IMG/VR virus record: IMGVR_UViG_3300032284_002779
Coordinates: 1 to 38,719 of that record
Strand: one strand, 5' to 3'
Origin: a virus
DNA length: 38,719 nt
Made by a program: the position numbers and the translations under genes. This document shows positions 1 to 38,719 of the stretch, one piece after another (positions within the stretch are counted from its first letter, which is position 1; each line of letters opens with the position of its first letter). Under the pieces are notes generated by a model that had not been told where the DNA came from, ran no database searches, and saw nothing but the letters and a program-made list of their open reading frames with translations.

Positions 1-647
1 GGCGAAGGCGCCGACTTGCCGCCCCAACCGGAGGCCGTCGACGTCGGCTGAAAAAAAATGGATGCCTCCCCAGTTGCGGCTCATGCCGACCTCGTCTTCG
101 GCGGAGCTGAACGTCGCAAAGCGGCGCTCGAAGGTTTCAATACGGGCGACAAACGGAATGTCGTCGCGGCCGAAAAAGCGCCTCAAGACCTCGGCGGCGG
201 CGCCCGAAAACGTGCTGTGGCCGCTGACATATTCGGGAAACGCAGGCGTGCTCAACAAGGGCTTCCACGAAGCATCCCTCCGGGCCTTCGGATGCCCCGT
301 GTCGACCGAGCGAATCGCCGTGACAGGGCGCCAGAAGTTGTAGTGAAACTTGCAATCCCAACAGGCGATTGCCGCATCGGCCATGGCGCAATTGAGAAGG
401 GCCAAAAGAGCCGTCTTTTCGGCCATGTTGAGCCCGCGCTCCGAGGATAGTTCGAGCGCGACGAGGTTCCAATGGCCGGGCGGCGTAATCGAGCCTACAA
501 AACAATTCCAAAACTGCGCGGCCGCGGTTTGGTCTGGGGTGCGCGTCCGGCTATCGGCAGAGCCGAGACTTCGGGTCTGCTCCAACTCGGCGAGGTACCG
601 AGCGCCACCCAAGGCCGGGGGGCCGGGCGGTAAAACCGCGAAATGCC
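1..647 (-). pseudogene. Vanadium-haloperoxidase/PAP2-type protein, 5' part cut off by the prophage
   Basis: An open frame on the minus strand runs from the left phage end to the window edge with no stop. All three vanadate/phosphate-site motifs of the family are visible: a K-x6-R-P motif (KFHYNFWRP, near 325-351), an SGH motif (FPEYVSGHSTFSG, near 210-250) and an S-R-x5-H motif (SRNWGGIH, near 65-90). Upstream lies the family's PPALGG...SRTRTPDQT...FW...TPPGHWN stretch. These enzymes oxidise halides with peroxide or act as acid phosphatases. The motifs alone do not decide which. The frame is broken at about 647, where it enters the phage end and meets a stop at 657-659. The missing N-terminal part is not present on the other side of the prophage. 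The 3' end lies outside the window. Confidence 0.85.
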
Positions 648-715
648 TGAAAAGGGTCACGGATAAAGCTGAAAAGGGTCGCTGCGGGTAAACTGCCGCG
701 CTGCGGCAAAAGGGT
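648..715. repeat. Left phage end with three transposase-site-like repeats
   Basis: Three direct copies of a motif lie in the outermost 70 bases: TGAAAAGGGTC at 648-658 and 670-680, and GCAAAAGGGT at 706-715. The AAAAGGGT cores start at 650, 672 and 708, so spacings are 22 and 36 bp. The same motif occurs inverted at the right end. By analogy with the MuA-binding sites of Mu-family ends, these are probably transposase binding sites. That role is inference. A TGCCGC-GCT-GCGGCA hairpin (694-708) lies between the second and third copies, just beyond the end of the late arm, and may help stop its transcripts, although only a short T run (GTTT) follows. Confidence 0.6.
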
Positions 716-751
716 GGCAGCAATCCTGCCGTGAGGCTGCCGATCGCCTGC

Positions 752-3700
752 TCAGCCCCGGTTGCGGAAGTCCCAGCTCACCTGAGCGCTGTAAACCGGT
801 CCCGCGACGTAGCTCCTCGCCCAGAGCGTCCGGTTTGCCCCGACGTTGACGCTCGTCCCAGTCGTCCAGCTTCCCGGTCCGTTGCCCAACGGCACGACGC
901 TGTATTGGCAAGTTGATCCTCCCGTTGAGCAGGAAAGGGTCACGGCAATCGGAAAGCTGCTCCCCGATGAATAGAAGCTCACCCCCGGCGGCGACGCCGT
1001 CGGAGCCTGCGGAATGCCGCCGCCTGCCGGAATGGTGATCTTGTACGTCGGGTAGTTGGTCGGATAGATCGCCGTGGTCACCCGCCCATGCGTGTCGGTG
1101 ATCGTCGCCTGTAGGTAATAGTCTCCCTGGCTGGCCAGCGTGAAGGTCGGGCTGGTCAATCGCTGCGTCGACGCCCCGGCCACATTCGTCCACGTCATCA
1201 CCGGCACGATCACCCCGCCGCCGTAAGCCACAATCTGAACGCTCGCCAGCGCCACCGACGGCTGCCCGGCCGACGCCACCAGCGTTATCTGCATCTGATC
1301 GGTCCCCGCGTAGGTCACCGTGTGATCGTAGGCTCCGGTATGCGCTCCGGTCAGAATCTCAAGATCCCAGCTGCTCGCCGCGGGCGCGAAAAGGTCCGTC
1401 CAAGTGTAGGTCGTTTCGTGGGTCAGATAGCTCGGGTGAAGGCTGGCGTCGTAAAGATTCCCGACATCCTCCGCGTACCAGGCGCTCTCAGGCGCAATCC
1501 GAAGGGTGATCGCCGACCCGTTCTGCACCTGGCTGGCCATGCTGTCGCTGGTCACGCTGGCCAACTCCGCCCGGTAAATGATGAACACCCAATCGCCCCC
1601 GCCCGCCGTCCCGGTCCACGACGACGACCCGTTGCCCCCCTGCTGCGTCCCGTATACCTGCCGCACCAGTTTCGCCGTGTACGCCCCGCCACCCGTCGCC
1701 GTCAGCGCCTTGACCGTGCAGATCTCGTAAGTGTGCGGATCCCCATGCTTGACGATGATCGCCAGCAAATCGTTGTCCGCGATCGCATCCGCCGACGGCG
1801 TGGCGCTGATGTGATCAATGTCCGCCTGCGGGGTAAGCGGCCACGTCTGAAACGCCAGCTGCGTCGCGTCATGCGCCCCGTCCCGGTTGTCCACCAGGTT
1901 GCCCGACCCATCGGTGAACACCGCAAAGCTCGCCGTGACCCAACCCGCCACCGCAAACTTCGTCACCCGCTCCAAGTTCTTGAACGTCCCGCCATCCAAC
2001 AGCCGGTAGTAGACATTGTAAGCCCGCGTCACCTGGCTGGTGCGCCCCGCCAAAAGGGTCAGCTCAAAATCCTTGTTCCCCCACAAGACCGGCGGCAACT
2101 GAATGAATGTGTAATTCGGCGTCACCGGACTGTTCGCTGTCGGCGCTCCGGATCCCGATGTGCCCGGCGCGATGTAATTGTCCGAAACCCCGGCCGGTTT
2201 CGGCTGCGGACTGCCCAGGCTCAACGACCGCGTTGGCACAAACGGCACGGCTGACAACCCCCGGATGCTTTCCACCTGCAGGTCCATCTGGCCGCTCGGC
2301 GGCGCCTTCCAAGTCCGCTCCGTGATGATCATCGGAAGCGTCGCCGACACCGCGTCATGCGTCACCTGCACCGGATCCCCCGGCCGCGCCGTGATCGTCT
2401 CCGCTCGGATCGTCAGCTGCCCGGTCACCCCCGGCTCCGCGCCCACCTTCGCCCGCCACGCGGCCAGCGTCAGCGCCTGATCCGCCCGGCACACATGCGG
2501 CGCCTCGATCACCTGCTCCTTGATCCTCCCCGTCAGCTCCCGGTTCCACTGCGCCGACGCGATCGCGGGCCGCGTATGCCACACATGATCCCGGTCGCTG
2601 TAGTGCAGCGTCACCTTGTTGAACGTGTCATCCCACGGCGCGCCGCCCCAGCCGATCTCCTTGCCGTCGATCGCATCATGGTAATTGATCACGTTCACCC
2701 CATTCGTGAACGTCGGCGCGGCCTGATTGTGCAGCCGATGCCCCGCCTCGATCACCCCGCTGGCATTCCAGCGCAGCCAGCAGTCGCAATGCTCGAGCAA
2801 ATCCGCCACCAGCTGCCGCACGTTCTGCTGCTGATCGATGAGCGGCGAAATGTAGAACGTCCCCTGATTCGCCCCCGACGACCCGTAAAGCCAATCCGCC
2901 GTCGCCTGCCAGCTCGTCGCGTCCAGCGTCGAAGGGTCCAACCCCAGCCCCCAGATCGGATGCGTCAGCAGCTCCGCCAACACGCACAACGGGTTCGCCT
3001 GCCCGTCGGCATCCAGCGCCGCGCTCGCGCCCGTGATCACCGTCTGCTTCGGCGTCCGCCCGGCGATCACCGACACATTCGGCGCCGTGGCCGACTCGCG
3101 ACCGAAAAAGAAATTCTTCAACACCACCACCACCTGATCCCGATAGGCCGGGTGACCATACTGGGCCAACACCTTTTCCAGCGTGGTGTCCAAAGTCTGC
3201 GTCGCCGTGCCCTGGTAAATGAAGATCTCCCCGTGACTCTCCGAGGTCAGCTGCGCCACCGGGTACGTGCTCGACCCATCCGGCGCGCCCGGCTCGGCCT
3301 CCAGCGTCGGGTTGCTGCTCAGGCTCAATCGGAACTGCTGCCAATACGCCGCACCGCCCGGCGTCCCCGGCATGTTTGCCAGGCTCGCGCTGTGGTTTGT
3401 CGTGCATTGGTAGACGACGGGCCCGATCCGCGTCAGGTCATTGATCGCAAACGGCGCCACCCGGCTGATGAACCCCTCGGTGAAATCGAACACCCCGAAC
3501 GACCCGACCCCCGACGGCGTCGCAAACTCAAACCCCCATGCATCATTCACCGTCAGCACCGTCCCCAGCTGAAGGTTCAGCCGCGAATCCGCGTTGTCGA
3601 AATTCCACGTCGTGAAGTGATCCCCCACCGCCAGTCCGTGCGGATCCTGACACTGGATCCCGACGTGCGTCCCATTGCTCCCGATCCGCTTGCTGTGGAC

Positions 3701-3859
3701 GTACACCCGCGACGCCGGCCACACCAGCACGTTGGGCCAGATCAGCGCATTGTCCGCCACCACGCCGCTGATGAAATCGATCGGCCCGCAGCACAGGATC
3801 CCGGCAATCGTGCCAAAGTAATCCTGCGCCCGCTGACTCCCTCCGGATTTGTTTCCCAT
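752..3859 (-). CDS. Tail tip / host-specificity protein (J-like)
   Basis: 1035-residue protein, the last and largest gene of the late arm. Size, terminal position after the NlpC/P60 gene and sequence style fit the central tail-tip protein (lambda J / TipJ group) that closes the distal tail and contacts the host. The N-terminal third has the hub-like region with a Trp- and Tyr-rich segment. A middle part (about 290-540) resembles the tip-attachment core: it looks for a solution by a disc of residues around LADLLEHCDCWLRW-type sequence. The last 90 residues (FYSSGSSFPIAVTLSCST...) look like the chitobiase/hexosaminidase C-terminal Ig-like fold, often used for carbohydrate contact. No strong Shine-Dalgarno sequence precedes the ATG. 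The gene starts 24 bases after the preceding small gene. Exact domain borders are inferred. Confidence 0.75.
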   Translation of the reverse strand: MGNKSGGSQRAQDYFGTIAGILCCGPIDFISGVVADNALIWPNVLVWPASRVYVHSKRIGSNGTHVGIQCQDPHGLAVGDHFTTWNFDNADSRLNLQLGTVLTVNDAWGFEFATPSGVGSFGVFDFTEGFISRVAPFAINDLTRIGPVVYQCTTNHSASLANMPGTPGGAAYWQQFRLSLSSNPTLEAEPGAPDGSSTYPVAQLTSESHGEIFIYQGTATQTLDTTLEKVLAQYGHPAYRDQVVVVLKNFFFGRESATAPNVSVIAGRTPKQTVITGASAALDADGQANPLCVLAELLTHPIWGLGLDPSTLDATSWQATADWLYGSSGANQGTFYISPLIDQQQNVRQLVADLLEHCDCWLRWNASGVIEAGHRLHNQAAPTFTNGVNVINYHDAIDGKEIGWGGAPWDDTFNKVTLHYSDRDHVWHTRPAIASAQWNRELTGRIKEQVIEAPHVCRADQALTLAAWRAKVGAEPGVTGQLTIRAETITARPGDPVQVTHDAVSATLPMIITERTWKAPPSGQMDLQVESIRGLSAVPFVPTRSLSLGSPQPKPAGVSDNYIAPGTSGSGAPTANSPVTPNYTFIQLPPVLWGNKDFELTLLAGRTSQVTRAYNVYYRLLDGGTFKNLERVTKFAVAGWVTASFAVFTDGSGNLVDNRDGAHDATQLAFQTWPLTPQADIDHISATPSADAIADNDLLAIIVKHGDPHTYEICTVKALTATGGGAYTAKLVRQVYGTQQGGNGSSSWTGTAGGGDWVFIIYRAELASVTSDSMASQVQNGSAITLRIAPESAWYAEDVGNLYDASLHPSYLTHETTYTWTDLFAPAASSWDLEILTGAHTGAYDHTVTYAGTDQMQITLVASAGQPSVALASVQIVAYGGGVIVPVMTWTNVAGASTQRLTSPTFTLASQGDYYLQATITDTHGRVTTAIYPTNYPTYKITIPAGGGIPQAPTASPPGVSFYSSGSSFPIAVTLSCSTGGSTCQYSVVPLGNGPGSWTTGTSVNVGANRTLWARSYVAGPVYSAQVSWDFRNRG

Positions 3860-3883
3860 AATGAGTCCCGCGGCGGCTCGCCG

Positions 3884-4075
3884 CTATTTCTTGTACCGGT
3901 CGTCCGGGCTCGGCTCCGTGAACTGATTCACCGGGTCCATCACCCATTGCAGCGGCAGCGCCCGAGTCCCGGCAAAGTACGGCACCGGTACCGCCTCCTG
4001 GTTCGTCACCGCATCCCGAGGATCCACATTCAAGAGCTGCTTCAGATCCGAAGCCGGTGGTGTGACCTTTTTCAT
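3884..4075 (-). CDS. Small tail-tip-associated protein
   Basis: 63 residues, starting one base inside the stop of the NlpC/P60 gene (TGATG arrangement) and ending 24 bases before the J-like gene. It has no signal peptide or membrane segment. The stretch DPRDAVTNQEAVPVPYFAG resembles short segments that precede or start tail-tip proteins in related phages, so it may be a small tip component or a split-off N-terminal piece of the J-like protein. I do not recognise a defined family. The tight coupling supports it being real. Confidence 0.55.
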   Translation of the reverse strand: MKKVTPPASDLKQLLNVDPRDAVTNQEAVPVPYFAGTRALPLQWVMDPVNQFTEPSPDDRYKK

Positions 4076-4695
4076 CAGTGCGCCCCGAACTTTTTGACCC
4101 AGGAGGTCATCGAGGCATCTTTCGCCTCAAAACCCCCGCTTTTCCCGTTCTCCGATCCAATCGGTTCTCGGGGCTCCCACACTGGGACCCACACCTTTTC
4201 CAGCCGACGCAACCACGTCGGGTCATCGATGCGGTCCATGGCCGTGTGCTTGTGCTGAAGCACATGAATGAACTGCATCCCCGTCAACATCACCCCCAAG
4301 TGCCCGACCCCCTTCGATCCCAGGCGAAACCCCAGCAGGCTCCCCGGCCCGACCGCCTTCTCGCGCAACTCCTTCACCCCGAGCACCCGCTCAAACTCCC
4401 GGCGGCCGTCCAACCAATCCGCGATCGGGCTGGCCCCCTCGTGCCGCCCCTCATTGGGCGAACCGCTCACGATCGGGAAGTCCTGCGGCAGCCAGCCGGC
4501 GGCGACGTAGATCTCGCGCGGCAGCCGATGGCAGGCCACACCGCCGCGCGGCCCCTTCACCGCGCTGTTCGCGCACCAGGGCGTCCCGATCCAGCCGCCC
4601 GCCTCAAACTGAAGTCGGGCAAGGGAACGGGCCGGGCTGCATTCCGGGATAGCCTCCCGGCCCTTGGTTTCCGTTGTCGCGTTGATGGTGTTCAT
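4075..4695 (-). CDS. NlpC/P60-type tail tip peptidase-like protein
   Basis: 206 residues. The N-terminal half shows the family pattern: WIGTPWCANSAVKG, then GGVACHRLPREIYVAAGWL with the presumed catalytic Cys in GGVAC. A second block GVGHLGVMLTG supplies the presumed His, and FIHV may supply the third polar residue. In lambda-type tails such a protein (gpK) sits near the tip and cleaves peptidoglycan peptide stems during assembly or entry. Its place between the BR0599-like gene and the J-like gene is the usual one. A clear Shine-Dalgarno sequence (TAAGGA) lies about 9 bases before the ATG. The usual acidic or Asp residue before the Cys is Ala here, so activity is likely but not certain. Confidence 0.75.
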   Translation of the reverse strand: MNTINATTETKGREAIPECSPARSLARLQFEAGGWIGTPWCANSAVKGPRGGVACHRLPREIYVAAGWLPQDFPIVSGSPNEGRHEGASPIADWLDGRREFERVLGVKELREKAVGPGSLLGFRLGSKGVGHLGVMLTGMQFIHVLQHKHTAMDRIDDPTWLRRLEKVWVPVWEPREPIGSENGKSGGFEAKDASMTSWVKKFGAH

Positions 4696-4739
4696 GCTCT
4701 TGGATCCTTAGAGCCCCGGCGGGTTCCCTTTGGGTGAAA

Positions 4740-5393
4740 TCACTTCTTGGCGCCGCTGTTCCCGCTCGATCGCTTGATCATCGCGGGGTTGCCGGGCGGC
4801 GTGAACGGCGCCCCGCGGAAATTGACGAAGTTGTTGAACTTGCCCGTTGGGTTCGTGGTCGCATTGAACGCCTGGCAGGTGAACCGCTGCCCGTCGCAAC
4901 CCGGATACAACACGACCGAATCACCGCCGCTCGGCGACCCGTTGAACCACCGGTCCAGCGTCACCGTCAGCGCCGATCCGGACGGCGCCGTATTCGCCAA
5001 AATCGAGCGCCGCTGCGTCGGGCCGCCGCCGCCCGGCGTCCATTCGATCCAACCGCGGGCAAACCAATTCGTGAACACCGCACCGCTCACGCCCAACGCC
5101 GTGGACGCAGACGCCCCCACGCCCGCCAGCATGGATAGGTTGACCTGATAGGGATACGCCGAGCTGACCGGACCCGACACCGCCGCCGAACATTTCCAAT
5201 CGGCCTTCACCAGGTTGCACCCGTCATGGAAGAGCGTCGCCCAGCACATCGGCGACCGCGTGAGCCGCGGTAGCACCTCGTCAAACCGCAGGCCGCCCGG
5301 CGTCAGGGTGAACGTCGCATTCGTCCCCCGAATATCGGCCTTCGTCACCTGCCCGGTGAACATCGTTACGACGCTGGCGGCGGCTCGGCTCAT
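4740..5393 (-). CDS. Distal tail protein, phage BR0599 / DUF2163-like
   Basis: 217 residues, overlapping the end of the upstream gene by ATGA. The C-terminal part has the signature of this group: YPGCDGQRFTC followed by FNNFVNFRGAPFTPPG, that is, a Gly-Cys-Asp pair with a second Cys, then an F-x-N-x-x-N-F-R-G-x-P block. In gene transfer agents and siphoviruses, proteins with this end belong to the baseplate/hub between the distal tail protein and the cell-wall peptidase. The gene lies just upstream of the NlpC/P60 gene, consistent with that. In many phages the DUF2163 and BR0599 parts are one chain. Here a DUF2163-like part seems to be at the end of the separate protein at 8066-9619, with fibre genes between them. 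Confidence 0.7.
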   Translation of the reverse strand: MSRAAASVVTMFTGQVTKADIRGTNATFTLTPGGLRFDEVLPRLTRSPMCWATLFHDGCNLVKADWKCSAAVSGPVSSAYPYQVNLSMLAGVGASASTALGVSGAVFTNWFARGWIEWTPGGGGPTQRRSILANTAPSGSALTVTLDRWFNGSPSGGDSVVLYPGCDGQRFTCQAFNATTNPTGKFNNFVNFRGAPFTPPGNPAMIKRSSGNSGAKK

Positions 5394-5818
5394 GCAATCA
5401 GCACCCAGCCCGTGTTGACCCCGTTACCCGATCCATCCGGCTTCGCCCAGAGATGCGGCGCGCCTGCCGTGGCATCGAGGTAGGTATCCCTTTCATTCCC
5501 GTAGACCACATTCACGGGCGAACCTAGGCCGTTGCGCTGCAAGCTAATGCCCGGCACGCCGCCGACGAGGGCGTTCAGCAACAAAAACAACAGGTTGGTG
5601 TAATCCTCGCCAATCAGGTGAGGCGCGGCGGCGTAAGCATTTGCGGTGGGCGACGTCGGCAGAGGTGTTCCCGGTTTGCCCGCGAGCAGGTTGTTCAGGC
5701 TCGCGATCAATGCCGGCAACAAATCGGCGCCTTGCGGATCGTAATTCGCCGCAATCTGCAAAAGCTGCGGCTGCGTCAGCGGAGTGCCGCTGTTCGCCGG
5801 ATTGGAAATTTGTGCCAT
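5390..5818 (-). CDS. Small fibre-associated structural protein, unknown
   Basis: 142 residues, lying between the repeat-bearing fibre and the BR0599-like protein, with ATGA overlap to the latter. No signal peptide. The N-terminal 50 residues (PLTQPQLLQIAANYDPQGADLLPALIASL...) look helical. The C-terminal part is rich in Gly, Asn and Val (PVNVVYGNERDTYLDATAG), as in tail fibre segments. I recognise no family. From its position it may be a fibre attachment or short fibre subunit. Its base composition is less GC-rich than the core tail genes, like the adjoining fibre tail. Confidence 0.55.
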   Translation of the reverse strand: MAQISNPANSGTPLTQPQLLQIAANYDPQGADLLPALIASLNNLLAGKPGTPLPTSPTANAYAAAPHLIGEDYTNLLFLLLNALVGGVPGISLQRNGLGSPVNVVYGNERDTYLDATAGAPHLWAKPDGSGNGVNTGWVLIA

Positions 5819-5825
5819 GGCTGAA

Positions 5826-8069
5826 TTAGTAGAGGCCCATCCACGGTTCGTTCAACCCTTGGGCCGCCGGGGTCGACATCGTGGAAGCGGAAATCGTTGA
5901 AGGAGCCGACGTCGTGCCGTTCTTAAACAAGCAGATCGCGCTGCTGTTGGAGCAGTCCAGATTGTCGGTGCCGGTTCCCGAGGTGACCCAAAACCGCGGC
6001 TGCGTGACGTGCGCGCTTTCGGAGTAACACATCATCGCAAAATAAAGACCCGGCGCCGCTGAATAGGTTCCCGTGAATGGCGTTTTGACCAAGCCTGTAG
6101 TAGTCCACTGCTGTCCGGACCCGGACGAAACAGCAACCTGCGTTAAAGTGCCTCCCGAATATGTAAACAGGGCAACTCCGTTGAAATTGCTCGGAGTATA
6201 GTTAGCCGCCGTATTCACTCGGGTACATACCCCGGTGATCGTCTGTGCCGTCGGCAACCATTCTGCGCAATAAAACGCGTATCCGGATGAAGTCGTGAGA
6301 GCCGATTGACACAACTGAATCGGCATGTTCTGGGCTTTAATCGCACTTCCCAAGGCATTGTAAATTTGCAGCTGATAATTCTGCGCGACCGAAAAGGTCG
6401 CGGCATCCGTTTGAGCCGTCGGATCCGCGAGACCCGTGATTTTATGCGATGCCCAAGGAACATCCCCCGTAATCGTCACCCCCAGCGTTCCCGCCCCCGT
6501 CACCGGGCTCGAACTGACCGAAAATCCCGACGGCATCGTCAGCCCCACCGACGTCACCGTGCCCGATCCGCCGCCGGCCGGGTTGCTGCTCCATTTGCTC
6601 GTGCCGTCGCTGTAAAGCGTCGCCGCGCCGTAGGCCGTCGACAACGCGATCGAAGTTCCCCCGTTGACCGTGTCGGAGCCCGCCTTCTGGATGGTGATCG
6701 TCTTCGTGCCGTTCGCCGATCCGGAGGCGTCTCCGACGACGACCCAAGACCCGGCGGTCACCGCACTCGCGGCGGGAAGGGTCACCGTCCGGGCGGCGGT
6801 GATTGAGGTGTAGTAGATCCACGTATCCGTCGAGGCCGCCGTGTAATTCGCATCGGCCACGGCGTGGGCGCTCGAAACATAGGTTCCCGTCGGCAACTGC
6901 GCCTTCGTCGCCGTGCCGCTGATGTCGGTGAAGGCCGGCTGCGCCTGCGACGGCACCCCCGCCGTCGAGATTGCCGTCAGAAATTGATGCGAGGCCGACG
7001 CGATCGACTGCACACCGCCCAGCGTGCTGGCGCTCGGGTTGGGCAGCTGGGCAGCCGCCACGGATCCGCTGATGTCCGAAAACGCCGGCTGCGCTTGCGA
7101 CGGAACGCCTGCCGTCGAAATCGCCGTCAGAAACTGATGCGACGCCGCGGTGATCGATTGCACGCCGCCCAGCGTGCTCGCGCTCGGGTTGGGCAGCTGT
7201 GACGCCGCCACGGATCCGCTGATGTCCGAAAACGCCGGCTGCGACTGATGCGGCACGCCCGACGTATCAATATAGCTGACCCACTGATGCGACGCCGACG
7301 TGATCGACTGCACCCCGCCCAGCGTGCTCGCGCTCGGGTTCGGCAGCCGCGCCGCGGGCAAGGTGCCCACCCCTAGATCCGAGGCGCTTCCCGAATAGGC
7401 GACGGTCGCCAACGTGCCGATCTTGTTCGTGGCAATCGCCGTTCCGGACCACGTCCCGGACGTAATCGTGCCGACCGTCGTGATGTTCCCCGAGCCCGCC
7501 CAGGTCGACAGCGCCGTGTTCTCGACGTTGTTCAGCGAAAGCACCGTCTTCGCCTGGGTAGGCGTGAGCGCCAGCGGAGCGCCGGACCCGCCCGAATTGT
7601 TGCCCAGGATCGTATTGTTCGCGATCGAGGCAATGCTCGACAGGCTTAGCGACCCGACCAGATCGGAAAACGATCCCGAGTAGGCGACGTTCGCAAACGG
7701 CGCCGCGCTGAAATCATTGGTCGTCACCACCACGTTGCCGGTCAGCGCATGCCCGTTGACCGTCCGACTGGTCGGCACCCCCCCGAGGTTCCCCAACGCC
7801 GTCGACGTGCTGGTCACATCGCTGAGGTTGTTCGACCGCTGGAGGTAAACCCCCGTGAAATTGGTCAGCGTAGAGAGGTACGTCGCGTAGCTGTTCCAGG
7901 ACACTTTCGCGTCGTTCGTCGCCGTGCCGCTCGTTATCTGCTCGACGTAAAACAGGTTATTCCCGTTGTTGTTCGTCGTTGCATTGAGCTGATCCACGAA
8001 GGAATCCGCCCGGCACTCCAAAAGGAGCGCCGCCATCGCCGCCGCCAGAACTAGAATGCGCGTTTTCAT
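5826..8069 (-). CDS. Tail fibre with signal peptide and three 50-residue repeats
   Basis: 747 residues from ATG at 8069, which overlaps the upstream stop by ATGA. The frame is open further upstream, but that part is only an antisense-like extension. The N-terminus (MKTRILVLAAAMAALLLECRA) is a typical Sec signal. Residues about 240-390 hold three copies of a 50-residue unit beginning PNPSASTLGGVQSI and ending PAFSDISG, a style known from trimeric phage fibres. The last 180 residues form a Cys-containing, beta-rich domain (VTGSGTGTDNLDCSNSSAICLF... region) that is probably the receptor-binding tip. The DNA for that domain is clearly less GC-rich (61 of 120 bases G/C in 6301-6420), suggesting exchange from another source. 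Confidence 0.72.
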   Translation of the reverse strand: MKTRILVLAAAMAALLLECRADSFVDQLNATTNNNGNNLFYVEQITSGTATNDAKVSWNSYATYLSTLTNFTGVYLQRSNNLSDVTSTSTALGNLGGVPTSRTVNGHALTGNVVVTTNDFSAAPFANVAYSGSFSDLVGSLSLSSIASIANNTILGNNSGGSGAPLALTPTQAKTVLSLNNVENTALSTWAGSGNITTVGTITSGTWSGTAIATNKIGTLATVAYSGSASDLGVGTLPAARLPNPSASTLGGVQSITSASHQWVSYIDTSGVPHQSQPAFSDISGSVAASQLPNPSASTLGGVQSITAASHQFLTAISTAGVPSQAQPAFSDISGSVAAAQLPNPSASTLGGVQSIASASHQFLTAISTAGVPSQAQPAFTDISGTATKAQLPTGTYVSSAHAVADANYTAASTDTWIYYTSITAARTVTLPAASAVTAGSWVVVGDASGSANGTKTITIQKAGSDTVNGGTSIALSTAYGAATLYSDGTSKWSSNPAGGGSGTVTSVGLTMPSGFSVSSSPVTGAGTLGVTITGDVPWASHKITGLADPTAQTDAATFSVAQNYQLQIYNALGSAIKAQNMPIQLCQSALTTSSGYAFYCAEWLPTAQTITGVCTRVNTAANYTPSNFNGVALFTYSGGTLTQVAVSSGSGQQWTTTGLVKTPFTGTYSAAPGLYFAMMCYSESAHVTQPRFWVTSGTGTDNLDCSNSSAICLFKNGTTSAPSTISASTMSTPAAQGLNEPWMGLY
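6895..7346 (-). repeat. Three 150-bp tandem repeats inside the fibre gene
   Basis: The motif CCCAGCGTGCT(G/C)GCGCTCGG begins at 7018, 7168 and 7318, an exact 150-bp period, that is 50 codons with no frame change. The copies differ at scattered bases. They encode PNPSASTLGGVQSI...PAFSDISG units in the fibre shaft. Copy number could vary by recombination and so change fibre length. This is inference. Confidence 0.85.
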
Positions 8070-9619
8070 GCGTGCAATTTCAAATAGCCGCCGCTCACCA
8101 GATGCACATAGCCGCCCGCCGTCAGTTTCAGGAACGAGTTGGCCGGGGGCGCCGGCGGCGCAAAGCCACACCACTTGATCACCACCACCGGCATGTCCTC
8201 GCTCGTCAGGTTGAAGAGCGGCGCCAGCGGATGGCTGGTCGTGAAATTCGGAATGGTCACCTGCACATCCGTCCGTTCCAGGTTCAGGCTCTCGCGGATG
8301 TCCCCATGGCTGAACAGGGCCGGCTGGTAGGTATTTCCCCCGTAGGTCACCGCGTCCTCGTAGTTCGTCCAGTAGGTGGTCGCCCCGGCCGTCGTGATCT
8401 CCAGCAGGATCGCCCGCGCGGCAAGCAGGCCCAGCGTCGCGCCCAGCGTCTCGGCCGCGTCGGGCGTGTACTCGGGTGGCAACTCCTTGAACTTGATCCG
8501 CGCCGTGGCCAGCCCGGTATGCGTCCACTCGACATCCAGCGTCGGCTCGTCGTGCCGGGCGAGCAGCAGCGGCGCCACCGTCGATCCCAAGGCGGCCACG
8601 TTGTAGCCGAGCGCCGGCGAGATCCCGGCCGTGCCGCTGCCGACACTCTGCACCTGCGTCGCATACAGGTTGCCCGCCGCGTCGTAGATGCCTAACCAGT
8701 CACCGACAGCTAGTCCCGAAGAAGAATCAACGGAGATCGAAGTATCGGCGGAGCCGATGTTGGCGGTTAAGCGCGCTGCGCTTATGCGTCCGGGGATCCA
8801 GGTGGCGGCGCCGGCGCCGTGATCCTGCCACCAGCGCAGGAACTGGCCGATCAAGGCCGGCGAGGTCAGCAGATACGACGTCTCGTTCAGCCGGGCGACG
8901 GCCTGATTGTAAAACGTCGTCGCCTGCGCATGCCCGAACCCCTCGCGCGTCCGCGACACCTTGATCGTGTACGTCTCCCCGACCGCATCGGCCCACTGCG
9001 CCGCAAAAGGGAACAAATCCGGCGCCACCGACCAGCTGCCCGACGGCAACGGCCCCTGCGCCCAGCTGGTCGACGGAAACAGGATCGCCGACGACAGCGG
9101 ACCATCTTCCTGAAGCTCGAAATCCACCTGGGCCAGGTCGTCATTGATCCAGCTCAGCGGATTGTCATTCGGGAAATTGCCTTCGAGGACCGGCGCCCAG
9201 TTGTCCGAGGCGGACGGCGTCCAGCCCGACCCATCCGGCCAGCTCGGCTCCGCCCCGGCCGAGTAAATCGCGTAGTGCGACCACGTCGACGTGTACACCA
9301 CCAGCAGCCCGCCCTGAATCGGCGACGACGCCCTTGCGCCCCACGTCGTGACCGCCGGCCAGAAGGGCGCCAGCGCATGGGTCGGACGCCCCTGGCGCAT
9401 CCCGTAGATTAGCGTCCGGGCCGCCACCGCATTGACCCACGCCCGCCATTTCAGCGCCGTCACGCGCGGATACTGACTGTACGCCCGCCGCGTCTCGCGG
9501 TTGCTCAACCCCTCCTCGCGCCCCGCATCCAGGGAAAACGAGGCCGATACCGCTTGCTGCCAATCCGGCGGCTCCGTGATCAGCACCGCCGGGCTCCCGG
9601 CAAAGGTCAGCGTGATCAC
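8066..9619 (-). CDS. Distal tail protein with DUF2163-like C-terminus
   Basis: 517 residues, overlapping the tape measure stop by ATGA and directly downstream of it, the place of the distal tail protein in siphoviruses. The first 230 residues contain many aromatic residues (WQQ, WRAWVNAV, FWPAVTTWGA) and match distal-tail proteins in style. A middle segment (about 265-325, SADTSISVDSSSGLAVGDWLGIYDAAGN) resembles a small beta domain for surface contact. The last 140 residues (LLAARAILLEITTAGATTYWTNYEDAVTYGGNTYQP..., about 370-470) fit the DUF2163 pattern of hub proteins. Combined length and two regions suggest a fusion of a distal tail protein and a hub domain. Function assigned from position plus weak pattern. 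Confidence 0.6.
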   Translation of the reverse strand: MITLTFAGSPAVLITEPPDWQQAVSASFSLDAGREEGLSNRETRRAYSQYPRVTALKWRAWVNAVAARTLIYGMRQGRPTHALAPFWPAVTTWGARASSPIQGGLLVVYTSTWSHYAIYSAGAEPSWPDGSGWTPSASDNWAPVLEGNFPNDNPLSWINDDLAQVDFELQEDGPLSSAILFPSTSWAQGPLPSGSWSVAPDLFPFAAQWADAVGETYTIKVSRTREGFGHAQATTFYNQAVARLNETSYLLTSPALIGQFLRWWQDHGAGAATWIPGRISAARLTANIGSADTSISVDSSSGLAVGDWLGIYDAAGNLYATQVQSVGSGTAGISPALGYNVAALGSTVAPLLLARHDEPTLDVEWTHTGLATARIKFKELPPEYTPDAAETLGATLGLLAARAILLEITTAGATTYWTNYEDAVTYGGNTYQPALFSHGDIRESLNLERTDVQVTIPNFTTSHPLAPLFNLTSEDMPVVVIKWCGFAPPAPPANSFLKLTAGGYVHLVSGGYLKLHA

Positions 9620-11514
9620 GAGATTTGCCTCAGGTTTTGGCGGACGCTGTCCACCACCACGTTGACCGCGCTCGGGTCCCGCATCGCCATTTTCAGCGCC
9701 TCCGCATGGTCACTGTGGAAGTGCAGGTTGATCTGCGGCTGGGTGGCGGCGCCACCGGCTCCATTGCCGCCGCTTGATGGCGCACCTGAGACGCGGGTCC
9801 CCGCCGGCAACCGTCCCAGATCCACCGTCCCCTGGTTGATGCCCGCCAAAAACGACGTCCCCAGCTGCTGCACCGCGCTCGCCCGCGTCACCCATTCCCC
9901 CGGCGACACCCGCGCCAGCATACTGTCTCCCGTCGGGCCGCCGTCGGCGTAGCCGGGCACCCGTCCGCCGTTGGCAAACACCATCCCCGCACCGCCGACC
10001 ACCGGCCCGCCCGCGCCGAGGGTGAAAGCGTCGAGCACCGCCGCCGCCGCCGCCGCCACCAGAAATTCCAAGGTAATCTTGATCAGCGCCCCGACGATCT
10101 GCTCGCCGATATTCTCAAATACCTGCCCCCACTTCTGGGCGTGAAAGATCGCCCCCGCCAAGGCCCCGCTCACCCCATTGATCGATGCCGTGACGCCGTC
10201 AAAGATCGCATTCGCCGAGTTGCCGCCGATGTTCGAGGCCGAGTCCTTGAATTCGTTCCAGCGGATTTTCAGCGTGTCCATGAACCCGACTTGCTTCGTC
10301 AGGTTCTCGATGGTCAGCGCCTCCGAGTTGTGCTGTTCCTGGCTCGATGCCAGCTGCCGGGCGTTGATCTCCTGCCGCTTCGCCTCGATCTGCTTTTCCG
10401 CCACCGCGATCTTGGCCTGCGCGTCCTTGTCATTCGCCACGCCCGGACGCTGCCGCTCCACCGCCAGCCATTCCTTCTCGACGTCCAGCGCCCGCCGTTC
10501 GGCGTCCGCCTCCGCATCGATGATCTGCCGCAGCTTGTCCCCGTTCACCTTTACCGCCGCCACCTTCTGCGCTTCGGTCAGCGTGCGATCGCGCAGCTGC
10601 AACTCGAGCGAGGTCCGCAGCACCGACCGCTCGCGTTCCGCCTCGCTCTTGGCAAACGCCAGAGCCTGCTGGGCCGCCTGTTGCTTCGCCGCATCCTCGG
10701 TCCCGTAGGTCACCCCGCTGCGCTCGCGGATGTCGCGCAGAATCTTGGTGATTTCGCCGTTGATCTGGTCGATCGCCTTCTGCTTCGCCTCGGTCACGCC
10801 GCTGGCCCAGTCGGCGATGTCTTTGACCGACTGCGGGATCAGGTTCTGCGCCAGCCCAACCAGGTCGCCGGCCTTGGCGTCCGGCGCGCTCACCTGGCCT
10901 TTGAAGCGCACCAGGGTGTTGAACCGCGCCCGCAGATCCGCCAGCCCCGCCGCCCGCAACGCCCCCGACTGCTCCTTGCTGTCGAGTTCGCCGGCAATCT
11001 TCCCCTGCATCCGGTCGGCCTCGTTCAAGCCGTCCACCACCGGAGCCGCCGCCTGCCCGGCCAGGTAATGCGCCGTTCCGTACGCCGCAAAGGCCCCGCC
11101 CGCCACCAGCCCCAGGCGCGCCAGCATCGGCCCCATCTCGCCCAGGCTCATCCGGATCAGTCGGAAGGCCCCGTTGATCTCCCGCAGGTGACCTAGCGGA
11201 AGCACCCGATCCAGGGCAGGAATCGCCCGCAAGGCGTCCCCCAGCTGCCGCACCGCCCCGCCGCCCGCGCCGGCCGATCCCAGCCGCGCCACCAGCCGCT
11301 CATAGGCATCCGCCCGAGCCGTCAGCGAGCGCACGATCGGATCCGCATCGATCCCCGCCTCGCTCACGCCCTGACGCCGCAGCTGCTCCGCGCGACGCCC
11401 CAGCGCCTCCAGGGCCCGCGCCTGGCGCCCGCACGCCTCCGTCACCTGGTTGAGCCCGGCCGCGGCGCGATCCGCGCCCGTCAGGTTCACCCGAATGTCG
11501 ATCGGAGCCGCCAT
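9616..11514 (-). CDS. Tail tape measure protein
   Basis: 632 residues following the G/GT chaperone. Features: N-terminal helical region with Ala/Arg/Leu heptads, a hydrophobic segment near 135-155 (MLARLGLVAGGAFAAYGTAHYLAG), long charged coiled coil (about 230-400), a second hydrophobic segment near 490-520 (LVAAAAAAVLDAFTLGAGGP), and the common tape-measure ending FANGGRVPGYADGGPTGDS with SPGEWVTRASAVQQLG. A good Shine-Dalgarno sequence (AAAGG) lies 6 to 7 bases before the ATG. The short length predicts a tail of about 95-100 nm if the usual 1.5 angstrom per residue holds. The protein spans the tail tube and is ejected at infection. Confidence 0.88.
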   Translation of the reverse strand: MAAPIDIRVNLTGADRAAAGLNQVTEACGRQARALEALGRRAEQLRRQGVSEAGIDADPIVRSLTARADAYERLVARLGSAGAGGGAVRQLGDALRAIPALDRVLPLGHLREINGAFRLIRMSLGEMGPMLARLGLVAGGAFAAYGTAHYLAGQAAAPVVDGLNEADRMQGKIAGELDSKEQSGALRAAGLADLRARFNTLVRFKGQVSAPDAKAGDLVGLAQNLIPQSVKDIADWASGVTEAKQKAIDQINGEITKILRDIRERSGVTYGTEDAAKQQAAQQALAFAKSEAERERSVLRTSLELQLRDRTLTEAQKVAAVKVNGDKLRQIIDAEADAERRALDVEKEWLAVERQRPGVANDKDAQAKIAVAEKQIEAKRQEINARQLASSQEQHNSEALTIENLTKQVGFMDTLKIRWNEFKDSASNIGGNSANAIFDGVTASINGVSGALAGAIFHAQKWGQVFENIGEQIVGALIKITLEFLVAAAAAAVLDAFTLGAGGPVVGGAGMVFANGGRVPGYADGGPTGDSMLARVSPGEWVTRASAVQQLGTSFLAGINQGTVDLGRLPAGTRVSGAPSSGGNGAGGAATQPQINLHFHSDHAEALKMAMRDPSAVNVVVDSVRQNLRQIS

Positions 11515-11523
11515 GGTTGCCTT

Positions 11524-12020
11524 TTAATGAGCCCAGCCGGTGGTACCGGCCCGCTCGGAGGCGAGCCGCGCAAACCGCTTCAACTGCCGGAGGGTGTAGC
11601 GCCAGGGGTCGGTGTGGCCCGCGCCGATGAGGCGGTCGAGGGCGACGGCGAGTTCATGCCCAGCATCCCCTGCAGGTGCTGGGCGACGTCTTTTCCCGCC
11701 GCAAAAAGCTCCTCGTTCGCCGTCAGCCCCAGCGCGTACGCGACCAACCGCGTCGCCGCCGAGGCCGGCAGCCGTTCAATCTGTTCCGGCGTCAAGTCCG
11801 TCGCCTTGGCCAGAAACCACCGGATGTCGTCCGTCGATTTCAGCAGGGCGTTCCCGATCGCGTCGGTGGGCGAGATTGCCTGAAACTCGGCGATGTCCGC
11901 GATCCGGGCCGAAACCCGCTGGAAAAGTTCCAGCGCGTCCGGCCAGGCCAGCTCGCGGATCACGACCGCGGACCCGCCCAGCGTCACCGTCTTCCGACCG
12001 ATCAATCCTTCGATGTCCAT
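11524..12020 (-). CDS. Tail assembly chaperone GT product made by -1 frameshift
   Basis: Reading the chaperone gene from 12020 to the AAA codon ending at 11691 (110 codons), stepping back one base and continuing gives 55 further residues ending at TAA 11524-11526. Predicted total is 165 residues. The added part (GHELAVALDRLIGAG, TDPWRYTLRQLKRFARLA) looks like real coding sequence, with a helix of Arg and Leu as in T domains that hand the tape measure to the tube. The frame-0 ending (Ser/Pro/Thr-rich) is the usual filler. The arrangement is the same as lambda G/GT. No stop occurs in the -1 frame between slip site and TAA. Confidence 0.78.
11536..11550. repeat. Short palindromic repeat GCCGGT-GGT-ACCGGC
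   Basis: A perfect 6-bp stem with a 3-base loop, one of three related copies in the window (others at 17202-17216 and 24278-24292). It overlaps the last codons of the chaperone -1 frame, where it reads AGTTG. REP-like; role unknown. Confidence 0.6.
11580..12020 (-). CDS. Tail assembly chaperone, G-like
   Basis: 146 residues ending in frame 0. It lies between the tail tube and the tape measure, as tail chaperones do. The N-terminal part (MDIEGLIGRKTVTLGG, then ELAWPDALELFQRVSARIAD) resembles the beta-hairpin plus helix layout of these proteins. The ATG has a strong Shine-Dalgarno sequence (GGAGGA, 3 bases upstream). The last 28 residues are low-complexity Ser/Pro/Thr/Ala, which fits sequence constrained mainly by the overlapping -1 frame. 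It coats the tape measure during tail assembly and is absent from the finished tail. Confidence 0.8.
   Translation of the reverse strand: MDIEGLIGRKTVTLGGSAVVIRELAWPDALELFQRVSARIADIAEFQAISPTDAIGNALLKSTDDIRWFLAKATDLTPEQIERLPASAATRLVAYALGLTANEELFAAGKDVAQHLQGMLGMNSPSPSTASSARATPTPGATPSGS
11691..11697 (-). promoter_or_regulatory. Slippery heptamer for -1 frameshift
   Basis: On the minus strand the frame-0 codons GCG GGA AAA GAC contain G-GGA-AAA, a canonical X-XXY-YYZ heptamer close to the lambda G/GT site GGGAAAG. It lies 36 codons before the end of the frame-0 product. The -1 frame is open from here to 11524. Confidence 0.8.
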
Positions 12021-12055
12021 GCGTCCTCCGTTTGTGGCGTTTCAGGGGGCGCCGC

Positions 12056-12838
12056 TTACTGCTGGCGCGACACCTCGTCGACCGTCGGCGCGACCAGGCA
12101 CGTCACGGTGATGTCCACCGTCCGGAATCCCGTGGTCTGTTCCTCGCTCTCCTGGCCGACCACGATCGACACCGAGCCGCAGGTATGCACCGCGCGCGGC
12201 TCCGCGCCGTTCTGGTCCGTCTCGTAGAAGACGAAGCTGCCCAGCACCGTCGGCAAGGTCGCGCTGGCGTAGCTGCGCTTCGTCCAGCCGCCGCCCGTGA
12301 TCGCGACCGAAATCGCGTCACCCGTGCTCACACCATCGCCGCCGGTCACATTGCCCGAGCCAAGAAACTGGATGCGGCCCGCCACCAGATCGACGATGTA
12401 ATCCAGCCCGTTGACCAGCGTCGACGACGCGGTCGTGTCGGTCACCACCACCGAGGTCAGCCCCACGCCGCCCAGGTTGTACACCTTGTTCAGCTGGACG
12501 TGCGTGATGGTGAAAGGCGACGACGGCGCGGACACCACGGTGTTGCCCGAGACACCGACCGGCGCGGACGACTGAAGCAGCGCCGCCAGCTCGTCGGTGT
12601 ATTCGTCCAGGGTGAACCGGTACCCAAACATCACCGTGTGGACCACCTCGGCATCGACCTGACGCACCCCCGCTTTGCTGGCGTAGTGCTGGGTCGAGTC
12701 GCGTTTGTCGGTGCGCTGGAATTTCACCACGTTGCCCAGGTCGGTTTCGACACCGCCCGTCGGGATGAAATACGCGCGCCCCGTCGTGATGCGCTTGGTT
12801 TTCGGCGATCCGGGGAAGGGAAACTTCGTGGCACTCAT
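12056..12838 (-). CDS. Major tail tube protein
   Basis: 260 residues, upstream of the G/GT chaperone and the tape measure. The N-terminal 100 residues (GRAYFIPTGGVETDLGNVVKFQRTD) and the beta-rich remainder fit siphovirus tail tube proteins. A segment near 110-190 (TTASSTLVNGLDYIVDLVAGRIQFLGSGNV...) may be an inserted surface domain. No sheath gene is present, so the tail should be non-contractile. No obvious Shine-Dalgarno sequence. Assignment depends on position and style rather than on one motif. Confidence 0.72.
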   Translation of the reverse strand: MSATKFPFPGSPKTKRITTGRAYFIPTGGVETDLGNVVKFQRTDKRDSTQHYASKAGVRQVDAEVVHTVMFGYRFTLDEYTDELAALLQSSAPVGVSGNTVVSAPSSPFTITHVQLNKVYNLGGVGLTSVVVTDTTASSTLVNGLDYIVDLVAGRIQFLGSGNVTGGDGVSTGDAISVAITGGGWTKRSYASATLPTVLGSFVFYETDQNGAEPRAVHTCGSVSIVVGQESEEQTTGFRTVDITVTCLVAPTVDEVSRQQ

Positions 12839-12881
12839 GGTCTGTTAGGCTGTGGCTGGTTTTCGGTCTTAAAATCGGGGG

Positions 12882-15464
12882 CTAATCGAAGAGGGTCACT
12901 TTGGCGAGCGTGAGCGCGTGGTACCCGGTGGTTGCGGCCGCTTTGCTGCCGTTGTTCCCGTAGTACCGCATCACGAGCGAGCGATCGGCGAACCCGCCGC
13001 GCGACACCTCGTTCTGCATGCCCGGCATCCAGAGCAGGATGTAAGGGGGTCGGCCGGCATGGTAGAGATCGACGTCCTGCAACAAGGTCCCGTCGCCGTA
13101 AAACCGGATCTGACCCGCCGAGGTCGATTGCCTCAACACGACCTGCATCCCCCGGCAAAACGCCTTGAACGCGATCGCGTTGTTGAGGGTATCCGAATAA
13201 TACTCGTTTAGCAGGAAGCCGGCAGGGTCGCTGAAATCGTTGGCAAACGTCCCCGACGTGTACCCGGCCCCGGCAAAGAGCGGCACGTCCTGGTAATGCG
13301 GCGTGCCAAAGACCACCCCGAGGATCCGCGCCGCGCCGCTGGTGATGTAGATACGCAGGGCTCCCGTCACCCAGGGCGGGGTCTGCGACCACCAGCCCGA
13401 GTTGTTCGGGATCAGGTTGTTGGTGATCGCGTAGTACGACGACGACACCGTTTGCAGATCCACGTTGCCGGGGATGTCCACCGCCGACAGGTCGGTCGCG
13501 TAGCTGAAGCTGTTGCTCGTGCCCGCGATCGCGTTGCCGCCCGTGTCCAGCCAGGTCGAATAGCCGCTGAAGGAGTTCGTCCCCGTCCCGCGCCGGAAGA
13601 TCAGCGTCGCCCAGTTCGCATGCGAGTGGACAAAGGTAATATACCCGTTGGTCCCGCCGTTCGTGGTCACGAGCCACGCGGTCGTTAGCCCCATGTTGCC
13701 GAACAGCTTGTTCGTCGAGATCCCGCTGTCGGTGTAGTTGGTGATCGTCGCCGTGTAGTTGCCCAATTCCAGAGGGTTCTGCGACACGAAGTCGGCCGCC
13801 TGGCCAATGAAGGGCAGCTCCGCCGCCGTCGCCGGCGGCAGCGTCAGGCCGGGCTTGTAGGGATTGCTCAGCAGCGTCTGCGTGTGCGAGTTGAGGCAGC
13901 CCAGCACCGCCTCGGCGTAAGCGTTCCAACCCACCTGCACCTGGTGGATGCTGTCGTAAAAAGTATTCGTCCCGCGGTCGTTGATCTCCCGCACGTAAGC
14001 CTCGGTGTCGGCAATCGCCAGGTTGCCGCCAGCCGAATCCCGCACCGCCGCCAGCTCCGTGCCGATGTAGGTCCGGGATCCCGGCGTCCCGCTGTCGTCA
14101 TTCGCCGTCAATGCCAGGACATCAAGCCCGCCGTGGTACCGCGGATCCATCAGCTCCCGCACGATCCCCTCCAACGCCGGGGCGTAATAGTTGCAGTTGT
14201 TGACCCATTCCACGCAGTACAGGTCCGCCGCCGGAACGTAGACGCTCGGCGCGTAGCCCGTCGGGCCCGTATAGACCGAGCTGCCCATCATTTCCGCGCT
14301 GATGTAGGTGTGGCAGTACCCGGAAAATTGCGACGAGTAGGGGAAGACCGTCTTGCCGACCAGCGCCAGCCCGTAGGCCGGCGTCGTGCCGCCCGCGCCC
14401 AGGTTGTCCCACGTCACCGTCGAGCAGTTCGGCACGTTGTAATTGCTGCTCGCGTAGGTCGTCTGGAAGTTGAGCGCGTTCCACATGATGCCCGACCCCG
14501 CGCCTTCCGTGAGCGAATCGCCCAGGGTCTTCACCCGCCAGCTGCCCGGATTCGACAACAACTTCGCCTTGCTACGCAGCCGCGTCGGCGGAATCGCCCA
14601 CTGGCTCGGCTGGCTGACCAGCGTGCACGCACCCGCGGAAACCTTGACCGTCGCCACCACCATCGACCCGTCGTCGATCGCCCGATAGAGGCAGTGCAGG
14701 TTGGTCGTCCCCAAGTTCACGACCAGGTAGCTGGTCGAGTAGAGCGCTGGCACCGTCCCGCCCGAGAAGCTGATTGAGGATCCGTCCGGGCACAGAATCT
14801 TTCCCGCCCCCACCGTCACGTTGGTCCCGGAGAAGCTCACCGCAAAGGGCTGCGTCACCAGGTTGAGCTGCCCCGGCGATTTAAAGTCCGCGTACCCGTT
14901 CAGCGCGTCCGTCAGCGTCAGAAGGGAATTCACCGGGGCCGTCACGCTCGCGACGTTCGTCGTGACCAGCGTCAACGGTCCGTTCGGCGAGTTGAAGGTC
15001 AGGCCGCTCGATCCACCCACCAGTGTCACGCCCGTCCCCACTGAGGCATCGAGGATGATGCTCGGCGTCTGGTAGACCTCCCACAGGCTGAAATTCTTCC
15101 ACGTCGCCGAATAGATCCGGTTCGTGTTCGGCGCGACCGGCGACCCGTCGAAGGCCACGTTGCCGTTGGTCACCACCATCGAGCCCGTGAAGGCCGCGCC
15201 GTTTAGCGTCAGGTTCGTCGCCGCCGAGGAAACGATCGCCGCGCTTTGCAGCGTCAGGTTCGTCGCCGCGCTGTTCTGGTTCAGCACGGCGGTCGCCACC
15301 GCCGCCTTGACGATGTTGCTGGCATTGACCGACCAGAAGTTGGACGGCGAGATCACGTTGTTGTTCGTGTCCACGACCACCGTCGAGCTGTAGATCGTCG
15401 GCGCCGCCACGGCCACCAGGCGGCAGGCCAGCAGCAGGAGAATATAGAGGATGGGGTTTTTCAC
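12882..15464 (-). CDS. Secreted or virion SGNH (GDSL) hydrolase fibre
   Basis: 860 residues from GTG 15464, overlapping the upstream stop as GTGA. The start is fixed by the signal sequence KNPILYILLLLACRLVAVAA. That stretch also contains an LLAC lipobox-like motif. Residues 20-300 are beta-rich fibre sequence with many Asn, Thr and Ser. An SGNH hydrolase domain follows: block I LGDSLTEGAG (Ser 317), Gly in block II (NLGAGG, about 354-359), Asn in block III (VEWVNNCN, about 418-424) and block V DSIHQVQVGWNAYAEAV (Asp 504, His 507). The remaining 330 residues are a beta-rich domain. Likely a deacetylase or esterase acting on a surface polysaccharide. The position between neck and tail tube genes is odd for a fibre. 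Confidence 0.78.
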   Translation of the reverse strand: MKNPILYILLLLACRLVAVAAPTIYSSTVVVDTNNNVISPSNFWSVNASNIVKAAVATAVLNQNSAATNLTLQSAAIVSSAATNLTLNGAAFTGSMVVTNGNVAFDGSPVAPNTNRIYSATWKNFSLWEVYQTPSIILDASVGTGVTLVGGSSGLTFNSPNGPLTLVTTNVASVTAPVNSLLTLTDALNGYADFKSPGQLNLVTQPFAVSFSGTNVTVGAGKILCPDGSSISFSGGTVPALYSTSYLVVNLGTTNLHCLYRAIDDGSMVVATVKVSAGACTLVSQPSQWAIPPTRLRSKAKLLSNPGSWRVKTLGDSLTEGAGSGIMWNALNFQTTYASSNYNVPNCSTVTWDNLGAGGTTPAYGLALVGKTVFPYSSQFSGYCHTYISAEMMGSSVYTGPTGYAPSVYVPAADLYCVEWVNNCNYYAPALEGIVRELMDPRYHGGLDVLALTANDDSGTPGSRTYIGTELAAVRDSAGGNLAIADTEAYVREINDRGTNTFYDSIHQVQVGWNAYAEAVLGCLNSHTQTLLSNPYKPGLTLPPATAAELPFIGQAADFVSQNPLELGNYTATITNYTDSGISTNKLFGNMGLTTAWLVTTNGGTNGYITFVHSHANWATLIFRRGTGTNSFSGYSTWLDTGGNAIAGTSNSFSYATDLSAVDIPGNVDLQTVSSSYYAITNNLIPNNSGWWSQTPPWVTGALRIYITSGAARILGVVFGTPHYQDVPLFAGAGYTSGTFANDFSDPAGFLLNEYYSDTLNNAIAFKAFCRGMQVVLRQSTSAGQIRFYGDGTLLQDVDLYHAGRPPYILLWMPGMQNEVSRGGFADRSLVMRYYGNNGSKAAATTGYHALTLAKVTLFD

Positions 15465-16171
15465 GGGGTGTTCGCACCAAAAGCCAGGGCCGGACCCGAC
15501 TGGGTTCCCACCACGAGCAGCGAGTGGTAGCCCCCCAGGCCGAGGTTCGGCAGTTGCAGCGAGTCCGTGCCCAGCCGGAACGCCTGCGCCGCGCTCGTCG
15601 TCGCGTCGCCCACGTTCAGGGCCGGACCGGTCCCGGAGAGCCAAATCGTTTTCCACAGCCCGCTCGGGCTGCTCAGCAGTTGCAGGCACGCCTGCCCGGT
15701 CGTCGCGCCGGTCACGGGCGCCGGCTGGGCCGCCGGCCAGCTGGCCGCGATGCCCGGCTGCTGCGGCGAGGTCAGCTGGAACAACCCGCCATCCGCCAAC
15801 CCCAGCGCATACCAGCCGCCGTCCGTAATCGACGACAGCAGCAGCTGCCCGTACTCCCACCGGAAGTTCGGCGTGACCGGGTTCACCGACTGCGCGATCG
15901 CCGCGCCGTTGCCCGCCAGGGCCCGCAGCGAATAGGTCAGCGACGTGTTCGGCACGGTGATCGGGAAGGGCCGATCGACGCCATTGTCCACCAGGTACAC
16001 CCCCGGCAGCAGGCTCACCGAGATCCCGCCCTGGCTGTCCGGCAGCACCGTGATCGGGCCGCCCTCCTGGAACACCTCGCCCACCAGCGTCGGGCCGGCG
16101 ACCGGACGGAACACGACCGGCAAGGTCGCGCCGACGCCGCCGTTCAGAAATCGTGCAACGATGGTTGGCAT
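15461..16171 (-). CDS. Beta-rich fibre-like protein, unknown
   Basis: 236 residues. The N-terminal 90 (MPTIVARFLNGGVGATLPVVFRP, then SVSLLPGVYLVDNG, FPITVPNTSLTYSL) resemble a small Ig- or transthyretin-like domain as in fibre attachment proteins. The rest is Gly/Trp/Ser-rich, with a WYALGLADGGLFQL segment. No signal peptide. Three bases separate it from the gp37-like gene, and its stop overlaps the start of the SGNH fibre, so the two are likely translated together. It may anchor the SGNH fibre to the neck or tail. This is inference. Confidence 0.55.
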   Translation of the reverse strand: MPTIVARFLNGGVGATLPVVFRPVAGPTLVGEVFQEGGPITVLPDSQGGISVSLLPGVYLVDNGVDRPFPITVPNTSLTYSLRALAGNGAAIAQSVNPVTPNFRWEYGQLLLSSITDGGWYALGLADGGLFQLTSPQQPGIAASWPAAQPAPVTGATTGQACLQLLSSPSGLWKTIWLSGTGPALNVGDATTSAAQAFRLGTDSLQLPNLGLGGYHSLLVVGTQSGPALAFGANTP

Positions 16172-16174
16172 TTT

Positions 16175-16771
16175 TTAGTCTATGGGGATGGCGCCGACGT
16201 CCGTGACAATCCGGCCGCCGACCGCTTCAAAATCGGCAATCCAGCCAGCCCTGCCGGCCAGCTCCTTGCGGTTGTCGTCGCGCAACAGCAGCGGGGCTCC
16301 CGACGTCGGGCGGATATACGTCTGCGAGTTGAGCCACCCCAGCAGCCACGGCTGCCGGATCGTCGCCCGAATTCCCAGCAACAGATCCCGCAACCCGTAG
16401 CTGCCGATCTGCACCGCCGACCCGTCGCTTTCCAACCCGGTCACCGCCGCCTGGCGGTTCCCCTGGTTGGTGTCCACCGCGAGAACGGAAAATTGAATGA
16501 CCCGTTTCGTGACCAACTGCCGCCCCTCGCGCAGGCTCTGCCAGGATTCGCCATGCACCAGGATCACCGCCGCGCGATCACCGCTGACCACCATCTCCTT
16601 CAGCGCCGTCAGCAGATCGCCGAGGTCATGCACTGCGACCGACGGAAACGCCGCCGTGCCATCCGCCAGCGTGATCGCCGCGATCCGCGCCGCGATCTGC
16701 GCCGTGATGTCCGACAACGCCGCCAGCGTGCTGTCCGCCGCAGCCAGGGAATTGTTGACGGGGGCCGTCAC
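16175..16771 (-). CDS. Tail terminator-like protein (Mu gp37 / DUF1834-like)
   Basis: 198 residues, overlapping the gp36-like gene by ATGA. Position right after gp36 and composition (DLGDLLTALKEM..., RAAVILVHGESW, VIQFSVLAVDTN, GLRDLLLGIRATI) match gp37-type proteins, which stop tail tube growth and join tail to head. No membrane or signal segment. Assignment rests on Mu-like synteny plus the alpha/beta pattern seen in the sequence. Confidence 0.7.
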   Translation of the reverse strand: MTAPVNNSLAAADSTLAALSDITAQIAARIAAITLADGTAAFPSVAVHDLGDLLTALKEMVVSGDRAAVILVHGESWQSLREGRQLVTKRVIQFSVLAVDTNQGNRQAAVTGLESDGSAVQIGSYGLRDLLLGIRATIRQPWLLGWLNSQTYIRPTSGAPLLLRDDNRKELAGRAGWIADFEAVGGRIVTDVGAIPID

Positions 16772-17175
16772 AGCGTGGGGAAGGTGTTGGAGGGAATCGG
16801 CAGCGGCGTGTTGCTGCCATAGGCCCCCGTCGCCACCGCCGGGGCCGACGCCGATTCCAGAAGCAGATCGCGGAACTTGCCGTCCCGAATGTCCTTCAAC
16901 TCCTGGAGCGCCTCGGTCCGGGCCTTGACGACCGCGTCGGGAATCGACCCGCCGGGGAAATTCATCAGGTCATGGACCGCCAGCATCCGCACCAGCCGAC
17001 GCCACCGCTCCGCGTCCAGGACATACCGCGAGGTGTAGTCATTAACGGTGCCCGCCGCCGCTTCGATGACGGCGAGCACCGGTTGCGTGATCCCCTGCGC
17101 CGTCCGGGCGCGCACGATCTGATCCAGGGCTTTTTGGCCCAGGAGCAGGTCAGCTTCGCCGAGAGAGGGTCGCAT
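16768..17175 (-). CDS. Head completion / connector protein (Mu gp36 / DUF1320-like)
   Basis: 135 residues, largely helical, with the DUF1320 pattern: GITQPVLAVIEAAAGTVNDYTSRYVLD at the N-terminal side, then a helix with Arg/Trp (ERWRRLVRMLAVHDLM), and a C-terminal helix (ALQELKDIRDGKFRDLL). These proteins form a ring below the portal. It sits between head and tail cassettes, as in Mu. Confidence 0.78.
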   Translation of the reverse strand: MRPSLGEADLLLGQKALDQIVRARTAQGITQPVLAVIEAAAGTVNDYTSRYVLDAERWRRLVRMLAVHDLMNFPGGSIPDAVVKARTEALQELKDIRDGKFRDLLLESASAPAVATGAYGSNTPLPIPSNTFPTL

Positions 17176-17201
17176 AGGATCGCTTGTCTTTAATTTACCA
17201 A

Positions 17202-17216
17202 ACCGGTGGTACCGGC
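17202..17216. repeat. Short palindromic repeat CCGGT-GGT-ACCGG
   Basis: Second copy of the 15-base hairpin family, between the gp36-like gene and the signal-peptide head protein. Stem is 5 bp, loop 3. It sits 5 bases from the stop codon of the gene at 17221. Confidence 0.55.
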
Positions 17217-17220
17217 CGGC

Positions 17221-17736
17221 CTATTGGGCGTATTGGGCGACGATCACCCCGTTGTTCGTGATCGTGTGCGTGTTCGCGTTCTGAATACTCAGGATCTGAA
17301 TCGCCTTGATGTGCTGCGTGTTCAGAGCTGAGAAGTTCGTGAACCCGATCACCGCGGTCGTGCCGTTCGCCACGGGGGCATACGTCAGCGTGCCCGTGGT
17401 GGCGAAATTCGTGCCGTCATACGACGGCGCGATCGTGTACGTCACCGCCGACGAATCGCCGGCATTGGATGCCTGAAACAGCGGGAACAGCGCGAAGCCG
17501 CCCGCGGACAACGTCACCGTCGCATTCGTCGGCGACAGGGTCGTCGACGCAGCGATGGTCGCGGTCAAATTCGGGACGACCGTCGCCGTGTAACCGGCCG
17601 ACGCGTATCGAGACGGGAACACATAGGTCGTCTGGGCGGTCGCGTTCTGCGACCCGCCAAACCAGAAGCACGCCACCAGGGCGAGCAACGCAACCGCCAG
17701 CAAACTGGCGAAGAGACGCTTCACAATCGTTTTCAT
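17221..17736 (-). CDS. Putative head decoration protein with signal peptide
   Basis: 171 residues, directly downstream of the capsid gene where a head-decoration or Mu gp35-like gene would be. The N-terminus MKTIVKRLFASLLAVALLALVAC is a strong Sec signal, with a lipobox-like LVAC and a possible signal peptidase I site after NATA. The mature part (about 35-171) is rich in Thr, Ala, Asn and Val, with beta strands (GYTATVVPNLTATIAASTTL). No cysteines in it. A signal sequence on a capsid-associated protein is unexpected: it may be secreted as a lysis or surface factor instead. Function unknown. Confidence 0.6.
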   Translation of the reverse strand: MKTIVKRLFASLLAVALLALVACFWFGGSQNATAQTTYVFPSRYASAGYTATVVPNLTATIAASTTLSPTNATVTLSAGGFALFPLFQASNAGDSSAVTYTIAPSYDGTNFATTGTLTYAPVANGTTAVIGFTNFSALNTQHIKAIQILSIQNANTHTITNNGVIVAQYAQ

Positions 17737-17774
17737 CGTAGAAGGATGTCGAGGGTGTCGGGTGCTGGTTCAGC

Positions 17775-20090
17775 TTACGCAGTCGCGAGCAATTGCCCGC
17801 TGCTCGCCTGGCCGACGGCGACGCCGTACATCCAGGCAAGGCGCATGGTCGCCTGGGCCTTGTTGTGATCGACGTACTCCACAAGCATCAGCGAGAGGCC
17901 GGTGTCGGGGTTCGTCACGACGCTCGTCACACCGCCGCCGGTCGCGCCGGGGAAGATGCTCGCGTAATCGTTCGGCACGCGGGTCGCCAGAATCACGGCG
18001 TCGGGGGTGAACCCGAAACCCTGCGTGGTCGTCGCGATGTTCGAGTTCTGCGAGTTCGACAAGTAAGGCGCCTCGTAGATCTTGAACCCGGCCACATCGG
18101 GCAGGATGTTTTTCGTGATCAGCTCGTTCCGCGAGAACGCGGCCATGGTCACGATCGTCGGGTCGGTCGCCAGCTGCGCGAAGGCGTCGCTGTACAGGAA
18201 CATCGACCGCGGGGCCGGAGGCACGCCGCGCTTGTTCAGGTCGCGCGACATGTTGACGATCGACGGACGGCCCAGCTGGGCCAACGGCGCCACCGTCTTG
18301 TTGGCGTAGTTGCCGACAATGAACAGCGAGGTGACCGCGTTCACCAGGTCGAGCCCGATCGCGTAGTGCATCGGCTCCTGTTGTTCGCCGAAGAGCAAGC
18401 GGCGGGTGCTGGCCAGATCGTTCGCGGTGAAGGTGATCTGAACGCCCTTGTGCGTGTTGATCGTCACCGACACGTCAGTGTCGGTCGCGTTCGAGTCGCC
18501 GTAACCCGTGCCGGCCGTGAACGTATTGACCGCCGGGACCGCCCGCGTGCGGGTGGTGATCGTCTGGTTGTAGTTCGCCGCCTCGGCCGAGAAATCGGTC
18601 GTGATCGCCGTCAGCTCGGGGAAGCTGAACTTGAGCAACTGAAGCGACTTCTGGGTGACCAGCGTCCCGACCAGCGTGCCCAGGGAGTTCGCCGCCTGAA
18701 TCGGGGCGTTCTCGTGCCAGATCCGGTTGGCGGCCTGGACCACGAAGTCCATGCCGTCCTCCTTGTCCATCGCCTTGCTGATGGCACGGAACCTTTCAGC
18801 GCGGGCCCTGGCCGCCTCGATCTTCGAGCCCGGCTTCAAGTTGCCGATCTCGGCGTACGCCTGCACCGCCCGGCGCAGATCCTCGCCGGTCGCGGCCTGG
18901 ATCGGGCCCCGGTTCGCATCATGCGGCGAAATCACGGTGTTCAGGGCGCCGACGACTTGCAGGCTGTTCAATGCGGCGAGGCCGGCGTCGAGGTTCGACG
19001 CGAGGATCGCCTTCCAGCGGGTATGCGATTCGGTGTCCTGCGGGGCCAGACGGCCCGCGGTGATCGCGCCCTGCACCGCGCTGTCGATGGTGCGGGTGCG
19101 GTCGGCCTGCTGCTGGGCCTTGAGCGCATCCACTTCCTGACGCAACCGGGCCGCCTCGATGGCGTCCTGGTTGTCCGCGTTGCTGGCGCCGCCATGGCCG
19201 CTGGCGGCCTCGGCTTCGATCGCCTGGGTGAGCGTATCGATCTCGGCGCGCTTGGCCTGGATCTCCTTGTCGGTCTGCGCGAGCGCAGCCGTGTTGTCCT
19301 TGCCCGCTTCGGCGGCAAGCCCGGCGCGCTTGTCAGTCAGCCCGTTCAGGGCGGTGATCAGCGCGGCTAGTTGTTTTACTTTGTTCATTGTAGTGCTGGC
19401 CGCGCGCGCGGCCCAAATCGGTTGGATCTCCTGAAACGCCGGATCGTTGACCAGGCCGCCCATACACAAAGGCGCCCCGATCACCTTTCCGGCCTCTTGG
19501 TAAAAAGCGGGGCTGAATGCCCGAAAAGTCTTTCCCTCGATTGCCGCCCTTCCCGCCGCGGTCCACTCGACCCGCGCATAAACGCCGGGGGCCGGCTGAT
19601 CCCTCCACAGAAACGCGACCGGCCAGGCACTGGCCTCGGCGTGCTGGTGGTTGAAATCGAAATAGGGCTTCTGCTTCCCCGCCGCCATTTCCGCCCGGTC
19701 CGCCTCCATGGTCGCCGCGGTCGTGCGGTCCACGGTGACCTTGACCGTGATCGGCTTGCCGTTCTGGGTCGGGTGGATCTCGTGGGTCCCCGCCGGCATC
19801 CACATGATCTCGACCGGCACGGACCCATTGCCGGCCAGCGCCGCCGCCCGCGCATGGAAAGGGTCACCTTTGGCCGCGGCTGCCAAGATCGGGGACTGGG
19901 AGCCAAAACGGGGTTTTAACCGTCCACAGGACCGGTTACTGCCGCGCATTGCCGCCCCGCTGGACGTTTTTTGTCCGCCGCCGCTGTCTTCGGTGGGGCT
20001 AAATCGTCCTGTGGCGTTTTGGAGCATGCGCGAAAGGTGGCTTCGGCCTGGATTCGTCAAGGGGTCCAGCACCTTGCTGGTTTGTCTCAT
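17775..20090 (-). CDS. Prohead protease-scaffold-major capsid fusion
   Basis: 771 residues in one frame, starting at the ATGA overlap with gpG. Residues about 70-225 look like the Mu gpI-type protease (PYFDFNHQHAEASAWPV with a candidate His 148, and FRAFSPAFY with a candidate Ser 193). Residues 235-320 are charged coiled coil, like a scaffold. Residues about 360-771 carry the major head protein pattern of the Mu gpT type (SLGTLVGTLVTQKSLQLLKF, NTFTAGTGYGDSNA, RSMFLYSDAFAQLA, PNDYASIFPGATGGG). Mu itself has separate I, Z and T genes. An internal ATG (Met 235, at 19388) could start a scaffold-capsid product, but no clear Shine-Dalgarno sequence precedes it. Confidence 0.82.
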   Translation of the reverse strand: MRQTSKVLDPLTNPGRSHLSRMLQNATGRFSPTEDSGGGQKTSSGAAMRGSNRSCGRLKPRFGSQSPILAAAAKGDPFHARAAALAGNGSVPVEIMWMPAGTHEIHPTQNGKPITVKVTVDRTTAATMEADRAEMAAGKQKPYFDFNHQHAEASAWPVAFLWRDQPAPGVYARVEWTAAGRAAIEGKTFRAFSPAFYQEAGKVIGAPLCMGGLVNDPAFQEIQPIWAARAASTTMNKVKQLAALITALNGLTDKRAGLAAEAGKDNTAALAQTDKEIQAKRAEIDTLTQAIEAEAASGHGGASNADNQDAIEAARLRQEVDALKAQQQADRTRTIDSAVQGAITAGRLAPQDTESHTRWKAILASNLDAGLAALNSLQVVGALNTVISPHDANRGPIQAATGEDLRRAVQAYAEIGNLKPGSKIEAARARAERFRAISKAMDKEDGMDFVVQAANRIWHENAPIQAANSLGTLVGTLVTQKSLQLLKFSFPELTAITTDFSAEAANYNQTITTRTRAVPAVNTFTAGTGYGDSNATDTDVSVTINTHKGVQITFTANDLASTRRLLFGEQQEPMHYAIGLDLVNAVTSLFIVGNYANKTVAPLAQLGRPSIVNMSRDLNKRGVPPAPRSMFLYSDAFAQLATDPTIVTMAAFSRNELITKNILPDVAGFKIYEAPYLSNSQNSNIATTTQGFGFTPDAVILATRVPNDYASIFPGATGGGVTSVVTNPDTGLSLMLVEYVDHNKAQATMRLAWMYGVAVGQASSGQLLATA

Positions 20091-20713
20091 ACCGGCGCCC
20101 CTTCTGTATTCCCCGCCGCGGGTGATTGATTGGCCAGGTCTATGCGATCGATGGTCGCCTGGCCTGCGGCGACCAGCTGCGCCCCCAGCGTCTCCATGTC
20201 GGGCAACGCCGTCGGGTCCGCCTTCTGGTCGACCGACGACACCAAGAGGTACTCCGCCACCGGACGCCCATCGACGATCTGCGCCAGCACCGGGTGCCGC
20301 CCCCGCGGCTTGATCAACACCAGCGGCGCCACCTCCGCCTCAAACGTTCCCGCCGTCCGGCCGTACGCCTCCGCGGTCAACGGAATCGTCAGGGCCCGCG
20401 CCGCCTTCGCCGTGATCCGGCCGCCAAAAACCTTTTGCGCGAACCTCGGATCCGAAATCGACACCACGATCTCCGCACCCGACCCGGTCGGCGTCACCCG
20501 CGGGTTGTTCACGCTGCGCATTACCGCCGTCCAAAAATGCACCCGAGCCCCGCCGAGTCGGTTCGGCTCGTCCTGGTCTTTCTGCTGGAAATGCGCCCGC
20601 AGCCGGTTGGCAGCTTCGCGGCCGACCACCTGCGCGACGTCGGCCACCGCCTGGCTGCTCAGCCGCCCCAGCCGTTCCCGCAATCCGTGATCGTCCAGGC
20701 GGACCGTAATCAT
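20087..20713 (-). CDS. Virion morphogenesis protein (Mu gpG-like)
   Basis: 208 residues from ATG 20713, which overlaps the portal stop as ATGA. Start chosen because MITVRLDDHGLRERLGRLSSQ is the usual N-terminus of this family. The pattern NRLRAHFQQKDQDEPNRLGGARVHFW and RFAQKVFGGRI..KAARALTIPL fits phage virion-morphogenesis proteins that link head and tail. A C-terminal extension of about 60 residues (TALPDMETLGAQLVAAGQAT...) follows. The gene order portal-G-protease/capsid lacks the usual MuF gene between portal and G. That gene is at 36473-38074. Confidence 0.78.
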   Translation of the reverse strand: MITVRLDDHGLRERLGRLSSQAVADVAQVVGREAANRLRAHFQQKDQDEPNRLGGARVHFWTAVMRSVNNPRVTPTGSGAEIVVSISDPRFAQKVFGGRITAKAARALTIPLTAEAYGRTAGTFEAEVAPLVLIKPRGRHPVLAQIVDGRPVAEYLLVSSVDQKADPTALPDMETLGAQLVAAGQATIDRIDLANQSPAAGNTEGAPV

Positions 20714-22539
20714 GCGGCCCCCTTTGCCGGCAGCGGCCTTTTGGCCGCGCCGGACAACGCCCCATTGACGCACGCCGCGCCCATGTACGCCTCCAAGGCC
20801 CGCGCCACCGCCTCGGGTTTGAGCAACGGCGCCAGTTCCTCGGGCACCTTGTCCCGCTTCGCTTCCAGCAGCGCGGCAAACTGCTCATCCGACAGCGCCG
20901 GATTCTCGGCCGCGAGAATCAGCTCCTTCAGCCACGGCTTCGCGCCCTGAAGCCACTTCGCCTCGATGCCCGAAATGTCTTCAAGCATCCGATCCATCAA
21001 CCTGTCTTGGGCTGCCATGGCAAAAATCGGATGCGACCGCGCCGCCCGGATCGCCGCCGCCCGCGCGGCCGCAAGTTGCGGCTTCCCATCTTTGGGCTCC
21101 CCGGCGCCTTGACCTGGCGCGTCCGCGCCGGGTTGCCCAGGCCGGGGTCCGGCCGCCGGTCCTGAGATGGTGGGTCCGTCCCCCTGCGGCTCCGGCACCC
21201 CATGCCGCCTGTACAGCCACGACTTCGGCAAGGGGATCCCGCTGGTCAACAGCACCTGATCCCGCTGCGCCCGCACCATCGCCTCCGACTCATCCCACGT
21301 GACCCGCTCCAATCGGGGCGCCTGTTCCTCATCCCCGAAGTTGACGCGCAGAATCGACGGAATGATCTGGTCATTGACCACCGTCTCCGCGTGCTCGGCT
21401 GCCGCCTGGATGATCTCGTCGCGGACGTCCTTGTGGACCATGCCCAAGGCTTTGCTGCCGCCGCCCTTCGACCCCTGCTCGCTGGTCAACGTCTGCCCCA
21501 GCACCAGCAGGTCACAGAGCCGGTCCGCCAATTCATGGACCGCAAACTGCGGATTGTCCGCCGCGCCGCTGACCGTCTCTTTCAGTTCCAGCTGCGTCCC
21601 GGCCGGCAGCGCCGCCCAGGCCGTGGATCCCATATTCGCCAGCGCCGCCTGCAGGAGGGGCAACAGGGACGGATTCGACGCATCGTAAGTGCCCCACCGA
21701 ATCGGCTGACCGAAAATCTGGGCGAAGTTCAGCAGCCACCCCGCGCTGAAATTCGAGGCCGCCCACCAGAACGCGAGCGGACGCAGCAGCGCCGCCCCCG
21801 TCGGCAACCCCGACCGCGCCTTGCAGATCGACACCGCGAACTTGTCCGGCGGAAACGGCGTGAACGCATCCGACCGATCCGGCGACACCGCCGACGACAT
21901 ATCCGGCCCGCCCCGCCGCAGCGCGTAAGCGCCCGCCTCAAAGTCGAACCCGTAATTCATCGGGTGAATCCACCGGGCCTGCTTCAACCCCAGGTATGAC
22001 CCCGCCGCCGCGTTGGCGCGCACCTCCCAGTCCAGCTCCATCACCGAGACGCTCTTCGCCCAGGCGTCGAGCAAATCGATGATCATCTGCTGAAACCCAG
22101 CGGCGTCCGCGCCCGGATCCGGCCGCATCCCGAACAGCGCCGCCTTTACCACCGCCGCCCGTTTCACCGCCTCCGGCGTCGGCTCCGCGCCTTCCTCCGC
22201 ATACGGCTGCACCTGCCAATCACTCGCCGCCACCGCCCGCTTCAATTCCAGCAGGTTCTTGCACAGCCGCGGCCAGGTATCCTCCATCAGGTGGAACAAC
22301 TGCCACACCTGGAACGTGTCCCCGAACTGACCCAGCCGCAGGATGCTCTCGATGTACTGCGGCGTGTACCCCGACGAAATCGCGTAAACCCAATTCCCGT
22401 AAGCCGTCGGCTGAATGATCTGCTGGAGATTCGACGGCACCATCGCCGGCATCGCCGGTTGATTTCCTTTGCGACGCCGCAGCATGGCCGCCGCCGCCCC
22501 CGCCGCCTCAATGATCCGCGTGGAAAGGCCGCCCTTCAT
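20710..22539 (-). CDS. Portal protein (Mu gp29 / DUF935-like)
   Basis: 609 residues, overlapping the terminase stop by ATGA. Characteristic segments: DTFQVWQLFHLMEDTWPRL, an aromatic-rich core (SVSVMELDWEV-type), SEQGSKGGGSKALGMVHKDVRDEII, and FGDEEQAPRLERVTWDESE. A Pro/Gly-rich linker (about 480-515) is followed by a helical tail (AARSHPIFAMAAQDRLMDRMLEDISGIEAKW). DUF935 portals form the DNA gate of the head. Length is slightly above the Mu value because of the C-terminal part, which resembles the end often seen in this group. Confidence 0.88.
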   Translation of the reverse strand: MKGGLSTRIIEAAGAAAAMLRRRKGNQPAMPAMVPSNLQQIIQPTAYGNWVYAISSGYTPQYIESILRLGQFGDTFQVWQLFHLMEDTWPRLCKNLLELKRAVAASDWQVQPYAEEGAEPTPEAVKRAAVVKAALFGMRPDPGADAAGFQQMIIDLLDAWAKSVSVMELDWEVRANAAAGSYLGLKQARWIHPMNYGFDFEAGAYALRRGGPDMSSAVSPDRSDAFTPFPPDKFAVSICKARSGLPTGAALLRPLAFWWAASNFSAGWLLNFAQIFGQPIRWGTYDASNPSLLPLLQAALANMGSTAWAALPAGTQLELKETVSGAADNPQFAVHELADRLCDLLVLGQTLTSEQGSKGGGSKALGMVHKDVRDEIIQAAAEHAETVVNDQIIPSILRVNFGDEEQAPRLERVTWDESEAMVRAQRDQVLLTSGIPLPKSWLYRRHGVPEPQGDGPTISGPAAGPRPGQPGADAPGQGAGEPKDGKPQLAAARAAAIRAARSHPIFAMAAQDRLMDRMLEDISGIEAKWLQGAKPWLKELILAAENPALSDEQFAALLEAKRDKVPEELAPLLKPEAVARALEAYMGAACVNGALSGAAKRPLPAKGAA

Positions 22540-24269
22540 TGGCCGCCCCCCTTCAACATCGCCGGACGGTACACCGCCGGCCTGAACGCCGCCGTTCCCA
22601 CCGCAATCCCTTCCATGGTCGTGATCGCCCCCGCGTTGCTCGTCACCGCCTCGGCCGCCAGCTTCAGCGCATCAAACACGTCCCCGTGTTCCCCGTTCGG
22701 ACCCAGCTCCGCGTCGAAACTCCCCTTGTGCCGCTTCACCCGCCGCACGTCGTCCTTCACGTACCGGTCGGCCGGGATCGCAATCCGGTTGTCGGTGAAG
22801 AGCCCCGCCAGCTGCGCGCCCAGGATCGCCTTGCGCGTCGCCTTCTCGCCATTGGTCTGCTCGACCGTCTCGCTGCCGACCACGTCCTGGATCGGACACA
22901 GCGTGCCCAGGTCGCGCCGCACATTGACGCAGTGGTACCGTTCCGAGGTCGCGTCCTGGCACACCCGACGCGCCCGGCCGCCCCGCTGCCGCCCGTTGAC
23001 CGCCTGGATGCATTGCCGCAGCCGCCCGATCGCCACCTTGGGATCCGCGGTCTTCCACGTCAGCGTCGCCAGCGCCACCAGCTCCGCGCCGCGTTCCTCA
23101 ACGACCGCCACCGCCGTCGGGTTGCTGCTGTCCTTCTCCGTCGTCGCCCAGTCCACCCCGATCCCGATCCGGCCGTCGCCCACCCGCGTCCGGATGTGTT
23201 CCAAGGCCGCCGCCAGCTCGACATCCTCCGTCACCGAGAAATGCGCGCAGCGCAGCTCGGCGCCCTTGCGCATCGCGTGGTCCAGCTGCACCAGCCCGAC
23301 CGCCGCCGTCCCGCCCAGGACGAACTTCACCCCGTAGTTTCTGTCCCACGCATCCTTGTCGAATTCGCGGGCCCGCGATTCCTCCGGCGATTGCGGCTTG
23401 CCCGTGTCGTCGTCGTAGAGCGGGATCCCGTCGGCAAACGCATCCGCCGCGTCGACCCGCAGGATCCACACCCCGAGTTCGCTCTGATACCAGTTGCCCT
23501 TGGGATTGATCGGGAACTCCGTCCCGATCGGCGGGGCCAGCAGTTCAAACGAGAAATGCGTGTCGTCCGGCGGCGGGGTCGTCGTCAGCAAGCAGCGGAA
23601 GGCCGGGTTCGACGAAATGATGGGCTTCACCGCCTCCCACACCTCCCGGAAATTCTTCACCCGACCCACCTCGTCCAGGATCAGGTCGCCCGTCTCACCG
23701 ACCGCGTCGGGTGTCAGCGCAACCACCTTCGTCCGGCTGTACACCGTCCGGTCATGCCACAGCCGAAACTCGAGCCGCGTCGCTTCATACAACTCGGCCC
23801 AGTCATCCGCATTCACCGCGGCCACCGACTTCCCGCCTTGGGCGTCGATCACATCCATCTGCAAGCCGCCCGTCCGCGCCGCCTGCATCATCAGGCTGAC
23901 CGCCTTCTGCATCGCCGCGCTTTCCTTGCGGACGATTTCCCGCCCCAGATCCAGCTTCACCGAGCCGAACACCACCGTGTGCCCGGCCGTGCGCATCATC
24001 TTTTTCAGCGCGATGCGGCCCGCGGTCGTCGTCTTCCCGTACTGCCGACGGCACAAGAACCCCGAGATTCGGTGGACATCCACCCCGCGCTCGAACTCGC
24101 GCTGACCCGACCGCACCGCAAAAGAGGGAGTGCCGGCGGCGCCGTTGTCGGGCCCGCGAGCGGCCGGCGCGCTCGCGACTTCGGGAATGTCTCGACCCTG
24201 GCCCTTGCCGGTCACACCTCCGTCCACCACCTGCGCCTGGGCGGAAATCTTGTTGCGGGCCTTTTTCAT
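22536..24269 (-). CDS. Terminase large subunit (Mu gp28-like)
   Basis: 577 residues. ATPase: Walker-A-like FLCRRQYGKTTT (about 72-82), Walker B DLILDE (195-200) and a coupling motif LLTTTP (228-231 region). Nuclease: GIGVDWATTEKDSS (Asp 373) as first metal ligand, with GDVFDALKLA near the C-terminus as a late acidic ligand. It cuts and pumps phage DNA into the prohead. Mu-type terminases package from an end site with host DNA attached. The gene overlaps the small subunit upstream by ATGA and the portal downstream by ATGA. The N-terminal 60 residues are low-complexity and less conserved. Confidence 0.9.
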   Translation of the reverse strand: MKKARNKISAQAQVVDGGVTGKGQGRDIPEVASAPAARGPDNGAAGTPSFAVRSGQREFERGVDVHRISGFLCRRQYGKTTTAGRIALKKMMRTAGHTVVFGSVKLDLGREIVRKESAAMQKAVSLMMQAARTGGLQMDVIDAQGGKSVAAVNADDWAELYEATRLEFRLWHDRTVYSRTKVVALTPDAVGETGDLILDEVGRVKNFREVWEAVKPIISSNPAFRCLLTTTPPPDDTHFSFELLAPPIGTEFPINPKGNWYQSELGVWILRVDAADAFADGIPLYDDDTGKPQSPEESRAREFDKDAWDRNYGVKFVLGGTAAVGLVQLDHAMRKGAELRCAHFSVTEDVELAAALEHIRTRVGDGRIGIGVDWATTEKDSSNPTAVAVVEERGAELVALATLTWKTADPKVAIGRLRQCIQAVNGRQRGGRARRVCQDATSERYHCVNVRRDLGTLCPIQDVVGSETVEQTNGEKATRKAILGAQLAGLFTDNRIAIPADRYVKDDVRRVKRHKGSFDAELGPNGEHGDVFDALKLAAEAVTSNAGAITTMEGIAVGTAAFRPAVYRPAMLKGGGQ

Positions 24270-24817
24270 GATGCGCCGCCGGTCGTACCGGCGAAATCAG
24301 GGCCGAACATCAGCTGCCCCAGCCGGGCGATCTTCTCCGCATGGCTCGACGTGCTATTCGCCACCTCGGCCGCCCGACGGTCCGCATACCACTTCAAAAA
24401 CAGTTCGGCCGTCTCCCGCTGAAACTTCTGCTCGTCCAAAGCCAGCGACTTTTTGTCCAGGTCCAGCTTCTGCACCGCCTGCCACGAGCGCGCATCGCTT
24501 GCCGCGATCGAGGCCATCGCGAAGTGCTTCTGACCCAGGGCAAAGATTTGTTCCTGCGACAACTCCGGAAACTGTTCCTTGGCGGCCTCCATGAACGCGG
24601 ACGCCTGCTGCTCCCGTTTCCAGGCTGCGACCCGCGCCACGATCCAATCCCAGCTCTGCGACAACGCCGCAGCCGACGACCGCACCCCGTCCGGCTGCTC
24701 GGCGAGCCAGGCGAGCGCATCCTTCGCCGTGACGCCCGGCTGACCCAGCCGATCCACCAGCGCCGCCATGAGCGGCAGCGGCAGGCGTTTGAGCTTGGAG
24801 TCGGCGCGGCTGGTCAT
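24266..24817 (-). CDS. Terminase small subunit-like (Mu gp27 / DUF3486-like)
   Basis: 183 residues, overlapping the large subunit by ATGA. The helical N-terminal region SKLKRLPLPLMAALVDRLGQPGVTAKDALAWLAEQ is typical of DUF3486, followed by long helices (SQSWDWIVARVAAWKREQQAS, LDLDKKSLALDEQKFQRETAELFLKWYADRR). It should select phage DNA and help load the large subunit. The last codons (FAGTTGGAS) fall in a palindromic repeat, GCCGGT-CGT-ACCGGC at 24278-24292. Confidence 0.82.
   Translation of the reverse strand: MTSRADSKLKRLPLPLMAALVDRLGQPGVTAKDALAWLAEQPDGVRSSAAALSQSWDWIVARVAAWKREQQASAFMEAAKEQFPELSQEQIFALGQKHFAMASIAASDARSWQAVQKLDLDKKSLALDEQKFQRETAELFLKWYADRRAAEVANSTSSHAEKIARLGQLMFGPDFAGTTGGAS
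24278..24292. repeat. Short palindromic repeat GCCGGT-CGT-ACCGGC
   Basis: Third copy of the hairpin family (stem 6, loop 3), within the last codons of the small terminase gene, translated as AGTTG. Compare 11536-11550 and 17202-17216. Confidence 0.6.
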
Positions 24818-24818
24818 G

Positions 24819-25094
24819 TCATTCCCCCTGCTGCGCCAGCAAATCCCGGCCCTGCGCCGTCACGCGCCACGCCCGCACCTCGGGCGACAACGTCTTGGAG
24901 ATCTCGGCCACCAGCCCCTTGTCCTGCAGGTAAATCAGCTCCGCCTCGACGATGTCGTAGGTGACCGTGAACCCCTCCGACCGCGCATTCACCTGAAGCC
25001 GCTTCGTCGGCAGACCAAACATCGCCGACCCGTCCCGGTCCAAATACCGCAGCAGCGACAACCGCAGCTGCTCCCGTTGGGCTTGTTCGTTCAT
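24819..25094 (-). CDS. Mu gp26-like winged-helix protein
   Basis: 91 residues. Pattern LRLSLLRYLDRDGS...GLPTKRLQVNARSEGFTVTYDIVEAELIYLQDKGLV...WRVTAQGRDLLAQ fits the small phage family seen between gp25 and the terminase genes in Mu-like phages (VpaChn25_0724-type). The fold looks like a winged helix with a final LTxxGxD-type strand-turn. Role is not established; association with packaging is inferred from position. Confidence 0.65.
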   Translation of the reverse strand: MNEQAQREQLRLSLLRYLDRDGSAMFGLPTKRLQVNARSEGFTVTYDIVEAELIYLQDKGLVAEISKTLSPEVRAWRVTAQGRDLLAQQGE

Positions 25095-25097
25095 GGG

Positions 25098-25418
25098 CTA
25101 CTTGATCACTCCTGTATTCCGCAGCAGGGCGACGACGCGATCGGGCAGCAGGTCGATCTTTTCGCTCAGCTCCTGCCGCACATGGTCGACGTGCTCGTAC
25201 AGTTTCCGCCGGCTCTCCGTGCTCGCCTCGCGTTCCCTGGTGAGCGTCTCCTCCAGCGTGTCGATGCGGCGTTCCAGTTCTTTAGTTTTGCTCTCGTACT
25301 CCCGGCGCATGACGAACACGCCGATGACCCCGCCCAACCCGGTCACGCAGAACACCGCACCGACCACCCACGTCCCGACCGACACCGCGCTCGGGCCCGA
25401 AATCTCAGAGAGCATCAT
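25098..25418 (-). CDS. Membrane-anchored coiled-coil protein (Mu gp25 / DUF2730-like)
   Basis: 106 residues: a transmembrane helix near residues 15-37 (VGTWVVGAVFCVTGLGGVIGVFVM), then a charged coiled coil (ESKTKELERRIDTLEETLTRERE...EHVDHVRQELSEKIDLL). This architecture and its place before the gp26- and terminase-like genes match Mu gp25. Function of the family is not well defined. Confidence 0.65.
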   Translation of the reverse strand: MMLSEISGPSAVSVGTWVVGAVFCVTGLGGVIGVFVMRREYESKTKELERRIDTLEETLTREREASTESRRKLYEHVDHVRQELSEKIDLLPDRVVALLRNTGVIK

Positions 25419-25420
25419 GA

Positions 25421-25636
25421 TCAGGGATGAACGGCCGCGTTGGTGCTAACCGGTTGCGCCAGGGCGCGCAGGATCTCCTGCATGCGGGCCGGCGGGACCA
25501 GGTAGGCTCCCGGCTGATTCGTGACCGTCGCCCCCTGCGGGGCCCACGTGATCAGCCGGTCCCCCGACAACACCAACGTCGGCGTGGATCGGCAGCCGCT
25601 CAGCGACAGCCCCGTCGACAAGGCGATTAAGCTCAT
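25421..25636 (-). CDS. Small lipoprotein, Rz1-like outer-membrane spanin candidate
   Basis: 71 residues from ATG 25636. MSLIALSTGLSLSGC is a lipoprotein signal with a good lipobox (LSGC). The remaining 56 residues (RSTPTLVLSGDRLITWAPQGATV..., with PP and several Pro) resemble Rz1-type spanins. It overlaps the membrane protein at 25446-25793 in another frame for nearly its whole length, as Rz and Rz1 often do. Rz1 proteins reach from the outer membrane to the inner-membrane partner and fuse the membranes at lysis. A longer start at 25711 is possible but would add a charged leader before the signal. Confidence 0.55.
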   Translation of the reverse strand: MSLIALSTGLSLSGCRSTPTLVLSGDRLITWAPQGATVTNQPGAYLVPPARMQEILRALAQPVSTNAAVHP

Positions 25637-25793
25637 CCACGCCCGCGGCCCCCTGCGCGACGATGGCATCGGCGCGCCGGTTTGCGGTGAGTTTCTCCTC
25701 GATGGGATCATTGGCTTTGGCGGATTTGGCCTTTAGGACCGTCGAGATCAGGCCCACAAGCCCGACCAGCAACATGACAATCCCGGCCGTCAT
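25446..25793 (-). CDS. Small inner-membrane protein, Rz-like spanin candidate
   Basis: 115 residues, overlapping the upstream stop by ATGA. An N-terminal membrane helix (MTAGIVMLLVGLVGLISTVL) is followed by a short helical region (KSAKANDPIEEKLTANRRADAIVAQ, DELNRLVDGAVAE). The last 50 residues are Gly/Pro/Ala-rich and lie over the lipoprotein gene in another frame, so their sequence may be shaped by it. The layout membrane anchor plus periplasmic helix plus overlapping lipoprotein suggests an Rz/Rz1 pair. It is short for Rz, so confidence is limited. Confidence 0.5.
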   Translation of the reverse strand: MTAGIVMLLVGLVGLISTVLKAKSAKANDPIEEKLTANRRADAIVAQGAAGVDELNRLVDGAVAERLPIHADVGVVGGPADHVGPAGGDGHESAGSLPGPAGPHAGDPARPGATG

Positions 25794-26188
25794 TTCGCGG
25801 GGGCGGGAGCCGACACCAGGTGCAACTTCACCGAGAACAGGAAGTCCAGCGCCCAGGCAATCGATTTCCAGAGCGGCCCGGCTTCAGCCGCGGCGAGCGC
25901 CGCGCCCGTCGGGTCGGGATGGATCTGATTCTCGATGACCGTGAAGACCGGCTTGGCAAACGTCCGGGCAAACCCGATCACCGTCAGGATCGTGAGGATC
26001 ACCGGATACTTCGCCGCCTCCTGTTGGACAAACGGCGCGGCGACCGACGCCGCCGTATCGGCGGCCGGGTCCACCGGCTGCACGACCGGGGCGGGCGGGG
26101 CCGCGGGCGCCTGGGCGAGCGCGGCTGGAGTGAGGACGAGGGCGAGGGCCGCAACCGCGGCCACCGCAAACAAGTGAATGCGTTTCAT
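25790..26188 (-). CDS. Secreted/membrane protein at the head of the late arm, holin candidate
   Basis: 132 residues from ATG 26188, chosen because MKRIHLFAVAAVAALALVLTPAALA is a clear Sec signal with an ALA cleavage site. Upstream in-frame ATGs would bury it. The mature part has a Pro/Ala region, then a hydrophobic stretch (PVILTILTVIGFARTF, about 70-85) and a C-terminal hydrophobic patch (SIAWALDFLFSV). It precedes the spanin-like pair, where Mu-like phages carry holin or lysis genes. A signal-anchor holin is possible, but no family was recognised. No Shine-Dalgarno sequence precedes it. Confidence 0.55.
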   Translation of the reverse strand: MKRIHLFAVAAVAALALVLTPAALAQAPAAPPAPVVQPVDPAADTAASVAAPFVQQEAAKYPVILTILTVIGFARTFAKPVFTVIENQIHPDPTGAALAAAEAGPLWKSIAWALDFLFSVKLHLVSAPAPAK

Positions 26189-26205
26189 GGCAGTTGAATG
26201 AGCGG

Positions 26206-26227
26206 AAAAAGGCCCCTGTACCGGGCC
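26206..26227 (-). terminator. Intrinsic terminator upstream of the late arm
   Basis: On the minus strand GGCCC-GGTACAG-GGGCC is followed by TTTTT. It lies between the regulator gene (ending 26412) and the first late gene (start 26188), only about 18 bases from that start. So it either ends lysogeny-block transcripts or acts as an attenuator for late transcripts that begin upstream. There is hardly room for a separate promoter between it and 26188. Confidence 0.6.
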
Positions 26228-26411
26228 GCGCATGGACGCACGCCGCCACAGCGTGGATGGAGTGGGACCGGTAAGGGGCGAAAGGGAAGTGACCCGAACC
26301 GGGGCCGCGGGTGGCGTCGCGTGCAACATGCTGCCGCCATGTCAGCACAACCCTTGCGCCGCGTATTCCCCGCCACGGGATTAGGGTGGAAGCGGCGTCT
26401 CGCCGCTTTGC

Positions 26412-26804
26412 CTACAAGACCCGCCGCCCGCGCAACCAGGCATCCACCCGGCCGCGCTGGAACGTCAACGCCGAGTGCGGGCCGCTTTCCTTCGGCCGCT
26501 CCACCGCCAACGCCCCAAAACACCCCTCCTCAAACAGCTGGTGGACCAACGTGCTGCTGCACGACAACACCCGCTGCAACTGCGTCGATTTAATCGTGTC
26601 CTGCTGCGGCAAGATCCGCCGCATCACCTCACCCTCGCCGATCGGCTCCGGTTTGCGCCCCTCCAAAAACTCGAGAAGGGACTCCCGCCACACCCGGATC
26701 TCGCGCCGGTCGGCATGCGAAGACCCGATATGCCAGGCAAAGGGAAGTGCCCCCGATTCAATCGCCGCGAGAATCTCATCCTCACTGCGGTCCATGAGGA
26801 TCAT
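26412..26804 (-). CDS. Small DNA-binding protein, candidate late-gene regulator
   Basis: 130 residues from ATG 26804 (MILMDRSEDEILAAIESG); ATG 26795 is an alternative. A longer frame from a TTG at 26915 is unlikely because that TTG is part of a -35-like TTGACA. Two regions look like small helix-turn-helix units: residues 5-45 (EDEILAAIESGALPFAWHIGS) and 65-128 (IKSTQLQRVLSCSSTLVHQLFEEGCF...FQRGRVDAWLRGR), the second resembling an excisionase-type winged helix. It is upstream of the late arm on the same strand, the place of Mor/C in Mu, but shows no clear Mor/C match. Role inferred. Confidence 0.6.
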   Translation of the reverse strand: MILMDRSEDEILAAIESGALPFAWHIGSSHADRREIRVWRESLLEFLEGRKPEPIGEGEVMRRILPQQDTIKSTQLQRVLSCSSTLVHQLFEEGCFGALAVERPKESGPHSALTFQRGRVDAWLRGRRVL

Positions 26805-26887
26805 GCAGCATTCCAAGGGGAGCAACGGCCGAGCGGCCGGGAGAGTAAGCCCCGGCAGGCTGGGTTGAAACGCTCGGCCGTGCATTC

Positions 26888-26915
26888 GCGGGGTGCAGCA
26901 TACCCCGCCTGTCAA
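26888..26915 (-). promoter_or_regulatory. Promoter/operator candidate for the regulator gene
   Basis: On the minus strand a perfect -35 hexamer TTGACA (26915-26910) runs into the palindrome GCGGGG-N9-CCCCGC (26908-26888). The start codon of the candidate regulator is about 85 bases further. No good -10 is seen at 17 bases, as in activator-dependent promoters. Alternatively the palindrome is an operator or an RNA hairpin. Confidence 0.35.
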
Positions 26916-26931
26916 AACCCTTTTTATCGAT

Positions 26932-26970
26932 CCGGCCGTGCCGGCTGGGAACGCGGGCGTCCCGCCCGCC
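26932..26970. repeat. REP-like repeat, copy 1 (39 bp)
   Basis: A 39-base sequence identical to 32271-32309; its inner 25 bases recur at 34440-34464. It contains the palindrome GCGGGCG-TCC-CGCCCGC (7-bp stem). This copy is intergenic, between the regulator candidate and the immunity protein. Confidence 0.85.
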
Positions 26971-26978
26971 TCAGCGCC

Positions 26979-27500
26979 TCAGCGCGCCGGCCGTGCCGCC
27001 GCCTCCGGATCATCCCGCGACACCCAGCTGGCCCAGATCATCGCCACCACCCAGCCGATCAACGTCCAGCCAAACGCCAGGTTCACCAGAAAAACCCCGC
27101 CCCGGTTTCGATGCCTCCGGGTATTCGCGACCAACGTCGGCAGGAAATACAACGCGGATCCGCACACCATCAGCCCGACGACGACCAGCCCGCTCGTCGT
27201 CGCCTCGGCGGCCTCGGCTCCCGACAAATCGATCTGACCCGTGTGAACCAACCAGCCGAACGCGCCGGCCACCGCCAGCAACATCACCACCAGCAGCCAG
27301 GTCAAAACCCGCGGACCCCGATCCTGCATCAGCACCTCGCGCACCGCAGGATCCCGAAACGGATTGGAAACAGGCGCCGCCGCCGGCCGGCCTGGGATGT
27401 CAATCACAGGACCCGACCGCATCGGGCGCCCGCACCCGATGCAACTCGGGGCCGCATCGCTGATCTCTCTCCCGCAATCCTGGCAACGTATCAGGCCCAT
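26979..27500 (-). CDS. Zinc-ribbon superinfection-immunity-type membrane protein
   Basis: 173 residues. N-terminus has a zinc ribbon: CQDC (6-9) and CIGC (20-23). Then three or so hydrophobic segments: VLTWLLVVMLLAVAGAFGWLV, SGLVVVGLMVCGSALYFLPTLVA, and FLVNLAFGWTLIGWVVAMIWA. The last two with the linking NTRRHRNRGG match the superinfection immunity family (T4 Imm type: LYFLPT, then NLxLGWTLIGWVxAxIWA). T4 Imm blocks DNA entry of incoming related phage. It follows the repressor on the same strand, so it is probably expressed in the lysogen. The family is also found outside phages, so exclusion is likely but not proven. Confidence 0.82.
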   Translation of the reverse strand: MGLIRCQDCGREISDAAPSCIGCGRPMRSGPVIDIPGRPAAAPVSNPFRDPAVREVLMQDRGPRVLTWLLVVMLLAVAGAFGWLVHTGQIDLSGAEAAEATTSGLVVVGLMVCGSALYFLPTLVANTRRHRNRGGVFLVNLAFGWTLIGWVVAMIWASWVSRDDPEAAARPAR

Positions 27501-27581
27501 GGCGTCATCCTTTTCGCCTGTGAATAACTTCCCAATGGGTAGGACAGCCCATGTCCGCGCAGATTTTCATTCTCGGAGGCA

Positions 27582-28208
27582 CTATGCGACCGCTCGTGAC
27601 GATTTCGATCCGCCTGTCGCCGCAGCTGGAGCCGCTGTACGGGCAGGCGACACCTGAGGAATGCCGCCGCGCTGCGCGCCTGTTTTACCGGTTTGGGCGC
27701 CAACTGACGGTGAAAGCTCGGCTTGCCGAACGGACTCGACCACCTGCGCCACCTTCGCCACGTCCAGATCCGTCGGCTCTCTCGATGCCAGGCGCGGGGC
27801 GGCCACGGGCTGGACGGGCGCCGGCAACGCCAGCTTCTGCGCCAGAAACTGCAAGGCGGCCCGCTCCAAATAATCCACCGCCTCTGCTCTCAAATGGGTC
27901 GGGATCATAACCAGCCGCTCCACCAACCCCCGCGCAAACGGCGGCACGATTGGATCGGGGGATTCGTGGAGTTCGGCGGCTTGTTGATGGGCGGCTTCCG
28001 CCTCGTGCGAACCGCCCAGCAGCCAAGCCACAGAAACCCGGAGTTTCTCGGATAACTTTTCAAGGGTGCGGCCCGTCGGCGGGTTCACGCCGCGCTCCCA
28101 GGCGGACACCGAGGAAATGGCAACACCGGCCAACTCCGCAAGCCCGCCCTGGGTCAGCCCGAGAGCGTTGCGTCGGGCAAAAAGCCGCGTTGAAAAATTT
28201 CCCTCCAT
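27582..28208 (-). CDS. XRE-family lysogeny repressor
   Basis: 208 residues from ATG 28208 (MEGNFSTRLFARRNALGLTQGGLAELAG). The HTH_3 fold spans about 6-62: LTQGGLAELAGVAISSVSAWERGVNPPTGRTLEKLSEKL, with the recognition helix near ISSVSAWERG. No peptidase S24 domain follows. The C-terminal half is helical (PPFARGLVERLVMIPTHLRAEAVDYLERAALQFL), perhaps for oligomerisation, then a low-complexity Ala/Pro tail. An upstream extension to 28373 would overlap the divergent gene and lacks support. It faces the Cro/Ner-like gene across 64 bases, as in Mu c/ner or lambda cI/cro. It should repress the early arm and perhaps itself. Confidence 0.82.
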   Translation of the reverse strand: MEGNFSTRLFARRNALGLTQGGLAELAGVAISSVSAWERGVNPPTGRTLEKLSEKLRVSVAWLLGGSHEAEAAHQQAAELHESPDPIVPPFARGLVERLVMIPTHLRAEAVDYLERAALQFLAQKLALPAPVQPVAAPRLASREPTDLDVAKVAQVVESVRQAELSPSVGAQTGKTGAQRGGIPQVSPARTAAPAAATGGSKSSRAVA

Positions 28209-28272
28209 CGACAGATTTTCGGTTGACGACTCACAGAGAACCGTGCAACTTCTCCACAGATTTACACGCCAC
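28209..28272. promoter_or_regulatory. Divergent operator/promoter region of the lysis-lysogeny switch
   Basis: 64 bases between the repressor and the Cro/Ner-like start codons. The pentamer ACAGA occurs three times in one orientation at 28211, 28233 and 28256, spaced 22 and 23 bases (about two helical turns), in contexts CGACAGATTT, TCACAGAGAA and CCACAGATTT. An inverted pair CGGTT...AACCG spans 28220-28243. A plus-strand -35-like TTGACG lies at 28223-28228 with only a weak -10 (CAACTT, 28246-28251). These are candidate repressor/Ner sites. Confidence 0.5.
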
Positions 28273-28461
28273 ATGCCGAAAAACGCAAGCCAAGAATATC
28301 GCGCGCTTCGGAGCCGTCTCATCCATCGGGGTACGAACCTGCACCGGTTCGCCTCCGAGCGGGGATACAGCATCTCCAGTGTTTATGCGGCTGCGGCGGG
28401 TAAACGGAACGGGATCAAGGCTTCCCAAATCCGTCGCGAACTCCAGTCGCTCGCAGCATGA
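28273..28461 (+). CDS. Cro/Ner-like small DNA-binding protein
   Basis: 62 residues from ATG 28273 (MPKNASQEYRALRSRLIHRG). It reads as a short helix-turn-helix: LHRFASERGYSISSVYAAAAGKRNGIKASQIRRELQSL, with the recognition region near SISSVYAAAAGKRNG, as in Ner and Cro-type proteins that replace the first helix of the bound dimer. It is the first gene of the early arm and diverges from the repressor. Its stop overlaps the next start (ATGA). The frame is open upstream to 28066, but that part lies over the repressor gene. Confidence 0.75.
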   Translation: MPKNASQEYRALRSRLIHRGTNLHRFASERGYSISSVYAAAAGKRNGIKASQIRRELQSLAA

Positions 28462-28697
28462 AAAATTACCCTACCATCCTCGAAATCGTCCTCGCGCAGG
28501 CGCCGAATTTGCCGGTGTCCAAGCGCATTTTTTTGTACCGGGAACTAACAGAACTCTGTGGGCTCCCGGACAAAGCCGCAGAGTTTCGGCAGCTCGCCAC
28601 CGACCTGGAGGCCGCCGAATCGAAGCACCAAGATCTAGCTCTCGGCTGGTACGTCCCGACCCCCGGCCCGGCCGAAAACGGAAAGGCCGCCAAGTGA
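28458..28697 (+). CDS. Small early protein, unknown
   Basis: 79 residues, coupled by ATGA to the Ner-like gene and by GTGA to the next. Helical, with a charged middle (SKRIFLYRELTELCGLPDKAAEFRQLATDLEAAESKH) and a Pro/Gly end. One Cys. No family recognised. Position in the early operon next to the switch suggests a role in early regulation or host takeover, which is inference. Confidence 0.65.
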   Translation: MKNYPTILEIVLAQAPNLPVSKRIFLYRELTELCGLPDKAAEFRQLATDLEAAESKHQDLALGWYVPTPGPAENGKAAK

Positions 28698-28963
28698 AGA
28701 CGTCGAACCGGGTGGTTCATTTCGCGCCGCTCATCACGTCGATCGCCTCATGGTCCATTCCCATGGGATTTGGATTGCGATCCGACGCCTTTGGTCGGGG
28801 CTTTGAGAACGGCGCCCAAACCGCCGCCCTCGAGCAGCTGCGCTACCTCGTCCGTGCGTTCCCGATGCAAAGGGACCGGCGCGCGATCGGCCAACTCTTC
28901 CGCGAAGCCCGCAACGAGATCCGCGCCCGACGCGCCGCCGCTCGCGCCCAGGAGGCCGCATGA
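28694..28963 (+). CDS. Small early protein, unknown
   Basis: 89 residues from GTG 28694, which overlaps the upstream stop (GTGA). A much longer upstream extension of the same frame lies over the repressor and is not credible. Residues 1-32 contain a mixed hydrophobic part (VVHFAPLITSIASWSIPMGFGL). The C-terminal half is a basic amphipathic helix (FPMQRDRRAIGQLFREARNEIRARRAAARAQ), suggesting nucleic-acid contact. No family recognised. It overlaps the next gene by ATGA. Confidence 0.6.
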   Translation: MKTSNRVVHFAPLITSIASWSIPMGFGLRSDAFGRGFENGAQTAALEQLRYLVRAFPMQRDRRAIGQLFREARNEIRARRAAARAQEAA

Positions 28964-29403
28964 AGCCCAAATCCGTCGCCCTCCTCACCAACGCCGAGAT
29001 CCTGGCCGAAGCCCCGGCCCTGATCGCCAAGCTGCGCCGCCTCGGCCTGGTTTCCTTCGGCCGCCGCGACCGCACCGACATCGAACCCCGCGCGTCGAAA
29101 CACGGCGAGCCCGTGCCCGCGGAGTTGGTCGACCTCGCCGTCAAGGTCGCCTCCGACGTCTTCGGCATCGCCCAAGCCTCAATCTACGGATCCGACCGCG
29201 CCGCCCGCGCCGTCGACGCCCGCAGCGCCGCGTTCCTCCTGCTGACCCGTCGCGGCTATTCCAGTCACGCGATCGGGGCCGCGTTCCACCGCAGCCATAA
29301 CAACGTCTGCGTCTGCGTCACCAACATGGAAAACCGCCTCGTTGAGACCGCCCTGAAAGCCGACTGGGCGCTCTGCGAGCAGAAATGGAGCGCCGAGACA
29401 TGA
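28960..29403 (+). CDS. DnaA domain IV-like DNA-binding protein
   Basis: 147 residues. Residues about 53-130 resemble the DNA-binding domain IV of DnaA: VASDVFGIAQASIYGSDRA, then DARSAAFLLLTRRGYSSHAIGAAF, then HRSHNNVCVCVTNMENRL, which parallels the DnaA order of first helices, basic loop, IG-x-x-F turn and the D-H-T-T-V signature (here SHNNV). The ATPase domains are absent. It could bind DnaA boxes in phage or host DNA, either to start replication or to compete with the host DnaA. Mu-type phages replicate by transposition, so its presence is notable. Coupled by ATGA on both sides. Confidence 0.72.
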   Translation: MKPKSVALLTNAEILAEAPALIAKLRRLGLVSFGRRDRTDIEPRASKHGEPVPAELVDLAVKVASDVFGIAQASIYGSDRAARAVDARSAAFLLLTRRGYSSHAIGAAFHRSHNNVCVCVTNMENRLVETALKADWALCEQKWSAET

Positions 29404-29588
29404 TCACCGCCGCCGCTGTCATCCTAGCCGCCACGTTCGCCGCCCTGTGGCTCCGCGAACGCGCCATCTGCGCGTGCTACCGGCAGTCCGCCGCGCTCTA
29501 TCGCGTCTCCTACGACGACCTCCGCGACACCGTCGCCCGCCGTCAAAAGGCCCTCGCCGAACTCGCCAACCAACCGAAGCAACTCTGA
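29400..29588 (+). CDS. Small membrane protein, unknown
   Basis: 62 residues from ATG 29400 (overlapping the upstream stop as ATGA). An N-terminal membrane helix (MITAAAVILAATFAALWL) is followed by a Cys-x-Cys pair and a short charged helix (YDDLRDTVARRQKALAELANQ). No family recognised. The C-terminal helix would lie in the periplasm or cytoplasm depending on orientation, which cannot be decided. Confidence 0.6.
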   Translation: MITAAAVILAATFAALWLRERAICACYRQSAALYRVSYDDLRDTVARRQKALAELANQPKQL

Positions 29589-29590
29589 CC

Positions 29591-30469
29591 ATGATCGAAA
29601 CTCGTGACCCGCGGCAGCTCAGGCCGCACAAGCTCAACAAGGACCTGCCCAGGCTCGGACCCGGCATGCCGGCGTTCGGCGCCCTGATCGACGACATCGC
29701 CGTCAACGGCGTCAAAGAGCCGCTGACCATCACCCCAGCCGGCGAAGTCCTGGACGGCGAAACCCGCCGCCAGGCCGCGATCGCCGCCCAACGCTGGGAC
29801 GTGCCCGTGGTCGTGGCCGACAGCGACGACGTTGTCGCCACCGTTTACCGGCGCCTCGCCCTGCAAAAGCGCCTGACCAAGGGACAGTCGGCCTACGTGC
29901 TGTTCCCCATGGCCAAGCCCCTGCTCGAAGAGGCGAAACAGCGCCGAATCGCCCAGCTCAACAAGGGGGCCGATCCCCGAAACCCGATTGAATCGGTTTT
30001 CGGGAAACAGGCCACTTTTGAGGACTTTTGCCGCGCTCACGGGTTTTCGCCCGACCTCGCCACCCAGGCCAAAACACTGCACCTGATTTTCAGTGGCGAT
30101 TTGAAGTCCCTTAAGGAACGCAACCTTGAAGGCGCCGACCCGGCCGCCCTGCGCGGCGAGTGGGAACCCAAGATTCTCGACATTGAGAATCCGGTCGGAT
30201 TGGGCGCCGCCTTGGCCGGCATGGCTGGCCAACGGGCGACCAAAGACCGCGAAAAAGCCCCGCCCGTCGGCCAGTTGGAACTGTTTACCGAGACGATCAC
30301 CGAACTCGGGACGGTCTTCGAACCCAAGCGTTGGACCAAAACCCGCCCCGACGACAAAGCCGAGATCATCAGCGCCTGGCGTCGCGCCGCCGCCCAATGG
30401 CCCGCAGATCTGCGGAACCAACTCGCCAAGGCCCTGACCGAAGATCTCGCCGCGGCGCAAGCCGCATAG
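29591..30469 (+). CDS. ParB/Srx-like N-terminal domain protein
   Basis: 292 residues from ATG 29591, two bases after the preceding stop. Residues 3-90 match the ParB N-terminal fold: DPRQLRPHKLN, then ALIDDIAVNGVKEPLTITPAGEVLDGETRRQAA, the G-E-x-R-x-x-A block that binds CTP or acts as nuclease in ParB-like proteins. The next 200 residues (LALQKRLTKGQSAYVLFPMAKPLLEEAKQRR..., FEDFCRAHGFSPDLATQ) are helical with a possible HTH. No partner ParA. It sits just before the transposase. Roles such as DNA recruitment or target choice are inference. Confidence 0.75.
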   Translation: MIETRDPRQLRPHKLNKDLPRLGPGMPAFGALIDDIAVNGVKEPLTITPAGEVLDGETRRQAAIAAQRWDVPVVVADSDDVVATVYRRLALQKRLTKGQSAYVLFPMAKPLLEEAKQRRIAQLNKGADPRNPIESVFGKQATFEDFCRAHGFSPDLATQAKTLHLIFSGDLKSLKERNLEGADPAALRGEWEPKILDIENPVGLGAALAGMAGQRATKDREKAPPVGQLELFTETITELGTVFEPKRWTKTRPDDKAEIISAWRRAAAQWPADLRNQLAKALTEDLAAAQAA

Positions 30470-30488
30470 GGACGTCGACCTTCGACCT

Positions 30489-32471
30489 ATGATTTCGCGC
30501 GACGATGCTGATCGGATGGTGACCGGGGAGATCCCGGCTCCAGGCAATGACGACAGGGTTCAGGGTCACCTGTTGTCCGTGAGGAACGACGGCCTGCATG
30601 AAACAAAGACGGCGTCGTCGCGCGTTTCGATTTCAGATCTGGAAGAGGGAGCCCGCCGCCTGACCCTGGCGCGCCAGCTGGTCGCCCTCATCGAGAGCGG
30701 CAGCACCCAGACCGCGGCAGCCGCCCGGCTGGAACTCTGCGGCGCCGCTGCCAGCCGCCTGCTGGCCCGCTGGCGCATGGGCGGCCGGACCGCAGCCGCG
30801 TTCGCGCCCGGACACTCCACCGGACGCCCCCGCGCCCTCGCCACCGCCGCGGCGGACCGCGCCGCGCTCGCCGCGCAATACCTGGTCACCAACCGCACCG
30901 CCACCGCCGGCAGCGCGCAGGAGGCCGCCCGCATGGTCCGCCGCAAAGGCTTGGTCTCGCCCGAGCTGATCGCCGAGATCAACCGCCGCGAACAGGCCGG
31001 ACTGCCCCTGCTGCCCGAGAGCCTCGCCGCCGAAATCATCGCCGCCCCCGCCGTGGTCCAGGCGCACCGCAACCCGACCGAAGCGGCGTATCAGTACATC
31101 AACACCGTCGGGACCATGCGCTGGATCACCGACCCGGTGACCGGACACGAACGCCTCGCGCGCGCCGGTGACGTTTGGGAAGCCGACGACGGCACGATCA
31201 ACCTGGTCGTCTGCATCCCTTGGGACGCCGTGGCCGGCTGCCCCGTCAGTGAGAGGTACGGCGTCAAAATCGGCCGCTTCCAATGGCTCCCGATGATCGA
31301 CGTCGGGACCAGCTACATCCTCGGCTACAGCTACACCGCCCGCCCGAAATCGAGCTACCGCGCCGAGGACGTCCTCGCCCTGATGCGCGCCATGTTCGCC
31401 GCCCACGGCGTGCCCAGGTGCCTCCGCTACGAGCGCGGCACGTGGGAAGCCAACCGCATTCAGTCGGCGATGGACCGCCTCGGCATCGCCCGGTGGACGG
31501 CGTATTCGCCCCACCAAAAGCTGATCGAAAACCTCTTCAACACCCTGTGGACCAAACTGTCCGACCTGCCCGGCCAAGTCGGCCGGTTCCGCGGTGAAGA
31601 GGAAGAGGCGAACCGCCTTTTGGAAAGCTGCCGCACCGGCGCCCAAGACCCGCGCAAGCATTTCCCGATGCTGTCGGACGTCCTGGCCGCGTTCGACCGC
31701 GTCATCGCCGAGAAAAACGCGACCCGGATCAGCTCCGACGTCTACGGCGACTGGATCCCGAGCGAACGCTGGGCCCTCCAACGCGACGAAGGCCGGTTGC
31801 AGCCGCTGCCCGAAGACGCCGCCTGGCTCTTCGCACCCTGCGTCAGGGAATTGACCGTCCGCAACGGCAACCTCTCGACGAAGGTCGCCGTCACCGACGA
31901 CTGGTCCGTCCAATTCGACTACCAAGGCGCGTTTCTGCCCCTGATCGACGGTGCCAAGGTCTCGCTCCACTTCGACCCGTTCGGACCCGACGCCACCGGC
32001 ACTGTGGTCCTACTGCAAGACCTACGCGACTTGCGCGCCGGCCAGGTGATGGGGCAGGTGACCCAAGTCAACAAAGTCGCCGCCTACGCCCGCCGCAGCC
32101 TCGGCTGGGGCGACGACATCGACCGCGGCAAACAGACCGCCCGCGACACCAAGAACAGCCTGCACCAAACGATCAAAGCCATCCTCCCCAACGGCCGCCC
32201 CTCGATCACGACCACGACGGTCCAGGACGGCCAAGGCAACGCCGTCCGCCTCAGCACCGGCGAGAGCGTGCCGGCCGTGCCGGCTGGGAACGCGGGCGTC
32301 CCGCCCGCCCCGTGCGCCCCGGCCGTGCCGGCCCAGCGCGCCTCCAGCGTCATCCCCGACGCCTCCGACCCCCTCGCGTTGGCCACCGGCGACGAATGGT
32401 CCCGCACCCGCGCCCGGTCGGCGCGCCTGGCCGCCGCCCGCAAGTCCTTGGCCGAAGAGATTTCAGTCTAG
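30489..32471 (+). CDS. Transposase, MuA-like (DDE-type)
   Basis: 660 residues. N-terminal region (about 50-100, ARRLTLARQLVALIESGSTQTAAAARLEL) is a helix-turn-helix as in transposase end-binding domains. The rve core begins near 225: DVWEADDG (Asp 233 or 234), MIDVGTSYILGYSY, VPRCLRYERGTWEAN (Glu 315 where Asp is expected) and HQKLIENLFNTLW (Glu 347, 32 residues later). A beta-barrel region follows (about 415-520), then a Lys/Arg-containing end. It cleaves the phage ends and joins them to target DNA. Residues 595-607 are encoded by a 39-bp REP-like repeat. The start is uncertain; no Shine-Dalgarno sequence is visible. Confidence 0.88.
   Translation: MISRDDADRMVTGEIPAPGNDDRVQGHLLSVRNDGLHETKTASSRVSISDLEEGARRLTLARQLVALIESGSTQTAAAARLELCGAAASRLLARWRMGGRTAAAFAPGHSTGRPRALATAAADRAALAAQYLVTNRTATAGSAQEAARMVRRKGLVSPELIAEINRREQAGLPLLPESLAAEIIAAPAVVQAHRNPTEAAYQYINTVGTMRWITDPVTGHERLARAGDVWEADDGTINLVVCIPWDAVAGCPVSERYGVKIGRFQWLPMIDVGTSYILGYSYTARPKSSYRAEDVLALMRAMFAAHGVPRCLRYERGTWEANRIQSAMDRLGIARWTAYSPHQKLIENLFNTLWTKLSDLPGQVGRFRGEEEEANRLLESCRTGAQDPRKHFPMLSDVLAAFDRVIAEKNATRISSDVYGDWIPSERWALQRDEGRLQPLPEDAAWLFAPCVRELTVRNGNLSTKVAVTDDWSVQFDYQGAFLPLIDGAKVSLHFDPFGPDATGTVVLLQDLRDLRAGQVMGQVTQVNKVAAYARRSLGWGDDIDRGKQTARDTKNSLHQTIKAILPNGRPSITTTTVQDGQGNAVRLSTGESVPAVPAGNAGVPPAPCAPAVPAQRASSVIPDASDPLALATGDEWSRTRARSARLAAARKSLAEEISV
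32271..32309. repeat. REP-like repeat, copy 2, in frame within the transposase gene
   Basis: Identical over 39 bases to 26932-26970. It encodes exactly 13 codons, PAVPAGNAGVPPA (residues 595-607). A partial CCGGCCGTGCCGG echo follows at 32319-32331. It falls in the low-complexity tail after the catalytic and beta-barrel parts. Confidence 0.85.
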
Positions 32472-32486
32472 CCACCTCACACCACC

Positions 32487-33575
32487 ATGAACAACGCCGC
32501 CACAGCACAACAAGAACCCGACAAAGTTGTCGGGATCCGCTTCGATGACCTCACGATCCAGCGCGAGGCCGAACACCTGCCCGAAGACCTCCGCGAGGAC
32601 TTCACCTGGCTAAAATGCTTCCTCCGCGAGGAATGCAGCCGCGACCTCGACGTATTTATGTTGCGGGCTCGGAAACTCAACATCCCCCACGATCGCACGA
32701 CGTGGTCCAAAATATTCCGCGGACGCTACAACCGAGACCAAGTCGGCCGCCCGCTGCCCAATCCGATTATCAGTGTCGAGTCTTTTAGGCAGCACGTCAC
32801 GGCCCTCCGTACCAATACAAGGGCCGAACAACTCCGGGGAAAAGTCCCCTTCTGTGATACATCGGTCGCCGTTGAAATCTTCGACTACTGCGATTTGAAA
32901 CGGTCACCGGATCGCGTGAATCGCTTCGGCATTATTGTAGGAGCGACCGGCAGCGGCAAAACCGCCGCATTTAAAGAATACGTCCGCCGCAACAATCACG
33001 GCGCCACGCGCTGGGTAGAAGCCCCATTCAATGGTTCCACCATTGATTTAGTAACCTCCTTGGCCGTGTCCGGCGGCTACGGAGCACAAAACCCGTTCGA
33101 GAAAAAGCGCCGCTTCCTCGTAGATTCCCTCGATGAAAGCAAATTGCTCATCATCGATAACGCGCAGGACTTGTACAAAATCCAGGCGAACGATCAACCC
33201 GCCTTCACCTTCCTGCGCACGCTCCAAGACACCACCGGCTGCGCGATCGTGTTGTCGATCACCCCGATCTTCGAACAACGCCTCCGGGTGGAAATGATCC
33301 GCGGCTACTGGGAACAGTTCGAAGGCCGTAGCGGCGGACGGCGCAACTGGCTGCGCCTCCCCGAATACCCGCCCGATGACGACTGCGTGATGATCGCCAA
33401 AACGTTCGGCGTCGTCGACGCCGGCAAGTACCGCAAGGAGTTGGCCAGCATCGCCCGCGAGCCCGGCCGCATCCGGTACTACTTCGAAGTGCTCCAAACG
33501 GCCAAGCAACTGGCCAGCGCCGGCAAAACCGACCTGACGATCGACGTCGTCCGCGACGCCATCGGCGAGGAATAA
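32487..33575 (+). CDS. Transposition ATPase, MuB-like AAA+ protein
   Basis: 362 residues. Walker A GATGSGKT (152-159) and Walker B LLIIDNAQDL (220-229) are clear. SITPIFEQRLR is close to the sensor 1 region. Residues 30-80 form an N-terminal DNA-binding region (LREDFTWLKCFLREECSRDLDVFMLRARKLNIPHDRTTW), as in MuB and related phage ATPases. It delivers target DNA to the transposase and protects the phage from self-insertion. Immediately downstream of A. Base composition is lower in G/C than neighbours (30 of 60 in 32761-32820), which may reflect separate history. Confidence 0.88.
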   Translation: MNNAATAQQEPDKVVGIRFDDLTIQREAEHLPEDLREDFTWLKCFLREECSRDLDVFMLRARKLNIPHDRTTWSKIFRGRYNRDQVGRPLPNPIISVESFRQHVTALRTNTRAEQLRGKVPFCDTSVAVEIFDYCDLKRSPDRVNRFGIIVGATGSGKTAAFKEYVRRNNHGATRWVEAPFNGSTIDLVTSLAVSGGYGAQNPFEKKRRFLVDSLDESKLLIIDNAQDLYKIQANDQPAFTFLRTLQDTTGCAIVLSITPIFEQRLRVEMIRGYWEQFEGRSGGRRNWLRLPEYPPDDDCVMIAKTFGVVDAGKYRKELASIAREPGRIRYYFEVLQTAKQLASAGKTDLTIDVVRDAIGEE

Positions 33576-33579
33576 TCCC

Positions 33580-33888
33580 ATGACACTCTCCCAGTCCCCA
33601 AACCCGGCCCCTAAGCCCGTTCCGGGCGCGGCGGTATCCCCTACCCAGCCGTCGGGGCCGGGCCTCAACTTTGACGACCAGGACGCGCCCATGCCCGTGC
33701 CCGCGAATGCCCTGCGCGGCCTCTTCTGGTGCATCGTCATCGACCTCGGCCTCGCCGGGGTGATCTGGGCCCTGATCGTCGCCTGGCACTACCTGCCGCA
33801 GATCTGCTCCCTGCTATTCGCCTGCCTCGGCTGGGGCCCGGCCATCGCCGCCCCGCTGCTCATCGACAACGAAACCCGCCACATCTAA
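33580..33888 (+). CDS. Small membrane protein, unknown
   Basis: 102 residues. The first 40 are Pro-rich and disordered-looking. Then a hydrophobic region of about 55 residues (ALRGLFWCIVIDLGLAGVIWALIVAWHYLPQICSLLFACLGWGPAIAAPLLI, read as two membrane helices). Four bases after the B gene and four before Gam. No family recognised. The location suggests early expression and perhaps membrane-linked host control. Confidence 0.6.
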   Translation: MTLSQSPNPAPKPVPGAAVSPTQPSGPGLNFDDQDAPMPVPANALRGLFWCIVIDLGLAGVIWALIVAWHYLPQICSLLFACLGWGPAIAAPLLIDNETRHI

Positions 33889-33892
33889 CGCC

Positions 33893-34438
33893 ATGATCAA
33901 CACCACCGACGCCCCCACGGGCCCCGTCACCCTCGTCGAGATCGAGCGCGCCGCGCGCGACTACGCCGACCGACGCGAACACCTCCTCGGCCACGCCCAA
34001 GTCGTGCGCGAGCACCTTGAAGCCGAACGCCGCAAAGCCGTTCCCAGCGTCACCGACCTGACCCGCCGCTGCGCCGAGGCTCAGCAACGCCTGCACAACC
34101 TCATCCTGCGCGCCGCGCACCTGTTCGAGAAGCCGCGCACCCTGATCCTGGCTGGCGTCCGCGTCGGATTCCGCGTCGTCCCCGGCAAAAGCACCGTCGC
34201 CGACGACGCCGTCGGACGCCTCCGCGCCCAGCTGGGCGCCGACGCCGAAAAATACATCCGCAAGACCGAAGAGATCGACCTTGCCGCCGCCAAACAACTG
34301 CCCGCCGCCCTCCTGGCCCGCTGCGGCATCACCGTCGCCCCGTCCACCGACGCCGTCGTCATCACCGCCGGCCCCTCGGATCTCGAGAAATACGCCGCCG
34401 CCCTCCTGAACGACCAAACCGGCAACGCCGCCTCTTAA
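33893..34438 (+). CDS. Host-nuclease inhibitor, Gam-like
   Basis: 181 residues. N-terminal amphipathic helices (TLVEIERAARDYADRREHLLGHAQVVREHLEAERRKAVP) then a helix pair, and the family's beta block with RTLILAGVRVGFRVVP, corresponding to K-T-x-x-x-x-G-x-V-x-F in Mu Gam. A C-terminal part of about 60 residues continues with IDLAAAKQLPAALLARCGI, also seen in this family. Gam dimers bind DNA ends and shield them from RecBCD-type nucleases. It lies two genes after B, as in Mu. Confidence 0.8.
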   Translation: MINTTDAPTGPVTLVEIERAARDYADRREHLLGHAQVVREHLEAERRKAVPSVTDLTRRCAEAQQRLHNLILRAAHLFEKPRTLILAGVRVGFRVVPGKSTVADDAVGRLRAQLGADAEKYIRKTEEIDLAAAKQLPAALLARCGITVAPSTDAVVITAGPSDLEKYAAALLNDQTGNAAS

Positions 34439-34439
34439 C

Positions 34440-34464
34440 CTGGGAACGCGGGCGTCCCGCCCGC
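34440..34464. repeat. REP-like repeat, copy 3 (25 bp)
   Basis: Shares CTGGGAACGCGGGCG-TCC-CGCCCGC with copies 1 and 2 and begins two bases after the Gam stop. Contains the same 7-bp stem. The 5' part of the repeat is missing. Confidence 0.8.
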
Positions 34465-34474
34465 ATCCACTACG

Positions 34475-34669
34475 ATGAACCAAGCCCTTCAAAACATCGT
34501 CGAAATCCGTCGATTCCTCTCAAGCGCCGAATTCGCGATCGAAAACGCGGATGCCGTCGCCGCCGAGTGCGCCCTTGAACTCGCGAGCCACTACTTCCGC
34601 GACGCCCGAAATGAAGTTCGCGTTGCCGCCCGAAAGGCCCTCCGGGAACGCAATCGTGCCGCCCGCTGA
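34475..34669 (+). CDS. Small early protein, unknown
   Basis: 64 residues, acidic N-terminal half and basic C-terminal half (ARNEVRVAARKALRERNRAAR). Entirely helical in appearance. Starts 10 bases after the REP copy. No family recognised. Confidence 0.55.
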   Translation: MNQALQNIVEIRRFLSSAEFAIENADAVAAECALELASHYFRDARNEVRVAARKALRERNRAAR

Positions 34670-34680
34670 AAGCCATTCCT

Positions 34681-35103
34681 ATGACCCTCGCCGAATCCTG
34701 CCTCGCCCTCCACGCCGCATTCGTCCACGCGACCGGCGTCAAACTGCCCTACGGCTCCGCCTGGGAATTCGCCTGGGCCGACCTGCAACGCCAGCTGCGC
34801 GATCAATTCGGCGTCGAGACCGTCACGCCCCAGGACATCCGCGACGTCGTCGCCCACCGGCGCGCCCACCGCATGCCCGCAACGCTGCGCATCGGCTATT
34901 TCGTCAACCGGCCCGACGAATTCGCGTCAGACTTGGCCGAAGCCCACGCCCGCAACCGCGTGCCGCGCCCCGATCCTGCCCGCGCCGACATCCTGCGCGC
35001 CACCGGCCGCCCCGCCGCCCCCGAACCGCCCGAAGCTCGCCCGGCCGCGAACATCGTCCAACGCCTCGGCGACCTGCAAAAATCCCTCAAAGGACAACCG
35101 TGA
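34681..35103 (+). CDS. Early protein, unknown
   Basis: 140 residues. N-terminal 85 residues look globular (AFVHATGVKLPYGSAWEFAWADLQRQLRDQFGVETVTPQDIRDVVAHRRAHRMP), with two Trp. The rest is Pro/Ala-rich and ends in a helix (RLGDLQKSLKGQP). It reads like a small phage replication-arm protein, but I recognise no family. The stop overlaps the next GTG start. Confidence 0.6.
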   Translation: MTLAESCLALHAAFVHATGVKLPYGSAWEFAWADLQRQLRDQFGVETVTPQDIRDVVAHRRAHRMPATLRIGYFVNRPDEFASDLAEAHARNRVPRPDPARADILRATGRPAAPEPPEARPAANIVQRLGDLQKSLKGQP

Positions 35104-35324
35104 CCGCGATCCCATCCACCTGCCTGGATCCATGGACGTCCCACGGCATTAGGGACATGAACGCACGGCCGATCATTCCCGCGCGGGCGGCCCAGATTCC
35201 CGCCGGCTTTTTTGTGGTTGGAAGCTGCGCCTACAACCCGTTCTACGACCAGCCGCCCGGCGTTAAGACCGAATCCCCGGCCTCGCGCGCATGGCGCCTC
35301 GAAAAGAAAAGGAAAAAGCCATGA
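35100..35324 (+). CDS. Small early protein, GTG start, unknown
   Basis: 74 residues from GTG 35100 (GTGA overlap with the upstream stop). Contains NPFYDQPPGVK and a basic C-terminus (RLEKKRKKP). The end overlaps the next ATG (ATGA), and the run AAAGGAAAAAG before that ATG provides its ribosome binding site. No family recognised. Earlier in-frame ATGs are only an extension over the previous gene. Confidence 0.55.
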   Translation: MTAIPSTCLDPWTSHGIRDMNARPIIPARAAQIPAGFFVVGSCAYNPFYDQPPGVKTESPASRAWRLEKKRKKP

Positions 35325-35893
35325 CCACCCGCCAACTTCACGCCCTCTATTTTCCCGCCTGGGCCCGCGCCCTGAAGGCCAACTGGCGCACCGACCGCGG
35401 CTGCGCCGTGCCCGCCGACGGACGCCGCACCTCCGACACCCTCGTCCAAGTCGAAGAAGCCGCCGTTGCCGCCGCACGCCGCCTGATGCGCGCCCCGAAA
35501 ATCGAAGACCTGCGCCACGCCTGCCACGTCGTCGCCATCGGACGCGACAAATCCAGCAAAGACCTCAACAACGCCGAACTCGATCGCGTCCTCGCCGTCC
35601 TGCGCATCCTCGCCGATCCCGACGACCTCTCGGCCGTGATCGCCCGAGACAACCCCGAGACCGACGCCCGCCGCCGCTACGAATGGGCCATCGCCCACAG
35701 CGGACACCCCGAAGCCTACATCCGCACCATCGCCGGCACGAAATTCGGCTCAGGCAACTGGAAAGCCCTCCCCATGCCCCAACTGAAAATGCTCTCCATG
35801 ACCCTGAAAAACCGCCGCCCCGTCACCGACCTCCCCGCCGCCCCCGCCCCCGCCCGCACCCTCGAACCCGAAACCGCCAACTGCCCGTTCTGA
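35321..35893 (+). CDS. Early protein, weakly GemA-like, unknown
   Basis: 190 residues from ATG 35321; an in-frame ATG at 35291 would only add a Lys-rich leader. The middle part (RHACHVVAIGRDKSSKDLNNAELDRVLAVLRILADP) resembles the S-x-x-L-x-x-x-E-L-x-x-x-L pattern of GemA/DUF1018 proteins or of phage recombination accessory proteins. The C-terminal 30 residues are Pro-rich. The likeness is weak, so function is left open. It ends with TGATG, coupling to the next gene. Confidence 0.6.
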   Translation: MTTRQLHALYFPAWARALKANWRTDRGCAVPADGRRTSDTLVQVEEAAVAAARRLMRAPKIEDLRHACHVVAIGRDKSSKDLNNAELDRVLAVLRILADPDDLSAVIARDNPETDARRRYEWAIAHSGHPEAYIRTIAGTKFGSGNWKALPMPQLKMLSMTLKNRRPVTDLPAAPAPARTLEPETANCPF

Positions 35894-36123
35894 TGAGCAA
35901 ATCCACTACTCCCGTCAAAATCGGCTACCGCGCCGAACTCACCCAGGACGACGGCGGCGCCTGGCGCCTCTTCGTGATGCGCCTCGGCAATTACGAGCGC
36001 CTCAAACTCGACCGCTTCGTCCTCCACGAACGCACCCAGCGCACCTATGCGAGCGCGGGCGACGCCGTCATCAGCCTGCGCCACCTGCTCAACAGCCTGC
36101 CCGAAGGCGTGAAGGCGAAATGA
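35893..36123 (+). CDS. Small early protein, unknown
   Basis: 76 residues from ATG 35893 (TGATG coupling). A beta-rich start (VKIGYRAELTQDDGGAWRLFVMRLGNYERLKLDRFVLHE) and a C-terminal helix (AVISLRHLLNSLPEG). No family recognised. Its stop overlaps the next start (ATGA). Confidence 0.6.
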   Translation: MSKSTTPVKIGYRAELTQDDGGAWRLFVMRLGNYERLKLDRFVLHERTQRTYASAGDAVISLRHLLNSLPEGVKAK

Positions 36124-36470
36124 TCTCGCCCCGCCAGCTCGATCTGATTGCTCCGCCGGCCCCGCCGGTCGCCGAGCATGAGATCGCCTGGCTGCTGCGC
36201 CACCTCGACGGACGCGACTGGATGACCGCCGACGAAATCCTGCGCGAAGTCGGCCAACCCCAGACCGACGCCGGCAAACGCCGCCTGCGCCTCCTGGCCG
36301 CCGGCAGCTCCGGCCGCATCGCCGGAGGCCAACGCGGCTACAAACTCGTCCGCCAAATGACCGGCGAAGAATACCACCACTACCGCAACTGGATGAGCAG
36401 CCAGGCCAATGAAATGCTTCGCCGCATCCGCGAATCCGACCGCATCTTCTACGCCCGCCCCGCCGTCTGA
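36120..36470 (+). CDS. Winged-helix-like early protein
   Basis: 116 residues. Residues 18-80 look like a winged helix: HEIAWLLRHLDGRDWMTADEILREVGQ, then RRLRLLAAGSSGRIAGGQRGYKLVRQMT, with a basic wing strand (GGQRGYKLV). It fits small DNA-binding proteins in phage early arms that control replication or late genes. A C-terminal helix with RRIRESDRIFYARP follows. It could be the link from early to late expression, which is inference. Confidence 0.65.
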   Translation: MISPRQLDLIAPPAPPVAEHEIAWLLRHLDGRDWMTADEILREVGQPQTDAGKRRLRLLAAGSSGRIAGGQRGYKLVRQMTGEEYHHYRNWMSSQANEMLRRIRESDRIFYARPAV

Positions 36471-36472
36471 CC

Positions 36473-38074
36473 GTGCAATTCATCTCGCCCCAGCCCTTCA
36501 CCCAAGCCGTCGCCAAGCTGACGTCCCGCCAGATCGTGACCTCGGGCATGGACAGCGCCGCTTGGTCGCGCGTCCCGGCCGCCCTGCGTGAGACCGCTTT
36601 TTTCAGCAGCAAGATCCAAGACGCCCGCTTCCTCCAAGAGACCAAGAACCTGATCGAAGATTTCCTGACCGGCGCCCGCGAGACCATCCAACTGCCCAAC
36701 GGCAAAACCACCACCCGACTGAAAGTCGGCAGCCGCGCCGCGTTCGTCCAACAAGCCCGCGAATTCGCCATCGCCCGCGGCCTCGGCCCCGTCATCGCCG
36801 ACGACAAAGGCACGCTGAAAGACATCACCAGCGAGAAACGCCTCGCCCTGATCTTCAAAATCCAGACCGAATCGGCGAACGCCTACGGCGACTGGCAGCA
36901 AGGCATGTCGCCCGCCGTCCTCAACGCCTACCCCGCTTGGGAATTCTACCGCGCCGAAGAGGTCAAGGAACCCCGTTACCTCCATAAGCTCAACGAAGGC
37001 CGCATCGAGCTAAAAACCAACCTCGGATTCTGGGGCGCGATGAACAGCCCGAACATCGGCGGATTCAACGTCCCTTGGGGCCCCTGGGGCTTCGGCTCCG
37101 GAATGTGGACCCGCGACGTCGACCGCGCTCGCGCCGAACAGCTCAACCTGCTGACCCCTTCCACCGTCCTAAAGCCCGCCCACGAAGACCTCGCCGCCCA
37201 CCAAGCCGCCGGCATCGCCACCCTCGATCCCGAGACCCGCGCCTGGCTGAAATCCCAACTCGGCGACCAAGTCGAATTCGACGGCGACACCGCCCGCTGG
37301 CGCTCGCCCCAGGTGCTGCCGCCGAACCCCGGCCGCGCCCCGGCCGTTGTCCCGCCGCCGCCCAGCCCCGAGCCTGCACCGACCCGGCGGACCGACTACA
37401 AAGCCGTCCTGGACAACCTGGCAACCCTCCGGCAAGACCCGGCCGCAGATCTGGACGCCCTCCACGAAGCCGCCCTGAAGGCGATTGAGGTTCCCGAAGC
37501 CCAGCGCGCCGCGCTGCCGCTCAAAATGGAGACCTCGGATCCCGCCGTCCAATCGGTGGCAAAGGTTGCCGCCCGCACCCTTCAGCGCCTCGTGCGCCCC
37601 GACCTGGTCGGCAACCTCCAGATGCGCGTCCGCTCATTGCGTGGCGACGACCGCGCCTTCTATAGCGACAGCGAGCGCACGATCAATCTTTCCCCCAACG
37701 GCCCCCTTTCCACGGCTTGCCATGAGATGATCCATGGCGTCGAAATGCAAAACGGACTGTTCGCCAAAGCCGCCGCGTTCCTGGTCGCGCGCGGACGTGG
37801 CGAACGCCCGCAAAAGCTCAGCAAGCTGACGAGGATCAATCGCTATCGCCCCAACGAAATTGCCTTCCAGGACAAATGGGAAGAAAAGGGTGGGCGCGTC
37901 TACTCCGGAAAACTCTACAGCACCGACCCATCCCGGCCCGACGACCCGAGCCACGTTTTCGCCACCGAGATCCTGACCATGGGCTTCGAGCGCTTGATCG
38001 AGGACGCCGTTAAATTCTGGACCACCGATCCCGAATACTGCTCGTTTGTAATCGAGACCCTTTGCCTCCTATGA
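36473..38074 (+). CDS. MuF-like head protein fused to zinc-metallopeptidase-like domain
   Basis: 533 residues from GTG 36473, two bases after the preceding stop. Residues 10-230 fit the MuF (phage minor head) family: EKRLALIFKIQTESANAYGDW, AWEFYRAEEVKEPRYLH, and FWGAMNSPNIGGFNVPWGPWGFGSGM. A Pro-rich linker (281-304) follows. Residues about 345-533 carry an HExxH zinc site (HEMIH, 417-421) with a candidate third ligand Glu 499 in ATEILTMG and a C-terminal helix. Mu gpF enters the virion, so the peptidase could be packaged and delivered. It is the second-last gene of the early arm, far from the head genes. Protease targets are unknown. Confidence 0.75.
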   Translation: MQFISPQPFTQAVAKLTSRQIVTSGMDSAAWSRVPAALRETAFFSSKIQDARFLQETKNLIEDFLTGARETIQLPNGKTTTRLKVGSRAAFVQQAREFAIARGLGPVIADDKGTLKDITSEKRLALIFKIQTESANAYGDWQQGMSPAVLNAYPAWEFYRAEEVKEPRYLHKLNEGRIELKTNLGFWGAMNSPNIGGFNVPWGPWGFGSGMWTRDVDRARAEQLNLLTPSTVLKPAHEDLAAHQAAGIATLDPETRAWLKSQLGDQVEFDGDTARWRSPQVLPPNPGRAPAVVPPPPSPEPAPTRRTDYKAVLDNLATLRQDPAADLDALHEAALKAIEVPEAQRAALPLKMETSDPAVQSVAKVAARTLQRLVRPDLVGNLQMRVRSLRGDDRAFYSDSERTINLSPNGPLSTACHEMIHGVEMQNGLFAKAAAFLVARGRGERPQKLSKLTRINRYRPNEIAFQDKWEEKGGRVYSGKLYSTDPSRPDDPSHVFATEILTMGFERLIEDAVKFWTTDPEYCSFVIETLCLL

Positions 38075-38331
38075 ACCTCGGAACCCTCATCGCCGAAATC
38101 GACGGATCCCAATTCCTCTTCGACGGGAATCACTGGACCGGCCCCGACGCCCAGCTGGTCGCCCGCCTGGACGCCTGGACAAAACGGACGCCCAAAACCC
38201 ACGGCACCATCCGCGAGATCGGCCAGGAAGTGCTGTGGGAACTCAACCGCTTTGGTCGCCGGTGGGAGATCCTTTCCGTCGACGTACCGGAAAAGATCCC
38301 TGCCGAGCTGCCTCCGGGCGACATCGACTGA
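38071..38331 (+). CDS. Small protein coupled to the MuF-zincin gene
   Basis: 86 residues from ATG 38071 (overlapping the stop of the fusion gene as ATGA). Acidic overall, with a beta-like start (LIAEIDGSQFLFDGNHWTGPDAQ) and a closing segment (EILSVDVPEKIPAELPPGD). No signal or membrane segment. No family recognised. The tight coupling to a metallopeptidase-like gene makes it a candidate partner or inhibitor. It is the last gene before the right end. Confidence 0.6.
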   Translation: MNLGTLIAEIDGSQFLFDGNHWTGPDAQLVARLDAWTKRTPKTHGTIREIGQEVLWELNRFGRRWEILSVDVPEKIPAELPPGDID

Positions 38332-38491
38332 CTATGAGCCGACCCTTTTCCAACAAGGTCGGAACCCGTTGCGTCCGAACCTTTTCAATCATTTGCGGCC
38401 AGGCCGCCTCGGCCATTTTGGACGTCACATGTCCAAACCCCACGCAAACGGTTGATCCTCAGCATCTTTCAGCCTAGTTCAGGCTGTTTCA
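38332..38491. repeat. Right phage end with inverted transposase-site-like motifs
   Basis: Reverse-complement copies of the left motif: GACCCTTTTC at 38341-38350 and GAACCTTTTCA at 38377-38387; weaker versions are GCATCTTTCAG (38462-38472) and GGCTGTTTCA (38482-38491). They weaken toward the boundary. Reading inward from 38491, TGAAA is followed 13 bases later by GCTGAAA; at the left end TGAAA is followed 15 bases later by GCTGAAA. This supports a TG...CA boundary near 38491. The gap between inner and outer sites is longer than at the left, as in the unequal ends of Mu. Confidence 0.5.
38402..38419 (+). terminator. Possible terminator of the early arm
   Basis: GGCCG-CCT-CGGCC followed by ATTTT, 70 bases after the last early gene. 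Short stem and short T run, so weak. It lies between the inner and outer right-end sites. Confidence 0.3.
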
Positions 38492-38719
38492 ACCATTCCC
38501 CGTTCCGTTCGGCCCGTTCTTGGCCCGAGCTCCGGCGTTTGCTGGCGGACGAGCCGTTCGATATCATTCACGGACATTCGAGAGGAGCCTTGCCGCTGAT
38601 CTTGGGGCTCGCGGCGACGGGATCGACCCGGTTGGTGTACACCAACCACACCTACGCAAACCATACGGCCATGTATCGTCTTGCGGCCGGCGTGCGGCGC
38701 GTAAGATGGGTGTTCCTCA
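38492..38719 (+). pseudogene. Family-4-type glycosyltransferase, 5' part cut off by the prophage
   Basis: A plus-strand frame is open from the right phage end to the window edge. It reads PELRRLLADEPFDIIHGHSRG, then ALPLILGLAATGSTRLVYTN, then HTYANHTAMYRLAAGVRRVR: the N-terminal Rossmann domain of GT-B glycosyltransferases (D-I-I-H-x-H motif, then L-V-Y-T-x-H). The first 50 or so residues that should precede it are missing and are not found on the left side of the prophage, where an unrelated haloperoxidase-type gene lies in the other orientation. The 3' part is outside the window. No stop or new start is seen at the junction. Confidence 0.7.

What the first reader, a model, noticed from the sequence alone, without database searches (positions are those of the whole stretch)
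36473..38331. MuF-zincin fusion with a coupled small gene at the end of the early arm
A MuF-type minor head domain (about 10-230) is joined by a Pro-rich linker to a domain with HEMIH (417-421) and a candidate third zinc ligand in ATEILTMG. MuF domains in phages and prophages are known carriers of effector domains that travel in the virion (polyvalent proteins, MuF toxins). The gene is not with the other head genes: the usual MuF slot between portal and gpG is empty, and the fusion is the penultimate early gene. An 86-residue protein overlaps its stop codon. Together they could be a virion-delivered protease and an inhibitor or partner, or a relocated maturation protease.
Basis: partly seen in the sequence, partly recalled or inferred. 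Interest (0 to 1): 0.8.

Follow-up and report, generated by a model that had tools for sequence, protein, structure and literature searches.

The report
Phage head protease with coupled partner gene
A bacterial virus carries a capsid-type protein fused to a predicted zinc-dependent protease, followed by a tightly coupled small gene that probably restrains it; similar pairs recur in dozens of unrelated phages, so this looks like a widespread injected effector rather than an oddity of this genome.

Summary
The ORF at 36473-38074 joins a divergent MuF-type minor-head domain, through a Pro-rich linker, to a C-terminal zincin with H417, E418, H421 and E499. All four residues are invariant in a 21-member phage alignment, and the domain folds confidently (pLDDT 90.7). 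No Pfam or NCBIfam model covers this zincin. More than 70 phage contigs carry it, and so does the virion head protein DdrB of phage P1.

The 86-residue gene is not incidental. 58 of 67 zincin genes are followed at -40..+45 nt by a 60-160 aa ORF, against 35 of 174 other large genes in the same loci. P0002 is recovered by a profile built without it (E 3e-5).

The same MuF carrier also occurs with no payload, another zincin type, or other payloads. In Akkermansia phages, payload and partner are exchanged as one cassette.

A Mu-like prohead protease is present, so "relocated maturation protease" fails. In the relative L146 the pair lies between early genes and terminase; in the window the late block is inverted and the pair stayed with the early genes.

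Best reading: a virion-packaged, injected effector protease with an inhibitor/immunity-type partner, a new variant of the MuF-toxin/polyvalent kind. Proteolysis, packaging and inhibition are inferred.

The parts
36473..38074 (+). MuF-zincin fusion gene, 533 aa, GTG start
   Evidence: full-length homologues L105, L097, L101, L102, G107 (L121/L130), G136 (L122/L128):
36473..37186 (+). MuF-type minor-head carrier domain (residues 1-238)
   Evidence: PHROG 220 in 11 of 13 family members; alignment A7
37310..37393 (+). Pro-rich linker (about residues 280-307)
   Evidence: several relatives also have Pro-rich linkers
37508..38071 (+). C-terminal zincin domain (residues 346-533)
   Evidence: A4 alignment, AlphaFold2 pLDDT 90.7, pTM 0.87, zincins lead the solved-structure matches
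37721..37735 (+). HEMIH: zinc ligands H417, H421 and catalytic E418
   Evidence: invariant in A4 and A6
37967..37969 (+). E499, third zinc ligand candidate
   Evidence: invariant in A4
38071..38331 (+). coupled partner gene, 86 aa, ATGA overlap with the zincin stop
   Evidence: profile built without it finds it at 20.1 bits, E 3.3e-5; best shuffle 5.2 bits; model pLDDT 87
30489..32471 (+). context: MuA-type transposase
32487..33575 (+). context: MuB-type transposition protein
33893..34438 (+). context: Mu Gam-like end protection
17775..20090 (-). context: Mu-like I prohead protease fused to the major head protein; argues against a maturation role for the zincin
   Evidence: PF10123 80.6 bits; PHROG 328 + 283
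20710..22539 (-). context: portal protein
22536..24269 (-). context: terminase large subunit
38340..38350 (-). terminal repeat CGACCCTTTTC, inverted copies at 649-658 and 671-681; probable transposase binding sites at the right end

Best explanation
The gene encodes a capsid-carried effector. The MuF-type domain places the protein in the head near the portal. The zincin, a HExxH+E zinc metallopeptidase with an ALF/PPEP-like fold, travels in the virion and enters the host with the DNA, where it cleaves host or phage proteins, and may first cut itself free at the Pro-rich linker. The gene directly downstream is translationally coupled and encodes a cognate partner: a small b-b-a-a-b domain with a flexible tail that in most relatives ends in P...(V/I)Y. 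It most likely binds and restrains the protease in the producing or lysogenic cell (inhibitor/immunity type). Shown here: domain make-up, conserved zinc site, gene pairing, payload exchange and a separate prohead protease. Inferred: packaging, injection, proteolysis and inhibition.
For: (1) Zinc site H417, E418, H421, E499 invariant in A4, with R440, E462, Y477, G479 and D519; confident model; the strongest solved-structure matches are zincins (PPEP-2 Z 9.4, anthrax lethal factor about Z 8). (2) The zincin sits on the same ORF as a Pfam MuF domain in at least 15 relatives. (3) P1 DdrB has the same zincin (53 bits, E 1e-17); it is a head protein with 39 peptides in virions (PMC9024508), and Dar proteins are ejected with the DNA (PMC12810830). 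(4) Coupled ORF in 58/67 zincin genes against 35/174 control genes; the partner family recovers P0002 blind; in L091 the partner is inverted yet still adjacent. (5) Same MuF carrier without payload, with this zincin, with another zincin, or with other payloads; coupled ORF in 24/31 extended against 7/19 short carriers (p 0.005). (6) Akkermansia phages L010 and L014: 92% DNA identity up to residue 324, then payload and partner differ, and identity resumes in the last bases of the partner gene. (7) A separate prohead protease exists.
Against: No virion proteomics exists for this phage; the pippi8-1 and PaV-LD 'structural' labels are annotations, not measured here. Pippi8-1 is described as strictly lytic (PMC7077304), so lysogen immunity cannot be the partner's only role. 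The gene is contiguous with early genes, which is unusual for a virion protein. Several zincins have partners not recognised by the partner profile, so one inhibitor family is not universal. No protease activity or target was tested.
Confidence: 0.6

Rival explanations
1. Self-processing polyvalent protein: the zincin's main job is to cut its own polypeptide or other head-internal proteins during assembly, and the small protein times that cut. There is no host target.
For: Iyer et al. report that P1 DdrB is processed before packaging and propose autoproteolysis by its MPTase (PMC5512222). The nearest solved folds include Pro-Pro endopeptidases and the linker is Pro-rich.
Against: Many relatives are only carrier plus zincin at the C-terminus, so self-cleavage would release only the protease itself. 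Payload exchange with other domains fits effectors better.
Confidence: 0.2
2. The small gene is an assembly or packaging chaperone, or a minor structural protein, not an inhibitor. The pair is a head component whose protease is incidental.
For: Pair present in a phage described as lytic, and in many relatives placed among head genes. The conserved C-terminal tail could be a docking signal.
Against: Short carriers without payload have the coupled ORF less often (7/19 against 24/31). The partner changes with the payload.
Confidence: 0.13
3. Relocated prohead maturation protease.
For: It is a predicted protease fused to a head-type protein.
Against: A Mu-like I prohead protease is present in the window, L015 and G136; pippi8-1 has a ClpP-type one, P1 has Pro (PMC9024508). 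The same MuF carrier occurs without any zincin.
Confidence: 0.03
4. Catalytically dead zincin kept as a scaffold or binding module.
For: No activity has been shown here for any member.
Against: All ligands and the catalytic Glu are invariant across relatives 23-38% identical to the window domain.
Confidence: 0.04

Closest known systems
MuF toxins (Jamet et al. 2017, PMC5576092)
   Same: MuF N-domain, exchangeable C-terminal enzyme, small downstream ORF (89.4% there). 20% of those toxins have a metallopeptidase domain.
   Different: MuF domain too divergent for PF04233; gene not next to the portal or terminase in this window; zincin family not in Pfam; also found in a phage described as lytic and on non-MuF proteins; one recognisable partner family recurs.
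Polyvalent proteins with zincin-like MPTase; prototype P1 DdrB (Iyer et al. 2017, PMC5512222)
   Same: Homologous zincin, virion-linked multidomain proteins, HExxH plus Glu in the next helix.
   Different: Only two domains here, and a MuF carrier instead of DdrB-ParB. I found no mention of a conserved coupled partner gene in the passages of that paper that I read.
ALF/PPEP-type gluzincins (anthrax lethal factor, Pro-Pro endopeptidases)
   Same: Best solved-structure matches (Z 9.4 and about 8), HExxH...E zinc site, conserved Tyr shortly before the Glu.
   Different: About 8-16% identity, longer stretch between HExxH and Glu (82 residues from H417 to E499), no sequence link by HMM.
Akkermansia phages Chantilly/Chambord 'head morphogenesis'
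   Same: 35% identical carrier domain; gene just before the terminase.
   Different: Another zincin type (HEIGHYVD) at the C-terminus and only a 37-42 codon ORF after it.

Membership tests
MuF toxins | N-terminal MuF domain | tested here: met
   PHROG 220 in 11/13 family members, best 7.3e-9; but PF04233 itself is below cut-off and a profile comparison with classic MuF domains was weak
MuF toxins | variable C-terminal enzymatic domain on a conserved carrier | tested here: met
   carrier with no payload, this zincin, another zincin, or other payloads; cassette exchange
MuF toxins | small ORF (<150 aa) directly downstream | tested here: met
MuF toxins | gene beside portal/terminase in the packaging module (described as frequent, not universal) | tested here: not met
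   in the window it lies on the early arm about 12 kb from the terminase; terminase lies close by in relatives L146, L149 and Chambord
MuF toxins | temperate phage | tested here: met
   MuA, MuB and repressor in the window; copies in bacterial genomes G136, G107
MuF toxins | toxicity and immunity shown | not testable with these tools
   needs expression assays
Polyvalent-protein MPTase (P1 DdrB type) | homologous zincin domain | tested here: met
   DdrB 53 bits, E 1e-17 to the A4 profile; tblastn E 3e-5 from member L030
Polyvalent-protein MPTase (P1 DdrB type) | packaged in the virion | not testable with these tools
   known for DdrB (PMC9024508), not for this protein
Gluzincin (HExxH...E) | HExxH helix and downstream Glu at the next conserved helix | tested here: met
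   model helix 67-81 holds HEMIH; E154 (E499) directly precedes helix 155-173; residues invariant.
Gluzincin (HExxH...E) | membership of the ALF/PPEP (M34-like) group specifically | tested here: inconclusive
   Z 9.4 and about 8 with zincins on top, but Foldseek E above 0.01 and 8-16% identity
Prohead maturation protease | serves as the protease of the head module (no other one present) | tested here: not met
   Mu-like_Pro present

The most novel reading that the evidence does not exclude
A dedicated protease-inhibitor pair is used by many unrelated phages: the coupled small protein plugs the zincin cleft with its conserved Pro-containing, (V/I)Y-ending tail until the virion is made, and P1 DdrB/Hxr belongs to this system, which would give functions to two poorly explained P1 genes.
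Probability: 0.3. Interest if true: 0.75.

Novelty: new variant of a known kind. Interest (0 to 1): 0.56.

Why it matters
It links a widespread phage zincin without a Pfam or NCBIfam model (found on MuF proteins, on P1 DdrB and on cyanophage proteins) to a recurrent coupled partner. Payload swapping on one MuF carrier makes 'do MuF proteins deliver effectors?' directly testable. P1 offers a ready laboratory model: delete hxr, mutate the DdrB zincin, and read virion content and host effects.

Tried and rejected
Direct searches with P0001 alone found no relative in viral or genome contigs; alignments were needed. NCBIfam and Pfam have no model for this zincin beyond weak hits. Profile comparison of the carrier with classic MuF domains was not significant, so the MuF label rests on PHROG 220 and context. 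Sequence search of solved structures gave only weak hits (none credible for the carrier). The partner's fold has no convincing solved match (best Z 5.4), which does not show a new fold. Hxr of P1 is not recovered by the partner profile (1.4 bits), so its link rests on position, acidic tail and the C-terminal IVY only. The prohead-protease reading was rejected. The viral-library fold search mainly returned viral proteins without informative names.

Full report
OBSERVATION. The 533-aa ORF at 36473-38074 and the 86-aa gene at 38071-38331 are as described. The pair ends the + strand arm that holds MuA, MuB and Gam. Short inverted repeats that look like transposase ends (CGACCCTTTTC at 38340; inverted copies at 649 and 671) begin nine bases after the partner's stop. 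No other MuF gene was found.

CARRIER DOMAIN. Pfam is silent on the N-terminal 238 residues. PHROG 220 (minor head protein and DNA pilot) matches 11 of 13 family members. The nearest annotated relatives are 'head morphogenesis' proteins of Akkermansia phages Chantilly and Chambord (35% identity). A comparison with classic MuF profiles was weak, so I call this a divergent MuF-type domain.

ZINCIN DOMAIN. An alignment of 21 phage domains (relatives 23-38% identical to the window) keeps H417, E418, H421, R440, E462, Y477, G479, E499 and D519 invariant. AlphaFold2 gives pLDDT 90.7 and pTM 0.87. The leading solved-structure matches are zincins: Pro-Pro endopeptidase PPEP-2 at Z 9.4 (136 residues, 2.9 A) and anthrax lethal factor at about Z 8. 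Foldseek alone gave no match below E 0.01, so the exact group is open. The conserved Tyr of GKxY sits shortly before the third ligand in short members, as the catalytic Tyr does in lethal factor and PPEP-1 (from memory).

DISTRIBUTION. Two profile scans of viral contigs gave 32 and 75 loci, partly the same contigs. HExxH is present in all members whose domain is complete. At least 15 carry a Pfam MuF domain on the same ORF; others carry an ADP-ribosyltransferase (L039), a 2'-5' RNA ligase-like domain (L032), HTH domains (L055) or a portal domain (L066). Annotated phages with it include PaV-LD, pippi8-1, Lactococcus 62503 and GBK1. P1 DdrB matches the profile at 53 bits, E 1e-17. DdrB is a measured head protein, 39 peptides and 59.5% coverage (PMC9024508); [quoted passage not shown]

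THE PARTNER. 43 of 46 newly found contigs have a 60-160 aa ORF at the zincin stop, most often with ATGA overlap. Counted over 67 zincin genes it is 58, against 35 of 174 other large genes in the same loci (loci are related, so the p value of 1e-21 overstates independence). A profile from the other partners, P0002 left out, finds P0002 at 20.1 bits (E 3.3e-5); the best of 500 shuffles scores 5.2. In 1.17 Mb of fetched sequence every partner-profile hit lies beside a zincin domain; three that the script flagged as alone prove adjacent too, one of them (L091) inverted. This test covers flanks only, and the profile was built from adjacent ORFs. P0002 is predicted as a compact b-b-a-a-b domain plus a loose tail. 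Across 60 partners, 38 end in Tyr/Phe, 52 have an aliphatic residue before it and 57 have a Pro in the tail; P0002 itself ends IPAELPPGDID, without the Tyr. In 14 loci compared, partners are less alike than zincins (mean identity 19.5% against 31%). Some zincins have partners not recognised by the profile: Verrucomicrobiota prophages, Akkermansia L008/L010, P1 Hxr.

PAYLOAD EXCHANGE. A scan with the carrier found 246 relatives, of which the best 80 were kept. Of the complete ones listed, 29 have no long extension, 10 have this zincin, 11 another HExxH domain and 24 other extensions. Close relatives of the window with Mu-like early genes carry different payloads: L146 and L149 this zincin superfamily, L148 and L150 another zincin, L147 a HipA/ART-like payload as judged by eye. 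Extended carriers have a coupled ORF more often than short ones (24/31 against 7/19; p 0.005). In Akkermansia phages L010 and L014 the DNA is 92% identical up to residue 324; payload and partner then differ; identity resumes within the last bases of the partner gene. The alternative zincin there is followed only by a 37-42 codon ORF.

WHY ON THE EARLY ARM. In L146, MuA, MuB, the MuF-zincin, an 80-aa ORF, terminase and portal all lie in that order on one strand. In the window the terminase-to-tail block is on the opposite strand and the pair stays next to the early genes. Two prophages in Verrucomicrobiota genomes have the window's layout: head genes on one strand; MuA, MuB, MuF-zincin and an overlapping 98-99 aa gene on the other. 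That an inversion of the late block produced this is my inference.

MECHANISM. Most likely the carrier puts the protease in the head, it enters the host with DNA, and the coupled protein restrains it in the producing cell. Shown: anatomy, conservation, pairing, exchange. Inferred: packaging, delivery, proteolysis, inhibition. Against a pure lysogen-immunity role: pippi8-1 is described as lytic (PMC7077304).

KNOWN KIND. MuF toxins with downstream small ORFs, 20% with metallopeptidase domains, were described by Jamet et al. (PMC5576092); zincin MPTases in polyvalent proteins by Iyer et al. (PMC5512222). This case works like them and meets most of their features; the gene's place outside the packaging module is the exception. 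What appears new is a recurrent partner family for the DdrB-type zincin, the observed cassette exchange, and the setting in transposable phages of Verrucomicrobiota. I could not read supplementary tables, so overlap with Jamet's metallopeptidase set is unknown.

Noticed in passing
17775-20090 (-): Mu-like I prohead protease and major head protein are fused in one 771-aa ORF; in the related prophage G136 they are two genes.
   Followed up: partly
1-723 (-) and 38452-38719 (+): The two ends of the contig carry parts of different host-type genes: a vanadium haloperoxidase/PAP2 protein on the left and a family 4 glycosyltransferase on the right. They may be the two sides of an insertion site or packaged host DNA.
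   Followed up: partly
649-681 and 38340-38350: Short inverted copies of GAAAAGGGTCG near both ends, probable transposase binding sites.
   Followed up: partly
L136:4455-4763 (P1 hxr): P1 hxr, annotated 'possible repressor', overlaps the end of ddrB, has an acidic tail and ends IVY like many zincin partners, though the partner profile does not recognise it.
   Followed up: partly
L091:4459-4713 (-): Zincin partner gene inverted relative to the zincin gene but still directly adjacent.
   Followed up: no
L039:4120-6534: One protein with MuF, ADP-ribosyltransferase and zincin domains.
   Followed up: no
L147:10001-12724: Close relative of the window's carrier (48% over 326 aa) with a different 668-aa C-terminus resembling a HipA-like kinase plus a possible ADP-ribosyltransferase, and its own 115-codon overlapping ORF.
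   Followed up: no
L128:18298-19017: N6/N4 DNA methylase gene downstream of the MuF-zincin pair on the early arm of prophage G136.
   Followed up: partly
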